64,000 bases of DNA from an uncultured Pelagibacteraceae bacterium (GTDB lineage Bacteria > Pseudomonadota > Alphaproteobacteria > Pelagibacterales > Pelagibacteraceae): contig CABZDR010000001.1 of assembly GCA_902524535.1 (NCBI GenBank), positions 310,001-374,000 on the forward strand. The letters are read 5' to 3'. Under the pieces are notes generated by a model. That model saw only the letters and a list, made by a program, of their open reading frames with translations. It made no database searches and was not told where the DNA came from. A program made the translations under genes and the position numbers. Positions 1 to 64,000 of this stretch are shown here, one piece after another (the stretch's first letter is position 1; each line of letters opens with the position of its first letter).

Positions 1-1739
1 TGTCCTGTAACCCTGCTATCGGTGGATTAGGCAAAGGTCATCTTGTAAGAGAAATAGATGCACTAGATGGTGTTATGGGTGAGGTTGCTGACAAGTCAGG
101 AATACAATTTAGGTTATTGAATAGAAGTAGAGGTCCAGCAGTTAGAGGTCCACGAACTCAGTCAGATAGATCGTTATATCGTAAATTTATGCAAGAAAAA
201 CTTGTAAACTACTGTAATTTAAGCATTTTTTCTGACCCTGTAATTAAATTTATTTTTATAAATAACTCTATAAGTGGTTTTTTAACATTAAAAGGAAATA
301 AGGTAATCTGTAAAAAGTTAATCTTAACCACTGGTACTTTTTTAAATGGATTGATACATATTGGCGATAAAAAGATACCAGCAGGAAGATTTAATGAAAA
401 ACCAAGCACAGGTTTAAGTGAACAATTAGCAAAATATAAATTCAAAATTGGAAGGCTTAAAACTGGTACACCTCCTAGATTAGATTCCAGAACAATAAAT
501 TTTGATATTTTAGAAAAACAAGATGCAGACAAAGATCCATATTTTTTTTCATTCTTAACTAAAGAGAATTTTAATAAACAAGTGTCGTGTTCAATGACTT
601 ACACAAACGAAAAGGTTCACAAAATAATTGAAAAAAATCTATCTAAGAGCGCGATGTATTCTGGTAATATTAAAGGTGTAGGACCAAGATACTGTCCATC
701 CATAGAGGACAAAATAGTTAAATTTTCAGAAAAAAACAGACATCAAATATTTTTGGAGCCTGAAGGCCTTAATGACCACACAATATACCCAAATGGGATC
801 TCAACATCACTGCCAGAGGAGGTTCAATATGAAATACTGAACAATATCAATGGTTTAGAAAATGTTAAAGTAATTAGGCCAGGATACGCGATAGAATATG
901 ACTATATTGATCCCCGAGAACTATTATTAACCTTAGAAACAAAAAAAATTAAAAATTTATTTTTGGCTGGTCAAATTAATGGGACAACTGGCTATGAGGA
1001 GGCTGCAGCTCAAGGACTTATAGCCGGGATAAATGCTGCTTTATCTCTGAAAAACTCAGAACCTTTCATCCTTGATAGATCTGATGCATATATTGGTGTC
1101 ATGATTGATGATCTTGTTACTAAAGGGGTTGCTGAACCTTACAGAATGTTTACATCACGTGCTGAGTATAGATTAAGCTTAAGGTCAGATAATGCCGATT
1201 TAAGATTAACACAAAAAGGAGTTAAGATTGGCTTAATATCTGATCATAGACGTAATATTTTTGAGGATAAATTTCAAAAATTAAGCAAAATATCATTCCA
1301 AATGGCAAATTTAAATATATCCCCGTCAAAAGCCTCTAAATTTGGTATCAAAATTTCGAAGGATGGTGTTTTCAGGTCTTCTGAGGAGATTTTAACTCAA
1401 AAAGATGTTGATATGACAAAAATAAGGGAAATTTGGCCTGAAATTAAAGATTATGGAGTTGAGATCGATGACCAAATTGAGATTAATGCTCATTACAGAG
1501 GATATTTAAAGAAGCAAAAAGCTGACATTTTAGCTTTTAAAAGAGATGAGAATTTATCTATTCCAGATAATATTGATTATGATCAGTTTTCAGGTCTATC
1601 TAATGAGGTGAAGTCGAAATTTAAGGAAATTAGGCCAAAAACAATAGGTCAGGCATTAAGAATTGACGGAATTACCCCTGCAGCAGCATATATTTTGTTG
1701 TCACATCTAAAAAGAAAGTCTATTAAGCATATAGCTTAA
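1..1739 (+). CDS. mnmG: MnmG, tRNA uridine-5-carboxymethylaminomethyl modification enzyme (5' partial)
   Basis: FAD-dependent enzyme that, with MnmE, installs the cmnm5 group on U34 of tRNAs reading split-box codons. The gene is cut by the left window edge: the frame is already open at base 3 with SCNPAIGG and [14 protein letters not shown], a hallmark of the family N-terminal FAD domain, so the internal Met at 75 is not the start. Further family segments are [33 protein letters not shown] (about 300 residues in) and the C-terminal MnmE-binding helical part with [10 protein letters not shown]. The stop overlaps the rsmG start by one base (TAATG), the usual mnmG-rsmG-parA-parB arrangement near the chromosome origin. 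The missing 5' end contains the GxGxxG dinucleotide motif. Confidence 0.97.
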
Positions 1740-2386
1740 TGGATCAAATAAATTTAAATTCATATTCAAAAATTTCAAATTTTAATGTTTCACGTGAAAC
1801 TTGTAATGAGTTAGAAAGCTTCATTTCTTTGATTCAACAAAAAAATGAGGAAATTAACATAATAAGCAAAAAAAACTCAAAGAAAGATGATATTAGACAA
1901 CGTCATGTAATAGATTCAGCACAAATCGTTGATTTTGTTGATATAAATAGTAATACAACCTATGATTTAGGTTCTGGGGCAGGGTTGCCAGGAATTGTCG
2001 TGGCAATAGTGATGAAAAATTTAAAAGTTGATATGAAAATTAGTTTGTTTGAAAAAAGTTATCATAAATGTGTTTTTCTAAAACATGTTTCTAAAGAATT
2101 AGACTTGAACACAGAAGTTATTCAAAAAGATATTTTTAAATTAAAAAATATGGAAACAGGAACAATAATGTCGAGAGCATTTAAACCAATGCCATTAGTT
2201 TTAAATTTAGTAAATGACAATTTTAAGAGATTTAAAAATATAATTTTTTTTATGGGCAAAAATGGAAAAAAAGTTTTAAAAGAAACACTACAGCACTGGG
2301 ACTTAGATTATGAGGAAAAAAAAAGTTTAACAAATGAGAGCTCGTTTATATTAAACATAAAAAAAATCAAAAAAAAATTATCGTGA
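1739..2386 (+). CDS. rsmG: RsmG, 16S rRNA (guanine-527-N7)-methyltransferase
   Basis: SAM-dependent methyltransferase for G527 of 16S rRNA. The 215-aa protein has the expected length, the SAM-binding motif DLGSGAGLPG near residue 77, and the conserved SRAF segment in the C-terminal half. The start ATG overlaps the mnmG stop; the end overlaps the GTG start of parA by four bases. The N-terminal residues NVSRET (16-21) are encoded by the parS centromere palindrome, which explains their conservation in part. Lys-rich C-terminus. Identification is firm from sequence and context. Confidence 0.95.
   Translation: MDQINLNSYSKISNFNVSRETCNELESFISLIQQKNEEINIISKKNSKKDDIRQRHVIDSAQIVDFVDINSNTTYDLGSGAGLPGIVVAIVMKNLKVDMKISLFEKSYHKCVFLKHVSKELDLNTEVIQKDIFKLKNMETGTIMSRAFKPMPLVLNLVNDNFKRFKNIIFFMGKNGKKVLKETLQHWDLDYEEKKSLTNESSFILNIKKIKKKLS
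1786..1801. promoter_or_regulatory. parS: parS centromere site inside rsmG
   Basis: TGTTTCACGTGAAACT matches the widely conserved parS consensus TGTTTCACGTGAAACA at 15 of 16 positions and contains the full 14-bp palindrome GTTTCACGTGAAAC. It lies within rsmG, about 1.4 kb upstream of the parB start. ParB is expected to bind it and spread, with ParA segregating the complex. A parS copy inside rsmG is a known arrangement. I saw no second full copy in the window. Confidence 0.93.
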
Positions 2387-3177
2387 AAATAATTTCGATT
2401 ATAAATCAAAAAGGTGGAGTAGGTAAAACGACAACTGTAATTAATTTGGCCTCTGCTTTATCGCAACAAAGTAAAAAAATTTTAGTAATAGATCTTGATC
2501 CTCAAGGAAATGCTACAACAGGGCTAGGATTATCTAATGTTGAGCAGTCAGACCAAACTATTTATGGTATTCTCAATGGGACAGTCTCAATTTCAGAAGT
2601 AATTAAAAAGACCAAATTTGAAAACTTAGATTTAATTACATCAAATGTTGATTTATCAGGTTTAGAAGTTGAAACAGCAGGTGACAACGACAGAGCATTT
2701 ATTTTAAAGACTAAATTAACCGCATATTTAAATGATTCTGGAGCATCATACGATTATATCCTAATAGATTGCCCACCATCTTTAAGTTTGTTGACAGTTA
2801 TGGCTTTAGTATCTTCCAACTCATTGTTAGTTCCGTTACAAACTGAATTTTTTGCTCTAGAGGGACTTACCCAACTCATCAAAACGATTGAACGCATTAA
2901 AGTAAATTTGAATCCTAAATTAGAAATTCAAGGTATCCTGCTGACCATGTATGACAGAAGAAACAAATTATCCTCACAAGTAGAAGAGGAAGCTAGAAAT
3001 TATTTTAAAGATAAAGTTTATCAAACCGTAATACCACGAAATGTAAGATTATCAGAAGCACCTTCACATGGTGTACCAGTATTAATCTATGACAAAAATT
3101 GTCCAGGCAGTAGATCATATTATAATTTCACAGATGAATTTATTAATCAGGAAAACAATATTGGGAGCGCAGCATAA
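2383..3177 (+). CDS. parA: ParA, chromosome-partitioning ATPase (Soj type)
   Basis: Deviant Walker A ATPase that drives segregation of ParB-parS complexes over the nucleoid. KGGVGKTTT sits at residues 10-18, followed by DLDPQGNATTGLG (Walker A') and the Walker B region DYILIDCPPSLSLLT. At 264 aa it is a standard chromosomal ParA without an N-terminal HTH extension. It uses a GTG start that overlaps the rsmG stop (GTGA), implying translational coupling, and its own stop overlaps the parB ATG by one base. Confidence 0.96.
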   Translation: MKIISIINQKGGVGKTTTVINLASALSQQSKKILVIDLDPQGNATTGLGLSNVEQSDQTIYGILNGTVSISEVIKKTKFENLDLITSNVDLSGLEVETAGDNDRAFILKTKLTAYLNDSGASYDYILIDCPPSLSLLTVMALVSSNSLLVPLQTEFFALEGLTQLIKTIERIKVNLNPKLEIQGILLTMYDRRNKLSSQVEEEARNYFKDKVYQTVIPRNVRLSEAPSHGVPVLIYDKNCPGSRSYYNFTDEFINQENNIGSAA

Positions 3178-4019
3178 TGAATAAAATCAAAAAAGGATTA
3201 GGTAGAGGGCTATCTTCTTTAATAGGAGAAAATAAAGTTGAAACTAGTAGTAGCAAATTATCTTTGAGTGAAATAATCCCTAATAGATATCAACCAAGAA
3301 AAAATTTTGATCAAGAAAGCTTAGATGAATTGTCAAATTCTATTAAGGAACGAGGCGTAATTCAACCTATTATAGTTAGAAAGTCAAAGTTAGAAAAAAC
3401 TAAATATGAGATTATAGCAGGTGAGAGAAGGTGGTTAGCAGCGAGAAAAGCTGGACTTCATGATATTCCTGTAATAATAACAGACGTTGATGACCTAAAA
3501 TCTTTAGAGTTTGCAATTGTTGAAAATGTTCAGCGCCATGACCTTAACCCGTTAGAAGAAGCACTAGGTTATAAAAGATTAATAGATGAGTTTTCCTATG
3601 ACCAGGAAAAAGTTTCAAAGTTTATTGGAAAAAGTAGAAGCTATATAACCAATTCATTAAGATTACTAAGTTTGCCTGAAGAGGTATTGAATTTTGTTAA
3701 AAATAAAAAAATCTCTGCAGGTCATGCAAAAATTCTAGTTGGATTAAGCAATGCTGAATTTATAGCCAATAAAATTATTGAAAAAAAACTTTCAGTTCGT
3801 CAAACAGAGAATTTTGTAAAAATTTTTAAAAAAAAATCTGGTCTTACTAGCAAATCAAAAGATCCAAATATTAAAGATTTAGAGCAATCAATAACTGATA
3901 AAACTGGACTTAACGTCTTTATTAAAAATAACAATAAAAATAAAGGTACAATTACTTTTGCTTATCATGATAATGATCAGTTAAACAAAATTATTGAAGT
4001 CATTAAATCTAATTATTAG
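3177..4019 (+). CDS. parB: ParB, centromere-binding CTPase (Spo0J family)
   Basis: Binds parS and loads as a CTP-dependent clamp. Visible features are the N-terminal LGRGLSSLIGE segment that contacts ParA, NRYQPRKNFD, the CTP-binding GERRWLAARKAG near residue 82, ENVQRHDLNPLEEA, the helix-turn-helix with GKSRSYITNSLRLLSLP, and a short C-terminal dimerisation domain. At 280 aa it has normal length. Its 3' end overlaps the convergent holA by 11 bp. Confidence 0.96.
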   Translation: MNKIKKGLGRGLSSLIGENKVETSSSKLSLSEIIPNRYQPRKNFDQESLDELSNSIKERGVIQPIIVRKSKLEKTKYEIIAGERRWLAARKAGLHDIPVIITDVDDLKSLEFAIVENVQRHDLNPLEEALGYKRLIDEFSYDQEKVSKFIGKSRSYITNSLRLLSLPEEVLNFVKNKKISAGHAKILVGLSNAEFIANKIIEKKLSVRQTENFVKIFKKKSGLTSKSKDPNIKDLEQSITDKTGLNVFIKNNNKNKGTITFAYHDNDQLNKIIEVIKSNY

Positions 4020-4995
4020 TTTTTACAGTTCTTAAAATAAAATCAAATAAAATATTCAGAGAATTAATTGAGTTTTTTTTTATATTTAATTCAACTTTGT
4101 TTATTTCTTCAATTAGCTTATAGGTTCTTTCAAGTGTCCAAATTTTAATTTGATTTTTCACTAATTCTTTGTCTTTCCAAAAAATTGGTGGTTTAAAACT
4201 AATGATTACTTTATCGATATTTGTGTTTATTTGTAAATTTTGTTTGAGTTTCATTAATCTTTTAGTTTTAATTAAAAATGTTTTAATAATAATTATTGCA
4301 TCTTCAAAAGAGAAATTATTTTCATTAAGAATGTATATAGTTTTCTGCCTGTTTTTAGCCAAGCAGTTATCTACAAGCTCATTAATACTATAGTTTTCTG
4401 ATAAATTAGTAAGATCATGGATCTCTTCAATAGATATTTTTTTTTTATTTGATAGAAAACTTTCAATCTTTTGTAATTCATTGTTAAGACTCTTTCTTTC
4501 ACCATAAGCTCTGTTTACGAGCAGAGTAATTGATTCTTGTGAGATTGATATATTTTTCTTTAAAAAAAAGGATTTTGAAATAGCAGACAGAGTTTCATTA
4601 CTGTCGTTATAAAACGCAATTGCAACTAAATCATTATCTTTTTCAAATAAATTTCTTAATTTAGATTTTTTATCTAAAACGCCAGAAATGAAGATAATTT
4701 TAATGTCATCTAATATTTTTTCTTTTAAAACTTCAATGTCTTCTTTAATTTTGTCACTAGCGTCCTTGATTATTATAAGTTTTTTGTTTTCAAAAAAAGA
4801 TTTTGACAAGATTTGATTATAAAAACTTTCGATATTAGATAATATTTCTTTCTCGTAATATTTAAATACATTATCTCCAAATATTGGTTTGAATTTATTC
4901 TCAATAATCTCATCTTTTTGACCATCGTTTACACCATGGAATAAGAAGATTTTTGAATTTATATTTTTATCTAAATTGAACGTTTTTAATATCAT
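4009..4995 (-). CDS. holA: HolA, DNA polymerase III delta subunit
   Basis: Clamp-loader subunit that opens the beta sliding clamp. The 328-aa protein shows the family opening FLFHGVNDGQKDEIIENKF, a diverged Walker A-like loop without ATPase function, and later FFLKK...RAYGERKSLNNELQKIE typical of delta domain II. It lies in the common leuS-lptE-holA order, with ATGA overlaps to lptE. Sequence similarity to well-studied delta subunits is modest, but the gene order makes the assignment strong. Confidence 0.9.
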   Translation of the reverse strand: MILKTFNLDKNINSKIFLFHGVNDGQKDEIIENKFKPIFGDNVFKYYEKEILSNIESFYNQILSKSFFENKKLIIIKDASDKIKEDIEVLKEKILDDIKIIFISGVLDKKSKLRNLFEKDNDLVAIAFYNDSNETLSAISKSFFLKKNISISQESITLLVNRAYGERKSLNNELQKIESFLSNKKKISIEEIHDLTNLSENYSINELVDNCLAKNRQKTIYILNENNFSFEDAIIIIKTFLIKTKRLMKLKQNLQINTNIDKVIISFKPPIFWKDKELVKNQIKIWTLERTYKLIEEINKVELNIKKNSINSLNILFDFILRTVKTNN

Positions 4996-5444
4996 TCTAA
5001 GCTTGATAAATAATTAATTAAATCTTCCACAATTTTAGTGATTAAAATATCCTCCAACTCATTTTCATACTGTTTGAGCTTAAATTTATCATCAGAATTA
5101 TTATAAGTTATCTTTTGTGATAATAATCTTTCAGCTTTATTATCTAGATTTAGACTTGAAAACTTTAAATTTATTTTTAATTCAAACACTAATGCATTAC
5201 CTTTAGAGTCTTTAGATTTAATGGTTATTTTTTTATCGCTTTTGATTTTGATATCTATTTTTTTGTTAATTTCTTTGTTTTTTAAAGCGGTAATTTTTTT
5301 TTCGAATTTATTGTTTAAAGAAGTATTTTCTTTTTCAATGGCACCAATTGTAAAATTTAAATTTTTTGTAGAGTAAATTGGCTGGTATCCACAATTAGAT
5401 AAAATTAAAAACAATATAATTAAGAAAATGAAATTATTTTTCAT
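4992..5444 (-). CDS. lptE: LptE, LPS-assembly outer-membrane lipoprotein
   Basis: Plug protein of the LptD translocon that inserts lipopolysaccharide into the outer membrane. A lipoprotein signal peptide ends in the lipobox LSNC (Cys18), followed by GYQPIYS, the characteristic LptE start of the mature protein. The 150-aa size matches the alphaproteobacterial form. It lies between leuS and holA with ATGA overlaps on both sides. The rest of the sequence is Lys/Asn-rich and weakly conserved. Confidence 0.85.
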
Positions 5445-7978
5445 ATGATTAAGTTTATTAATTTATTTTTAATATAAATACTTTTTTTTATATCCTTATC
5501 TTTCAAAAATTTACTAGTTTTTTCGTCATTTTTTATCTTAAATAATAAATCTTTTTCGCTAATTTCTTTATTAAAATTCATAAGACCTCTTTTTTTTCCA
5601 TTAATTTGAATAACGACATTAAAATTTTCATTTTTTAAAAACTTTTCATTGACCTTTGGCCATTGATTTCTATCTTTGACTTTTAATTCATCTAAACACT
5701 CGCTTATTAAGTGAGGTATCACTGGTGAGATTACTTTTAATATTTTTTCGTAATTTAATAAAAGTTTCTTTTTATCTTTAAATTTTTTTAAATTTTTTGA
5801 TAAATAATTATAAATTTCATGTAAGTTTGCTATTAAAACATTGTAATGAAAGTTTTCTAAATTTTGAGTTATTTTTTTGATTGTTTGATTTGTAAAAATA
5901 TCAATGTCAGTCGATTGATGAATATCATTCTTTGTCTCTAGATTTAAGATCATTTTATGTAAAGACCAAAACTTTTGTATAAATTTATATGATGAAATCA
6001 TGCCTTGCTCTGACCATTGAACATCCTTCTCTGGAGGACTATCAGAGAGAATAAAAAATCTGACTGCATCTGCACCATAATTATTTATTATATTTTCTGG
6101 ATCTATAGTATTCTTTTTGGATTTAGACATTGATTCACTTGGACCAACCTCTATTTTTTCAGATGGTTTACCTTTTTTAAAAAAAATCTTACCATCATTT
6201 GTTTCAACCTCCTCTGGAGATAGCCAGTTGTTATCACTATCTTTATAAGTTTCATGACACACCATTCCTTGAGTAAATAATCCATCAAAAGGTTCTAAAT
6301 CTACAAAATCTATTTGATTGTGACCAAGGGCACGCATAAAAAATCTTGAGTATAAAAGATGTAAAATAGCATGTTCAACTCCACCGATATATTGATCAAC
6401 AGGCATCCAATATTTTACATCATCTAAATTAAAACCTTCTTTCGACTTATCAGTTGAACAAAATCTTAAAAAATACCAGGAAGAATCGACGAATGTATCT
6501 AAAGTATCTGTTTCTCTAAAACACTTTTCGCCATTTAGAGTAATTTCCCTCCAACTTTTTTGGTACTCTAAAGGGTTTCCTTTTACATCAAGGTTTACAT
6601 TTTCAGGAAGTTTTACTGGAAGATCTTTTTTGGGTATCTTAATTACTTCCCCTTTAATATTATAGGCAACAGGAATAGGACATCCCCAATATCTTTGTCT
6701 TGAGACACCCCAATCTTTAAGCCTAAAATTAATTTTACGTTTTCCAATATTCTTTTTTTCTAATATTTCTATAGTTTTTAAAATAGATTCATCTGGACAA
6801 TTAAGGCCATTGAGGAATTGAGAATTAAAAATTTTTCCTGGGCCTGTATAAGCTTCTTTATTAATCTTAAAATTTTCATTTTCACCTGGAGGGCAAACTA
6901 CAGGTAAAACTTCTAATTTATATTTTAAAGCAAAATCCAAGTCTCTTTGATCGTGAGCAGGACAACCAAATACAGCTCCAAAACCATAATCCATTAAAAC
7001 AAAGTTTGCAAAATAGACAGGAACATCTTTAGACTCATCAAGAGGATTTATAGCTTTAATATTAGTTTTAAACCCAATTTTTTCAGCATTTGCTATCGAC
7101 TCCTCCGTTGTACCTGTTTTGGCACACTCATTTTTGAATTTAACGAAACTCTCATCTTTTTTAAAAAAATTTGACAGTGGATGATCTATTGATAGAGCTA
7201 AAAAAGAAAATCCAAATAAAGTATCTGGCCTAGTAGTAAAACATTTAATATCCTTTACTGGTAAATTTGATTTAATTTTAAAATTAACTTCACATCCAAA
7301 AGATTTACCAATCCAGTTTTTTTGCATCACTTTCACTTTATTAGGCCATTTTTTTAGTTTGTTTAGGCCATCGAGTAGGTCAGACGAAAACTTAGTTATA
7401 TTAAAAAACCATTGGTTAAGTTTTTTTCTTTCAACAACAGCGCCAGATCTCCAACCTTTTCCATCAATTACCTGTTCGTTAGCGAGAACTGTCTCATCAA
7501 TAGGATCCCAATTTACGTAATTTTCTTTTCTATAAACAAGGCCTTTATCCATTAACTCTAAAAAAAAGTGTTGTTGATGTTTATAATATTCTTCTGTACA
7601 GGTTGAAATTTCTCTATTCCAATCAACAGATAACCCAAGCTGTTTTAATTGACTTTTCATAGTTTGAATATTTTTTTCAGTCCACGTTTTTGGGTCAAGA
7701 TTATTTTGCCTAGCTGCATTTTCAGCTGGCATACCAAACGAGTCCCATCCCATCGGGTGCAAAACGTTAAATCCTTGCATAGATTTGTACCTGGCAAGAA
7801 CGTCTCCTATAGTATAATTTCTAACATGCCCCATATGTATCTTACCTGAAGGATAAGGAAACATTTCTAAACAATAGAATTTTTTTTTATCTTTTTTTAT
7901 TGAAGATTTAAACGTTTGATTTTTTTCCCAAAAATTTTGCCACTTTTTTTCAATTACTTTGAAGTTATATCTTTCCAC
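5441..7978 (-). CDS. leuS: LeuS, leucyl-tRNA synthetase
   Basis: Class I synthetase charging tRNA-Leu. The HIGH motif appears as [12 protein letters not shown] near residue 45 and the KMSKS loop as SMSKSKKNT near residue 620. The editing (CP1) domain is present with the conserved Thr-rich stretch [11 protein letters not shown]. At 845 aa it has full family length. The start codon is GTG (complement at 7976-7978), the only candidate consistent with the family N-terminus. First gene of a leuS-lptE-holA operon with coupled overlaps. Confidence 0.97.
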
Positions 7979-7998
7979 AAATCACCTTAAACCCTAAG

Positions 7999-8577
7999 TT
8001 ATCGTTGATCTTGGGGGATAGCTTTATCCCCACCACGAGGATCTTTTTTTCGTCTTTCTTTAACAAGTTTTTCAATGGACTCTTTTTCGAATAAAGTTGC
8101 TTTTTTAAGAATTGCTAATTGTAACTCACTTGATATTTTAGAGTCTATTAAATTTGTAATGCAACTATTATTAGTACAAATTCTCTCGTGAACTATTATT
8201 TTAAGCGCATCAGATCTTATTTCATTCGATAAGAAGCGTACAGTTATCTTTAATTCTCTGTTATTATTTTTTCCACCATTAAACCAATCAGTTATTATAA
8301 TACCACCTGAGTAGCTGGCATTAATTAGAGGTACAAAGTCAAGTGTTTCAACTGATGCTCTCCATAATTCGTTTGCTGAAGCAAAATCAAACACTCCACC
8401 TTTTTTACCACCGAGATTGAAACGTACACCTCTGCCCTCTTCAATATTTTTTCTTACTCTGTCTTTAACATTAACAGGGTTGTCTTTAACATCTGATCTT
8501 TTAAAAAAACCATTCCCACAACTATTCAAAAGGAGAAGAGTTAATAAAATTGAAAAAAGTTTTGTCAAATTGTACAT
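7999..8577 (-). CDS. DUF3576-family outer-membrane lipoprotein
   Basis: A 192-aa lipoprotein of the alphaproteobacterial DUF3576 family, function unknown. The signal peptide ends at LLNSC (Cys20). The family core is visible in FASANELWRASVETLDFVPL and in YSGGIIITDWF. It lies just upstream of leuS on the same strand with a 20-bp gap, an arrangement common in alphaproteobacteria, suggesting an envelope role alongside lptE. The C-terminus RKKDPRGGDKAIPQDQR is polar and probably disordered. Confidence 0.85.
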   Translation of the reverse strand: MYNLTKLFSILLTLLLLNSCGNGFFKRSDVKDNPVNVKDRVRKNIEEGRGVRFNLGGKKGGVFDFASANELWRASVETLDFVPLINASYSGGIIITDWFNGGKNNNRELKITVRFLSNEIRSDALKIIVHERICTNNSCITNLIDSKISSELQLAILKKATLFEKESIEKLVKERRKKDPRGGDKAIPQDQR

Positions 8578-8759
8578 AACTTAATAGATTTGATTTAAAA
8601 CCACTAGAATTCCAAAATATCAATAAAAATATGCATTTTTTTGTTGTAAAAATATCACACATATAGAAAAAAGAGGGAAAATTGGCTAATTTTTTTAATT
8701 TCACTCTTTAAAATTGCTAAGAACCTATCATTCATATGAATAACAATAAGGAGTTTAAT

Positions 8760-9839
8760 ATGATTAACTTAAAAAAAGTGGGTCTTACAGCACTAGCAGG
8801 TTCGCTAGCAGCAGTAACAGCTCACGCAGGAGAAATGTCAGTATCTGGTTCAGCAAACGTCACTTACGTAACTGGAGAAACAGATAATGCTGCTCAAGCT
8901 TTAGGTACTGATAAAGACGTTAAGTTCTCTGGAAGTGGTGAATTAGATAATGGTTTCACATTTTCTGTTTTCACAAACATGACAGATGCTTTCGCAGTAT
9001 CATCTTCAGCAACTGTATTGAACATGGGATCTTTAGGTTCAATTGGTGTAGGTTCTGGTGGTGGAACTAATATTAACGGTGCATACGATGAAGCTATCCC
9101 AACTGCATACGAGGAAAACTCTGATGCTGGTGGACAAGGTGCAGCTAACTACGTTGGTTCATACGCTGATGGTAATGGTTTTACTTACCAACTACCAGCT
9201 ATGGAAATGATGGGTGCTACTATTACAGGTGGTCTTGATTATTCTTTCCAAGGTGGAAGTGATTCACCTTCCGATGGTGGATCAGTAGCTAGAAGCTCAA
9301 CTTGGGGTAATGCTTATGGTGTAGGTTTAACTGTAGCATACGATGCATTATCAGTAGGTGCTTTTGTTTCTGAAAGAGAAAACAAAAACATTACAGCTGA
9401 CACTACAGTAGAAGATGAGTTTACTGGTTCATGGAATGTTAAATATTCAGCAGGTCCAGTATCAATTGGTTACTCTGAGTTCTACATTGGTTCAGGATTA
9501 GCAGATGACGCTGCAGCTACAACTACAGCTAAAACTGTTGGAACATCTTCAGGTATATTTGATGGTGATATGTTCTCAATTGCGTTTAACGTAAATGATG
9601 ATCTATCAATATCTTACTCAGAGATGACTGCTACTCATGACTCACAAGGTCACGTGGCTACAGTAGGATCAGTAGCTCAAGAGGAAGACGTTGATGAGAA
9701 ACATGAGTCAATACAAGTAGCTTATTCAATGGGTGCTATGTCAATCAAAGCATACTCAACAGAAATTACTAACCCTAATTTTGATGAAGATGCAGCTACA
9801 CGAAACGTGAATGAAATCGCTTTAGGATTATCATTCTAA
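8760..9839 (+). CDS. Major outer-membrane porin (alphaproteobacterial type)
   Basis: Beta-barrel porin for small-solute passage. The signal peptide is MINLKKVGLTALAGSLAAVTAHA, followed by a mature protein of alternating hydrophobic strands ending in the C-terminal Phe motif IALGLSF used by the BAM complex. I choose the ATG at 8760 instead of the in-frame ATG at 8736, because AAGGAG at 8748-8753 lies 6 bases upstream and the signal peptide starts there. Codon use is clearly less A/T-biased than its neighbours (many GCA/GCT, GGT), as expected for a highly expressed gene. A strong terminator follows. Confidence 0.9.
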   Translation: MINLKKVGLTALAGSLAAVTAHAGEMSVSGSANVTYVTGETDNAAQALGTDKDVKFSGSGELDNGFTFSVFTNMTDAFAVSSSATVLNMGSLGSIGVGSGGGTNINGAYDEAIPTAYEENSDAGGQGAANYVGSYADGNGFTYQLPAMEMMGATITGGLDYSFQGGSDSPSDGGSVARSSTWGNAYGVGLTVAYDALSVGAFVSERENKNITADTTVEDEFTGSWNVKYSAGPVSIGYSEFYIGSGLADDAAATTTAKTVGTSSGIFDGDMFSIAFNVNDDLSISYSEMTATHDSQGHVATVGSVAQEEDVDEKHESIQVAYSMGAMSIKAYSTEITNPNFDEDAATRNVNEIALGLSF

Positions 9840-9846
9840 GTTTAGT

Positions 9847-10422
9847 TTAAATTCTTAAAAACGGCCTAAGTTCTCTTAGGCCGTTTTTTTTTATCCAAGA
9901 TATTCCTGCAAACCCAATAACTTTAGTGAGCCTAAGTTTTTTATAATTATTTTCATCAATTCCTCCCAATGCTATAAAATTAATGTCTTCAAACATAACC
10001 GCAAGGTTAAATTTTATTGTTGAAAGAAACTTCTGATTTTTTTTTGATTTAAATATAGGCGATAAGAAAATTTTAGAACATTTTTGCAATTTTTTTATTC
10101 TAATTTCATTCACATTATGTGCCGATCCAATTATCTCAAATTTATTAGGTAAAGAATGTTTTGAGGCAAAGTTGAGACTGTTGTTGAAAGAGGGGATATA
10201 TACACCGCTTAGACCTAATCTTAGTGCTAATTTAATATTATTAGATAAATATAAATTTCTATTATCAATTTTACAGAATTTTTGAATAGACTTTATTTCA
10301 TCTATTTTTAATTTTTTATTATAGTTTCGAAATATTAGGTCTATATTTTTTTCTAAATTTGTTAATTCATCTATGTTATATTTATCTATAAAATAAAATA
10401 TATACGGATTTTTTCTTTGCAT
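9847..10422 (-). CDS. Divergent ThiE/TenI-family protein (thiamine-phosphate synthase-like)
   Basis: A 191-aa TIM-barrel protein of the ThiE/TenI superfamily. Family-like segments are IGSAHNVNEI, FLSPIFKSKK (compare the GPIF-T region), FIALGGIDENN and GFAGISWI. The N-terminal substrate-binding segment, usually of the QLREK type, reads IFRNYNKK, and overall conservation is low, so thiamine-phosphate synthase activity is possible but not certain. Its C-terminal NGLRELRPFL residues are encoded by the porin terminator hairpin. Its start overlaps the divergent yggS start by 6 bp. No thiamin riboswitch fits upstream because there is no intergenic space. Confidence 0.65.
   Translation of the reverse strand: MQRKNPYIFYFIDKYNIDELTNLEKNIDLIFRNYNKKLKIDEIKSIQKFCKIDNRNLYLSNNIKLALRLGLSGVYIPSFNNSLNFASKHSLPNKFEIIGSAHNVNEIRIKKLQKCSKIFLSPIFKSKKNQKFLSTIKFNLAVMFEDINFIALGGIDENNYKKLRLTKVIGFAGISWIKKNGLRELRPFLRI
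9857..9892. terminator. Bidirectional intrinsic terminator of the porin gene
   Basis: A perfect 10-bp stem, ACGGCCTAAG (9861-9870) with CTTAGGCCGT (9875-9884), a TTCT loop, and A/T flanks (AAAA before, a T run after) that can pair further. It ends porin transcription. The same bases encode the last residues of the convergent ThiE-like protein, so the terminator lies inside that gene's coding sequence. Confidence 0.93.
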
Positions 10423-11070
10423 AAAACTATCTCTAATTTAGTGTCTATAGAAAACGAACTCAAGTCTGGAAATGAACATGATTTGAAAGCCAAAATAATT
10501 GCAGTAACGAAAACTTTTCCTATAAGTGAAATCAAACCGTTAATTGATCATGGCCACCTACATTATGGTGAAAATAAAGTTCAAGAAGCTCTTGAAAAGT
10601 GGAATGAGATAAAAAAAGAAGTTAAGAACATTAAACTTCATATGATTGGCAAACTCCAAACCAATAAAGTTAAGTTTGTAGTTCCATTATTTGATTATAT
10701 TCATTCTTTAGATAATTTAAAATTAGCTCAAAAAATTTCTTCAGAGCAAAAAAAAATTAATAAAAAATTAAAAATTTTCATACAAGTAAATATTGGCAAT
10801 GAAGATCAAAAAAGTGGTATTCATAAAAATGAAGTTATGAGTTTTTATAAAAAATGTATTAATGATCTTAGTTTAGATATAATTGGTTTAATGTGTATCC
10901 CACCCATAAAAGGAGATAAAAATGAATATTTTAAATTGATGAACGATTTAAGCAAATCTATTGGCCTCGATGAGTTAAGTATGGGCATGTCATCAGATTA
11001 TTTAGAAGCAATATCTCATGGTGCTACTTATGTAAGAATTGGTTCAAAAATTTTCGGAGAGCGATCTTAA
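10417..11070 (+). CDS. yggS: YggS-family PLP homeostasis protein
   Basis: Single-domain PLP-binding protein of the fold-type III barrel, involved in vitamin B6 and amino-acid homeostasis. The PLP lysine lies in IIAVTKTFP, followed by HYGENKVQEALEKW, HMIGKLQTNK, IQVNIGNEDQKSGI and the terminal SMGMSSDYLEAISHGATYVRIG, all family signatures. The TTG at 10417 gives an N-terminal helix of the normal length; the alternative GTG at 10441 would shorten it by 8 residues. The TTG start overlaps the ATG of the divergent ThiE-like gene. The stop is shared with the convergent L,D-transpeptidase (TTAA). Confidence 0.92.
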   Translation: MHKTISNLVSIENELKSGNEHDLKAKIIAVTKTFPISEIKPLIDHGHLHYGENKVQEALEKWNEIKKEVKNIKLHMIGKLQTNKVKFVVPLFDYIHSLDNLKLAQKISSEQKKINKKLKIFIQVNIGNEDQKSGIHKNEVMSFYKKCINDLSLDIIGLMCIPPIKGDKNEYFKLMNDLSKSIGLDELSMGMSSDYLEAISHGATYVRIGSKIFGERS

Positions 11071-11558
11071 AGAATTTGAATTTTTGTTTTTTTGTTTATT
11101 AGTTTTAATAAAATTAACAAATCATTTTTTTTTAATGCTATACAGCCTAAAGTTTTTTTATAGTTCTTTGTTAAATGAATGAATATTGCGCTACCTTTAT
11201 TTTTTTTTGTTTTTTTTGTGTTGTATTCAATTGGTATTAAAACATCATAGTTTGTTTTTTTCTGAAATAATTTTTCATGTCCAATCTTGTTGTTTACTTT
11301 AATTAATTTATTGTAATTTTTACTTTTTACATCATCACACCATCCCATTAATTTATTTATTTCTTTTTTTCTTAATTTTGTGACAAGATTCTTTATTCTA
11401 TCCTTTCGATAAAAAACTAGCCCTAAAGAAAAAATACCTTTTGGAGTTTTCTTGTCACCCTCAATTTTGTTAGATGTGGTACCATTTTTGCCAATACAGC
11501 ATTTAAACTTAAAATCATCGTATAAAAGAGTTTCTTTATTTTTTAATATAATTCGCAT
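11067..11558 (-). CDS. L,D-transpeptidase catalytic-domain protein (YkuD family)
   Basis: A 163-aa protein consisting almost entirely of a YkuD domain, the fold of peptidoglycan 3-3 cross-linking and lipoprotein-attaching enzymes. The catalytic motif is IHLTKNYKKTLGCIAL, with His, Gly-Cys and the nucleophile Cys in the usual spacing; an upstream DKKTPKGIFSLG segment is also typical. I use the ATG at 11558; a TTG at 11579 would add 7 residues and overlap the next gene. No signal peptide is visible, so export is unclear. Very Lys-rich. Confidence 0.85.
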   Translation of the reverse strand: MRIILKNKETLLYDDFKFKCCIGKNGTTSNKIEGDKKTPKGIFSLGLVFYRKDRIKNLVTKLRKKEINKLMGWCDDVKSKNYNKLIKVNNKIGHEKLFQKKTNYDVLIPIEYNTKKTKKNKGSAIFIHLTKNYKKTLGCIALKKNDLLILLKLINKKTKIQIL

Positions 11559-11569
11559 ACTTTTAAATA

Positions 11570-12130
11570 ATGATTTCAAAAATTTTAATAATTTATGAAT
11601 ATCAAATTTTATATAAGATATTAAGTGAAATTAAAGAATATTTAAATTTTGAAATTTTAGATGTTGATAAAAATAAATTCCAAGAATTAAAATTTGACAA
11701 ATTTGAAAATTACATAATTGTGAGTTCAGTAAAACCTATTAATTATAAAAATAGTTTTGTTTTAGAAAATTTGCCGATTAAAATAGATAAATTGATACAA
11801 ACAATAAATATAAATTTTTTAAAGAAAAATTTTATTAAAAATTCCGATGTAAAAATTGGTAAATATAAACTTGACTTAAACTCTAGAAAAATAATTTTAG
11901 ACAATTTAAGTCTAAGTTTAACAGAAAAAGAGCTTGAAATGATTATTTTTATAAATTCAAACAGCAATGTAACTATTAAAGAATTACAAAATAATGTTTG
12001 GGGCTATTCATCAAATCTAGAAACTCATACTGTAGAAACTCACATTTACAGACTAAGAAAAAAAATGAAAGATAAATTTGGAGATGATGTATTTATTCGA
12101 AATTCACAAAAAGGATATAAGATAAATTGA
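11570..12130 (+). CDS. OmpR-type winged-helix regulator with degenerate receiver domain
   Basis: A 186-aa protein. Residues about 95-186 form a clear Trans_reg_C winged helix: SLTEKELEMIIF, LQNNVWGY, HTVETHIYRLRKKM and SQKGYKIN match the OmpR/PhoB DNA-binding domain. The first 90 residues occupy the place of a receiver domain but lack the acidic pair after beta-1 and an obvious phospho-acceptor Asp, and no histidine kinase gene is adjacent. It may act as a phosphorylation-independent regulator. Its TGA stop overlaps the TTG start of the ArfA-like gene. Confidence 0.82.
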   Translation: MISKILIIYEYQILYKILSEIKEYLNFEILDVDKNKFQELKFDKFENYIIVSSVKPINYKNSFVLENLPIKIDKLIQTININFLKKNFIKNSDVKIGKYKLDLNSRKIILDNLSLSLTEKELEMIIFINSNSNVTIKELQNNVWGYSSNLETHTVETHIYRLRKKMKDKFGDDVFIRNSQKGYKIN

Positions 12131-12231
12131 AAAAAAATCCTGTAGCCAAGACTCTATCAAATAGAAAATTTAAACCAAAGATTATCAAACCAAAAAAAGG
12201 AAAAGGTAGTTTTAAGAGAAAAAAAAATTAA
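12127..12231 (+). CDS. arfA: ArfA-like alternative ribosome-rescue factor (34 aa)
   Basis: A short open frame whose product contains KFKPKIIKPKKGKGSFKRKK. The KKGKGSY/F-(K/R)RK core following an F-(K/R)-P/Q-(K/R)-V/I segment is the signature of ArfA, which lets release factor 2 free ribosomes stalled on non-stop mRNA. The N-terminal NPVAKTL also resembles alphaproteobacterial ArfA. The start is TTG within ATTGA, overlapping the stop of the upstream regulator, a layout used repeatedly in this window. The TAA stop shares TTAA with the convergent kinase gene. The gene has its own stop codon, unlike E. coli arfA, whose message is cleaved before the stop. Confidence 0.75.
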   Translation: MKKNPVAKTLSNRKFKPKIIKPKKGKGSFKRKKN

Positions 12232-13157
12232 AGTCTTGCTCCCATTTGCTGAATTATTTTTGAAGACATTTCTGTACCTTTTTCCAAACAATCTTTTTGT
12301 GAAAAATTATTTAAATAACCATGAAGATAGCCACTAGCGAATAGATCTCCGGCACCTGTTAAATCAACTATATTCAAATTTTTTTTAATTCCAGTCTCAG
12401 TTATGCTACTTCCTTTTATTGAAACAGCGCCTTTTTCTCCCCTAGTTACTATTATTAATTTATTCACTTCTTTTGCAAAATTAATAACTTCATCAAAATT
12501 ATTCGTACTTATTAAAGACATAATTTCCTCTTCATTTGCAAAAACTATATCTAACTTATTCTTTACTAAATTTAAAAAATGAGACTTGTGTCTATCCACA
12601 CAAAATTTGTCTGAGAGAGACATTGCAACTTTATTTGCATTATTAATTGCTTTATCAAATGCTTTTTTTGGCTCGCCCTCATCCCATAGATATCCTTCTA
12701 AAAATATCATTTCACTTTTTTTGATTGCGCCAACATTTACGTCATTCTCGTTGATTTTTCCTGCAGTTCCAAGAAAAGTACACATTGTTCTTTCTGAGTC
12801 TGGTGTAACTAAAATCAAACAGGTGCCAGTAGGTAAATCCTCTTTTTTTTTAGAATAGATATAATTTACATTTTCACTTTTAAGTCCTATCTCGTATTTT
12901 TCTCCAAGATCATCATCAGATATCTTTCCTAAAAAACCAACTTCATTTTTAAGTTGAGACAACCCAACTATTGAATTGGCGACTGAACCACCCGAGATAG
13001 TTTTTTCAATTTTTAGATTTGATAATAAATTTTGGAACTCATTTTGATCAAATATTAACTTCATGTTACCTTTAGCTAAATTGTTTTGATCTAAAAAGCT
13101 TTCTTCTACTTTACAAATAACGTCAACTATAGCATTTCCGATACCTAAAATTTTCAT
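12228..13157 (-). CDS. PfkB-family carbohydrate/nucleoside kinase (adenosine-kinase-like)
   Basis: A 309-aa ribokinase-fold kinase. The N-terminal GNAIVDV and the glycine-rich GGSVANSIVGLSQL near residue 56 plus the C-terminal anion-hole motif DLTGAGDLFASGYLHG, containing the catalytic Asp, define PfkB. The overall pattern, including CTFLGTAG and ANEEEI, resembles alphaproteobacterial adenosine kinase-like proteins, but the acceptor substrate cannot be fixed from sequence alone. It is the last gene of the grpE-dnaK-dnaJ-dapB-nth series, one base after nth. Confidence 0.88.
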   Translation of the reverse strand: MKILGIGNAIVDVICKVEESFLDQNNLAKGNMKLIFDQNEFQNLLSNLKIEKTISGGSVANSIVGLSQLKNEVGFLGKISDDDLGEKYEIGLKSENVNYIYSKKKEDLPTGTCLILVTPDSERTMCTFLGTAGKINENDVNVGAIKKSEMIFLEGYLWDEGEPKKAFDKAINNANKVAMSLSDKFCVDRHKSHFLNLVKNKLDIVFANEEEIMSLISTNNFDEVINFAKEVNKLIIVTRGEKGAVSIKGSSITETGIKKNLNIVDLTGAGDLFASGYLHGYLNNFSQKDCLEKGTEMSSKIIQQMGARL

Positions 13158-13158
13158 A

Positions 13159-13812
13159 TCAAGCTTTCAAAGTTTTGACTGATTTTTTTCTGTTAGGATA
13201 ACAAGTAGTGCAAATTTTACAAGTTAATCCATAACAATCCCTAGCTTTGCAATATTCTCTTCCGTAATAAATAATTTGTAGATGTAATTTATTCCAATTT
13301 TTTTTGGGAAATAATCTTTTTAAATCCTTTTCAGTTTGAACAACACTTTTGCCATTTGTAAGGCCCCATCTCTGAGCAAGTCGGTGAATATGGGTATCTA
13401 TAGCAAAAGCAGGAAAACCAAATCCCTGAGACATTACCACACTCGCAGTTTTGTGACCTACACCAGGCAGTTTTTCTAATTCTTCGAATGTTTTTGGCAC
13501 TTTTCCACCATGTTCGTTAATTAGTATTTTTGAGAGATTGTAAATACTTTTAGCTTTGACTCTAAAGATACCAATTTTTTTTATTAATCTCTCAATTTTT
13601 TTTCGCCCTAATCTTACAAAATGTTCAGGTCGGTGATATTTTGGGTAAATATTTTTTGTAACATTATTCACATTGATATCAGTGCATTGAGCTGACAATA
13701 AAACAGAAATGAGAAGTGTAAAAACATTTCTACTTTTTAAAGGAACTTTAATTGTTGGGTAGGTTTTATTTAAAATTTTAAGAATTGTCTTAGCTCTCTG
13801 TATTTCATTCAT
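13159..13812 (-). CDS. nth: Endonuclease III, DNA glycosylase/AP lyase
   Basis: Bifunctional glycosylase for oxidised pyrimidines. The helix-hairpin-helix reads LEKLPGVGHKTASVV and supplies the catalytic Lys; the catalytic Asp lies in AIDTHIHRLAQRWGL. The C-terminal iron-sulfur loop is present but with unusual Cys spacing: CKARDCYGLTCKICTTC has C-x4-C-x4-C-x2-C-x2-C instead of C-x6-C-x2-C-x5-C. At 217 aa it has normal length. ATG overlaps the dapB stop by one base. Confidence 0.95.
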   Translation of the reverse strand: MNEIQRAKTILKILNKTYPTIKVPLKSRNVFTLLISVLLSAQCTDINVNNVTKNIYPKYHRPEHFVRLGRKKIERLIKKIGIFRVKAKSIYNLSKILINEHGGKVPKTFEELEKLPGVGHKTASVVMSQGFGFPAFAIDTHIHRLAQRWGLTNGKSVVQTEKDLKRLFPKKNWNKLHLQIIYYGREYCKARDCYGLTCKICTTCYPNRKKSVKTLKA

Positions 13813-14588
13813 TATTTGAAATTCATAAGATCTCTCATTGAATAAAGGCCTGGCTTTTTAGTCATTAACCACCTTGCAGCTGATAAGGCTCCTTCTGAAT
13901 ATAAAGCCCTGTCAAAAGCTTCATGATTAAGAGTGATTATTTCTTTACCACTTGAGAATTTTACTTCATGTTCTCCGATAATTTCACCTTTCCTAACAGA
14001 ATTGAAGTTTATTCTATTGCTATAAGGAAAAGTTTTTTTATTAAGATATTTTCTTCCAATAATATTGTGAAAGTTTTTGTTTTTACCAGTAGCTATTCCT
14101 TTTGCTAACATTAATGCTGTTCCTGAAGGAAAATCTTTTTTATGCTTATGGTGGACTTCCAAAATTTTACTCAAAAATTTTTTTCCCAAAGAACCAGATG
14201 CAATTTCAGTCAAATACATTAAAAGATTTATCCCTAAACTCATATTTCCAGCTTTTAAAATTGGAATTTTTTTTGAATATTTTTCAATTAAGCTCTCCTC
14301 TTTTTTTGAAAAACCAGTAGTTCCTATTACAACCCTTTTTTTAAATTTTAAGGCAATCTTTAATATTTCAAATGTACATTTAGGAATTGTAAAATCTATG
14401 ATTAAATCTACTTTTTTAAAAACCTTATGAGTATTTAAGTCAATAGCGATACCATTAATTTTCTTATTAATCCTTTTGCTTTCTGTTAATGCAGTTATTT
14501 TAAAGTTATGATCTTTTTTGGCTGATTTAATTATTTGGCTACCCATTCGGCCCATACATCCAGTAATTGCTAAATTTATTTTTTTCAT
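13812..14588 (-). CDS. dapB: DapB, 4-hydroxy-tetrahydrodipicolinate reductase
   Basis: NAD(P)H-dependent step of diaminopimelate and lysine synthesis. The nucleotide-binding GCMGRMG sits at residues 10-16 and the catalytic EVHHKHKKDFPSGTAL (His/Lys) is in the second domain. I start at the ATG at 14588, giving 258 aa: it begins directly with MKKINLAITG and forms a TGATG overlap with the small membrane-protein gene upstream. The longer frame to 14639 adds 17 residues that run into that gene and are not family-like. Confidence 0.95.
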   Translation of the reverse strand: MKKINLAITGCMGRMGSQIIKSAKKDHNFKITALTESKRINKKINGIAIDLNTHKVFKKVDLIIDFTIPKCTFEILKIALKFKKRVVIGTTGFSKKEESLIEKYSKKIPILKAGNMSLGINLLMYLTEIASGSLGKKFLSKILEVHHKHKKDFPSGTALMLAKGIATGKNKNFHNIIGRKYLNKKTFPYSNRINFNSVRKGEIIGEHEVKFSSGKEIITLNHEAFDRALYSEGALSAARWLMTKKPGLYSMRDLMNFK

Positions 14589-14755
14589 CAAAAGATTAAA
14601 TATGTAACTATCACAATGGATGAAACAATTACAGACCAAATGAGTAAATTTTTGAAAAATAATTTTAATTTTGAATTCGTTTCAATAAAGCCTGGAAGAA
14701 CAAGAAACAAAACTGCAATTAAAAAGATAACTGAGATTATTTGATCTAACCCCAT
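14588..14755 (-). CDS. Small two-helix membrane protein (55 aa), unknown function
   Basis: Open frame from ATG (complement of 14753-14755), four bases downstream of the dnaJ stop, to a TGA that overlaps the dapB ATG (TGATG). The product begins MGLDQIISVIFLIAVLFLVL, then PGFIETNSKLKLFFKNLLIW and a second hydrophobic stretch SVIVSSIVIVTYLIF. Two transmembrane helices with a polar, basic linker are predicted by eye. The fit between two operon genes on both sides, with a coupled stop-start, argues for a real gene. I do not recognise a family. Confidence 0.68.
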   Translation of the reverse strand: MGLDQIISVIFLIAVLFLVLPGFIETNSKLKLFFKNLLIWSVIVSSIVIVTYLIF

Positions 14756-14758
14756 TTT

Positions 14759-15895
14759 TTAACTCTTCCAAAAATCTTTTGCTTTCTGAAAAAATTTTTT
14801 AATACTTGGGTTAGATTTTTCATTTTCTATTTTTCTAAACTGCTCTAATAGTTCTTTTTGTTCTTTATTTAAGTTAACCGGCACTTCTGTTTTTACTTGG
14901 ACATACAGGTCTCCAAAGTCCCCTTTACGCATGAAAGGCATTCCTTTTCCTTTAAGTCTAAACTGTTTTCCATCTTGAGTACCATCAGGTATTTTAATTT
15001 TCGCTTTTTTTCCATCTATAGTTGGAATCTCTATCGTAGTTCCAAGTGCAGCATCTGCAATTGATATTGGGAATTCAAAAAATAAATTTACATCTGATCT
15101 TTTAAATAAATCATGAGATTTTACATTAATAAATAAATATAAATCACCAGATGCACCTCCTCTTGTTCCTGCCTCACCTTTACCTGCTAGTCGTATTCTA
15201 GTACCATCATCTACTCCCTTAGGTATCGTTACAGAGATTTTTTTTGTAATTTGATTATTGCCCTGTCCGTTGCAATTAGAGCATGGATTTGTAATTTCTT
15301 CTCCACTGCCCACACATTGAGGGCAAGTTTGTTGCACTGTAAAAAAGCCTTGATTTGATCGAACCCTTCCGTTACCACCGCAATAACTACATCTGTCAGG
15401 TGTTGTACCTGGCTTTGATCCATTTCCTTTACAAGTATTACATTTCTCTGAAGTTGAAAATTGTATATTTTGTTTTTTTCCAGAGTATGCTTCTTCTAAA
15501 GTTATTGATAGATCATATCTTAGATCTGAACCTCTATTATTAGAACTTCTTCCCCTTGATCCTCTTCTGCTACCACCAAAATCTCCAAAAAAATCTTCAA
15601 AGATATCTGAAAAATCGGTACCACCAAAACCACCAAAACCACTGAAGCCACCTTGACCACCTCCTCCATTCTCGAAAGCCGCGTGACCAAAATTATCATA
15701 GTTTTCTTTTTTCGATTTATCAGAAAGTACACCATAAGCTTCACTCGCTTCTTTAAATTTCTCTTCTGCTGTTTTGTCGTTAGGATTTTTGTCTGGATGA
15801 TATTTAACTGCTAATTTTCTGTATGCAGACTTTAGTTGCTCAGGGCTTGCATCTTTTCCTACGCCAAGGACATCATAGTAATCTCTTTTAGCCAT
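14759..15895 (-). CDS. dnaJ: DnaJ, Hsp40 co-chaperone
   Basis: Stimulates DnaK ATP hydrolysis and delivers substrates. The J domain has the HPD motif (YHPDKNPN near residue 33), followed by a Gly/Phe-rich linker, four CxxCxGxG-type zinc repeats ([32 protein letters not shown]) and the two C-terminal beta domains. At 378 aa it is a full-length type I DnaJ. It follows dnaK by 28 bp in the operon. Confidence 0.97.
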
Positions 15896-15923
15896 GTATT
15901 AAACCTGGACAAATAGATGTCAG

Positions 15924-17849
15924 TTAAGCGCTTTTTTCTTTATTCTCGTCTTTTACTTCTTCAAAGTCAGCATCAACAACATTATCGTCTTTTTTTCCCT
16001 TTTCGTCTTTACCATCATCTTTATCAGAAGATGGTTTTGTACTTTGTTGTGATTTATAAATAGCCTCACCAAGTTTCATCGAAGCTTGAACTAGTGTTTC
16101 AGTTTTTTTCTTAATATCATCGGTGTTTTCACCTTTCAAAGACTCTTTAAGATCGTTTGAAGCATCTTCAATTGATTTTTTCTCAGCATCAGAGATTTTA
16201 GATCCATGTTCTTTCAAATTTTTTTCAGTTGAATGAATTAAAGTATCTGCTTGATTTCTTACATCTACAGACTCTCTTTTCTTTTTATCAGCTTCTTTGT
16301 TAGCCTCAGCATCTTTAACCATTTTTTCTATCTCTTCGTCACTTAAACCGCCAGAAGCCTGAATTTGAATTTTTTGTTCTTTACCTGTACCTTTGTCTTT
16401 TGCCGACACATTCACTATTCCGTTTGCATCGATATCAAACGTTACTTCAATTTGAGGGACACCTCTGGGTGCTGGAGCAATGCCTATTAATTCAAAATTT
16501 CCTAATAATTTATTATCAGTTGCCATTTCTCTTTCTCCCTGCAAAACTCTAATTGAAACAGCTGGCTGATTGTCTTCAGCAGTAGAAAATACCTGACTTT
16601 TTTTTGTAGGAATAGTTGTATTTTTTTCAATAAGTTTTGTAGATACTCCTCCTAGTGTCTCAATTCCAAGAGAGAGCGGTGTAACATCTAATAACAATAC
16701 ATCCTTAACATCTCCTTGTAATACACCAGCTTGGATAGCTGCACCCATTGCTACTACTTCGTCAGGGTTGACACTTTTGTTAGGGTCTTTGCCAAAAAAG
16801 TTTTTTACTTCTTCTATAACCTTTGGCATTCTAGTCATACCACCTACCATAACTACTTCATTAATATCACTTGCAGAAATTCCTGCATCTTTTAAAGCAG
16901 TTTTACATGGCGGTATCGTTCTAGCAATTAAGTCTTCAACTAAAGCTTCAAGCTTTGCTCTGGTCATCTTTAAGTTAATGTGCTTTGGTCCAGTTTTATC
17001 AGCTGTGATAAAAGGAAGATTTATGTCTGTTTGTTCTGCAGCTGAAAGTTCTATTTTAGCTTTTTCAGCAGCTTCTTTTAATCTTTGTAATGCTAATTTG
17101 TCTGATTTAAGATCAATACCGCTATCTTTCTTAAATTCGCCAATTAGATACTCTACAACAGCATTATCAAAATCTTCTCCACCTAAAAATGTATCACCAT
17201 TAGTAGATTTTACCTCAAATACACCATCACCTAATTCCAATATTGAAACATCAAAAGTTCCTCCACCCAAATCGTACACTGCTATTTTTTTATTTTGTTT
17301 TTTATCAAGTCCATACGCCAATGAAGCAGCAGTAGGTTCATTTATAATTCTTAAAACTTCTAAGCCAGCAATTTTACCAGCATCTTTAGTTGCTTGTCTT
17401 TGTGCATCGTTGAAATATGCAGGCACAGTTATAACTGCTTTAGTCACAGCCTGACCTAAGTATTTTTCAGCAGTCTCTTTCATCTTTTGAAGTATGAAAG
17501 CAGAGATTTGCGATGGTGAATACTTTTCCCCTTTTGCTTCAATCCAAGCGTCACCTTTTTCAGAATTTACAATTTTAAAAGGTGCTGCTTCGACATCTTT
17601 TTTTACTGTAGGATCATCAAAATTTCTTCCAATTAATCTTTTAACAGCAAATATAGTATTTTCAGGATTGGTTACAGCCTGTCTTTTAGCTGGCTGACCA
17701 ATTAATTTTTCATTTTCATCAGTAAATGCAACTACTGAAGGAGTGGTTCTTGCACCTTCTGCATTTTCTAAAACCTTAGCCTGTGTTCCTTCCATAATGG
17801 CAACACAAGAATTAGTAGTACCCAAATCGATTCCAATTATTTTACTCAT
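15924..17849 (-). CDS. dnaK: DnaK, Hsp70 chaperone
   Basis: ATP-dependent chaperone. Signatures are [13 protein letters not shown] at the N-terminus, [14 protein letters not shown] and [13 protein letters not shown] in the nucleotide-binding domain, the linker [13 protein letters not shown], and the substrate-binding beta domain. The C-terminal tail is charged and ends in the family-typical [12 protein letters not shown] region. At 641 aa it is full length. A heat-shock-type promoter is proposed directly upstream (17873-17900). Confidence 0.98.
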
Positions 17850-17872
17850 AATATTTATACCTATGTGAGTTT

Positions 17873-17900
17873 ATATAGGTGCTAAATGTAAAACTACAAG
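17873..17900 (-). promoter_or_regulatory. Putative RpoH (heat-shock sigma) promoter for dnaK
   Basis: On the minus strand, CTTGTA (complement of 17895-17900), a 16-bp spacer and CTATAT (complement of 17873-17878) resemble the alphaproteobacterial RpoH pattern CTTGAA-N16/17-C(C/T)TATNT. It lies between the grpE stop and the dnaK ATG, 23 bp upstream of the start codon. No CIRCE inverted repeat is seen. The AT richness makes chance matches possible. Confidence 0.45.
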
Positions 17901-17912
17901 TTGGCCTCATAA

Positions 17913-18554
17913 TTATTTATTTTTCGAATTTTCCTCGTTTTTATCGTTTTTTTCCACTTTTTTTGATACCCCAACTAATGATGGTCTCAACAGTCTGTCT
18001 TTTATAGTAAACCCTTTTTGAATTTCTTGGATTATTGTGCCTGGATCCTTAGTATCATCTTCTATTTCAATCATTGCTTGATGAAAATTTGGATCTAGTT
18101 TTTGGTTTAGACTATCAATGGGTTTAATATCATTTTTTTCAAAAATAGATATTAGGTCTTTCTTTATTACATTTAAATGGTCGAGAATTTTCTTTAATGC
18201 TTCAGTTTCTTTAAGTTTATCATCGTTCTCTAAAACATTTTTTGATCGTTCCAAGTTATCGATTAAGCTTAATGCTTCTTTAGCAAAACTATAACCACCA
18301 TATTCAAATGCATCTTGTTTTTCTTTTTCAAACCTTCTTCTTTGATTTTCCATTTCAGCAAAAGTCCTTGCTAGCTTATCTTCAAGTTCAGTAATTTTTT
18401 CAGCAGGAGAAGACTCTTTTATTTTTTCTTTTTCATCTGACGAAATATCTTCTGGCTGAAGATTATTTCTATTTTCACCAATATCATTCTCAGCATTTTC
18501 TGCCTCTTGGCTTTTATTCGTGGGACTATTATTTTGGTTTTCCTCTTTTTCCAT
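17913..18554 (-). CDS. grpE: GrpE, nucleotide-exchange factor for DnaK
   Basis: Promotes ADP release from DnaK. A polar, Asn/Glu-rich N-terminal tail (about 50 residues) is followed by a long coiled coil, AEMENQRRRFEKEKQDAF, and the beta domain with LDPNFHQAMIEIEDD and IQKGFTIKDRLLRPSLVGVS. At 213 aa it has normal length. It heads the grpE-dnaK-dnaJ series and is divergent from rdgB over a 36-bp gap. hrcA, often adjacent in other lineages, is absent here. Confidence 0.95.
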   Translation of the reverse strand: MEKEENQNNSPTNKSQEAENAENDIGENRNNLQPEDISSDEKEKIKESSPAEKITELEDKLARTFAEMENQRRRFEKEKQDAFEYGGYSFAKEALSLIDNLERSKNVLENDDKLKETEALKKILDHLNVIKKDLISIFEKNDIKPIDSLNQKLDPNFHQAMIEIEDDTKDPGTIIQEIQKGFTIKDRLLRPSLVGVSKKVEKNDKNEENSKNK

Positions 18555-18562
18555 AAGGTCTT

Positions 18563-18590
18563 ATATGGTAAGGATTTTCATAATTTCTAG
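18563..18590 (-). promoter_or_regulatory. Putative RpoH-type promoter for grpE
   Basis: On the minus strand, CTAGAA (complement of 18585-18590), 16 bp and CCATAT (complement of 18563-18568) resemble the heat-shock promoter pattern with one mismatch in the -35 hexamer. It fills the 36-bp gap between grpE and the divergent rdgB, leaving only 8 bp to the grpE ATG, so a leader would be very short. Weak evidence alone; the similar site before dnaK supports it. Confidence 0.33.
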
Positions 18591-19193
18591 ATGTTTAAAC
18601 AAAAAATAAAAAAACTGTTAATTGGAACGAACAACAAGGGTAAACTGCGTGAAATAAAGAATTTATTACCAAAATACATCAAAATTCACTCAACCTCTGA
18701 ATTTAATCTTAAAAGTCCGAAAGAAACTGGCAAAACTTTTAAAGAAAATTCACTTATTAAATCAAGGTATTTTTCAGAAAAGGCTAATTTAACATGCTTA
18801 GCTGACGACTCTGGGTTGGAAATCGATATTCTAAAAAAAAAACCAGGTATATATTCAGCTAGATGGGGAGGGAGAAAATCTGATTTTAAAATTGCAATAA
18901 AAAAAGTTTATAGAGAACTTTATAAAAAAGATAAAAATTGGAAAAGTAAAAAAATAAAAGCCCGATTTATATGTGCTCTTTCAATAAGTCATTTGAAAAA
19001 AAAAATTGCTTGTGTCCAAAGTAAAGTTGAAGGACATATATCTAATAAACCAAAAGGTAATAATGGTTTTGGATATGATCCTATTTTCATACCTCTCAAA
19101 AAAAAATTAACTTTTGGTGAAATGAAGCCTAGTTCAAAGCATAAAATTGATCATAGATTTAAAGCTTTTAAGAAAATTAAAAAATTTTTGTAG
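18591..19193 (+). CDS. rdgB: RdgB/HAM1 non-canonical purine NTP pyrophosphatase
   Basis: Hydrolyses dITP, XTP and related nucleotides to keep them out of DNA. Family motifs appear in order: GTNNKGKLREIKNLL, LADDSGLEIDIL, GIYSARWGG, GNNGFGYDPIF and MKPSSKHKIDHRFKAF. The 200-aa length is standard. In many alphaproteobacteria rdgB neighbours rph and hrcA-grpE; here only the divergent grpE remains. Contains an A10 run at 18833-18842. Its 3' end overlaps the convergent gene by 17 bp. Confidence 0.95.
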   Translation: MFKQKIKKLLIGTNNKGKLREIKNLLPKYIKIHSTSEFNLKSPKETGKTFKENSLIKSRYFSEKANLTCLADDSGLEIDILKKKPGIYSARWGGRKSDFKIAIKKVYRELYKKDKNWKSKKIKARFICALSISHLKKKIACVQSKVEGHISNKPKGNNGFGYDPIFIPLKKKLTFGEMKPSSKHKIDHRFKAFKKIKKFL

Positions 19194-20337
19194 TTTGATT
19201 TTTTTCAATCTTATAGAAATTTAAACGGTGATTTATCTTATTATTTTTAATATCAAAAATTCCAATTTTACCTTTAAAAGAACTTTCATCTTTAAAAAGT
19301 TTTTGAGTATCAGTTGTCATAAAGTCATTTTTTAATGACAGGTAATAAATTAAACCAACTAGATCATAACTAAGTAAGCTTAGATGATTTGGATATTTCT
19401 TAAATTTTCTGTAAAACCTATCTTTATATTGTTCCCAATTTTTTTTATTAATTGAGGGATAATATATAGGTTGAAGACTTTTTTCTTGTATTAGGCTCTC
19501 ATTAAACCACTGATTTAGTGATATAAAATATTTTTTTTCAGGTGATACATCGGTGTATAGAAGGGATGTAACAACACTTTTAAAACTCTCATCAAAATCA
19601 GCTATTATAACCGAATTAAAGTTAACCTTGCCCAATGTATATTTTTTTTCTAACTGTTTAATTTTTCTCTCTTTATTCTGATCATCAGATTGTTCTAATC
19701 TTTTTATTTCATCCTCTAAATTTTGCTTTCTAATTTTATAATTAGTTATTTTTTCTATTTGTTTTGTCAGTTTAGTTGGTTCAGAATCATACTCAAATAT
19801 CTTTTTAGTTTTTAACTTTGAGTCTTTTAAACCTTTTTTAATCTCAGCTGCATATTTTAATTTTGGCAATAAAAAGATTGTTTTTTTAATCTCATTTAAT
19901 TCTAAAAACTTTTTAATAGTATTAAGTTGAGAAGTAGAGTTTACACCAGCACTAATAACATTTTCTGGAAGACCAATTGTTTTATTAGTTAATGATAAAA
20001 AAATTACATCCTCAACTTCATTGAGATAAATAAGATTTTCATAAAACACTGGACCTATTACAATTTTTATATTTTCATTTTTTAATTCGATAGCAGATTT
20101 TAGTGTGCTATTAGGATTGGATTTTGTATCTTTCACAACTATTTCTATATTCTCATTATTAATATCATTTATTGCCATTCTGACAGTTTTGATAATCTGT
20201 TGACCAATTTCTCGATTATTTTCACTTAACGGAATAAGCAGTCCAATTTTTATTTTTTCATTTGCGGATACTTTTTGTGAGGCACCAATTATAAATAAAA
20301 ATAGCAAATAAATTGATAATTTAGAAATTTTAATCAT
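19177..20337 (-). CDS. LpoA-like periplasmic-binding-fold protein (penicillin-binding-protein activator family)
   Basis: A 386-aa exported protein with signal peptide MIKISKLSIYLLFLFIIG...SANE and a type I periplasmic-binding fold: IKIGLLIPLSENNREIGQQI, NIKIVIGPVF and a late FRGK-like FKGKIGIFDI region. A charged, helical insert (KQNLEDEIKRLEQSDDQ) sits near residue 210. Divergence from rsmI and the nearby BON lipoprotein mirror the E. coli lpoA-rsmI-dolP locus, so an LpoA/YraM-like role in activating peptidoglycan synthases is inferred. There is no lipobox Cys. A branched-chain amino-acid binding protein is the alternative, but no ABC genes are nearby. Confidence 0.75.
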   Translation of the reverse strand: MIKISKLSIYLLFLFIIGASQKVSANEKIKIGLLIPLSENNREIGQQIIKTVRMAINDINNENIEIVVKDTKSNPNSTLKSAIELKNENIKIVIGPVFYENLIYLNEVEDVIFLSLTNKTIGLPENVISAGVNSTSQLNTIKKFLELNEIKKTIFLLPKLKYAAEIKKGLKDSKLKTKKIFEYDSEPTKLTKQIEKITNYKIRKQNLEDEIKRLEQSDDQNKERKIKQLEKKYTLGKVNFNSVIIADFDESFKSVVTSLLYTDVSPEKKYFISLNQWFNESLIQEKSLQPIYYPSINKKNWEQYKDRFYRKFKKYPNHLSLLSYDLVGLIYYLSLKNDFMTTDTQKLFKDESSFKGKIGIFDIKNNKINHRLNFYKIEKNQTTKIF

Positions 20338-20368
20338 TTGAATAATATTATATTAATTAGTTACAACA

Positions 20369-21232
20369 ATGTCCTTAAATAACAAATCTGACAACAATAA
20401 GATTAAGATTGGATTGTATATTGTGTCAACACCAATTGGAAATTTATTAGATATATCCCAGAGAGCAATAAAAACTTTAAAAAAGTCAGATTTTATTTTA
20501 TGTGAGGATACAAGAGTTTCAAAAATTCTTCTTACCAACTTTGATATTAAATCTAATTTGATTGTTTATCATAAGTTTAATGAAAAAAAAAATTTAAATA
20601 AGATAATCAAATTATTAAAGTCAGGATCTTTGATATCTCTAATTTCAGATGCCGGAACACCAAGCATTTCAGACCCGGGATGTATTTTGATAAATGAATG
20701 TTTAAAAAATGGTATTAACGTCTCACCAATTCCAGGACCTTCGGCAGTTTCTAGCGCTATTTCAATAAGTGGGTTTAGTGATAAGTTTTATTTTTATGGT
20801 TTTTTACCTGAAAAAAACAAGCTCTTAAATAGTGATCTGCAAACCTTATCAAAACTAAATTGCTCAATAGTTTTTTTTATTTCTTCCAAAAAATTTAACA
20901 AAACTATTCCGATTTTAAAAAAATATTTTAATGGAAGAAAAATCTTGATTTGTAAAGAAATGACCAAATTTTATGAGGAATTTTTTAGAGAAGAAATTGA
21001 TAATTTGAAACCGTTTGAAAGTGGACTTAAAGGAGAATTAACTATTGTTATTTCAGAAATGAAAATATTGAAAAATATTTCGCAAAAACTAAGTGAATCA
21101 GATAAAAATATAATTGGAAAAACTATAAATAAATTAAGTATAAAAGAAATTGTAAATCTAATTAGTAAAAATAGTGAAATATCAAAGAAAGAAATTTATA
21201 ATTATTGTCTAGAATTAAAAAATGAAGATTAA
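20369..21232 (+). CDS. rsmI: RsmI, 16S rRNA (cytidine-1402-2'-O)-methyltransferase
   Basis: Methylates the ribose of C1402 with SAM. The tetrapyrrole-methylase fold is shown by IVSTPIGNLLDISQRAIKTL, CEDTRVSKILL, LISDAGTPSISDPGCILI and PIPGPSAVSSAISISG, all RsmI motifs. At 287 aa it has normal length. The 3' end overlaps the BON lipoprotein gene by 11 bp. E. coli has yraN between rsmI and the next conserved gene; here it is absent. Confidence 0.95.
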   Translation: MSLNNKSDNNKIKIGLYIVSTPIGNLLDISQRAIKTLKKSDFILCEDTRVSKILLTNFDIKSNLIVYHKFNEKKNLNKIIKLLKSGSLISLISDAGTPSISDPGCILINECLKNGINVSPIPGPSAVSSAISISGFSDKFYFYGFLPEKNKLLNSDLQTLSKLNCSIVFFISSKKFNKTIPILKKYFNGRKILICKEMTKFYEEFFREEIDNLKPFESGLKGELTIVISEMKILKNISQKLSESDKNIIGKTINKLSIKEIVNLISKNSEISKKEIYNYCLELKNED

Positions 21233-21815
21233 ATTTGCTATATTCTCAATATTTTTGATATTTTTATCGAGTTGTGCTGGGGTAGGATCAAAAGGTTTTT
21301 TTGGGACAGGAGTAAGCGTAGCTTTTGATCCGAGATCAGTTGGGACTCAGATAGACGACTCAATAATGGAAAAAAACTTTACCGCAAGAATGTTATTGAA
21401 AGATAAGAAATATTTATTTGCAATTAATACCCAAGTTTTAGATGGAAGATTTTTTTTAACAGGAAAGGTTGAAAATCCAGAGGAAAAGCTTCAATTAACT
21501 AAATTAGCATGGGAAACTCTTGGAGTAAGATCTGTTAGAAACGACATTAAGATAAAAGAAGAATTTAACTTTAAACAATCTGCAAAAGATATTTTAATTA
21601 CATCCCAACTAAGAACTGCAATTATTTTAAATAAAAAAATAAAAGCTTCAAATTATCAGATTGATACATACAAAAAGAAAATTTTTATTTATGGAATTGC
21701 AACGACTGAAGATGAAAAAGATGAAGTTATAAAAGAGGCTAAAGAAATTCTTGATGTTAAGGAGGTTGTGGCTAGTATTATATTAGTTGAGGATTTAAGA
21801 ATCCAAAAAAATTAA
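21222..21815 (+). CDS. BON-domain outer-membrane lipoprotein (DolP/YraP-like)
   Basis: A 197-aa lipoprotein with lipobox LSSC (Cys18) and two BON modules: DGRFFLTGKVENPEEKLQ and ASNYQIDTYKKKIFIYGIATTEDEKDEVI, typical phospholipid-binding folds. E. coli DolP supports outer-membrane integrity and BAM function; gene order with rsmI and an LpoA-like gene matches. It overlaps rsmI by 11 bp and shares the TTAA stop with convergent maeB. The assignment rests on domain architecture and synteny. Confidence 0.85.
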   Translation: MKIKFAIFSIFLIFLSSCAGVGSKGFFGTGVSVAFDPRSVGTQIDDSIMEKNFTARMLLKDKKYLFAINTQVLDGRFFLTGKVENPEEKLQLTKLAWETLGVRSVRNDIKIKEEFNFKQSAKDILITSQLRTAIILNKKIKASNYQIDTYKKKIFIYGIATTEDEKDEVIKEAKEILDVKEVVASIILVEDLRIQKN

Positions 21816-24097
21816 TTTTTTTTGTAATCAATAACATCAGCAGAGTAAGCTGCAATTGAAGCCAAATTTATAATTTCAGATGTAGAAGTTCTTAATGGAG
21901 CAATCTCTATCGGAAGACCCAAACCAATCAATAATGGTCCAATAACTTTTGCTCTACTCATTGATTTTATCATTTTGTAAGAAATGGCTGCACTATGCTG
22001 ACTTGGCATAATTAAAACATTTGAATTACCTACAATTTCTGAAAACGGATAAAGCTCTTTATACAATTCCTCTAAAGCAACATCAGGCTGCATCTCTCCA
22101 TCAAATTTGAAATCAACTTTATCTTTTTTTAAAATTTCAACTGCATCACTTAATCTTTTGGTTCTATCAGTAGCAGGTTCGCCAAAAGTTGAATGAGATA
22201 AAAAAGCAACCCTAGGATCAAAACCGAATAGCCTCACTACTCTAGCTGCTGATTTTGCCATTTCTGCTAATTGATTTGCATCAGGGTATTCAATTACTGA
22301 GGTATCACATATAAAGATTGTTTTTCCTCTATTAACAATCAGATTTAAACCAAACATAATTTCTCCTGCCCTAGGATCTACAACTTTACTTATTTTTTCT
22401 AGTGAGGAAGAATATCTTCTTGTATTTCCAGTAACCATTGCATCTGCATCTTTGCATGCAACCATACAAGATGCCCAAATCACTCTGTCATTTCTTACCA
22501 ATCGGTCACAATCTCTTTCTAGCATACCTTTTTGTCTTTGAAGTTTTTTAAAAAGATATTTTACATACCTTTCTCTTTTTTCAGAGTCTTTTGAGTTTAC
22601 AATTTCAATATCAAAGTTTTCATTATATCCTATTTTCTTTATTTGTTTTTTTATTAGGTTCTCCTTTCCAACCAAAATTGGTATCCCCAAATTTGAATTT
22701 TTGAATGCTATTGCAGCCTTAAGCATATTTTCATCTTCACCATCTGCAAAAACAACTTTTTTTGATTTTTTCTTTATATAACTATTTATCCCTTGCATGA
22801 TTGTAACCGTTGGATCTAGTCTTTGCTTTAACTGGTCTTTATAAGTTTCAAAATCTTTTATATTAATTCTAGCAACATCTGTATCTATAGCAGCTTTAGC
22901 TACCGCTGCTGGAATGACACTTATTAATCTTGGGTCAAATGTTGAGGGAATAATATAGTCTTTTCCATAATGTGGTCTTTCGCCACCCATAGCTGCAACA
23001 ACTTCGTCTGGAACTTCTTCCTTTGCTAAATTTGCTATCGCATGAGCTGCGGCTATCTTCATCTCTTCATTGATGACTTTCGATCTTACGTCTAATGCTC
23101 CTCTGAATATATATGGAAAACCAATTAAATTATTTACTTGGTTTGGATAATCTGACCGTCCAGTGGCTATAATTGCATCATCTCTAACCTCCTCAACTTC
23201 CTCAGGTTTAATTTCTGGATCAGGATTTGCACAAGCAAATATAATTGGATTATCACCCATTTTTTTTACCATATCTTTTGTTAAAGCTCCTTTAGCAGAC
23301 AAACCTAGAAATACGTCTGCATTTTGGATCGCATCAGTCAAGGTTCTATGATCAGTCTTAATAGCATGTGCTGATTTCCACTGGTTTAAATTTTCTCTTC
23401 CAGTATAAATTACTCCTTTTCTATCTATCATTGTAATATTTTTTTGTGGCACCCCACTTTTTTTAAATAAATTAGCACATGCCATTGCTGATGCTCCTGC
23501 ACCGTTGACAACAATTTTAACTTTGTCGATTTTCTTTTTTGTTATATCGAGCGCATTAAGTAATGCGGCTGTTGTGATGATTGCTGTTCCATGTTGGTCG
23601 TCGTGAAAGACAGGGATATCTAAAATTTCTTTAAGTTTTTCTTCAATGATAAAACAATCTGGGGCAGCAATATCCTCTAAATTTATACCTCCAAAACTTG
23701 GAGCAAAATTTTTAATACTATTAATTATCTCATCTGGGTTTTCTGAGTCAATTTCGAGATCTATCGAATCAATGTCCGCAAATCTTTTGAATAATACAGC
23801 TTTTCCTTCCATTACGGGCTTTGATGCTAAGGCCCCTAAATTGCCCATTCCTAAAATTGCTGATCCATTACTTATTACAGCAACAAGATTACCTTTGCTT
23901 GTATAGTCAAATGCGGTCTCTGGATTTTCACTTATAGCTTTTACTGGTGCTGCTACTCCAGGTGAATAAGCTAGAGCGAGATCTCTTTTCGTGGTCATAT
24001 TTTTTGAGGAGGTAATCTCAATCTTTCCTGGCTTATTATGACTGTGAAAATCTAAAGCCTCTTTGTCTGTATAGTGATCAATTTTTGTTTTTTTCAT
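21812..24097 (-). CDS. maeB: NADP-dependent malic enzyme with phosphotransacetylase-like domain
   Basis: Decarboxylates malate to pyruvate with NADPH formation. The N-terminal malic enzyme (about residues 1-430) shows YSPGVAAPVKAI, FGGINLEDIAAPDCF, FHDDQHGTAI and the nucleotide-binding VVNGAGASAMACANLF. The C-terminal third is the PTA-like domain (VFADGEDENMLKAA to IAPLRTSTSEIINLASIAA), regulatory in MaeB. At 761 aa the architecture is complete. Divergent from murJ. Confidence 0.96.
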   Translation of the reverse strand: MKKTKIDHYTDKEALDFHSHNKPGKIEITSSKNMTTKRDLALAYSPGVAAPVKAISENPETAFDYTSKGNLVAVISNGSAILGMGNLGALASKPVMEGKAVLFKRFADIDSIDLEIDSENPDEIINSIKNFAPSFGGINLEDIAAPDCFIIEEKLKEILDIPVFHDDQHGTAIITTAALLNALDITKKKIDKVKIVVNGAGASAMACANLFKKSGVPQKNITMIDRKGVIYTGRENLNQWKSAHAIKTDHRTLTDAIQNADVFLGLSAKGALTKDMVKKMGDNPIIFACANPDPEIKPEEVEEVRDDAIIATGRSDYPNQVNNLIGFPYIFRGALDVRSKVINEEMKIAAAHAIANLAKEEVPDEVVAAMGGERPHYGKDYIIPSTFDPRLISVIPAAVAKAAIDTDVARINIKDFETYKDQLKQRLDPTVTIMQGINSYIKKKSKKVVFADGEDENMLKAAIAFKNSNLGIPILVGKENLIKKQIKKIGYNENFDIEIVNSKDSEKRERYVKYLFKKLQRQKGMLERDCDRLVRNDRVIWASCMVACKDADAMVTGNTRRYSSSLEKISKVVDPRAGEIMFGLNLIVNRGKTIFICDTSVIEYPDANQLAEMAKSAARVVRLFGFDPRVAFLSHSTFGEPATDRTKRLSDAVEILKKDKVDFKFDGEMQPDVALEELYKELYPFSEIVGNSNVLIMPSQHSAAISYKMIKSMSRAKVIGPLLIGLGLPIEIAPLRTSTSEIINLASIAAYSADVIDYKKN

Positions 24098-24147
24098 TTA
24101 GGTTAATTAGGTGTACAAATGAGGTAAATTTAAGACTAATATGATTT

Positions 24148-25677
24148 ATGAATTTAGTTAAGTCAACAGGGACTTTTGGTTTTTATACTATAATTAGTAG
24201 ATTACTTGGATATTTAAGAGATGTTTTAATTGCTATTTTTCTTGGAACAAGTTTGTTAGCAGACGCCTTTTTTGTTGCTTTTAGAATACCAAATACATTT
24301 AGGAGGTTATTTGCTGAGGGAACATTTAATGCAGCTTTTGTTCCTAGCTACACTTCTGAATTAGTAGCAAGTAAAAAGAAATCCCAATTATTTGCTAATC
24401 AAGTTTTCAAAATATTATTATTTAGTTTATTTTTTTTGGTTCTAGTAATTGAGCTTTTTATGCCACTATTTGTTAGTTTGATTGCCCCAGGCTTCACCAA
24501 AGATACAGATAAAATGAAGCTTGCTATTACTTTAACTAGAATAACTTTTCCATTTTTAATGGTTGTGAGTTTATCATCTTTTTTTGGTGCAATTTTAAAC
24601 TCTCATAATAAATTTGCAGCTGCTTCAGCAGCACCAATTATTTTAAATATAGTATTAATTTCAATATTATTTTTTGGAAATTATTTAAATGATGATCTTA
24701 TTTATGTTCTTTCCTGGGGTGTTTCTGTAGCTGGGTTATTGCAATTTATCTTTTTATATCATTTTGTAAAAAAATTTTATGTAATTAAATTAGATTTTAA
24801 AATTAGAATAACTAATAAAGTTAAATTTTTTTTTAAAAAACTTTTACCTAGTATTTTTTCTTCAGGAGTAACACAGGTAAACATACTTGTTGGCACGATT
24901 ATAGCTTCATTTCAGTCAAGCGCAGTATCTTATCTTTATTATGCTGATAGAATTTATCAAATTAATTTAGCAATTGCAGGAATAGCTATAGGTGTAGTGA
25001 TTTTACCCCAATTATCGAAACATGTATTTTTAAAAAAAAAAAACAAAATTATAAACATTCAAAATAAAGCTTTAGAAATTTGTATGTTTTTAAGTTTACC
25101 TGCATCAGCGGCTTTGTTTGTTGGATCAAAAGAAATTATTTCAGCATTGTTTGGATATGGCTCTTTTAGTGAAGAAGCAGTAATTAATTCATCAAAAGCC
25201 CTTTATTATTTTGGATTAGGATTACCAGCTTTCGCATTTATAAAAGTTTTTTCTACTTTTTTCTTTGCTAATAATGATACGAAAACTCCATTCTATATTT
25301 CTGTCATTTCTGTGGCTCTTAATATCAGTATCAGTGTATATTATTTTGAAAGTGTTGGTTTTATCATTATTCCAATATCAACAACTATTTCTTCATGGTT
25401 TAATTCATTGTTATTATTAATCTGTTTAAAAAAAGATAATTTATTTGAGTTTAATAAAAGTTTTTTTGTAAGATTTATTAAAATAATTTTTGCTTCGTTT
25501 CTGATGGGACTATTTTTTAAGTATTCAATTTTATTTTTTGAAAATGAATTATCTTACGAACAAACCTTTAAATCTTTTTATTTAATATTAACTGTTTTTT
25601 TGACACTTTTATTTTATTTAATATTGTCATTAGCTATCAAAGCTTTTAAATATAATGATATTAAATTAAAATATTAA
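24148..25677 (+). CDS. murJ: MurJ, lipid II flippase
   Basis: Moves lipid II across the inner membrane for peptidoglycan synthesis. The 509-aa polytopic protein of the MOP exporter fold shows the MurJ opening [20 protein letters not shown], the segment [21 protein letters not shown] and [22 protein letters not shown]. About fourteen hydrophobic segments are visible. An uninterrupted A12 run at 25032-25043 encodes Lys residues in a loop and could be slippage-prone. trpS starts 3 bases after the stop. Confidence 0.95.
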
Positions 25678-25679
25678 TT

Positions 25680-26681
25680 ATGAAAAAAAAAATTTTTTCA
25701 GGGGTTCAGCCAACCGGAAACCTACATCTAGGAAACTATTTAGGAGCAATTAAGAACTTTGTTAATTTAAATAATGACAATAAAAATGAATGTATTTTTT
25801 GTGTTGTGGATTTACATGCTATAACTATAGCCCAAGATACAATAATACTTAGAGAGAATATACGTGAAACAGTGGCAACTTTTATAGCTTGTGGCATAGA
25901 TCCAAAAAAAAGTATAATTTTTAATCAGTCTAAAGTAGCTGCACACTCAGAAACAGCTTGGATATTGAGCTGTGTAGCAAGGATGGGTTGGTTGAATAGA
26001 ATGACTCAGTTTAAGGAAAAAGCAGGAAAAGACAAAGAAAATGCAAGTGTGGGACTCTATTCTTATCCTATTTTAATGGCAGCAGATATTTTGCTGTACG
26101 ATTCTACACATGTTCCAGTTGGGAATGATCAAAAACAACATTTAGAACTTTGTAGAGATATTGCACAAAAATTTAATAATGATTTTAAAGTTGAGGATTT
26201 TTTTAAAATACCTGAACCTTTAATTCAAAAAGAATTTTCGAGGATAATGAGTCTTAAAGATGGGTTAAAAAAAATGAGTAAATCAGAATTATCAGATTTA
26301 AGTCGTATCAACCTAACAGATGGAAATGATAAAATATCAAATAAAATAAAAAAAGCGAAAACTGACTCACTACCAATACCATCAACTGTAAAAGAACTCG
26401 ATGATAGACCAGAGGCCAGAAACTTAATTGGTATTTACTCAAGCATTTCTAATACATCTTTAGAGAGCTCAATTCAAAAATTTTCAGGTAAAAATTTTTC
26501 AGAATTTAAAGAAAATTTATCTCAAATTTTAATAGATAAACTAAGCCCTATATCTGATGAGATAAAAAGATTGTTAAAAGAAAAAAGTTACTTAGATAAA
26601 ATACTGGAGGATGGTTCAAAAAAAGCTGACAATATAGCTTCTAAAAAAATTAAAGAAATCCACGATATAATTGGTTTTTAA
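25680..26681 (+). CDS. trpS: TrpS, tryptophanyl-tRNA synthetase
   Basis: Class I synthetase. The HIGH-like motif is [15 protein letters not shown] at residues 7-21 and the KMSKS loop is [10 protein letters not shown] near residue 198; [15 protein letters not shown] is another family signature. At 333 aa it has normal bacterial length. It follows murJ directly, an order common in alphaproteobacteria (murJ-trpS-nfu). Confidence 0.97.
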
Positions 26682-26732
26682 ATCATCTAAATTTACAGTT
26701 TATATTTTAAAATTATTGATTATATATTAACT

Positions 26733-27272
26733 ATGTTTATTCAAACAGAAGTAACTCCAAATCCAAATTCCCTTAAATTTTTGCCTGGGAAACAAGTCTC
26801 GAATATAGGTACCATTGAAATAACTAAAAAAGATGAAACTGATAATGAACTTGTGAAGAATATACTATCAGTAAATGGAGTTGAGGGTATCTTATTAGCA
26901 AGTGACTTTATCTCAGTTAATAAACTAGAAAATACAAGTTGGGAGGAAATTAAGCATATAATAATTTCATTAATAAATGATTTCTATTCCAAGGGTAAGG
27001 ATTTTGTTTTAGATAACAAGCAGAATGATGATAAAATTAGCCTATCAGAGATCGAAAAAAATATAATTAAAATTTTAGATGAAAAAATACGTCCAGCAGT
27101 ATCCAGAGATGGAGGAGATATAAAATTTAAAAGTTTTGAAGATGGAGTTGTTAAGGTTCAACTACAAGGTAGTTGTTCAGGCTGCCCTAGTTCTACTTTA
27201 ACTCTAAAACAAGGTGTTCAAAATCTTCTAAAACATTATGTTAGAGAGGTAAAAGAAGTTGAGGCGATTTAA
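26733..27272 (+). CDS. Nfu-type iron-sulfur cluster carrier (NifU-like)
   Basis: A 179-aa protein with an N-terminal Nfu_N domain (EVTPNPNSLKFLPGKQV; ILSVNGVEGILLASDFISV) and a C-terminal NifU domain with the cluster-binding CxxC in LQGSCSGCPSSTLTLKQGV. It transfers Fe-S clusters to client proteins in alphaproteobacteria and mitochondria. A 51-bp gap separates it from trpS. The 3' end overlaps the glucosaminidase frame by 14 bp. Confidence 0.94.
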   Translation: MFIQTEVTPNPNSLKFLPGKQVSNIGTIEITKKDETDNELVKNILSVNGVEGILLASDFISVNKLENTSWEEIKHIIISLINDFYSKGKDFVLDNKQNDDKISLSEIEKNIIKILDEKIRPAVSRDGGDIKFKSFEDGVVKVQLQGSCSGCPSSTLTLKQGVQNLLKHYVREVKEVEAI

Positions 27273-28377
27273 TATAAAAAAAATAAAATTTCTAAACGTT
27301 AATAGAAAAAAAAAGACAACAGAAATTATTTATTTATTTGGTGAACGAGTAAGTAGTTCCATAGGTAGAACATTAGTTGCTTGTTTTGGAATACTAGGTT
27401 TTTTCTATGTAGCTCCTATTTTTATCAACTTTGCAAATCAAGAAATCTTTTCTAATGAATTTCAAAATGACTCTAGAAAAATAATGGTTTATAAGTTGAA
27501 TGGAAAAGAAGAGCAAATCGCAATTGATACAAATGAGACTTTTAATGAGAAAGATTTACTAACTGACATTCTTACACTTAATGACCTGGATACTGATTCT
27601 GTAAGATTAAGTGCATCAACAATTAATCAATTATTTGAAGATACAAATTATAGTTTAGATGATGTTAGAACAAATAAACTAGTTAGACCTGTTGCCTTAA
27701 CTTGGTTGCCAAATGAGATAAAAAAAATAGAGAATACAAAAAAAAGAAAAAATTTTTTTATTCAAATTGTTTTGCCCCTAATTTTGGAAGAAAACAATAA
27801 TATTAAAATTGATAGACTAAAACTCTTTGCGATAATCAATAAAAATAATAATACTAAATTAGAAAAGAAATGGTTAAATCAAAAATTTAAACAATATGGC
27901 GTTCCATCTAAAGATCTCTCAACTTTAAAAATTAGGATGGATGAAATCCCAACATCTCTGGCAATAGCTCAAGCTGCAAAAGAAACTGGTTGGGGTACAT
28001 CGCGTTTCGCCTTAGAGGGAAATGCTTTATTTGGCCAGTGGACTTGGTCAGGAGAAGGATTAAAACCAAAAGATGCTGAGAAGGATCAAGGTCACAAGGT
28101 TATGAAATTTAATGTTCTGCAAGCTTCTGTAAGAGCTTACCAACGAAACTTAAATACACATTCCTCTTATAAAGAATTTAGAAAGGCTAGAGCAAAATTA
28201 AGAGATGAAGGCACGGAACTAGATAGTATGATTTTATCAGAACATTTAGATAAGTACGCTGAGACTGGTCAAAAGTATGTAGAGACTTTAAAAAAAATCA
28301 TTTCACAAAATAATCTAAAAGATTTTGACGATGCTAAACTGCTTCCTTCCAGTAAAAAATTAGAGAGTCTTATTTAG
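27259..28377 (+). CDS. Bax-like exported glucosaminidase-domain protein
   Basis: A 372-aa membrane-anchored protein. One hydrophobic segment (LVACFGILGFFYVAPIFI, about residues 37-54) is followed by a periplasmic region and a glucosaminidase domain: MDEIPTSLAIAQAAKETGWG with the catalytic Glu, and NALFGQWTW, as in the Bax/FlgJ-type N-acetylglucosaminidases. It probably cleaves peptidoglycan glycan strands. The only plausible start is TTG at 27259, overlapping nfu by 14 bp and preceded by GAGGT at 27245-27249. It overlaps the convergent deacetylase by 8 bp. Confidence 0.85.
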   Translation: MRRFNIKKIKFLNVNRKKKTTEIIYLFGERVSSSIGRTLVACFGILGFFYVAPIFINFANQEIFSNEFQNDSRKIMVYKLNGKEEQIAIDTNETFNEKDLLTDILTLNDLDTDSVRLSASTINQLFEDTNYSLDDVRTNKLVRPVALTWLPNEIKKIENTKKRKNFFIQIVLPLILEENNNIKIDRLKLFAIINKNNNTKLEKKWLNQKFKQYGVPSKDLSTLKIRMDEIPTSLAIAQAAKETGWGTSRFALEGNALFGQWTWSGEGLKPKDAEKDQGHKVMKFNVLQASVRAYQRNLNTHSSYKEFRKARAKLRDEGTELDSMILSEHLDKYAETGQKYVETLKKIISQNNLKDFDDAKLLPSSKKLESLI

Positions 28378-29437
28378 AGTCTTTAGCAATTGTAAATTGT
28401 GTCCCAAACCAACGCCATTTACCTTCATCATTTAGGGAACAATTAATCCGGCCTCTTCTTGGAGTAAAAGGTTCCCTAAATTTTATAAAAAGCACACTTT
28501 CTTTAATTGAAATGTCAGATTTTTCCCACCTGTTCCCCTCATTAGAATAACAATTAATATCTTCTAAATTTTTTTGTTCTTTAAAAAATTCAACACTAAA
28601 CTCAGGTGGATTTTTTTGGTGATTTAATTTTTTTTCAACAGGCTTTAAATTTTTATATTCTAAAGGAGAATAATTTATAATTGAGTTAAATCTTTTTAAT
28701 TCTCCATATTTTTCATTAATTGGAAATCTAGGAAGTTCATATTTCTCTTTATTAATATCAATAACACCTGAATGTTGACCAAAAGAAAGACTAAAATTTT
28801 TTGAAATGTAATCATGCATTTCTTTTGAATATTCTCCGAATGGGTAAGAAAATAAAGAAGGAATATAACCTAATTCATTCAAGAAAATATTATTTGCCTT
28901 TTTTATGTCTAAAACAAATTCCTTAAATTTTTTGTCGATTAAATAATCATGTGAATGTGAGTGATGACCAATAACACCAAATTCCGATCTTTCAATCTCT
29001 TTGATTTGATCCCAAGTCATATATCCTTTTTTACCAACAGGTTCAGTTGATACAAATAATAAAAAAGGAATTTTATCTTTTTTAAGTATTGGCCACGCAT
29101 TTTCATAAAAAGATTTAAATGCATCATCAATTGTAACTAAAATTTTTTTTTGTTTTTTTGGTTTATTAAAATTATTTTCAAAATCTTTGGGATGATAAAA
29201 TTCAAATTTTGAATCTTTGATAATATCGAGGTGTTTTTTAAATATATCTATCTTAATATTGGTAGATGGATATTTATTCTCTTCAAAACGGTGGTACATA
29301 ATTGATAAAACTCCTTCATCTTTAGAAAAATATTTACTATTTTTATCTTGTGCAATAGAGTTTGTACTAAAAAGAAAAATTGTAATGAATAAACTAATTA
29401 TTGATGCTGCTAAGAAAAATATTTTTTTAATGATCAT
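28370..29437 (-). CDS. Exported polysaccharide deacetylase (NodB domain)
   Basis: A 355-aa protein with signal peptide MIIKKIFFLAASIISLFITI and a carbohydrate esterase 4 domain: LVTIDDAFKSF carries the catalytic and metal Asp pair, and GVIGHHSHSHDYL the metal-binding histidines; SLFSYPFGEYS is also typical. The substrate may be peptidoglycan or a surface glycan. A C-terminal 90-residue region is not recognised. The signal-peptide codons overlap the first 53 bp of tsaB on the other strand. Confidence 0.88.
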   Translation of the reverse strand: MIIKKIFFLAASIISLFITIFLFSTNSIAQDKNSKYFSKDEGVLSIMYHRFEENKYPSTNIKIDIFKKHLDIIKDSKFEFYHPKDFENNFNKPKKQKKILVTIDDAFKSFYENAWPILKKDKIPFLLFVSTEPVGKKGYMTWDQIKEIERSEFGVIGHHSHSHDYLIDKKFKEFVLDIKKANNIFLNELGYIPSLFSYPFGEYSKEMHDYISKNFSLSFGQHSGVIDINKEKYELPRFPINEKYGELKRFNSIINYSPLEYKNLKPVEKKLNHQKNPPEFSVEFFKEQKNLEDINCYSNEGNRWEKSDISIKESVLFIKFREPFTPRRGRINCSLNDEGKWRWFGTQFTIAKDSK

Positions 29438-29771
29438 AAGGAATAAAGATATTTACAGCATTAGTTACGAAAATACTAAAACTAATTATGAAAAATTAGT
29501 TATACTTTTAAATGATTTTTTGAACTCAAAAAATCTAAAAATAAAAGATATTTCTACATTTTATATTAATATAGGGCCGGGAAGCTTCGCTGGAATAAGA
29601 AATTCAATTTCTGTTATTAAAGCAATTTGTTTGGTTAATGATGTTGATTATTATTGTTATAGTTTTCAATATTTTAAAAATATTAAAGAAGTAAAATATG
29701 AAAATATACCCAATCTATGCGATAAATTTGATATTAAAAAAAATTTGATTAATCCTATTTATATAAGTTAA
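29385..29771 (+). CDS. tsaB: TsaB-like protein reduced to its N-terminal half
   Basis: TsaB partners TsaD in making the t6A37 tRNA modification. The N-terminal ASKHA half is recognisable: MNKLIIDAAKKNIFL, then FYINIGPGSFAGIRNSISV (compare GPGSFTGLR). The protein is only 128 aa, where TsaB is usually about 200-240, so the C-terminal half is missing and fur begins 8 bases later. The frame is open further upstream to 29217, but that part is antisense to the deacetylase and not family-like; the Met at 29385 aligns with the TsaB N-terminus. rimI, often next to tsaB, is absent. Confidence 0.78.
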   Translation: MNKLIIDAAKKNIFLMIIRNKDIYSISYENTKTNYEKLVILLNDFLNSKNLKIKDISTFYINIGPGSFAGIRNSISVIKAICLVNDVDYYCYSFQYFKNIKEVKYENIPNLCDKFDIKKNLINPIYIS

Positions 29772-29779
29772 AATTAGAT

Positions 29780-30202
29780 ATGTCTGATAAATTAGAGCAA
29801 AAATTTCAAAAAAAAGGTCTTAAACTCACCGATCAAAGAAGAACTATAGCGCGAGTTATTTTGGAGTCTAAAGAAGCTTACGGAGAGTCTGATCATCCCG
29901 ACGTTGATGAATTATATAATAGAGTGTTAAAAATTGATCCAAAAATAAGTATCGCTACTGTATATAGAACTGTAAAGCTTTTTGAGGAAGCTGGAATATT
30001 GACTAAGCATGATTTTAAGGGTGGAAAAGCAAGATATGAGTTAAATGATGATCACAATCACTTAATTGATATTAAAACTGGTGAAATAATAGAGTTTGTT
30101 GATGAGGAAATTAATCAGCTTCAAAAAAAAATTGCAGAAAAATATGGCTACACTCTTGTAGATCATAGACTCGAACTATATGGGGTAAAAAAAAAATCTT
30201 AA
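29780..30202 (+). CDS. fur: Fur-family metal-responsive regulator (Fur/Mur type)
   Basis: A 140-aa ferric-uptake-regulator family protein. The winged helix shows GLKLTDQRRTIARVIL and ISIATVYRTVKLFEEAGI, the dimerisation domain DDHNHLIDIKTGEIIEF and LVDHRLELYGV. The Cys pair of the E. coli HLICxxCG motif is replaced by HLIDIKTG, as in alphaproteobacterial Fur/Mur. Location before miaB is the typical alphaproteobacterial site. Whether it senses iron or manganese is not decidable from sequence; Fur-like boxes at 49688-49736 are candidate targets. Confidence 0.92.
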   Translation: MSDKLEQKFQKKGLKLTDQRRTIARVILESKEAYGESDHPDVDELYNRVLKIDPKISIATVYRTVKLFEEAGILTKHDFKGGKARYELNDDHNHLIDIKTGEIIEFVDEEINQLQKKIAEKYGYTLVDHRLELYGVKKKS

Positions 30203-30206
30203 TTAA

Positions 30207-31532
30207 ATGAATAAAAAAATTTTTATAAAGACATTTGGTTGTCAAATGAATGAGTATGATTCAAAACGTATTTATGATGTAGTGAGAAAAATAGGTTTTG
30301 AAAAAACAGATCAATGTAAAGATGCTGACTGCTACCTTTTAAACACATGTCATATTAGAGATAAGGCTAGTGAAAAAGTTTATCACGAAATTGGAAGAGT
30401 AAAAAAAATTTTTAGATCAAAAAAAAAACCATTGGTTATAGTAGCTGGCTGTGTTGCTCAAGCAGAAAATCAAGAAATGTTAAGAAGAGAGCCTTATATA
30501 GATTTAATTTTAGGTCCACAAGCTTATTATAAGATTAATGATAAAATTTTGAATTTCACCGAAAAACAAAAAGTCGATGAAACAGATTTTGATGCAGTTA
30601 GCAAGTTTGAATATTTGAGTAGAATAAAAAATAAAATTGGCAAGGCTACTTCTTTTTTAACAATTCAAGAGGGTTGTGATAAATTTTGTCACTTTTGTGT
30701 TGTGCCATATACAAGAGGACCAGAATATTCAAGACCTTTTGATCAAATAATTACTGAGGCAAAAAGCTTAGCGGATCAAGGATCTAAGGAGATTATATTA
30801 TTAGGCCAAAATGTGAATGCATACAGTGATAAACATAAAAGATTATCAAACATTATTTATGAAATAGAAAAAATTAAAAATGTCGAAAGAGTCAGGTTCA
30901 CCACTTCTCACCCAAAAGATATGACAGATGATTTAATTGATGTTTATAAAGACTCAAAAAAGCTCATGCCATTGATTCATCTTCCTGTTCAAAGTGGCTC
31001 AAATAAGATTTTAAACTTAATGAACAGAAAACATACTATCGAAGAATTTTTAAGAACCTATGAAAGAATAAAAAAAATTAACCCATTTGTAGAATTTTCA
31101 AGTGACTTCATTATTGCTTACCCTGGTGAAGAAGAAAAGGATTTTATGGAAACATTAAATTTAATCAAAGAAGTTAGATTTATTAACTCTTATTCATTTA
31201 TTTTTAGCCCTAGACCAGGCACAGTAGCAGGAAGCTTGCAAACAATTGATAAAAAAATTTCGGTAAAGCGCTTAGAAAAAGTTCAAGAGGCACTTTTTAA
31301 TAACCAAATAGAAAAAAATAAATCTTTAGAAAATAAGATAATAAATGTATTATCTGAAAACCAAACTGAGGATAAAACCAAAATCTTTGGAAGATCAGAA
31401 TATATGACACCTGTAATATTTGATGGTAATAAAAAAGATGTTGGAAAAATTCTTAAGATAAAAATCTATAAAAGTAATAGAAATACTTTATTTGGAAAAG
31501 CGATTAATAATATAGATCAAAAGGTAGCATAG
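30207..31532 (+). CDS. miaB: MiaB, tRNA-2-methylthio-N6-isopentenyladenosine synthase
   Basis: Radical-SAM methylthiotransferase acting on A37. The N-terminal UPF0004 domain begins KIFIKTFGCQMNEYDS with conserved Cys; the radical-SAM motif is EGCDKFCHFCVVPYTRG (CxxxCxxC), followed by PVQSGSNKILNLMNRKHT and a C-terminal TRAM domain with FGRSEYMTPV. At 441 aa it has full length. It follows fur by 4 bp and precedes ybeZ. Confidence 0.97.
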   Translation: MNKKIFIKTFGCQMNEYDSKRIYDVVRKIGFEKTDQCKDADCYLLNTCHIRDKASEKVYHEIGRVKKIFRSKKKPLVIVAGCVAQAENQEMLRREPYIDLILGPQAYYKINDKILNFTEKQKVDETDFDAVSKFEYLSRIKNKIGKATSFLTIQEGCDKFCHFCVVPYTRGPEYSRPFDQIITEAKSLADQGSKEIILLGQNVNAYSDKHKRLSNIIYEIEKIKNVERVRFTTSHPKDMTDDLIDVYKDSKKLMPLIHLPVQSGSNKILNLMNRKHTIEEFLRTYERIKKINPFVEFSSDFIIAYPGEEEKDFMETLNLIKEVRFINSYSFIFSPRPGTVAGSLQTIDKKISVKRLEKVQEALFNNQIEKNKSLENKIINVLSENQTEDKTKIFGRSEYMTPVIFDGNKKDVGKILKIKIYKSNRNTLFGKAINNIDQKVA

Positions 31533-31534
31533 AA

Positions 31535-32530
31535 TTGAGTGAAATATTAGAGAAAAATATTAATTCATCATTAAAATTTGTCTATTCAGACAATAATTCA
31601 TTAAGCGTTATATTTCATGATAATGATTTATTAATGGGTGTTGTTGGAGAATTTAATAAAAATTTAAAAGAGCTTGAAAAAATTACACAAGCAAATTTAT
31701 ATTCTAGAGGTAATTCCATATTGATTAAATCTAATCCAGAAAACAACGAAATACTAAAAAATGCGATACAATTTTTAGCGAATCAATTTGTTAATAATGG
31801 ATCTATTGAAAATAAAGACATCGTTTCATCTGTAGATAAATTTATGATTAATGAAAAAGTTAAAAATAATAATATTACCGATATTATTAAGACTCCAAAA
31901 AAATCAATCATTCCGAGATCTGAAAAACAAAAAGGATACGTTAGAGCATTAAGACAAAGTGAAATAATAATATCTGCAGGGCCTGCAGGAACAGGTAAAA
32001 CTTTTTTGGCTGTTGCTGTTGGTCTAACAATGTTATTAGAAAAGAAAATTGAGAGAATAATTTTATCAAGACCAGCAGTGGAGGCTGGTGAAAGACTAGG
32101 TTTTTTACCTGGGGACATGAAAGAGAAAGTAGACCCCTATCTAAGACCTTTATACGACTCGCTTTATGATTTGTTTGATTTTGAGAAAATTCAAAGGATG
32201 ATTGAAATTGGTGATATAGAAATTGCACCTTTAGCTTTCATGAGAGGTAGAACCTTAAAAAATTCATTTGCTATACTAGATGAGGCTCAAAATGCGACTG
32301 ATACACAAATTAAAATGTTTTTGACCCGTATTGGAGAAAACTCAAAAATAGTAGTTAATGGAGATCCTTCTCAAATAGATTTACCAAACAAAAGCATGTC
32401 TGGCTTAGTTAGATCAAAAAAAGTACTTGGGCATTTAAATGAAATATCGGTAGTTGATTTTGACCACTCCGATGTTGTGCGACATCCATTAGTGTCTAAA
32501 ATAGTTAAAGCTTACTCAAAAAATGATTAA
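31535..32530 (+). CDS. ybeZ: PhoH-family ATPase YbeZ
   Basis: A 331-aa PhoH-like ATPase linked to RNA and ribosome metabolism through its partner YbeY. A short KH-like N-terminal part is followed by the ATPase domain: Walker A GPAGTGKTFLA near residue 149, LSRPAVEAGERLGFLPGDM, and Walker B FAILDEAQNAT. The start is TTG at 31535, two bases after the miaB stop; no ATG is available near. It overlaps ybeY by 8 bp. Confidence 0.94.
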   Translation: MSEILEKNINSSLKFVYSDNNSLSVIFHDNDLLMGVVGEFNKNLKELEKITQANLYSRGNSILIKSNPENNEILKNAIQFLANQFVNNGSIENKDIVSSVDKFMINEKVKNNNITDIIKTPKKSIIPRSEKQKGYVRALRQSEIIISAGPAGTGKTFLAVAVGLTMLLEKKIERIILSRPAVEAGERLGFLPGDMKEKVDPYLRPLYDSLYDLFDFEKIQRMIEIGDIEIAPLAFMRGRTLKNSFAILDEAQNATDTQIKMFLTRIGENSKIVVNGDPSQIDLPNKSMSGLVRSKKVLGHLNEISVVDFDHSDVVRHPLVSKIVKAYSKND

Positions 32531-32984
32531 TATTTTTGTCTTCTCAAATGAGAGGGCTTGGTCTAGAAGAATAAAAAATAAAAAATTGTTTTTTAATAAC
32601 GTCTGTAAAGCTTTTCCAAAAAAATATAAATTTCTGAACAAAAAAATTAGCTTAAGTCTATTGTTATCAAATAATAAAAATATAAAAAAGTTAAATAAGA
32701 ATTTTAGAAATAAAGATAAATCAACAGATATTTTGTCATTTCCATTCAACGACAAATTAAGACTGACTAAGAAAACATATCTTGGAGATATAGTCATAAG
32801 CTATAATTTCATTGATAAGCCAAAATCGCAAAAAAATGAATTTTTTAGAAAAAAACTTATAAAAATTTTCATTCATGGCTTTTTACATCTTTTAAGTTTT
32901 AACCACATTAGAAATGTAGATTATGAAAAAATGTTAAAAGAAGAGAAATTTATATATCAATCAGTAATATCGAAATTAAATTGA
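32523..32984 (+). CDS. ybeY: YbeY, rRNA-maturation endoribonuclease
   Basis: Metal-dependent RNase needed for 16S rRNA 3'-end maturation. The metal motif is FIHGFLHLLSFNH (HxxxHxxxxxH); NKDKSTDILSFPF and YLGDIVIS are also conserved. The 153-aa length is normal. It lies in the ybeZ-ybeY-lnt cluster; the CorC-like ybeX gene usually between ybeY and lnt is missing. Its stop overlaps the TTG start of lnt (ATTGA). Confidence 0.94.
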   Translation: MINIFVFSNERAWSRRIKNKKLFFNNVCKAFPKKYKFLNKKISLSLLLSNNKNIKKLNKNFRNKDKSTDILSFPFNDKLRLTKKTYLGDIVISYNFIDKPKSQKNEFFRKKLIKIFIHGFLHLLSFNHIRNVDYEKMLKEEKFIYQSVISKLN

Positions 32985-34525
32985 GTAGAAAATTATATAT
33001 CGAGTTACTATTTCTAGGTTCATTGGGAATGTTAACTTCTTTAAGTCTCCCACCTTTTAACTATTTTATAATTAATTTTTTTACTTTTTCCTTATTTTTT
33101 TATTTTTTATTTAAAAAATCAATTAATCTAAAAAATAAAAAATTTTTATTTATTTATGGGTGGATATTTGGTTTTGGTTATTTTTTTACAAATTTATATT
33201 GGATATCTATTTCTCTGACATTTGATCAGAATTATAAATTTTTGATCCCTTTAACTATTTTTTTAATACCATCTTTTTTAGCATTATTTTATGGTTTGGT
33301 TTCTTTTCTATTTTTAATTTTCAAAACAAAAAACATTTTGAGTTCACTTTTATTGTTTTCTCTAATTTTTGGAGTAACAGAATTCATTCGAGGAATATTT
33401 CTAACAGGTTTTCCTTGGAATCTGATTGTTTATAGTTTTTCTAATCAATTGGAATTTATTAGTATTATCTCAATAATCGGTACTTATGGACTCAATCTTT
33501 TTTGTATCTTAATATTTACCTGTCCAGCAGTTCTTTTTATTAAGGATATAAAAAAAGGTATAATTTTTAATTTTCTAGCTTTTTTTACAGTGATACTTAT
33601 TTTTATTTATGGGCATATGTATAAAAAAAGGTTCGATAATCTAATAGAGAATGATTTTAATTTTAAGATAAGAGTTGTCGGTTCTCAGATAGGTCTTGAA
33701 AGATTTTATTTGGATGTGGATCCAATAATAATTATTAAAGATTTGATAAAACTTAGTAAACCTGTTCTTAATGAAAAAACTATATTTGTTTGGCCAGAGG
33801 GGATAATTCCAGACATAACACAAGAAAATTTGGTTGAGTACAAATGGTTATTTAATGAAAACTTCAATGAAAATCATCTATTTATAATCGGGATTAATAG
33901 CCATTCTATAAAAGATGGTTCTAAAAGTAATTTTAACACTTTTTCAGTTTATGATGATAATTTAAATTTAATCAATTCTTATAATAAGATTAATTTAGTT
34001 CCTTTTGGTGAGTTTTTGCCTATAGAAAATGTTTTGAAAAATATTGGTTTAAGATCCTTAACTAACAACTATCAATCTTTTTCAAGTGGAAATAAAAGAG
34101 ATATTATAGAAATAAATCAACAAAATTTTAATCTTAAAATCTTACCGTTAATTTGCTATGAAATAATCTATTCAGGCAAATTATTTAAAGACTCTAATTT
34201 CGAGCTAATAGTTAATATTTCTGAAGACGGATGGTTTGGTAAATCTATTGGGCCAAAACAACATTTTTCTCACAGTATTTTTAGAGCCATAGAAAGTGGA
34301 AAGTATATTGTAAGATCATCAAATAATGGAATTGCAGCTATAATTAACCCATTAGGGATTGTTGAGCAAAGTATAAAATTTGGACAATCAGGCCATATAG
34401 ATTTGAGTAAAACTAAAAAAATACAACCAACAATATTTTCAAAATATGGAAATAAAATTTTTGTTTTACTAATTATGTTGTATATTTTGTTAATTTTTCT
34501 ATTTAATAGAATTAAAAATGAGTAA
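32981..34525 (+). CDS. lnt: Lnt, apolipoprotein N-acyltransferase
   Basis: Adds the third acyl chain to lipoproteins in the inner membrane. Six to seven hydrophobic segments fill the first 220 residues. The nitrilase domain carries the catalytic triad: Glu in [10 protein letters not shown] (about residue 270), Lys in [14 protein letters not shown] (about 335) and Cys in [11 protein letters not shown] (about 390). At 514 aa it is full length. The TTG start within ATTGA couples it to ybeY. One C-terminal helix ends the protein. Confidence 0.95.
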
Positions 34526-35687
34526 TTTAAAAAATTATCTATTTACGAGCGAGTCCGTCTCAGAAGGTCATCCTGATAAAGTTTCTGATCGAATTTCGGA
34601 TATGGTTGTTGATAGTTATCTTTCAGGCGATCCTTTTTCTAGAGTCGCATGTGAAACTTTAACAACTACAAACAAAGTTGTACTTGCTGGTGAAGTAAGA
34701 GGACCTGAAATTAGCAAAGATGAAATAATACAAAAAGTAAGAGATTGTATTAAAGATATTGGCTACGATCAAGAAGGTTTCACTTGGAAAGAAGCAACAA
34801 AAATTGAAAGTCATCTACACGCGCAATCAGCAGATATTGCTATGGGTGTAGACTCATCTGGTAATAAAGACGAGGGTGCTGGTGATCAAGGAATAATGTT
34901 TGGATATGCATGTAATGAGACTGATATATTGATGCCTGCACCTATTCATTACTCACATAAAATTTTAAGACTTATGGCAGAAGATAGAAAGTCAGGGAAA
35001 TTATTACATATTGAACCTGACTCAAAAAGTCAGGTTACTTTTGAGTATGTAAATGGGAAACCAACTAAAGTTAAATCAGTTGTGATATCATCCCAACATT
35101 CCCCAGATGTAAATCAAGCTCAGGTCAGAGATTTACTAAGGCCCTATATGTTAAAATCTATCCCAAAAAATTTTCTAGAGGGATTTGATGAGAATGAATT
35201 TTATGTAAATCCAACTGGAAATTTTGTTATTGGTGGTCCTGATGGTGACTGTGGACTAACAGGAAGAAAAATAATTGTTGATACTTATGGTGGAGCAGCT
35301 CCTCACGGAGGGGGTGCTTTTTCAGGTAAAGACCCTACTAAAGTCGATAGATCTGCAGCTTATGCAGCAAGATATATTGCTAAAAATATTGTTGCTTCAA
35401 AAATAGCTGATAAGTGCTTAATCCAATTAGCTTATGCTATAGGAGTATCTAAACCATTGTCTATTTACGTAGATTTATTTGATAATGATTTAGATAAGAA
35501 TAAATTTGTTGTGGAAAAAATTAGAGAAAATTTTGATTTAAGTCCAAGAGGGATAAGAGAAATGCTTAATTTAAACAAACCTATTTATGAAAAAACAGCT
35601 GCTTATGGTCATTTTGGAAGAGCACCAGATGATAAGGGATCATTTTCCTGGGAAAAAACTGATAAATTAAGCTTTTTTTCTAAATAG
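34518..35687 (+). CDS. metK: MetK, S-adenosylmethionine synthetase
   Basis: Makes SAM from methionine and ATP. Signatures: [32 protein letters not shown] and [19 protein letters not shown]. At 389 aa it has standard length. It overlaps lnt by 8 bp, so no SAM riboswitch can stand directly in front of it. A terminator follows at 35744-35770. trmB and rimP, which often lie between metK and nusA in alphaproteobacteria, are absent. Confidence 0.97.
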
Positions 35688-35743
35688 TTTCTGTTGAATT
35701 AAAGTAAAACTTTACTATATTTCAATTACATTGTTGAACTATC

Positions 35744-35770
35744 AAAATGGGCTTTAGCCCATTTTTTTTT
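35744..35770 (+). terminator. Intrinsic terminator or attenuator between metK and nusA
   Basis: AAAATGGGC (35744-35752), loop TTTA and GCCCATTTT (35757-35765) form a 9-bp stem followed by more T. It either ends the lnt-metK transcript or attenuates read-through into nusA, whose ribosome-binding site GGAG begins at 35771, immediately after the T run. Confidence 0.88.
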
Positions 35771-35785
35771 GGAGCAAACAAAAAT

Positions 35786-37339
35786 ATGTTAAATAAAAGA
35801 GCAGATAAACTTGAATTGTTAAGAATTGCAGAGGCTGTTGCTTTGGAAAAGTCTATAGATAAAGAATTAATAATCAGTTCTATGGAAACTGGTATAGCAA
35901 AAGCAGCTAAATCTAAGTTCGGCCAAGATAATGAAATTAAAGTCCTCATTGACAGAGAGAGTGGTAATATAGAAATATTTAGAAAGCTAGTAATAGTGGA
36001 AAAACCTGAGAATTCTAACACTGAAATTAATATTGAAGAGGCAATCAATCTCAATGAGGAAAATGTAGGAAAATCAATTGGTGATGAAGTGCTTCAACCA
36101 TTACCATCTTTTGACTTTGGTAGAATTGCAGCTCAAACAGCAAAGCAAGTTATCAATTTTAATGTAAGAGAGGCAGAACGAGAGAGACAATTTAATGATT
36201 TCATTGATAAAAAAGACTCAATACTAAGCGGAATTGTGAAAAGATTGGAATTTGGAAATGTAATTGTAGATCTTGGCCGAACTGAAGCAATAATACAAAA
36301 GAACGAAATGATACCTAGAGAAAACATAAAAGCTGGAGATAGAATTAAAGCATATTGTTACGACGTTAGAAGAGAACCAAGAGGACAGCAAATTTTTTTG
36401 TCTAGGGCACATCCAAAATTTATGGAAAAACTTTTTGTTCAAGAAGTCCCAGAAATTTATGACAATTTAATTGAGATTAAATCATCCTCAAGGGATCCTG
36501 GTAGTAGAGCTAAAATTTGTGTAAAAGCAGTCGATACTTCATTAGATCCAGTTGGAGCATGTGTAGGAATGAGAGGTTCAAGAGTGCAAGCAGTTGTTAA
36601 TGAATTACAAGGAGAAAAAATTGATATTGTAAATTGGTCAGAAGACCCAGCTATACTAGTAGCCAATGCATTATCACCAGCAGAAGTTCAAAGAGTAAAT
36701 ATAGATTTGCAAAGAAAAAAATTAGATGTAATTTTAACCGAGGACAATCTTAGCAAAGCTATTGGTAGAAGAGGACAAAATGTTAGATTAGCTACAAAAT
36801 TAATGAATTATGAAATTAATATAATGACCGATCAAGAGGACTCGGATCGAAGACAACAAGAGTTTAGAGAGAAAACAGAAAACTTTGTTAAAAATTTAGA
36901 ACTAGATGAAACTTTGGGTCAACTTTTAGTAGCGGAGGGATACTCCACTATCGATGATATTAAAGATACTACCTCTGAAAATTTAGTTAAAATAGAGGGG
37001 ATAGAAGAGGAGACAGCAAAAGCACTAATAGAAAGAGCAAAAGAATTTTATCAAAAGGATCAAGAGGATATTTCAAAGAGAATTAAAGATTTAGGCTTAG
37101 CCGATGACTTGATAAATTTAAAAGGTTTGACACCTGGGATGTTAGTTACATTGGGTGAGCAAAAAATACTTAAATTAGAAGATTTTGCTGATCTCGCTTC
37201 TGATGAGCTTACGGGTGGATATGATGTGGTAAAAGGAGAAAAAGTAAAGATTCAAGGTTATCTGGAAGATTTTGCGTTATCAAAAAGTGAAGCAGACGAA
37301 CTTATCATGTCTGCAAGAAATATAGTTTATAAAGATTAA
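35786..37339 (+). CDS. nusA: NusA, transcription termination/antitermination factor
   Basis: Binds RNA polymerase and modulates pausing, termination and antitermination. The N-terminal domain is followed by S1 (LSGIVKRLEFGNVIVDLG), KH domains (VGACVGMRGSRVQAVVNEL; LSKAIGRRGQNVRLA) and two C-terminal acidic repeats. I start at the ATG at 35786 (516 aa), because GGAG at 35771-35774 precedes it; the ATG at 35747 lies within the terminator hairpin. It heads nusA-infB-rbfA-rpsO-pnp. Confidence 0.95.
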   Translation: MLNKRADKLELLRIAEAVALEKSIDKELIISSMETGIAKAAKSKFGQDNEIKVLIDRESGNIEIFRKLVIVEKPENSNTEINIEEAINLNEENVGKSIGDEVLQPLPSFDFGRIAAQTAKQVINFNVREAERERQFNDFIDKKDSILSGIVKRLEFGNVIVDLGRTEAIIQKNEMIPRENIKAGDRIKAYCYDVRREPRGQQIFLSRAHPKFMEKLFVQEVPEIYDNLIEIKSSSRDPGSRAKICVKAVDTSLDPVGACVGMRGSRVQAVVNELQGEKIDIVNWSEDPAILVANALSPAEVQRVNIDLQRKKLDVILTEDNLSKAIGRRGQNVRLATKLMNYEINIMTDQEDSDRRQQEFREKTENFVKNLELDETLGQLLVAEGYSTIDDIKDTTSENLVKIEGIEEETAKALIERAKEFYQKDQEDISKRIKDLGLADDLINLKGLTPGMLVTLGEQKILKLEDFADLASDELTGGYDVVKGEKVKIQGYLEDFALSKSEADELIMSARNIVYKD

Positions 37340-37350
37340 GGGAATGAGAA

Positions 37351-39558
37351 ATGGAAAACAAAAAAACAAAACTTACTATTTCAGGCAAGATCAAAAAGAC
37401 CATTAATAAACTTGACACATCAAAATCTCAGAGCAAAAAAACGGTAATCATTGATCAACAATCAAAATCTTTTGGAAAATCAACAGGGAATAAGAATAGT
37501 GGATTTAAACAATCATCTAGTTTTAAAAAAGGAATTTCATCTAAAAATAATTTTTTTTCCAAATCGCAGCCTATAGCCAGTGATTTTGAAAGACGAAAAC
37601 TTGCAGAGCAAAGAGCAACTAAAAGATTAAAAGGTGATACAGATATCGAAAAAAAAACAAAACTTGGACCAAAGAAAAGAGAGTTGAAGCTAACAGTCTC
37701 TAGAGCTTTAAGTGATCAGATAGAGACGAGAGAAAGAAGTTTGGCATCAGTCAAAAGAGCAAGACAAAAAGAGCTCAAAAATGCAAATAAAGAGGAAAAT
37801 AAAGAGAATTTAAAACAAATCAAAAGAGACATAAATATTCCTGAAGCGATTACAGTAAGAGAGCTTGCAAATAGAATGGCTGAACAGTCTAGCAATGTCA
37901 TTAAATTTCTATTTGGTATGGGAGTTACGGTTACTATTAATCAAACTTTAGCAGCTGATACAGCAGAGTACTTAGTTAAAGAGTTTGGACATAATCCAAT
38001 TAGAGAAGAAAAGGCAGAGGAAATTATAAGCAAGATTAAAGCTGCAAGGACAGAAAATTTAAAAAATAGACCTCCTATTGTTACAGTTATGGGTCACGTA
38101 GATCATGGTAAAACCTCTGTATTAGATGTTCTAAGAAGTGCAAATGTAGTATCAGGAGAGTTTGGGGGCATCACACAACATATAGGTGCATACCAAATTG
38201 AGTCAAAATCAAATAAGCTAACTTTTATTGATACACCCGGTCATGCAGCATTTACTGAAATGAGAGCCAGAGGGTCAAAACTTACAGACATTGTGGTATT
38301 AGTTGTAGCCGCGGATGATGGAGTGAAACCTCAAACAGTTGAATCTATTAAGCATGCTAAAGCTGCAAATGTTCCAATTGTTGTTGCAATTAATAAATGT
38401 GATCTGCCAGAGGCAGATCCACAAAAAGTTAAAAATCAGTTATTAGAATATGAATTAATAGCTGAAGATTTATCTGGAGACACATTAATGGTTGAGATAT
38501 CTGCTAAAACAAAATTAAATTTAGATAAATTACTAGAGGCAATTATACTTCAAGCTGAAATTTTAGATTTAAAAACAGATTTTGAGTCTAAAGCTACTGG
38601 TATTGTTTTAGAATCTAAAATTGATGTTGGAAGAGGGCCAGTTGCAACAATTATTGTTACTGCCGGTACTCTCAAAAAGGGAGATTTTTTTGTAAGTGGT
38701 TTACGATGGGGAAAGGTTAGAGCAATAATTAATGATAAAGGACAAAATATTGATGAAGCATCACCATCTACACCAGTTGAGATATTAGGAATTAATGGTG
38801 CAGCTAAAGCAGGAGATGATTTTATCGTTCTTAATAATGAAAAAGAGGCTAAAAATTTAAGTCAAAATAGAGCTTATGAAAATAAAGATGGGAAAAATAT
38901 ATTAACATTTGCAACTCAAGACTCAGCTTTTACAGACAAATCAAGTGTGGAATTAAATTTAATAATTAAATCAGATGTACATGGTTCCTCAGAGGCAATT
39001 AAAAGTGCAATTAGTAAGATTGAACATGAAGAGGTCAAACCAAAAATTATTTTAGCAGATATTGGAATGGTTACAGAGACGGACGTAACTTTAGCAAAAG
39101 CTTCTAATGCTGTTTTAATAGCATTTAATGTCAAACCAAGTAAAGAGGCAAAAAAATTAGCAGAAAATGAGAGGATTAAAATTTCATCTTATAATATAAT
39201 ATATGAGGTACTAGATTATATAAAATCTAAAATGTCAGGTTTACTTACACCTGATATTCAGGAAAATATCACTGGAACAGCTCAGATTTTAGAAATATTT
39301 AAAGTTTCTGGTGCTGGTAAAGTTGCGGGCTCTAAAGTTATAGAGGGCGAAATTAATAGCAACTCAGATCTAAGAATAATTAGAGATGGTAATATTATTT
39401 TTACAGGTAAGGTTGGCTCTTTATTCAGAGAAAAAAATCAAGTAAAACAAGTTAGTAATGGGCAAGAATGTGGAATTACAGTCAAAGATTATGTAGATTT
39501 TCAAAAAAATGACACATTGGAGGCTTTTAATCTAACTTCAAAAGAAAGGTCGATTTAA
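37351..39558 (+). CDS. infB: InfB, translation initiation factor IF-2
   Basis: GTPase that positions initiator tRNA. A short, Lys-rich N-terminal region (shorter than in most alphaproteobacteria) precedes IF2_N (TVRELANRMAEQSSNVIKFL) and the G domain: GHVDHGKTSVLD (G1), DTPGHAAFTEMRARG (G3) and NKCDLPEAD (G4). Domains II, III and IV follow, with ILADIGMVTETDVTLA in domain III. 735 aa. ylxR, usually between nusA and infB, is absent. Its TAA overlaps the rbfA ATG by one base. Confidence 0.97.
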   Translation: MENKKTKLTISGKIKKTINKLDTSKSQSKKTVIIDQQSKSFGKSTGNKNSGFKQSSSFKKGISSKNNFFSKSQPIASDFERRKLAEQRATKRLKGDTDIEKKTKLGPKKRELKLTVSRALSDQIETRERSLASVKRARQKELKNANKEENKENLKQIKRDINIPEAITVRELANRMAEQSSNVIKFLFGMGVTVTINQTLAADTAEYLVKEFGHNPIREEKAEEIISKIKAARTENLKNRPPIVTVMGHVDHGKTSVLDVLRSANVVSGEFGGITQHIGAYQIESKSNKLTFIDTPGHAAFTEMRARGSKLTDIVVLVVAADDGVKPQTVESIKHAKAANVPIVVAINKCDLPEADPQKVKNQLLEYELIAEDLSGDTLMVEISAKTKLNLDKLLEAIILQAEILDLKTDFESKATGIVLESKIDVGRGPVATIIVTAGTLKKGDFFVSGLRWGKVRAIINDKGQNIDEASPSTPVEILGINGAAKAGDDFIVLNNEKEAKNLSQNRAYENKDGKNILTFATQDSAFTDKSSVELNLIIKSDVHGSSEAIKSAISKIEHEEVKPKIILADIGMVTETDVTLAKASNAVLIAFNVKPSKEAKKLAENERIKISSYNIIYEVLDYIKSKMSGLLTPDIQENITGTAQILEIFKVSGAGKVAGSKVIEGEINSNSDLRIIRDGNIIFTGKVGSLFREKNQVKQVSNGQECGITVKDYVDFQKNDTLEAFNLTSKERSI

Positions 39559-39926
39559 TGGCAGATAGATTGGGGAAACCAATGTCGCAAAGACAGTTAA
39601 GAGTTGGGGAAATGGTTAAACAAGCTTTAAGCATGATTTTTATTAAAAATGAAGCTAAAGTACCGAATTTAGAAACGAATAATATTACAGTCACTGAGGT
39701 ACGTATGAGTCAAGACTTGAAAATAGCTAAGGCATATGTCCTTCCTCTTGGTGGGAAAAATGCAGAGGAAACTATAAATATTTTGAAAGAATACTCATTT
39801 TTAATCAGAAAAATTTTATCTCAAAAAGTTGTAATGAAATTTTTACCAAAAATACTTTTCAGAAAAGATGAGTCTTTTGAATATGCTGAAAAAATAGAAA
39901 ATTTAATCAAACAATCAAATAAATAG
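39558..39926 (+). CDS. rbfA: RbfA, ribosome-binding factor A
   Basis: Cold-shock-associated 30S maturation factor. The 122-aa KH-like protein shows SQRQLRVGEMVKQALS and VTEVRMSQDLKIAKAYVLPLGG, typical of RbfA. It sits between infB (one-base overlap) and rpsO (12-bp gap). In most alphaproteobacteria truB lies between rbfA and rpsO; it is not here. Confidence 0.93.
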   Translation: MADRLGKPMSQRQLRVGEMVKQALSMIFIKNEAKVPNLETNNITVTEVRMSQDLKIAKAYVLPLGGKNAEETINILKEYSFLIRKILSQKVVMKFLPKILFRKDESFEYAEKIENLIKQSNK

Positions 39927-39938
39927 GAAAAATAAAAT

Positions 39939-40187
39939 ATGAATAAAAAAGCTCAAGATTTAGCAATGCATGAAAAAGACACTGGATCGTCAGAAATTCA
40001 AATTGCTTTGTTAACAGAAAAAATTGAAACGCTTTCAAAACATATAAAACAATTCAAAAAAGATAAACATTCATCTGTTGGATTATTGAGAGCGGTCAAT
40101 AGAAGAAAAAAATTGTTAGACTATCTTAAAAGAAATAAAATAGACTCTTACAAGAATGTCCTGTCGAAATTGAATTTGAGAAAATAA
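39939..40187 (+). CDS. rpsO: 30S ribosomal protein S15
   Basis: Primary 16S rRNA binding protein of the central domain. The 82-aa sequence has the conserved HEKDTGSSEIQIALLTEKIE, HSSVGLLRAVNRRKKLLDYL and KNVLSKLNLRK; the usual length is 89, and here the extreme N-terminus is shorter. Located between rbfA and pnp as in most Proteobacteria. Confidence 0.97.
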   Translation: MNKKAQDLAMHEKDTGSSEIQIALLTEKIETLSKHIKQFKKDKHSSVGLLRAVNRRKKLLDYLKRNKIDSYKNVLSKLNLRK

Positions 40188-40244
40188 GCGTCAAGATAGA
40201 TAGAACGTAATGGAACGAAAAAAACGAAACGAAATGGAAATGAA

Positions 40245-42317
40245 ATGTTTAAATTATATAAAAAGGAAGTTGAAGTAGCAGGAAAGAAGATAAGTTTAGA
40301 AACTGGCAAAGTAGCAAGACAGGCAGACGGAGCAATCATCGCAACATGTGGGGAGACAGTGGTTTTAGCAACAGTCGTTGGAGCAAAAAAAGTAAATCCA
40401 GATATAGATTACTTTCCATTATCTGTAAATTATCAGGAAAAATATTATGCTGCAGGAAAAATTCCTGGTGGATACTTTAAAAGAGAAGCAAGACCAACTG
40501 AAAGTGAAACATTAATCTCAAGATTAATTGATAGACCGATCAGACCGTTGTTTCCTGATGAATTTAAAAATGAGGTTCAGTTGTTACCAACTGTAATTTC
40601 TTATGATAAAGAAAATGAAGCAGATATTTTATCAATTATTGCATCCTCTGCAGCTTTAGCTATATCAGGAATGCCATTCTTGGGTCCTGTTGGAGCTTCT
40701 AGAGTTGGATATATCGATGGTAAATATGTTTTGAATCCGTCAAAAAATGAACTTGAAAAATCAAAATTAGATTTAGTTGTTGCTGGTACAAAAGATGCTG
40801 TGCTTATGGTTGAGTCCGAGGCGAGTGGATTAACTGAGGAAGAAATGTTAAATGCAGTTAAATTTGGTCATGAAAGTTTTATTCCAGTGATTCAAATGAT
40901 AGAGGAATTGGCTAAAGAATGCAGAAAACCTGAATGGACTGTTGAAAAGAAAGACCTATCTGAAGTTAAAAAGAAACTTGAAGAAACTTTTACAGAAGAT
41001 CTTAAAAAAGCATTTGCTACTAGAGACAAACAAGACAGATCAAATCAAATTTCAGAAATTACCGATAAAGCTAAAAAACTTTATGAGGAAAATGAGAACT
41101 ACACTGATCTTGATGTGAACTCTGAACTAAAAAATCTTGAAAAGACAATTGTGAGAACAGATATTTTAAAAAATAAAAATAGAATAGATGGTAGAGGACT
41201 ATCTGATGTCAGACCTATTTCTTGCGAAGTTGGTATTTTACCTAGAACGCATGGATCTGCTTTATTTACCAGAGGGGAAACGCAAGCAATTGTAACAGCT
41301 ACTTTAGGTACATCTGATGATGAACAACGAATTGAAAGTTTAGATGGATTACAAAGAGAAAGGTTTATGCTTCATTATAATTTTCCACCTTTTTCAGTAG
41401 GAGAAACTGGAAGAATTGGAACAGGTAGAAGAGAAATAGGACATGGTAAATTAGCGTGGAGAGCTATTCACTCGTCATTGCCATCAAAAGAAGCATTTCC
41501 TTACACATTTAGAGTAGTTTCCGAAATTACAGAGTCTAACGGTTCATCCTCAATGGCTACTGTTTGTGGAACTTCACTTGCATTAATGGATGCAGGAGTA
41601 CCAATTAAAGAACCAGTTGCAGGTATTGCAATGGGGTTAATCAAAGAGGGTGATGATTTTAGTGTCCTATCAGACATTTTAGGTGATGAAGATCATTTAG
41701 GTGATATGGACTTCAAAGTTGCTGGAACCAAAGATGGAATTACTTCTCTACAAATGGATATCAAAATTACAGGAATAACATTTGAAATAATGGAACAGGC
41801 ATTAAGTCAAGCCAAAGATGGAAGAGTTCATATTTTAGGTGAAATGAATAAAGCATTATCAGCTTCAAGATCTGATGTTGGAAAACATACTCCAAAAATG
41901 GAAAAGATAAATGTCGATAAAAAAGATATTGCAGCTGTAATTGGAAAAGGTGGCGCAACCATAAGAGAAATAGTTGAAAAATCAGGTGCAAAAGTGGATG
42001 TAAATGATGAAGGTGTGGTAACAGTTGCTGCTCCAGACGAACAGTCAAGAAACACCGCAATGCAGATGATTAAAGACATCACAGCAAAAGCTGAATTAAA
42101 TAAGATTTATTCAGGAAAAGTTATGAAGATTATGGAGTTTGGTGCATTTGTTAATTTTTTAGGTAAACAAGATGGACTTGTCCATATTTCAGAACTTGCA
42201 GATAAACGAGTTGCTAAGGTTACTGATATTGTAAAAGAGGGAGATGAGGTTAAAGTTAAAGTAATTGGTTTTGATAGAGGAAAAGTTAAACTTTCTATGA
42301 AACAAGCGAATCAGTAA
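40245..42317 (+). CDS. pnp: PNPase, polynucleotide phosphorylase
   Basis: 3'-5' phosphorolytic exoribonuclease of the degradosome. Two RNase PH domains (first with [20 protein letters not shown]; second with [16 protein letters not shown] and [20 protein letters not shown]) are linked by the helical domain and followed by KH ([14 protein letters not shown]) and S1 ([18 protein letters not shown]) domains. At 690 aa it is near the usual length. The 57-bp leader is purine-rich with ACGAA repeats and contains a 22-codon frame overlapping the start. Confidence 0.97.
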
Positions 42318-42386
42318 TTAAAAACTATTATTTAATTTTTATAATTAGATTTATCAGAATTGTTTTAATTTTGTTTTTTTTTCATT

Positions 42387-43463
42387 ATGAATAAATCTTA
42401 TTTAGATCAATTAGACGTATTTAGAGCGCTCGCCGCACTTAGCGTATGTGCAGTTCATTTCTCATATAATTCAATTTTTCATATATATTTTAAACAAGCA
42501 TTGTTTGTTCAATTCTTTTTTACTTTAAGTGGTTTCGTAATTTATCTTAATTATCATGATCAAAATTTTAATATTTCAAAAATAAAAAAGTTTATGTTAA
42601 AAAGATTTTTTAGGTTATATCCTTTACATTTATTTTTTTTATTATGTTTCCTTTCGATTGAGTTTTTGAAATATTTTTTAAGTACCAATTATGGATTAGA
42701 AGTAAATAATAAACCTTTTCAATTGAATAATATTAGTAACTTTTTTTTGCATTTATTTTTTTTACAACATTATGCTGATCAATATTCTTTTAATGGGCCT
42801 GCCTGGTCAATTTCTGTAGAGATGTTTTTGTATTTTACTTTTTCATTAATAATATTTTTCAATAATAAATATTTTTTAATACTTCCAATAATGTTTGTTA
42901 TTTTATTTTTAATTTTTTTAAATGATAATTATGGTGCAGGTTATTTTCACAATGCTTTTTATTCTGGCCTATATTCTTTTTCTTTGGGATGTATTTTTTG
43001 TAATTTTTATTTAAAGAATAAGAATTTTTTTAAAAGTATAATTTTTAATATATTTTATTTTATTTTTTTATCATTATTTTTAGCAGAATTGTTTGGATAT
43101 AAAATACTCTTCAATTTAGGTTACAATTATATTTATTCAATATTCTTTGGATTAATAATTTATTTGTCATGTTTTTTAAATAAAAATTTTTTTTTATACA
43201 AGATATTTTTTAATAGGTTTTTTATTTTTCTAGGAAAAATTAGTTACAGCATATACTTAGGACATTTATTAATTTTTTTTCTTATGAATAATTTTTTAAG
43301 ATTTGTTATTGATTACCCAACCTTAGTTTCTTCTGAAGGCGTAGTATTTCTAAAACTAACTGTTTTTGAATCAAATTTGTTTACATTGTTTGCTTATTTG
43401 TTAACAATCATATTTGCTAATTATACCTATAAATTTATTGAGATTAGATATTACAAAAAGTAA
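42387..43463 (+). CDS. Membrane acyltransferase (acyltransferase_3/OafA family)
   Basis: A 358-aa polytopic protein with about ten hydrophobic segments. The family signature opens the protein: LDVFRALAALSVCAVHFSYN, with the conserved His; a later FNGPAWSISVEMFLYF and FLGKISYSIYLGHLLI complete the pattern. Such enzymes O-acylate lipopolysaccharide, exopolysaccharide or other surface glycans. It stands alone between pnp and fabI, is more AT-rich (many TTT/TTA/AAT codons) than its neighbours, and is not part of the conserved order. Likely accessory, perhaps a phage-receptor modifier, by inference. Confidence 0.88.
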   Translation: MNKSYLDQLDVFRALAALSVCAVHFSYNSIFHIYFKQALFVQFFFTLSGFVIYLNYHDQNFNISKIKKFMLKRFFRLYPLHLFFLLCFLSIEFLKYFLSTNYGLEVNNKPFQLNNISNFFLHLFFLQHYADQYSFNGPAWSISVEMFLYFTFSLIIFFNNKYFLILPIMFVILFLIFLNDNYGAGYFHNAFYSGLYSFSLGCIFCNFYLKNKNFFKSIIFNIFYFIFLSLFLAELFGYKILFNLGYNYIYSIFFGLIIYLSCFLNKNFFLYKIFFNRFFIFLGKISYSIYLGHLLIFFLMNNFLRFVIDYPTLVSSEGVVFLKLTVFESNLFTLFAYLLTIIFANYTYKFIEIRYYKK

Positions 43464-43466
43464 AGA

Positions 43467-44258
43467 TTATTGATTTGTAAAATTTTTTGGGTCTGGCATT
43501 CCAACTTTATTGTATCCTGCATCAACATAGTGTATTTCACCTGTAACTCCTTTTGCAAGATCACTTAAAAGATATAATGCAGAATTTCCTACATCATGAA
43601 TATCTACATTCCTCTTCAAGAATGAGTGGTCTTCATTCCATTTGTATAAGAATTTTGCATCACCAATAGCGGAAGCTGCTAAGGTTTTAATTGGTCCAGC
43701 ACTAATAGCATTTACTCTCACACCTTTAGCACCTAAATCTCTTGCAAGATATTTTACACTTGCTTCTAGAGCAGATTTACACACTCCCATTACATTATAA
43801 TTCGGAATAGCTTTAGTAGACTCGTAAGTTAAAGTTAACATGCTCCCACCTTTTTTCATTACTTTAGAGGCTTCTTTTGCAACTTCGGTAAATGAAAAAC
43901 ATGAAATTAACATACTTCTTAAAAAATTTTCTCTAGTTGTATTTAAGTATTCGCCCGATAATTCTGATTTATCTGAAAATGCTACTGCATGAACCACAAA
44001 ATCAATTTCACCCCATTGAGATTTAATATTTTCAAATAATTTTACCACTTCCTCTTTTTTTTCAACATCACAACTAAATGTAACTTTTGAATTCAATTTT
44101 TCTGCTAAAGGAATAACCCTTTTTTTTAAAGCATCTCCTAAATATGTGAAAGCGAGATCAGCACCAGCCTCAGCTAATTTTTGTGAAATACCCCACGCAA
44201 TTGATCGCTCGTTGGCAACACCCATGATCAATCCTCTTTTACCTTTCATTAAACTCAT
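43467..44258 (-). CDS. fabI: FabI, enoyl-ACP reductase (NADH)
   Basis: Last step of fatty-acid elongation. The SDR-type protein shows GVANERSIAWGISQKLAEAG at the cofactor site and the catalytic Tyr-x6-Lys in PNYNVMGVCKSALE. At 263 aa it is standard length, ending GMPDPKN. Third gene of the fabA-fabB-fabI operon with 0-3 bp gaps, a conserved alphaproteobacterial arrangement. Confidence 0.96.
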   Translation of the reverse strand: MSLMKGKRGLIMGVANERSIAWGISQKLAEAGADLAFTYLGDALKKRVIPLAEKLNSKVTFSCDVEKKEEVVKLFENIKSQWGEIDFVVHAVAFSDKSELSGEYLNTTRENFLRSMLISCFSFTEVAKEASKVMKKGGSMLTLTYESTKAIPNYNVMGVCKSALEASVKYLARDLGAKGVRVNAISAGPIKTLAASAIGDAKFLYKWNEDHSFLKRNVDIHDVGNSALYLLSDLAKGVTGEIHYVDAGYNKVGMPDPKNFTNQ

Positions 44259-44261
44259 TAA

Positions 44262-45473
44262 TTAAACCTTTTCAAAAATTAAAGCAGCATTAGTTCCACC
44301 AAAACCAAAACTATTAGACATAACTGTATTTAATGTTATTTCAGTTTCTGTTTTTGCAACTATTGGAAATTTTTTAGCTTCTTCATCCATTTCATTTATA
44401 TTCGCTGATCCAGCAATAAAATTATTTTTCATCATAATTAAACAATAAATTGCCTCATGTACTGAAGCAGCGCCCAATGGGTGACCTGATAAAGATTTTG
44501 TTGAACTTATTTTTGGAATATTTTCTCCAAAAGTATCTTTCACTGCATTTAGCTCTGTGATGTCCCCAACAGGAGTAGAAGTCCCATGAGTATTTATATA
44601 ATCAATTTTATTTCTAGCTGTTGCCATAGCCATTTTCATACATCTTACAGCTCCCTCACCCGATGGAGCTACCATATCGTATCCATCTGAAGTTGCTCCA
44701 TAACCAGTTAATTCAGCGTATATTTTAGCTCCTCTAGCTTTAGCATGTTCGTATTCCTCAAGAACCAGAACTCCAGCTCCCCCCGCGATTACAAATCCAT
44801 CTCTCGTTTTATCATATGCTCTAGAGGCTGTTTCAGGAGTTTCATTGTACTTAGATGACAATGCAGTCATAGCATCAAACATAGCTGTCATGGCCCAGTG
44901 TATTTCTTCACTCCCTCCTGCAAAAACAATATCTTGTTTCCCCATTTGAATTAATTCCATTGAATTGCCAATACAGTGACCACTGGTGGCGCATGCAGAA
45001 CTCATTGTATAGTTTGTTCCTTTAATTTTAAATGGAACAGCCAAGGTCGCTGATGCCGTGCTTGCCATAGTTCTTGGAACTATAAAAGGACCCATTAATT
45101 TTGGAGTTTTTGCTCTTGTTTTATCTGCAGCTAAAATCACATTTTCAATTGATGGTCCTCCAGAACCCATAACAATCCCAGTCATAAAATTACTCACTTC
45201 TTTTTCATCTAAACCAGAATCTTTAATTGCTTCTTTCATTGCTATATAATTATAAGCGGAACCTGAACCCATAAATCGGATTGTTTTTCTATCTATATGA
45301 TCTTCGAGTTTAATATTTGGTTTTCCGTGTACGTGACTTTTTAAATTATGTTCTTTATATTCTTTAGCAAAAGAAATACCCGATTTTGAGTTGAATAATG
45401 ACCGATAGACTTCTTCTTGATTATTCCCTAAACAAGATACTACACCCAGTCCCGTAATTACGACTCTTCTCAT
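44262..45473 (-). CDS. fabB: FabB, beta-ketoacyl-ACP synthase I
   Basis: Condensing enzyme needed for unsaturated fatty acids. The active-site Cys is in [13 protein letters not shown], and the two catalytic His in [11 protein letters not shown] and [13 protein letters not shown]; the [12 protein letters not shown] motif closes the protein. 403 aa. One-base overlap with the fabA stop. Together with FabA it implies the anaerobic unsaturated fatty-acid pathway. Confidence 0.95.
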
Positions 45474-45973
45474 TATTTAAATAATCCTACCTTTAAATTA
45501 TCTGCTGAATATATTTTTTTTTCATCCGCTAGTACCACTCCATTCGCAAGACCAACTGTTGTACCTCCAGGTGACATAATTTTTTTCATGTCAATTTCAT
45601 ATTTTACTAATTTTACATTTTGTAAAACTTCCCCTGTAAACTTTACCGTTCCAACACCTAAGGCCCTTCCTTTTCCTGGATTTCCAATCCAGCCCAAATA
45701 AAAACCCACTAATTGCCACATAGCGTCCAAACCAAGACATCCAGGCATTACTGGATCCTCCTTAAAATGACAATCGAAAAACCATAGGTTCTTTTTTATT
45801 TCAAGCTCAGCCTTTAACGAACCTTTTCTAAAAGCACCCTCATTATCATTAATTTCAGTAATTCTATCAAACATGAGCATTGGTGGAAGTGGTAATTTTG
45901 CATTCCCTGGTCCAAATAATTTACCCTCTCCACAATTTATAAGTTCATTGTACGAGTAGGAATTTTTTTTCAT
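45473..45973 (-). CDS. fabA: FabA, 3-hydroxydecanoyl-ACP dehydratase/isomerase
   Basis: Dehydrates and isomerises 3-hydroxydecanoyl-ACP, the branch point to unsaturated fatty acids. The catalytic His and Asp are in [22 protein letters not shown]. At 166 aa the length is normal. First gene of fabA-fabB-fabI. It is divergent from the irr-like gene across 94 bp that hold an Irr-box-like palindrome. Confidence 0.96.
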
Positions 45974-46032
45974 AAAATTGAGTATTCTTATTTACTTGAT
46001 TTTACCACTATATAATATAAATTTAGTAATAG

Positions 46033-46049
46033 TTTAGAATAATTTTAAT
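46033..46049. promoter_or_regulatory. Irr-box (ICE)-like palindrome upstream of irr
   Basis: TTTAGAATAATTTTAAT matches the alphaproteobacterial iron-control-element consensus TTTAGAA-N3-TTCTAAA at 12 of 14 defined positions (first arm perfect). It lies 18 bp before the irr GTG in the fabA-irr divergent region, suggesting autoregulation. The AT background tempers confidence; the similar site before katG strengthens it. Confidence 0.5.
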
Positions 46050-46067
46050 TAATAATACGAATTTATT

Positions 46068-46466
46068 GTGAAATATATTGAAAAATTAAGAAATTCTGGA
46101 TTACGTCCTACCAAACAAAGACTTCAGATATGTGAGGTACTATTTAACTCAGAAAAAACATTTCATTTTACCATCAACGAGCTGGATCAGAAAATAAAGA
46201 AACAAGTAAGTGATAAAATTTCTCTAGCAACAATTTATAACACTGTACACGCTTTTGAAAAAAAAGGGTATTTAAAACAAATACCTATAAACTCAAATCA
46301 AACTTATTTTGATACAAATATTTCTGACCACCATCATTTTTATGATTTAAAAGAGGAAAAATTGATAGACTTAGAAAATGCTGATGTTGGTCCAATTAAC
46401 ATTTTAAAAAAAATCAACGGAAAAAAAATTAAATCCGTTGAGGTTCTTGTAAAGTTAGAAGACTAA
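46068..46466 (+). CDS. irr: Irr-type Fur-superfamily iron regulator
   Basis: A 132-aa Fur-family protein: SGLRPTKQRLQICEVLF and ISLATIYNTVHAFEKKGYL form the winged helix, and SDHHHFYDLKEEKLIDLEN carries the HHH motif of Irr in place of the Fur Cys sites. Irr senses haem/iron status and in alphaproteobacteria acts when iron is low. Adjacency to fabA-fabB-fabI is the classic alphaproteobacterial irr neighbourhood. The start is GTG at 46068. The N-terminal haem-regulatory Cys motif of Bradyrhizobium Irr is absent. Confidence 0.88.
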   Translation: MKYIEKLRNSGLRPTKQRLQICEVLFNSEKTFHFTINELDQKIKKQVSDKISLATIYNTVHAFEKKGYLKQIPINSNQTYFDTNISDHHHFYDLKEEKLIDLENADVGPINILKKINGKKIKSVEVLVKLED

Positions 46467-46503
46467 TTTTTGTAGTTATAATTCAAGCGTCATTTTAAAC
46501 CAA

Positions 46504-46530
46504 TTGACACCTTTTTAGAATCATTATAAA
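46504..46530 (+). promoter_or_regulatory. katG promoter region with overlapping Irr-box-like site
   Basis: TTGACA at 46504-46509 is a perfect -35 hexamer; TATAAA at 46525-46530 (15-bp spacer) or TAAACT at 46527-46532 (17-bp) can serve as -10. The palindrome TTTAGAATCATTATAAA (46514-46530) matches TTTAGAA-N3-TTCTAAA at 13 of 14 defined positions and covers the spacer and the -10. A regulator bound there would block polymerase, so repression of katG by Irr under iron limitation is the simplest reading (inference). Confidence 0.65.
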
Positions 46531-46561
46531 CTAGTAAAATCTAATAAACATAGGGGAATTA

Positions 46562-48799
46562 ATGAGTACTGAAAATTTTAAAGACAAATCTTTTAAAGCG
46601 AATCAAATGAGCAAATGCCCATTTACTGGAGCAGGAACACCTGCAAAATTTTCTGCAGGCAGAGGTCAATCAGTAAGAGATTTTTGGCCAAATAGTTTAA
46701 ATCTTAAAATTCTTAGTCAGCACTCAAACTTATCCAACCCTATGGATAAAAAATTTAACTATGCTAAAGAATTTAAAAAACTTAATTACAAAGCATTAAA
46801 AAAAGATTTAAAAAAGTTGATGACAGACTCTCAGGAATGGTGGCCTGCTGATTACGGTCATTATGGTCCCTTGTTTATTAGACTAGCGTGGCATGCTGCT
46901 GGCACTTATAGAACTGGTGATGGCAGAGGAGGAGCTGGAACAGGAAATCAAAGATTTGCACCACTTAATTCCTGGCCAGATAACGTTAATTTAGATAAAG
47001 CTAGATTGCTTTTATGGCCTATTAAAAAAAAGTATGGAAGAAAAATTTCATGGGCAGATTTATTTATACTTGTTGGTAATGTAGCTTTAGACTCAATGGG
47101 TTTTAAAACTTTTGGTTTTGGAGCTGGTAGAACTGATATCTGGGAACCAGAGGATGATATTTATTGGGGCTCAGAAAAAGAAATGTTAGGTGTGGAAAGA
47201 TATAGTGGAAAAAGAGATTTAGAACAGCCGTTAGGAGCTTCACATATGGGTTTAATATATGTAAATCCGCAAGGCCCTGACGCTAATCCAGATCCAAAAC
47301 TTGCAGCACATGATATCAGAGAGACATTTGGAAGAATGGCTATGAATGATTATGAAACAGCGGCATTGGTAGCCGGAGGACATACATTTGGAAAATCACA
47401 CGGGGCAGCTTCAGAGTCATTTAAAGGTCCGGACCCTGAGGCATCAAAACTTCAAGATCAATCAACTGGATGGAATAGTGGATATAAATCAGGAAAAGGT
47501 GTTGATACAATAAGCAGTGGTATTGAAGGTGCTTGGACTCAAAATCCAATTAAATGGGATATGGGTTATTTAGATTGTTTATATGGACATGAGTGGGAGC
47601 TCACAAAAAGCCCAGCTGGTGCTCATCAATGGACGCCTAAGAAAAATGGTCAGGAGATTAAAATGGTTCCTGATGCTCATCAGAAGGGTGTGCTTCATCC
47701 ACCAATGATGCAAACAACTGATATCTCAATGAAAGTTGATCCAAGTTACGGACCTATAACAAAACATTTTCATCAAAACCCAAAAGAGTTTCATGATGCA
47801 TTTGCAAGAGCTTGGTTTAAATTAACTCACAGAGATATGGGTCCTAGAGTTTGCTATCTTGGAAGTGAGGTTCCAAAAGAACAATTAATTTGGCAAGATC
47901 CAATTGATAAGCCAAAATACAAACTTAAATCAAAAGATATTAAAGATTTAAAAAATATGATTTCTAAGTCCAAAATATCAATTTCAGATTTAGTATCTAC
48001 TGCATGGGCATCAGCCTCTACTTTTAGAGGATCAGACAAAAGAGGTGGTGCTAACGGCGCAAGAGTATTGTTGGAACCACAAAAAAATTGGAAAGTGAAT
48101 AATCCAAAAAAATTATCAATAGTAACCAATGCTTTAGGTAAAATAAAAAGCAAATTTGATAACAAAAAGAGAAGCGTTTCAATGGCAGACTTAATTGTGC
48201 TAGCCGGAAGTGTTGGTATCGAAATAGCTGCAAAAAAAGCTGGTTATAAAGTTCAAGTTCCATTTTCGGCAGGAAGAGGAGATGCAAGACAAGATCAGAC
48301 TGATGTTCACTCATTTGGTCTACTTGAACCAAATGCAGATGGTTTTAGAAACTATATAAATGGAGTAGCTTCGAATGTTTCTGCTGAGGAAAAATTGGTA
48401 GATAAAGCTCAATTGATGGGCTTAACTGCACCAGAAATGACCGCACTTGTTGGTGGAATGAGAGTATTAAATACTAACTATGATGGCTCGAAATACGGTG
48501 TTTTCACAAATAGACCTGGTTCTCTTACAAATGATTATTTCGTAAATCTTTTAGATATGAATACTACATGGAAAGAAGAGGATAAATCAGAACAAACATT
48601 TGTTGGAAAAGATAGAAAAACACAAAAAACAAAATGGAAAGCAACAAGAGTTGATTTAATTTTTGGTTCAAATTCGCAATTAAGAGCTCTAGCAGAAGTT
48701 TACGCATGTGAAGATTCAGGTGATAAGTTTGTAAAAGATTTTGTTGCCGCGTGGGTAAAAGTAATGAATTCTGATCGATTTGATTTAAAATTGAATTAA
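46562..48799 (+). CDS. katG: KatG, catalase-peroxidase
   Basis: Bifunctional haem enzyme removing hydrogen peroxide. The distal site is [18 protein letters not shown] (Arg, Trp, His), the Tyr of the Met-Tyr-Trp adduct is in [10 protein letters not shown], and the proximal His is in [13 protein letters not shown]. The inactive C-terminal duplicate domain is complete ([20 protein letters not shown]). 745 aa, no signal peptide. It follows irr and carries an Irr-box-like site in its promoter; haem demand makes iron control sensible. Confidence 0.97.
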
Positions 48800-48824
48800 A
48801 CTTTAAATGTGAGATAAAAAAAAT

Positions 48825-49421
48825 ATGGTAATAACAAATTTTGAGGATTTTTATGAGGTTCCTAATCTTAGTTTTGATATTTCAAAACTGAGAGATGATT
48901 TAGATAAGATTTTAAAATCTAAAAAATTCAATTCTCCTGGTGTCACTCATTTTGGTGCTATTTCGTTAAACCAAATTCCGAATGATAAGAGTTCTATCGA
49001 AGGAAATAACATAAGAGGAAAATATTGGACAATAGCAGATGAGACTGGAAAAGAGGTTTCTAGAGACGTCGACATAGATGAGTCTAAATATACCCAATTA
49101 CTTCCTGAATTTGAAAATACATATTTTAAAGAAGTTTACGAGACATTGAGAAAGAAATTTAAATTGGGTAGAGTAAGACTTTTGTTAAAAGAACCAAGAT
49201 CAACATTAAGCTGGCATAAAGATCCTGAATGCAGACTACATGTGCCTATAATAACTAATAAAGGTTGTTCAATGGTCATTGAAAATGTCGCAAAACACCT
49301 TCCAGCAGATGGCAAAGTTTGGATAACTAATAATACAAAATATCATAATTTTTTTAATGGTGGAGAACAGGCTAGAGTGCACTTAGTTGCTTGTGTACTT
49401 GAAAGCCCGTTTAAAAGATAA
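48825..49421 (+). CDS. Aspartyl/asparaginyl beta-hydroxylase-like Fe(II) oxygenase
   Basis: A 198-aa cupin-fold protein. LSWHKDPECRLHVPIITN supplies an HxD plus downstream His, and YHNFFNGGEQARVHLVACVL holds a second metal His and the Arg/His that would hold 2-oxoglutarate. This matches the Asp/Asn beta-hydroxylase-like family rather than a classical 2OG-FeII_Oxy domain. Substrate unknown. It is 25 bp downstream of katG on the same strand and overlaps the DUF2061 gene by one base, so co-transcription with katG is likely. Confidence 0.78.
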   Translation: MVITNFEDFYEVPNLSFDISKLRDDLDKILKSKKFNSPGVTHFGAISLNQIPNDKSSIEGNNIRGKYWTIADETGKEVSRDVDIDESKYTQLLPEFENTYFKEVYETLRKKFKLGRVRLLLKEPRSTLSWHKDPECRLHVPIITNKGCSMVIENVAKHLPADGKVWITNNTKYHNFFNGGEQARVHLVACVLESPFKR

Positions 49422-49663
49422 TGGAAATAACTAGTGGTATATTTAAAGCTGCTGGACAAATTTACTCAAACAACAGAGGTTCAATTTTAAGAACCATTAT
49501 TTATACAATTGGACACTTTGCGATCGCTATAACTGTTCTAATGTTAGTAGCTGATGTTTCATTCATGATTGCACTTACAGATGCAATAGTTGAGCCGATT
49601 GCAAATTCTATTTGGTATTTCATTTTAGATAAATGGTGGGCGAGTAAATCAAAAAATAAATAA
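49421..49663 (+). CDS. DUF2061-family small membrane protein
   Basis: An 80-aa protein with ILRTIIYTIGHFAIAITVLMLVA and a C-terminal segment IANSIWYFILDKWW. The RT-x-Y-x3-H start and NSIWYFxxDKxW end match DUF2061, a family of uncharacterised two-helix membrane proteins. It overlaps the hydroxylase-like gene by one base (TAATG), so they form a translationally coupled pair. Function unknown. Confidence 0.82.
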   Translation: MEITSGIFKAAGQIYSNNRGSILRTIIYTIGHFAIAITVLMLVADVSFMIALTDAIVEPIANSIWYFILDKWWASKSKNK

Positions 49664-49687
49664 AATTTATTTAATTGGTTTATGTTT

Positions 49688-49706
49688 GATACTAATTATC
49701 ATTCTC
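49688..49706. promoter_or_regulatory. Fur-box-like site 1
   Basis: GATACTAATTATCATTCTC matches the classical 19-bp Fur box GATAATGATAATCATTATC at 15 of 19 positions. It lies 76-94 bp upstream of the start of the small Cys-rich gene. Its start is exactly 30 bp from that of a second, better site, so both fall on the same helical face. Both share the 3' half ATTCTCA. Confidence 0.55.
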
Positions 49707-49717
49707 AAAAAAAATGC

Positions 49718-49736
49718 GCTAATGATAATTATTCTC
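49718..49736. promoter_or_regulatory. Fur-box-like site 2
   Basis: GCTAATGATAATTATTCTC matches GATAATGATAATCATTATC at 16 of 19 positions; in the 7-1-7 view TGATAAT-N-ATTCTCA has 13 of 14. It lies 46 bp upstream of the ATG of the Cys-rich gene. A weaker match, TGAGAATTATAATTG at 49790-49804, overlaps the beginning of that gene. Confidence 0.65.
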
Positions 49737-49781
49737 AATTTTTTTCATTGAATTTATTTTTGCTTTAGTTAATCTTTAGCA

Positions 49782-49961
49782 ATGCATATTGAGAATTATA
49801 ATTGTAAAAAATGTGGATTAACAATTTCATCAACTTGTTCTAAGTGTGATAAAGTTGTTGATGTAGAAATTCTTGATGATGGATGCATAGTTCAAAAAAC
49901 TAAGTGTGGAGATTGTGCAAATGCTCCAGTAATTAAGGATATCTGCGCCCAACAAAAATAA
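49782..49961 (+). CDS. Small Cys-rich zinc-ribbon-like protein (59 aa)
   Basis: Open frame starting MHIENYNCKKCGLTI and ending IKDICAQQK. Cys at about 8, 11, 19, 22, 35, 42, 45 and 56 form three CxxC pairs, a metal-binding pattern (zinc ribbon or other thiolate site). Two Fur-box-like sites stand upstream. Nothing else occupies 49664-49983, and the frame fills the gap to the convergent SH3 gene. I do not recognise the family; metal storage, trafficking or a small regulator are possible roles. Confidence 0.68.
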   Translation: MHIENYNCKKCGLTISSTCSKCDKVVDVEILDDGCIVQKTKCGDCANAPVIKDICAQQK

Positions 49962-49983
49962 TTAAATTTTGTTTAGGTAAAAG

Positions 49984-50427
49984 TTATTTTACTTTTCCCC
50001 ATAAATTACTATTTTTTATCCACCCCTTAAAATCATCGGTTTTAATTTTGCACCAACTACTTTGACAATTTTGAACTATTAAAACTCTCCCTTTTTTAAT
50101 TCTCGCAACAGGTTTTGAAAATATTGTTGGTTTATCAAATAAGATTTTATCGTTTAAAGAAATAATGGAATTAATGGGTTTTAGTTGCGAGGAATGAATC
50201 CATCCGCTATTATTTTTTAAATCTATAATTCTTCTCCAATTTTCCTTTTTATCAATCTGCTTTATAGGTAAATCTATTTTTTTGTAAACGAATTTAACAG
50301 GAAACTCAAAGCTTGGACCGTATCTTACATTTACCTTATTTTTTTTTAAAGAAAGAAATACCTCATCTGACAACGCAGATGAAAAAAAAATAAATGAGGT
50401 AATAATTATAAATATTTTATATAACAT
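49984..50427 (-). CDS. Exported bacterial SH3-domain protein
   Basis: A 147-aa protein with signal peptide MLYKIFIIITSFIFFSSALS and two SH3b-like units: KKNKVNVRYGPSFEFPVKF with NWRRIIDLKNNSGWIHSSQL, and a second ending SWCKIKTDDFKGWIKNSNLW. Such domains bind cell-wall peptides, giving a probable periplasmic envelope role. It overlaps the ThiF-like gene by 11 bp and ends the ubiE-ubiB-coaBC-dut series. Confidence 0.85.
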   Translation of the reverse strand: MLYKIFIIITSFIFFSSALSDEVFLSLKKNKVNVRYGPSFEFPVKFVYKKIDLPIKQIDKKENWRRIIDLKNNSGWIHSSQLKPINSIISLNDKILFDKPTIFSKPVARIKKGRVLIVQNCQSSWCKIKTDDFKGWIKNSNLWGKVK

Positions 50428-51166
50428 CTTTAAAATTGTTTAATTTAACTTTTCTAAATTTTAAATTCAATAAGTCTAAAATTAAAATATAACCGTTTAG
50501 ATCTTTTCCAATGCTTAAAATTTTTTTTAAAATTTCGTTAGCCTGAAAAATACCAACAATTCCTGCTACAGTCCCTAAAACTCCCTCATATTCACAGTTA
50601 ATTGTATTTTCGAAAACTTCTTCCCCTTGAAAAAAGTTCCTTATACATGGTGTTTCCTTCTTCTTGAAATCAAATGTAAAAATATGTCCATCAAACTTAC
50701 TAATTGCACCTGTAACTAAGAATTTTTTAAATTTTTTACAAAAGTCGTTAATTAAAAATTTAGTTTCAAAATTATCAGAGCAATCTATGATGAAATCATA
50801 CTTTTTAATAATATTTAAACCATTTTTTTTATTTAACTTGATTTTATAACAATTAATGTTTGTTTTTGAGTTAATTTTTTTTAGTTTTTTTTTTGCTGCT
50901 AAAACTTTCGATTTTTTCAAATCTTCTGAATCAAAAAGGCTTTGTCGATGAATATTTGATAAATCTACATTATCAGGATCAATAATACCTATTGACCCTA
51001 CCCCTGCTCTCGTTAAAAATTCAGCTGCAGGACATCCCAAACCACCCATACCAACGATCAACACTTTAGCCTTAATTATTTTTTTTTGGCCTAGGATTCC
51101 AATGTCTTTAAGGACAATTTGTCTTGAAAATCTCTCTATTTGGGATTTATTCAATTTGATACTCAT
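50417..51166 (-). CDS. ThiF/MoeB/HesA-family E1-like adenylating enzyme
   Basis: A 249-aa ubiquitin-activating E1-like enzyme. The ATP site is VGMGGLGCPAAEFLTRAGVG with the downstream Asp in IIDPDNVDLSNIHRQSLF. The family's two zinc-binding CxxC pairs are not intact: TPCIRNFF and INCEYEGVLG retain single Cys, and the second pair is absent. It may adenylate ThiS or MoaD-like sulfur carriers, none of which lie in the window. Overlaps dut by 4 bp. Confidence 0.85.
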   Translation of the reverse strand: MSIKLNKSQIERFSRQIVLKDIGILGQKKIIKAKVLIVGMGGLGCPAAEFLTRAGVGSIGIIDPDNVDLSNIHRQSLFDSEDLKKSKVLAAKKKLKKINSKTNINCYKIKLNKKNGLNIIKKYDFIIDCSDNFETKFLINDFCKKFKKFLVTGAISKFDGHIFTFDFKKKETPCIRNFFQGEEVFENTINCEYEGVLGTVAGIVGIFQANEILKKILSIGKDLNGYILILDLLNLKFRKVKLNNFKDVI

Positions 51167-51600
51167 TTACCTGTAGAGCCAAAACCACTTTTTCCTCTTA
51201 AAGATAGAGGCAAATCACTAACTTCCTCTAATTCCATCTTCATTACAGGCGTTAATATCATTTGAGCAATTCTATCACCATTACTTATCAAGAAATTTTC
51301 ATTACCATGATTATAAATAATAACTTTTATTTCTCCTCTGTAGTCACTATCGACTGTTCCAGGGGTATTCAAAACACTTATATTGTTTTTTGCTGCTAAG
51401 CCTGATCTTGGTCTTATTTGAATTTCAAAATCCTCAGAGAATGCTACAGATAATCCTGTTGGAACTAAAATAGATTTTTTAGGTTTTAAATCAATGGTTT
51501 CTTTGATAAATGCTTTTAAGTCAACACCTGATGCCCCTTTAGTTTTGTATTCAGGTAGTTGTACAGTCGGATCAAGTTTTTTGATTAAAACTTTAACCAT
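51163..51600 (-). CDS. dut: Dut, dUTP pyrophosphatase
   Basis: Hydrolyses dUTP to dUMP. The five trimeric dUTPase motifs are present: GASGVDLKAF, PRSGLAAKN, NTPGTVDSDYRGEI, NGDRIAQMIL and the C-terminal RGKSGFGSTGK. At 145 aa it has normal length. It shares ends with coaBC (one base) and the ThiF-like gene, a conserved alphaproteobacterial order. Confidence 0.97.
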   Translation of the reverse strand: MVKVLIKKLDPTVQLPEYKTKGASGVDLKAFIKETIDLKPKKSILVPTGLSVAFSEDFEIQIRPRSGLAAKNNISVLNTPGTVDSDYRGEIKVIIYNHGNENFLISNGDRIAQMILTPVMKMELEEVSDLPLSLRGKSGFGSTGK

Positions 51601-52805
51601 TAATTTATCTGTGCAATTATTCTATCTACAATTACTTCAGATATCTCCGATTTTTTTCTTAATGAAAGTTTTTCTGTTTTAATTTTTTTATTTTTGTAGA
51701 AAATCGTAATTTCATTGTGCTCAGAGTTAAAACCACTTTCATCTTTTGAAACATCATTAGCAATTATCCAATCACAATTTTTATTTTTTAATTTTTCAGC
51801 TGCATTTTTTTCTAAATCTGATGTCTCAGCAGCAAAACCCACAACAATTTTTGGCCTCATAGAATTATGATTGGATACATAATTCAAAATGTCGATATTT
51901 TTTTCTAAATTTAATGTTAAATTTTCAATTTTCTTAATTTTCTCCTTTTGTTTATCCCTTAGTTTAAAATCAGCAACAGCAGCAGCAAATATAGCTATAT
52001 CTGCTGGTAGGCTTTTTTGAGTTGCCTTGAACATTTCTTCTGCTGTTTCAACCTTGATTAATTTAATATTTTCATCAACTTTTAAATTTGTTGGTCCAGA
52101 TATTAGCGTTGTATCAAAGCCCCTTTTATGAAGAGATTTAGCAATTTCATAACCTTGTCGACCGCTTGATTTATTTGTAATAAATCTTACAGGATCTATA
52201 TACTCATTTGTTGGACCTGCGGTCACCAATGCCTTGAATTTATTATTTTTAATTTTGTCAAATAGAAAATTCTGAATTTCTTTAAATATAATTAAAGGTT
52301 CAGACATTTTACCTTCACCATATTCGCCACAGGCCATATCGCCCATTTCAGGGCCTATAATTTTATAGCCATAGCTCTTCAATTTTTTTAAATTGATCTG
52401 TGTAGATTTATGTTCCCACATTCTTACATTCATTGCTGGAGCTAAAAAAACTTGTTTATTAGATGCTAATGTGACTGTAGAGGCTAAATCATCTGAGCTA
52501 CCTTGGCTAAGTTTAGAGATAGTGTTAGCGGTAGCTGGAGCAATGATTATTACATCGGCCCACCTAGAAAGAGAAATATGATCCATTTCTGCCTCATTTT
52601 CTAAACTAAACAAATCATCATAGACTTTACCTTTTGATAAGGATGTTACAGACAATGGCGTTACAAACTCCTTAGCATTTTTTGTAAGAATTGTTTTAAT
52701 TTGAGCGTTATCATTTTTAAACATCCTTATTATTTCAAGACTTTTGTAAGCCGAAATACCACCACATATTATTAAAAGAATTTTTTTATTTAATAAATCT
52801 TTCAT
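51600..52805 (-). CDS. coaBC: CoaBC, phosphopantothenoylcysteine decarboxylase/synthetase
   Basis: Bifunctional coenzyme A enzyme. The N-terminal FMN decarboxylase shows ICGGISAYKSLEIIR and LAPAMNVRMW with the catalytic Asn; the C-terminal CTP-dependent synthetase starts ALVTAGPTNEYIDPVRF and contains TNKSSGRQGYEIA. 401 aa. It lies 8 bp after ubiB in the ubiE-ubiB-coaBC-dut order. Confidence 0.96.
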   Translation of the reverse strand: MKDLLNKKILLIICGGISAYKSLEIIRMFKNDNAQIKTILTKNAKEFVTPLSVTSLSKGKVYDDLFSLENEAEMDHISLSRWADVIIIAPATANTISKLSQGSSDDLASTVTLASNKQVFLAPAMNVRMWEHKSTQINLKKLKSYGYKIIGPEMGDMACGEYGEGKMSEPLIIFKEIQNFLFDKIKNNKFKALVTAGPTNEYIDPVRFITNKSSGRQGYEIAKSLHKRGFDTTLISGPTNLKVDENIKLIKVETAEEMFKATQKSLPADIAIFAAAVADFKLRDKQKEKIKKIENLTLNLEKNIDILNYVSNHNSMRPKIVVGFAAETSDLEKNAAEKLKNKNCDWIIANDVSKDESGFNSEHNEITIFYKNKKIKTEKLSLRKKSEISEVIVDRIIAQIN

Positions 52806-52813
52806 CGTCTAAA

Positions 52814-54382
52814 TTAAAATATTAAAAGGCCTAAAATTACAAGAACTAATATACTAATTATAGATTGGTTTCTAAAAGCAATCATTTCTGATTTTTGAGT
52901 ATTTAAAGCAGTATATGAGTTTGAGTTTTGAGGAATTTGTCCGCTTGCTAAATAAGTAAGAGCCTGATTGGCTTTATCCATAATTTCAGGAAATTCTGGT
53001 AATCTCTTAATTACTTCTGATGTATTTTGTAGCGTTTCATTTAATTTTGTCATTGGATCTTTTGTCTCTCTCAGCCAATTTTCAAGAACTGGTTTTGAGG
53101 TGGTCCAAATATTTGTGTTGGGGTTTAATTTTCTCGCAACACCCTCTACTACAACCATAGTTTTTTGAAGCATTAAAAGCTGTGGTTGGGTTTGCATATT
53201 AAATTTTTCGGTGACATCAAAGAGTTGTTTTAACAATTTACCTCCAGAGATATCCTTTACTGCTTGACCAAAAATTGGTTCTCCAATAGACCTTAGTGCC
53301 TGTGCAAGATCGTCTATTGGTACTTCCTTTGGAACGAGACCAGCAATTAAATGTACTTCTGCAACTTTACGATAATCCCTCTGAATAAAACCAAATAGTA
53401 TTTCAGCTAAAAATCTTTTACTCATTTTATCCAATCGTCCCATTATTCCGAAATCAATTGGAACAATCTGGCCATCGTTATCTATGAAGATATTACCTTG
53501 GTGCATGTCAGCATGAAAAAAACCATCCCTTACTGCATGTCTTAAAAAGTTTTGGATAATTTCCTCTGCTATTTTTTCTGTATTAAAATCTTTATTTTTT
53601 AGTTCTTGTGTTTCCCTAATAGATATTCCATCAACCCAATCTAAAGTCATAACGTTTTCACTAGTATAATTCCAATAAATTTGTGGAACTCTAAATCCAA
53701 TATCATTTTTTGTATTTTCGGCATATTCATTTGCTGCAGCTGCTTCAAATCTTAAATCCATTTCTAAATTTGTAATTTCCTTTAACAAAAAAACTACCTC
53801 AACTAATTTTAATCTTTTTGTTTTTTTTATAAATGACTCGATTAGAAAAGCAAAAAGCATAATTGCATCTATTTCTTCATTGAATATTTTTTTAATATTT
53901 GGTCTTAGTATCTTAATAGCAACATCTTTTAGAACCCCATTATCATTTATTTGTGCTTTATGTACTTGAGCAATAGAAGCTGCTGCAACAGGTTCACTCA
54001 AATTAATAATAGAGACGTAACCTACATCACCTAGATCATTTTTAATAATTTCTTGTGCTTGTAACAAGGAAAAAGGAGGGAGTTTATCTTGAAGGTTTTC
54101 AAGTTTTTTTGAAAGTTCTTCACCAATAATATCTGGTCTTGTGGCCAAAAACTGACCAAGTTTTATAAATGTCGTTCCCATAGACTCTAATGAGTCAGAT
54201 AATCTCTCTCCCTCATCTTTATTTAAATCTATTTGCTTCTTTGGTGAAAAAGAAAAAGATAATATTTTAAATAAAATTTTAATGGCTAATGGTGGTTTTT
54301 TAAATTTTGATATAATATTTAAAATATCAGAATTAGCTATTTTTCTTCCAAGTTTAAACAGAATAACTAATTTTTTTATCAT
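52814..54382 (-). CDS. ubiB: UbiB, ubiquinone-biosynthesis atypical kinase/ATPase
   Basis: ABC1/ADCK-like protein supporting coenzyme Q synthesis. KxGQ motif FIKLGQFLATRPDIIG, Ala-rich loop PVAAASIAQVHKA and the catalytic HADMHQGNIFIDNDG followed by VPIDFGIMG are clear. A C-terminal hydrophobic helix (IISILVLVILGLLIF) anchors it. I prefer the ATG at 54382, because it overlaps the ubiE stop as TAATG and starts MIKKLVILFK like homologues; an ATG at 54394 would add 4 residues. Confidence 0.95.
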   Translation of the reverse strand: MIKKLVILFKLGRKIANSDILNIISKFKKPPLAIKILFKILSFSFSPKKQIDLNKDEGERLSDSLESMGTTFIKLGQFLATRPDIIGEELSKKLENLQDKLPPFSLLQAQEIIKNDLGDVGYVSIINLSEPVAAASIAQVHKAQINDNGVLKDVAIKILRPNIKKIFNEEIDAIMLFAFLIESFIKKTKRLKLVEVVFLLKEITNLEMDLRFEAAAANEYAENTKNDIGFRVPQIYWNYTSENVMTLDWVDGISIRETQELKNKDFNTEKIAEEIIQNFLRHAVRDGFFHADMHQGNIFIDNDGQIVPIDFGIMGRLDKMSKRFLAEILFGFIQRDYRKVAEVHLIAGLVPKEVPIDDLAQALRSIGEPIFGQAVKDISGGKLLKQLFDVTEKFNMQTQPQLLMLQKTMVVVEGVARKLNPNTNIWTTSKPVLENWLRETKDPMTKLNETLQNTSEVIKRLPEFPEIMDKANQALTYLASGQIPQNSNSYTALNTQKSEMIAFRNQSIISILVLVILGLLIF

Positions 54383-55086
54383 TAGATTTTCCATCCACTG
54401 TGAATAGAAACTATTCCTCCAGATAAATTTCTATATTTGCATTTTTTAAAATTATTCTTAACCATTAAGTCGATTAATTCTTCTTGATTCAAAAAATTTT
54501 CAATACTTTTTATTAAATATTCATAAGGCTGTTTTTCTCCAACAACCAATTTTCCAAGAGCGGGTATAAGCTTAGAGTAATTTTTATAAATTTTTTCAAG
54601 ATTAGAATTTTGGATTTTCGAAAATTCCAAGCATAAAAAACGTCCTCCAGGTTTTAAAACTCTGTAAGCCTCAGATAGTGCATTACTTATCTTAGCAGTG
54701 TTTCTTAAACCAAAGCTTATTGTGTAAAAGTCGAATAAATTGTCTGACAACGGGATATTTTCTGCTTGGGAAATAATCCAATTTATATTTTTAAATTTTG
54801 ATAATTTTGCTTGCCCTTTACCGATCATTCCTTTGTTCGGATCAACACATGTCACTTGAGAGGATTTATTCACATGTTTAAGAAATAGTCCGGCAATATC
54901 TCCTGTGCCGCATGCAACATCAATTAAATTTTGATTTGATGATGGATTCATCATATTAATTAGATTTTTTTTCCACAATCTATGAATACCCAATGACATA
55001 AAATCATTCATTAGATCGTAACGATCATAAACTTGATCAAAAACATTTTGGACTAACCCTTTTTTATTTTGTAGATATTGTTGCAT
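54382..55086 (-). CDS. ubiE: UbiE, demethylmenaquinol/ubiquinol C-methyltransferase
   Basis: SAM-dependent C-methylation in ubiquinone synthesis. YDLMNDFMSLGIHRLWKK, the SAM motif LIDVACGTGDIAGLF and PGGRFLCLEFSK are family motifs. The ATG at 55086 gives 234 aa with a normal N-terminus (MQQYLQNKKGLVQNVFDQV). The frame stays open to 55158, but that hydrophobic extension is antisense to mutM and unlike UbiE. Divergent from mutM with a 32-bp gap. Confidence 0.95.
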   Translation of the reverse strand: MQQYLQNKKGLVQNVFDQVYDRYDLMNDFMSLGIHRLWKKNLINMMNPSSNQNLIDVACGTGDIAGLFLKHVNKSSQVTCVDPNKGMIGKGQAKLSKFKNINWIISQAENIPLSDNLFDFYTISFGLRNTAKISNALSEAYRVLKPGGRFLCLEFSKIQNSNLEKIYKNYSKLIPALGKLVVGEKQPYEYLIKSIENFLNQEELIDLMVKNNFKKCKYRNLSGGIVSIHSGWKI

Positions 55087-55118
55087 AATTAAAAAATATA
55101 TATTCAATATAATAGTAA

Positions 55119-55985
55119 ATGCCAGAATTACCAGAAGTAGAAATAGTAAGACAATCACTAAATAAAAAAATAAAACAAAAAGTGGTAAAAAAAGTATTAA
55201 TTAGAAATAGAAATCTGAGATCAAAGATTCCATTAAGTTTTGCTAAATACCTTATTGGAAAAAAAATATTAGATGTTAAGAGATTCTCCAAATATATTAT
55301 TATTTGCCTATCAAATCATAGTTATTGCCTATTACATCTAGGCATGTCAGGAACAATTCATTTAATTGAAAATAATAAAAAAAGTTTAGTTACAAATACT
55401 AGTTTCTACAATTCTCCTAAGTTACCAAAAAAACATAATCATGTAGAGATATTTTTTGATAATTTTAAAATTGTCTATAATGATCCTAGAAGATTTGGTT
55501 TTTTTGAGATTGCAGAAGATATAGAAATTTTACAGGAGAGATTTTCAAAACTCGGACCTGAACCTTTACAAAATGAATTTAATGTAAATTATGTTTTTTC
55601 TTTTTTTAGAGGGAAAAAAAAGAATATTAAGAATTTTTTATTAGATCAATTTTTTGTATCTGGCATAGGTAATATCTATGCAAGTGAAATTTTATTTTTA
55701 AGCAATATAAATCCAGAGAAAAAAGTATCTTTATTAAATAAAAAAGATTGTGAAAAATTAATATTAAACTCTAAAAAGGTTTTGATCAATGCAATTGAAC
55801 AAGGAGGCTCAAGTATTAGAGATTTTAAAAATACGGATGGTAAATCAGGAAATTTTCAAAAAAATTTTAAAGTTTATGAAAGAAATGGATTAAAGTGTAA
55901 GCGATCTAATTGTAAAGGGATAATTCAAAAAAAAAAAATCTCTAATAGGTCCTCTTTTTTTTGTAATATCTGTCAAAAATTATGA
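55119..55985 (+). CDS. mutM: MutM/Fpg, formamidopyrimidine-DNA glycosylase
   Basis: Removes 8-oxoguanine. The catalytic N-terminus MPELPEVEIV is complete; HLGMSGT, NDPRRFGF and QGGSSIRDFKNTDGKSGNF follow, and a C-terminal zinc finger is formed by CKRSNCKG and CNICQ. 288 aa. An A12 run (55927-55938) lies in the zinc-finger region and is a slippage-prone point. The usual alphaproteobacterial order mutM-rpsT-dnaA is kept. Confidence 0.96.
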   Translation: MPELPEVEIVRQSLNKKIKQKVVKKVLIRNRNLRSKIPLSFAKYLIGKKILDVKRFSKYIIICLSNHSYCLLHLGMSGTIHLIENNKKSLVTNTSFYNSPKLPKKHNHVEIFFDNFKIVYNDPRRFGFFEIAEDIEILQERFSKLGPEPLQNEFNVNYVFSFFRGKKKNIKNFLLDQFFVSGIGNIYASEILFLSNINPEKKVSLLNKKDCEKLILNSKKVLINAIEQGGSSIRDFKNTDGKSGNFQKNFKVYERNGLKCKRSNCKGIIQKKKISNRSSFFCNICQKL

Positions 55986-56031
55986 TTATTTTATTGACCA
56001 AAATTAATTCTCGAGCTATACCCCTGCGCAC

Positions 56032-56292
56032 ATGGCTAACACAAAATCAGCAATTAAAAGAATTAGAAGAATCTCAAGACAAACTGCAGTTAATAGAGCT
56101 AGAAAAAGTAGATACAAGAATGCATTAAAAAAGATGAGTCTTTTAATTGATGGTAAAAAAAAAGAAGAGGCACTTAAATTCTTACCCAAGTTGAATTCAG
56201 AGTTAATGAAAATTGCTAAGACTGGTATAATAAAAAAACAAAACGCTTCAAGAAACGTCTCAAGAATTTCAAAAAAAATTAATTTAATTTAA
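56032..56292 (+). CDS. rpsT: 30S ribosomal protein S20
   Basis: Binds 16S rRNA helices. The 86-aa sequence starts MANTKSAIKRIRRISRQTAVN and has the typical basic helical composition ending NASRNVSRISKKI. A terminator-like hairpin follows at 56324-56360, separating it from dnaA. Confidence 0.95.
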   Translation: MANTKSAIKRIRRISRQTAVNRARKSRYKNALKKMSLLIDGKKKEEALKFLPKLNSELMKIAKTGIIKKQNASRNVSRISKKINLI

Positions 56293-56563
56293 TTTGTATA
56301 TTACTGGTTGATTCAACTTAAGGCATACACTTTATGTATGTTTTAATTTTTTTTAATTAACAAGATCCTGATTTAGTAAATTTTTAACATATTTTTTGCA
56401 AAAAATAATTTTATAAATTTTAATACATAAAAAATTTTTTTGTCAAAGTATATTTTCTAAAAGATAAAAAAAAACACAATCCTGGATTTAATTTTTTTTA
56501 TTTTTTTTTTAATTAGTTGTTGCAATAAACTTATGAATAGTTGTAACTAATATTTCCTCAAAA
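56293..56563. other. 271-bp AT-rich spacer upstream of dnaA
   Basis: The longest non-coding gap in the window. It holds the rpsT terminator hairpin, long A and T runs, and a near-repeat of ATCCTG-ATTTA (CAAGATCCTGATTTAG near 56361 and CACAATCCTGGATTTA near 56475). It presumably contains the dnaA promoter. I see no sequence matching the DnaA box TTATNCACA, so there is no evidence here for an origin of replication despite the dnaA/dnaN context. Confidence 0.6.
56324..56360 (+). terminator. Intrinsic terminator after rpsT
   Basis: CATACA (56324-56329), loop CTTTA and TGTATG (56335-56340) form a 6-bp stem followed by TTTTAATTTTTTTTAATT. Short and of low GC, but well placed 32 bp after the rpsT stop. 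Confidence 0.6.
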
Positions 56564-57982
56564 ATGAATAATACGTTTACTGAAAATAAGTTAGCTAATT
56601 CAAAATCTGAGAAATTGGATTGGGATGTTATTCGAACAGATATGAAAAATAAATTAGGCACAGATATTTATGAAAGTTGGCTTAAAAAAATTGTTTTTGT
56701 GGAGGAGTTTCATAACTACGTTTTATTGTCTGTTCCTACAAGATTTATAAGAGACTGGATTACTTCTAGGTATTTAGATCAAATTCTACAGTCATTAAAA
56801 AATTATAAGAAAGAAATCATTAGAATAGAGTTTAAAATTGACTCACAAAATTCAAAAAATCAGCAAACAGATAAAAACTTTAATGAATTAAAAAAAGGAG
56901 AAAATATTTCTTTTATAAAAGAATCTTATCTTCAATATAATCGAATTGACCCAAATAAAACATTTGAAAATTTTATAACAGGATCTAGTAACAAGTTAGC
57001 TTTTGAAGCTTCACTAAAAGTTTCTGAAAATATTTCAAACTACAATCCTCTTTATATTTACGGAGGTGTTGGGATGGGTAAAACGCATCTTTTAAACTCT
57101 ATTGGTTTTAAATTAAAAAAAAATAACACAGTAATGTTTATTTCAGCAGAAAGATTTATGTATCAATTTGTTAAGTCAATAAAGTCTAATGATATGGTAA
57201 AATTCAAAGAATATTTTAGAAATACCAATGTTTTGTTGATTGATGATATTCAGTTTATGAATGGTAAAGAAGCAATGCAAGAGGAGTTTTTTCACACATT
57301 CAATGCTTTGAAAGAAAAGGGATCAAAAATTATTGTTTCTGCGGATAGGCCGCCAAATAGGTTATCAAGAATTCAGGAGAGAATTAAATCCAGGTTTTCT
57401 GGAGGCTTAGTTGTTGATATACAAAAACCAGATTATGAGCTTAGAAAAAAAATTGTTTCAAAAAAAATTGAGGAGTTTAATAATTTATATCCTGATGAAG
57501 TAAAAATTTCTGGTGAAATTAAGGATTTTATTAGTAAAGAAATTACAGCTAGCATAAGAGAATTAGTAGGAGCAATAAATAGAATTTTCTCTTTTTCAAG
57601 GATATACACTAAAGCTCCAAATCTTCCAGAAACTAAGGTTGTTTTAAAAGACTTGTTAAATCTAAATGAAAACAAAGTCACAATAGATCTCATACAGACC
57701 TTAGTTTGTAAATTTTTTAAAATTAGTAAGAACGAAATGTTATCATCCAGAAGATCTAGATATTTAGTACGACCTAGACAAATAGGAATTTACTTAACAA
57801 AAATTTTAACGTCAAAATCCCTTCCTGAGATCGGAAGAGAATTCTCAAATAGAGATCATACAACGATAATTCACTCTGTTAAGACCATTGAAAAGTTAAA
57901 GGAAAAAGACTCAACGATGGTAGAGAATATAAATAAATTAAAAAATCAAATTTTATATAACAATACAGAAGATGAAATTTAA
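56564..57982 (+). CDS. dnaA: DnaA, chromosomal replication initiator
   Basis: AAA+ initiator that melts the origin. The N-terminal DnaB-contact domain has TDMKNKLGTDIYESWLKKI; Walker A is YGGVGMGKTHLL near residue 166; Walker B is LLIDDIQF near 224. The C-terminal DNA-binding domain shows GIYLTKILTSKSLPEIGREF and NRDHTTIIHSVKTIEKL. 472 aa. It overlaps dnaN by 11 bp. Confidence 0.98.
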   Translation: MNNTFTENKLANSKSEKLDWDVIRTDMKNKLGTDIYESWLKKIVFVEEFHNYVLLSVPTRFIRDWITSRYLDQILQSLKNYKKEIIRIEFKIDSQNSKNQQTDKNFNELKKGENISFIKESYLQYNRIDPNKTFENFITGSSNKLAFEASLKVSENISNYNPLYIYGGVGMGKTHLLNSIGFKLKKNNTVMFISAERFMYQFVKSIKSNDMVKFKEYFRNTNVLLIDDIQFMNGKEAMQEEFFHTFNALKEKGSKIIVSADRPPNRLSRIQERIKSRFSGGLVVDIQKPDYELRKKIVSKKIEEFNNLYPDEVKISGEIKDFISKEITASIRELVGAINRIFSFSRIYTKAPNLPETKVVLKDLLNLNENKVTIDLIQTLVCKFFKISKNEMLSSRRSRYLVRPRQIGIYLTKILTSKSLPEIGREFSNRDHTTIIHSVKTIEKLKEKDSTMVENINKLKNQILYNNTEDEI

Positions 57983-59084
57983 TGTAAATCAACAAGATTT
58001 TCAGCAAGCTTTAAATTATTGTCAAGGAGTAATAGAAAAAAGAAGCACACTTCCAATTTTATCAAACATACTCTTAAATGCTCAAAGCACAAATCTAACA
58101 TTGACGGCCACTGATTTAGATTTAATATTTATTCATCAGATAAAAGATGTCGAAATTTTAGAGGAGGGAACAACTACAACAACTTCATCTACATTGTATG
58201 ATATTGTAAGAAAATTTTCTTCTGGAAAAAAAATAAATCTAACGCTTAATAAAAAGAGTAAATTACACTTACAGTCAGAAAAATCTAATTTCAATCTTAA
58301 TTGTATTAGTGCCTCAGAATTTCCAGTGACCGGAGAGGATTTTAATAAAGATGTTTTTGTTATCAAATCTAAACAACTTCTGAAACTTTTAAATAAATGT
58401 AAATTTTCTATTTCAAATGATGAAACAAGACATTATTTAAGTGGTATTTATATTCATAAAACAGAATTTGAAGATAAAAATTATTTAACAGCAGCAGCGA
58501 CTGATAGTCATAGGATGTCAATATCTAAAATTAGATTAGACAAAGATATAGCTTTTGAACCTATAATATTACCAAAAAAAACTATTTTTCAATTATGCTC
58601 TTTATTAGACAATTATGATGGTGATGTAAAAATTTCTAATGTTAAATCAAAAATTAAATTTGAATTAAATAATAGTGTTTTAATATCAAAGTTAATTGAC
58701 GGAAAATTTCCCAATTATATACAGGTTATCCCAAAAAATAATCAAAAAAAGTTAGAAATAGACTTAAAACTTTTTTTAAATTCAGTCGATAGAGTAGCCT
58801 CAGTTTCATTAGATAAAAAAGATGGAGTAAAATTTAGTTTAGAAAAAGATATTTTAAATTTATCAGTAAATAATACAAACAGTGGAGATGGGAAAGAAAC
58901 GTTATCGGTAAAATTTGATTATGACTTAGAAATAAGTTTTAATTCGAGATACTTGATTGATATTGCATCACAATTAGACGGAGAAAAAGTTGAAATATAT
59001 TTCAATGATAGTGCATCACCTGCGTTGATTAAAGATCCTGGAGATTTTAATAGTATATTTGTTGTTATGCCAATGAAAGGCTAA
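57972..59084 (+). CDS. dnaN: DnaN, DNA polymerase III beta sliding clamp
   Basis: Processivity clamp. The 370-aa three-domain protein shows VIEKRSTLPILSNILLNAQ, TATDLDLIF, TDSHRMS and the C-terminal VVMPMKG. It is translationally coupled to dnaA; recF does not follow, and the gene ends convergently with plsC over a shared CTAA. Confidence 0.97.
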   Translation: MKFNVNQQDFQQALNYCQGVIEKRSTLPILSNILLNAQSTNLTLTATDLDLIFIHQIKDVEILEEGTTTTTSSTLYDIVRKFSSGKKINLTLNKKSKLHLQSEKSNFNLNCISASEFPVTGEDFNKDVFVIKSKQLLKLLNKCKFSISNDETRHYLSGIYIHKTEFEDKNYLTAAATDSHRMSISKIRLDKDIAFEPIILPKKTIFQLCSLLDNYDGDVKISNVKSKIKFELNNSVLISKLIDGKFPNYIQVIPKNNQKKLEIDLKLFLNSVDRVASVSLDKKDGVKFSLEKDILNLSVNNTNSGDGKETLSVKFDYDLEISFNSRYLIDIASQLDGEKVEIYFNDSASPALIKDPGDFNSIFVVMPMKG

Positions 59085-59782
59085 CACAGTAAATCAAGCT
59101 CAGAATAAATACAGTTTTCTAGATTTTTTAGAAAATCATCTTTAGACATACCAGGGTGTATAGGTTTTAAAATTGAAATTGTTATTGTTCTTTTGTTATT
59201 TTTAATTCCTTTCTTTGGCCAAACATATCCTGAGTTGATTGCAATTGGTTGGCATGTAATTTTTAATTCCTCATAAATTCTAGATACGCCTTTCTTAAAA
59301 GGCGGACGTTCCTCTGGCAAAACCCTTGTTCCTTGTGGAAAGATTATTAAAGGTCTTTCAGAATCCATTAATTTTTCAGAAATATTACCAAAAAAATCTA
59401 AATTATCTTTAGAAACTTTGTTTCTTTTAATTGAAACAGATCCAATTTTTTTTAAATACCAACCAAAAATAGGGATATATGTTAGTTCTTTTTTGAGAAT
59501 AAAAATTGGAGAATTAAATATAGTCTGTAAGTAAAAAGTTTCAAACATAGACTGGTGAGATGCAGCTATAAAAAATTTTTCATTTTTAATAATATTTTCT
59601 CTACCCTTTACCTCAATTTTAGTGTTCAAAAAAAATTTTAGACAAACACCTGTCCAATAACCCATCATTTTGCCACCAAATAGTGCTATTTTTTGAGGAA
59701 AAAAAAAAGATGGTAAAAATATAAATGAAATTATTAATATTCCACTAAAAAAGAAAGTTGAAAATAAAAAGTTTCTAATCAT
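59081..59782 (-). CDS. plsC: PlsC-family 1-acylglycerol-3-phosphate acyltransferase
   Basis: Makes phosphatidic acid from lysophosphatidic acid. A membrane segment at the N-terminus precedes the acyltransferase block: FIAASHQSMFETFYL has His-x4-Glu, the alphaproteobacterial variant of HX4D, and IIFPQGTRVLPEERPPFKKG is the second motif (FPEGTR type). 233 aa. It is 10 bp downstream of lysA. Confidence 0.92.
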   Translation of the reverse strand: MIRNFLFSTFFFSGILIISFIFLPSFFFPQKIALFGGKMMGYWTGVCLKFFLNTKIEVKGRENIIKNEKFFIAASHQSMFETFYLQTIFNSPIFILKKELTYIPIFGWYLKKIGSVSIKRNKVSKDNLDFFGNISEKLMDSERPLIIFPQGTRVLPEERPPFKKGVSRIYEELKITCQPIAINSGYVWPKKGIKNNKRTITISILKPIHPGMSKDDFLKNLENCIYSELDLLC

Positions 59783-59792
59783 CTTTCAAAAG

Positions 59793-61007
59793 CTAAATAA
59801 AATCTTTATGCCTTTGTCGTTTTTTAATAACTTTAATTTTAGATCCCTTTATCAGTAATTCAATTGGTTTTGGTCTCAAGTTATAATTTGAGCTTAGAGA
59901 CATACCGTATGCACCCACATCGCATATAACAACTATTTCATTTTCTCTTAATTTTTGAAATTTTTTTAAATTTAAAAAACTATCTGTGCTCTCACAAATT
60001 GGTCCAACGAATTCGTGTCTCTCATTAGATATTTTATTTTTTTTTAATGAGGGCATTATCCTATGAGTTGCCCCGTATAAAGCTGGCCTCATTAAATCAT
60101 TCATTGCAGCATCTAAAATAATGAAATTTTTTTTTCCGCTTTTTTTAATGTAAATTATTTTACTAATCAAAGTGCCAGTGTTTCCTATGATACACCTACC
60201 AGGTTCAAATATAATTTTAGACTTATATTTGTTTAGAAATTTTTTAATTACTAATTGGTATTTTTTATAATCTAGACTTTTTTGTTTATTATCATAAGAA
60301 ATGCCCATACCACCTCCGAGATCGATAAATTCAAATCTATATTTAATTTTTTCAAGTATTTTTACAATAGATCCAAGCATTTTTTCATAAGGTTTGTGAT
60401 CGAGAATTTGACTTCCAATATGAACACTTAAACATTTTAAATCAATATTTTTTGAATTTTTATAATTATTTATAAGTTTAATAAAAGTTTTGCTATTAAC
60501 TCCAAATTTATTTTCTTTTTTACCAGTGGAGATTTGACTTAAAGTTTTTGCATCAGTATTGGGATTTAATCTAATACCAATTTGTATTTTCTTTTTTTTT
60601 AATTTTGCAATTTTTTCAATTTGTTTAATTTCACTTTCTGACTCAACATTAATCAAAAATATATTTTTATTAATAGCATATTTAATTTCATTAAAAGTTT
60701 TGCCAACTCCAGAAAAAACTATTTTTTTAGGGTTAATTCCAGCTTTAATAGCAATCATTAATTCTCCCATAGATACTACATCAGCACCAAGACCAAATTT
60801 TTTAATTTCTTTAATTAAATTAATATTAGTATTAGATTTAACCGCAAAACATATCAATGGAGAAAAAGATCTAAAGCTGTTTTTGAAATTGTTGATATTT
60901 TTTTTTAATTCTGAGTAAGAATAACAATATGTGGGAGTCCCATATTTCTTAGCTATATAATCAACTTTCACATTTTCAATAGTGAGTTTTTTTTTCAAAT
61001 ATTTCAT
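59793..61007 (-). CDS. lysA: LysA, diaminopimelate decarboxylase
   Basis: PLP enzyme forming lysine from meso-diaminopimelate. The PLP lysine is in CFAVKSNTN, followed by GLGADVVSMGEL, HIGSQI, the glycine-rich FIDLGGGMGISY, EPGRCIIGNTG and CESTDSFL near the end. 404 aa. Works with dapB at 14 kb. The ATG overlaps the stop of the small LptM-like gene by one base (TAATG). Confidence 0.96.
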   Translation of the reverse strand: MKYLKKKLTIENVKVDYIAKKYGTPTYCYSYSELKKNINNFKNSFRSFSPLICFAVKSNTNINLIKEIKKFGLGADVVSMGELMIAIKAGINPKKIVFSGVGKTFNEIKYAINKNIFLINVESESEIKQIEKIAKLKKKKIQIGIRLNPNTDAKTLSQISTGKKENKFGVNSKTFIKLINNYKNSKNIDLKCLSVHIGSQILDHKPYEKMLGSIVKILEKIKYRFEFIDLGGGMGISYDNKQKSLDYKKYQLVIKKFLNKYKSKIIFEPGRCIIGNTGTLISKIIYIKKSGKKNFIILDAAMNDLMRPALYGATHRIMPSLKKNKISNERHEFVGPICESTDSFLNLKKFQKLRENEIVVICDVGAYGMSLSSNYNLRPKPIELLIKGSKIKVIKKRQRHKDFI

Positions 61008-61138
61008 TAGGATGTTTTAATAATTTTATTTTCAATTATAGCTCTATCTAAGGATCCTTTATATTCTGGGTCACCTTTTTTTCCACATGAAATTAAGAAA
61101 GTTACAAATATTAAAGTTACAAATAATTTTTTTTTCAT
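61007..61138 (-). CDS. lptM: Small LptM/YifL-like lipoprotein (43 aa)
   Basis: Signal MKKKLFVTLIFVTFLIS followed by the lipid-attachment Cys18 and CGKKGDPEYKG, matching the CGxKGP pattern of LptM/YifL lipoproteins, which help LptD fold. It lies between argH (stop overlaps its ATG as TGATG) and lysA (one-base overlap), the place it occupies in many Proteobacteria. The tiny size and perfect coupling on both sides support a real gene. Confidence 0.85.
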   Translation of the reverse strand: MKKKLFVTLIFVTFLISCGKKGDPEYKGSLDRAIIENKIIKTS

Positions 61139-62526
61139 TTTTGTTTTTTATAGTTCATTATCATTTTTTTTATATTTACAAAAGATGTTCCACCATATGA
61201 TTTTTTTGTTTTTACCGAGTTTTTCAAATCAAATACTTTTAAAACATCTTTTGTTAGTTTTGGCTCAATCATTCTTAATTCTTCTAGAGTTAATTCATTG
61301 AGTCTTTTCTTTTTCTTTTCTGCAAAATTAACTATTTTTGCTGTCTTCTGGTAAGCTTTTCTAAAAGGCATTGAGTGGTTTTTAACAAGATAATCAGCTA
61401 AATCTGTAGCGGTAATGTATCCATAGCTTGCAAGTTCCAACATTCTCTTCTTATTGGGGCTTAAGTTTTTGAGAATTTCATCAAATATTTTTAAACAATC
61501 TGATAATGTATCAAAAGATTTAAAAATTAGCTCTTTATCATCCTGAAGATCTTTAAAATAGGACAATGGTAAGCCTTTCAAAATTGTTAGCATAGCAAAG
61601 AGATTTCCATAAGTAAGTCCTGATTTTCCTCTTATGAATTCTAAAAGATCTGGATTTTTCTTTTGAGGCATTATTGATGAGCCTGTAACTACTTTATCAG
61701 ATAAATTTATTAGCTTGAAGCCATCTGAGTTCCATATAATGAGCTCCTCGGCAATTCTAGAAATATGCATAGAGCAGATAGATACGCTAAATAAAAAATC
61801 TAAAACGAAATCTCTGTCAGAAACTGTATCAATTGAGTTTTTTGTTGGTCTTTTAAAGCCCAATTTTCTTGAGGTGTAATTTCTATCAATGTTAAAAGAT
61901 GTTCCTGTAAGTGCAGCAGCACCTAATGGATTTTCACTCAAACTTTCTAAATTATTAGAAAATCTTTTTTTATCTCTCTCAAACATTTCAATATAAGCCA
62001 TTATGTAATGTGCAAATGAAATTGCCTGAGCATTTTTGAGATGTGTGAAACCGGGCATGATAGTATCTATATTTTTTTCGGCTAACTTTAATGAACTTTT
62101 AATTATGCCATCTATTCTAGTCATAATTTTTTTTGAGGCAGATCTGATCCAAATTTTAAAATCCGTAATTACCTGATCATTTCTTGATCTTGCTATATGT
62201 AGATAACCTGCATCATCCCCAATAATTTGAAAAAGTCTTCTTTCAACATTTAAATGAATATCTTCGTGTCTCTCATTAAATTGAAATTTTTTTTTGCTAA
62301 TTTCTTTTTCAATCTTATTAAGGCCATAAACAATTTTATTCTTAATTTTAAAAGAAATTATCTTTTGCCTGAATAACATTTCTACGTGTGCTATAGATGC
62401 AGCTATATCCTCTCTGTAAAGTCTTTTATCTATATTTATAGAACTACCAGCTTTTTGAAAAATTGAAGAGGTATTAGACTTAATTCTAGCGCCCCATATT
62501 GCCTGGTTGTTTTTATTTTTTGTCAT
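61135..62526 (-). CDS. argH: ArgH, argininosuccinate lyase
   Basis: Splits argininosuccinate to arginine and fumarate. The fumarase-superfamily signature GSSIMPQKKNPD is near residue 283; HLNVERRLFQIIGDDAGYLH and ENPLGAAALTGTSFNIDR are family segments. 463 aa. First gene of argH-lptM-lysA-plsC on the minus strand. Confidence 0.96.
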   Translation of the reverse strand: MTKNKNNQAIWGARIKSNTSSIFQKAGSSINIDKRLYREDIAASIAHVEMLFRQKIISFKIKNKIVYGLNKIEKEISKKKFQFNERHEDIHLNVERRLFQIIGDDAGYLHIARSRNDQVITDFKIWIRSASKKIMTRIDGIIKSSLKLAEKNIDTIMPGFTHLKNAQAISFAHYIMAYIEMFERDKKRFSNNLESLSENPLGAAALTGTSFNIDRNYTSRKLGFKRPTKNSIDTVSDRDFVLDFLFSVSICSMHISRIAEELIIWNSDGFKLINLSDKVVTGSSIMPQKKNPDLLEFIRGKSGLTYGNLFAMLTILKGLPLSYFKDLQDDKELIFKSFDTLSDCLKIFDEILKNLSPNKKRMLELASYGYITATDLADYLVKNHSMPFRKAYQKTAKIVNFAEKKKKRLNELTLEELRMIEPKLTKDVLKVFDLKNSVKTKKSYGGTSFVNIKKMIMNYKKQK

Positions 62527-62550
62527 GATAATTAATTATACCTTTTTAGC

Positions 62551-63060
62551 ATGAGAATTTTAATAATATTTATTTTTTTAATTTCTAATTCAGTTGCAAA
62601 CGAGATAACTAATATAAAAAATCTAGTTATTAACAAAGAATTAAAGAAATATGAAGATTTAACATTCTTCAACTCTAAAAAAGAACAGATAAACTTAAAT
62701 GATTTTAAAGGAAAATTAATTTTACTGAATTTTTGGGCGACTTGGTGTGCCCCTTGTAAAGAAGAAATGCCTTCCCTAGATTTATTAGATAAAAAAGCTA
62801 ATTTAAATAATTTAAAGATTTTTCCTATAAATGTAGGTCAAGAGAGTGAAGAAAAAGCCATAAATTTTTTTAATGACCTTAAAATTAAAAATTTAGATAC
62901 ATATTTTGACTCACCAATAACTCTGGCCAAAAAATTTGGTTTAAGAGGCATACCTACTACAATTTTATTAAATAAAGATGGACTTGAGTTTGCAAGAATT
63001 GTCGGATCAATAAATTTTGAAAATGAAGAATTTATAAGATGGTTAAGTAATTTTAATTAA
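62551..63060 (+). CDS. TlpA-like periplasmic thioredoxin
   Basis: A 169-aa exported thiol oxidoreductase. Signal MRILIIFIFLISNSVANE; active site WATWCAPCKEEMPSLDLL (Cys66, Cys69); GLRGIPTTILLNKDG has the cis-Pro. It probably reduces thiols for cytochrome maturation or other periplasmic targets. Divergent from argH with a 24-bp gap. Shares TTAA with the convergent HIG1 gene. Confidence 0.92.
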   Translation: MRILIIFIFLISNSVANEITNIKNLVINKELKKYEDLTFFNSKKEQINLNDFKGKLILLNFWATWCAPCKEEMPSLDLLDKKANLNNLKIFPINVGQESEEKAINFFNDLKIKNLDTYFDSPITLAKKFGLRGIPTTILLNKDGLEFARIVGSINFENEEFIRWLSNFN

Positions 63061-63260
63061 TTTTTAAAAAAATACGCAAAAGTCACCAATGCTATAACAG
63101 CAATAAATTGCAACAATACTCTTAACTGCATTAATTTGTTGGAATATTTTTTGCTTGTTTTACCTCCTTTGAATAAAGTACCAATTCCAAGGATAAGGAC
63201 AATTCCAACTGCCATTAATAAAGTTAATGATATTACTTTTACTAATACTCCAGAAATCAT
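63057..63260 (-). CDS. HIG1-domain small membrane protein
   Basis: A 67-aa protein with two hydrophobic helices (VLVKVISLTLLMAVGIVLIL and VLLQFIAVIALVTFAYFF) joined by GGKTSKKYSNKLMQLRV, the HIG1_N consensus (K-x-NKLMRLRV). In mitochondria such proteins associate with respiratory complexes; in alphaproteobacteria the role is less clear. The helix-loop-helix layout and the loop motif are directly visible. Confidence 0.85.
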   Translation of the reverse strand: MISGVLVKVISLTLLMAVGIVLILGIGTLFKGGKTSKKYSNKLMQLRVLLQFIAVIALVTFAYFFKN

Positions 63261-63312
63261 ATATTGAAGGATAGTAATCTGTTTTTAAAATAAAAAAACA
63301 AAATTATATAAT

Positions 63313-63972
63313 ATGACATTTTGCCTAAATTCAACAATTATTAGACCAGAAAATAATTTGGAAATTAAAAATGCTATAATTTTACTACACGGCTATGGAG
63401 GAGATGGAAAAGATATAAGTATGCTCTCATTAAATTGGAAAAGACATTTACCAAATACTATATTTATTTGTCCAGACGGTCATGAGTCATGTCCAATTAA
63501 CCCATCAGGCTTCCAGTGGTTTGATTTAACAAAAGATGATTCAAGTTATATCTTAGATGAGTCCATAAAAGCTGAAAAAATACTAAATAAATTTATAATT
63601 GAAATAAAAGAGGAATTTAATTTAGAAAATAGTAAAATTTGTTTATCAGGATTTAGCCAAGGTTGTATGATGGCTATTAACCTAGGCCTAACCTCTGAAA
63701 AAGCATATAGTAGCATTATTGGTTTTTCAGGAAAAATTATAGATCAAGAAAATTTAAAAAAAAGAAAAAAGGCATCTACAAATACATTATTGATCCATGG
63801 TGATTTAGATCAAGTAGTTCCAGCTAACTTTTTGCTTGAAGCAAAAGATTTTTTATTAAGGAACAACGTTCAAATTGAAACTCATTTAATTAAAGGCTGC
63901 GACCATCATATTCCTATTCAGGCATCAAGTATAGCATTAAATTATATTCTTAAAAAATTTAATATTGCCTAA
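63313..63972 (+). CDS. Alpha/beta-hydrolase, phospholipase/carboxylesterase family
   Basis: A 219-aa serine hydrolase related to acyl-protein thioesterase/carboxylesterase YpfH. LLHGYGGDGKDISMLS forms the oxyanion loop; the nucleophile elbow is SGFSQGCMMAINLG, the acid lies in HGDLDQVVPANF and the His in GCDHHIPIQA. Complete within the window. The substrate is unknown; short acyl esters or lysophospholipids are typical. Confidence 0.9.
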   Translation: MTFCLNSTIIRPENNLEIKNAIILLHGYGGDGKDISMLSLNWKRHLPNTIFICPDGHESCPINPSGFQWFDLTKDDSSYILDESIKAEKILNKFIIEIKEEFNLENSKICLSGFSQGCMMAINLGLTSEKAYSSIIGFSGKIIDQENLKKRKKASTNTLLIHGDLDQVVPANFLLEAKDFLLRNNVQIETHLIKGCDHHIPIQASSIALNYILKKFNIA

Positions 63973-64000
63973 AGATTGAAATATTTTTTTAATAAGCTAT

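Follow-up and report, generated by a model that had tools for sequence, protein, structure and literature searches.

ArfA of E. coli frees ribosomes that are stuck on broken messages. In the solved complexes, residues 33-38 of the protein sit in the mRNA channel (PMC5378476, PMC6299226), and Phe25 packs into an RF2 pocket that includes Val198 and Phe217 (PMC6299226). A form of 47 amino acids suffices for E. coli ArfA, further shortening inactivates it, and so does the substitution A18T (PMC5378476); the protein also fails with some foreign RF2s (PMC6881298). A published survey found ArfA confined to some beta- and gamma-proteobacteria (PMC6881298). In another, none of 2,376 Alphaproteobacteria possessed ArfA (PMC11633108); ArfB is the known backup in that class. 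Our search of the literature on ArfA together with SAR11 yielded a pelagiphage paper as the sole relevant report (PMC12753301).

The window, by which we mean the whole stretch of DNA that was analysed (64,000 nucleotides), belongs to the genome of an uncultured Pelagibacteraceae bacterium, assembled as 1.11 Mb in 7 contigs. This bacterium is a member of SAR11, which is among the most abundant bacterial groups of the ocean. The original prediction placed in the window an unannotated, very short ArfA-like gene with a coupled TTG start and a TTAA common to this gene and the convergent one. Both overlaps are present at the ends of the frame, here termed arfA (Table 1). The TTG is the sole ATG, GTG or TTG situated 5' of the core within the open frame, whose product reads (L/M)KKNPVAKTLSNRKFKPKIIKPKKGKGSFKRKKN (34 residues). 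The upstream regulator and arfA are probably co-transcribed, and translation of arfA would occur by coupling to the regulator.

Table 1. Features of the arfA locus in window coordinates, and of two related genes on other sequence records.
Feature	Location	Strand	Remarks
arfA, short ArfA homologue, 34 aa	12127..12231	+	TTG start, TAA stop, 34 codons + stop
TTGA, arfA start overlapping the TGA of the regulator	12127..12130	+	4-base overlap, recurs in many relatives
TTAA, arfA stop (+) and kinase stop (-)	12228..12231	.	4-base overlap
Regulator 5' of arfA, 186 aa	11570..12130	+	OmpR-type winged-helix DNA-binding domain (Trans_reg_C)
Convergent PfkB-family carbohydrate kinase, 309 aa	12228..13157	-	context marker
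KKGKGS core, residues 23-28	12193..12210	+	by alignment, corresponds to residues 33-38 of E. coli ArfA
Phe15	12169..12171	+	by alignment, equivalent of E. coli ArfA Phe25
GKG-less ArfA-like gene, e.g. MSKKRKKVKKKNPMAKLLSSPMLRNKIVKNKKKIYNRKKFKLGNE	L265:1480-1617 (G062)		also L279, L282, L284, L287, L288
Pelagiphage HTVC027P gp30, 58 aa	L246:15768-15944		deposited as hypothetical protein

The Pfam ArfA model (PF03889) recognizes the translated 34-mer with 27.1 bits at a cut-off of 25.5 and is the only Pfam family matched, in agreement with the predicted ArfA-like identity. The genome-scan variant of this search gives the frame 24.9 bits, just below the same cut-off, and none of the NCBIfam models matches the product, even at E = 10. 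When the 34-mer was compared with the PDB by phmmer, six chains of E. coli ArfA ranked first, weakly (E 0.02-0.06); a profile of the genus retrieves the E. coli ArfA chains with E values of ~2e-6, and no other matches. PF03889 is matched by all 29 genus members at E <= 0.1, the position of Phe15 is occupied by F or Y in every one of them, and alignment A1 reveals K23, K24, G25, G27, S28 and R31 to be invariant. A leave-out profile, constructed from 26 genus members and containing neither the window sequence nor the two rows that follow it in alignment A1, assigns 55.0 bits to the frame, compared with a maximum of 10.3 in the 40,264 frames of 20 Markov-resampled windows, and has no other match in the window at E values up to 10. 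Within the same genome, PF03889 has its second-best match at C1:547467 (13.1 bits); this match contains an internal stop and was judged to be due to chance. That the protein belongs by descent to the ArfA family is well supported.

At E <= 0.01, PF03889 matches in 32 of 61 related genomes, two of which (G040 and G043) have the match within 366-codon frames and look like chance. Of the 397 genomes of the order, 288 have a match to the genus profile (E <= 0.001), among them 116 of the 151 that are of good quality; one family accounts for nearly all of these matches. The original prediction suggested, as a check, a search for this frame behind the regulator in other strains. The frame is conserved in relatives: an arfA frame is situated at the same place in 119 SAR11 loci, of which 117 also have the regulator and 113 the kinase. 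The start sites in these loci were set by rule (the nearest ATG, else the nearest TTG or GTG, 5' of the core), giving 98 ATG, 15 TTG and 6 GTG starts; the lengths of 34-45 residues are therefore estimates. Over all pairs, the pN/pS of arfA is 0.19; moderately diverged pairs give a value of 0.24. In comparison with three moderately diverged relatives (L054, L056 and L058), none of 2,000 randomisations gave as few amino-acid changes, and the closest relatives (L014, L053 and L055) show too few changes to judge selection. arfA is under purifying selection, and the frame is a real and conserved gene for an ArfA homologue; its genome has RF2.

The gene is not fixed in the genus. In 17 sampled congeners without arfA, the convergent kinase follows the regulator immediately, separated from it by no more than a few tens of bases. 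On a tree of the kinase and nth, parsimony requires a minimum of four losses, with the gene present at the root; the sampling was non-random, and one of the clades has a weak support of 0.378. Since a considerable minority of congeners cleanly lack it, arfA is best described as an accessory, predicted backup rather than a fixed component.

The genome encodes further rescue machinery as well. An alpha-type permuted tmRNA with the tag ANESYALAA is present, together with SmpB, RF1 and RF2, the last carrying the SPF and GGQ motifs. A PF00472 search for RF-1-domain proteins, uncontrolled for ArfB, found at most two full-length proteins per genome in 61 and 24 further genomes, none of them ArfB-sized; a third match in G007 is an open-frame fragment. 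As there is no third RF-1-domain protein, ArfB was not found in this genome, in 60 relatives or in the 24 further genomes, and for this reason ArfA is probably the sole known backup to tmRNA-SmpB in the SAR11 genomes searched. ArfB (YaeJ) shares with the SAR11 protein only the proposed role as a backup to trans-translation; it has a GGQ domain of its own, whereas the 34-mer contains no GGQ.

Residues 2-32 of the SAR11 protein align without gaps to residues 12-42 of E. coli ArfA. The two have in common the KKGKGS(Y/F)xRK core, the aromatic residue at the position of Phe25 and the presence of RF2 in the genome. In contrast to the E. coli protein of 72 amino acids (about 55 when processed), the SAR11 form comprises 34, which is below the 47-residue minimum, a property of the E. 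coli protein and not of the family. It lacks the residues before E. coli position ~11, which belong to the N-terminal minidomain by which RF2 opening is ordered; a Lys that is invariant across the SAR11 set stands at the position of Ala18, and the protein ends at its own stop just past the core. The genomic setting differs as well, as the SAR11 gene is alphaproteobacterial and adjoins the regulator and kinase genes, whereas E. coli arfA adjoins mscL. The ArfT of Francisella tularensis resembles the SAR11 form in being very short (40 amino acids), often missed by annotation and not regulated, in the manner of ArfA, through termination and cleavage by RNase III (PMC6299226). ArfT, however, has KKGGSTNKK and no aromatic residue at the position of Phe25, where the SAR11 form possesses KKGKGSF and Phe15, and it works with RF1 or RF2 (PMC6299226).

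By analogy with the solved complexes, the basic tail of SAR11 ArfA would enter the vacant mRNA channel and the middle segment would dock on RF2, which would then release the peptide. The core, the aromatic residue at position 15 and the RF2 pocket support the view that the protein probably works as an ArfA. Ribosome binding, RF2 recruitment, a backup role and constitutive expression are inferred, as would be an action exactly like that of E. coli ArfA, with which the missing N-terminal residues, the Lys at the position of Ala18 and the length below the 47-residue minimum do not agree. The loss of the N-terminal region and the Lys at the position of Ala18 would also suit a lineage-specific basic peptide that descends from ArfA and binds the ribosome or RNA, having lost RF2 recruitment; a basic tail of the KGKGS type could by itself bind rRNA, and arfA has been lost repeatedly. 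Against such a peptide, purifying selection has kept the RF2-docking aromatic residue and the entire mRNA-channel segment, and the pocket residues of RF2 are kept too, with hydrophobic Ile and Phe at the positions of Val198 and Phe217 when aligned to E. coli RF2. Moreover, ArfT is a working rescue factor at 40 amino acids (PMC6299226), and thus small size alone does not rule out activity. We consider an RF2-independent peptide unlikely.

According to the original prediction, the gene has its own stop codon instead of a cleavage-controlled message, and the comparison of loci agrees. The stop is located 4-16 residues past the KGKGS(F/Y) core in 119 of 119 loci, exactly 5 residues past it in 86. 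Unlike in E. coli arfA, no RNase III-type hairpin or terminator was found: folding of 20 loci gave a mean z-score of +0.55, so there is no hairpin of the type that sets up the E. coli cleavage, and a search for a terminator-like site in these loci found none. E. coli-style switching by an RNase III hairpin or a terminator was rejected for lack of signal in the 20 loci. The arfA message would be complete, with its own stop and without a cleavage hairpin; because of these two features, the protein is probably made constitutively and not induced by failure of trans-translation.

Antisense pairing of the arfA mRNA with the convergent transcript is possible, and it would allow another mode of control, in which an ArfA-like function would still be switched by trans-translation: the kinase transcript would pair with the arfA mRNA, RNase III would cut the duplex and most of the message would be non-stop. 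The two genes converge with stops that overlap or nearly touch in most loci, no terminator-like site lies between them, and E. coli arfA also overlaps the convergent mscL with antisense effects (PMC10070815). Such a switch is nevertheless improbable, as the frame contains no hairpin, the stop position is conserved, and several loci keep the arfA frame unchanged although their kinase stop is about 400-670 bases distant. That the frame arose by chance, or represents the 3' end of the regulator in a different reading frame, as its very short, low-complexity, AT-rich sequence and alternative start codon could suggest, has a negligible probability in view of the score of 55 bits, where shuffled sequence reaches no more than 10.3, the selection on amino acids, the conservation of arfA beside a regulator whose identity is just about 37-60% in most relatives, and its clean absence as a unit from other genomes. 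The preferred explanation as a whole, namely a very short ArfA gene translated by coupling, which serves as the sole known backup of tmRNA-SmpB and is probably constitutive, appears highly probable to us.

Related short proteins that lack the GKG motif occur in some Alphaproteobacteria and follow the pattern NPxAKxLxxPKYxxxVVKxKK-YxRK (alignment A3). Their profile retrieves the E. coli ArfA chains from the PDB with E of about 1e-4 and matches alignment A1 with 97.3% probability, values that the common Lys-rich composition may inflate. In a clade of 11 SAR11 genomes without arfA, a GKG-less gene is situated between photolyase-like and glutamine amidotransferase genes in all six genomes inspected (Table 1). 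It was not found near the photolyase in the stretches fetched from four genomes with arfA (G000, G012, G036 and G068), in three of which the photolyase had no identified amidotransferase gene next to it; a search of the whole G000 genome found no GKG-less gene either. As the profile of the GKG-less family also retrieves E. coli ArfA, these observations suggest that the GKG-less gene replaced arfA in this clade. All six positives fall in one clade and represent one evolutionary event, so the pattern alone cannot prove functional replacement. Neither type of ArfA was found in G063, nor in the whole 1,308,759 bases of G066 (8,000 masked); G066 has no ArfB either and would depend on trans-translation alone.

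We also note that members of DUF7230 (L251, L252, L253 and L243) resemble the GKG-less relatives of ArfA. As a name for all alphaproteobacterial GKG-less relatives, DUF7230 was rejected: its model matches in only 3 of 289 genomes and would cover them partially at most. DUF7230 (PF23876) may itself be an unrecognised ArfA-like family. Sporadic ArfA-like frames of the GKG type were observed in other Alphaproteobacteria (L233, L234, L237 and L239).

Phages carry related genes. Gp30 of pelagiphage HTVC027P, grown on HTCC1062, was called ArfA by its authors (PMC12753301). It shares the NP(V/I)AKxxxTxKY-KPKKGxGSFKR core with SAR11 ArfA and differs from it in being phage-encoded and in carrying about 25 additional residues at the N-terminus; its score to PF03889, 20.2 bits, is below the Pfam cut-off. 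A tblastn search of the 34-mer against phage records gave no matches, even though the HTVC027P copy is in the collection, probably because the low-complexity filter of BLAST removes the Lys-rich sequence. In a profile search, many marine viral contigs contained short and fused ArfA-like frames. Some IMG/VR contigs (L137, L138, L148, L168, L170, L171 and L177) carry short, stand-alone ArfA genes nearly identical to the SAR11 chromosomal form, and in others (L140, L141, L151, L155, L160 and more) the core lies inside phage proteins of roughly 100-145 amino acids. These larger proteins have a common C-terminal segment, GNYTKP..RK.LF..IKAG.KGG.PGQWSARKAQ; one phage protein of 138 amino acids with the ArfA core scores 29.5 bits to PF03889.

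A wider picture can be proposed tentatively, in which SAR11 and other Alphaproteobacteria would harbour a hidden ArfA superfamily: a minimal KKGKGS form, which one SAR11 clade would have swapped for a GKG-less form at a different locus. Lineages like G066, with neither form, would be dependent on trans-translation, and their phages would bring their own ArfA. Automatic annotations of such frames may already exist in sequence databases. The near-universal occurrence of an ArfA of 34-45 residues in a family without ArfB, missing from a minority of congeners, alters the published map of ArfA. The SAR11 form is a natural minimal ArfA, which bears on how little protein turns RF2 into a release factor independent of the stop codon, and the congeners without arfA provide natural material for asking what the backup is worth.
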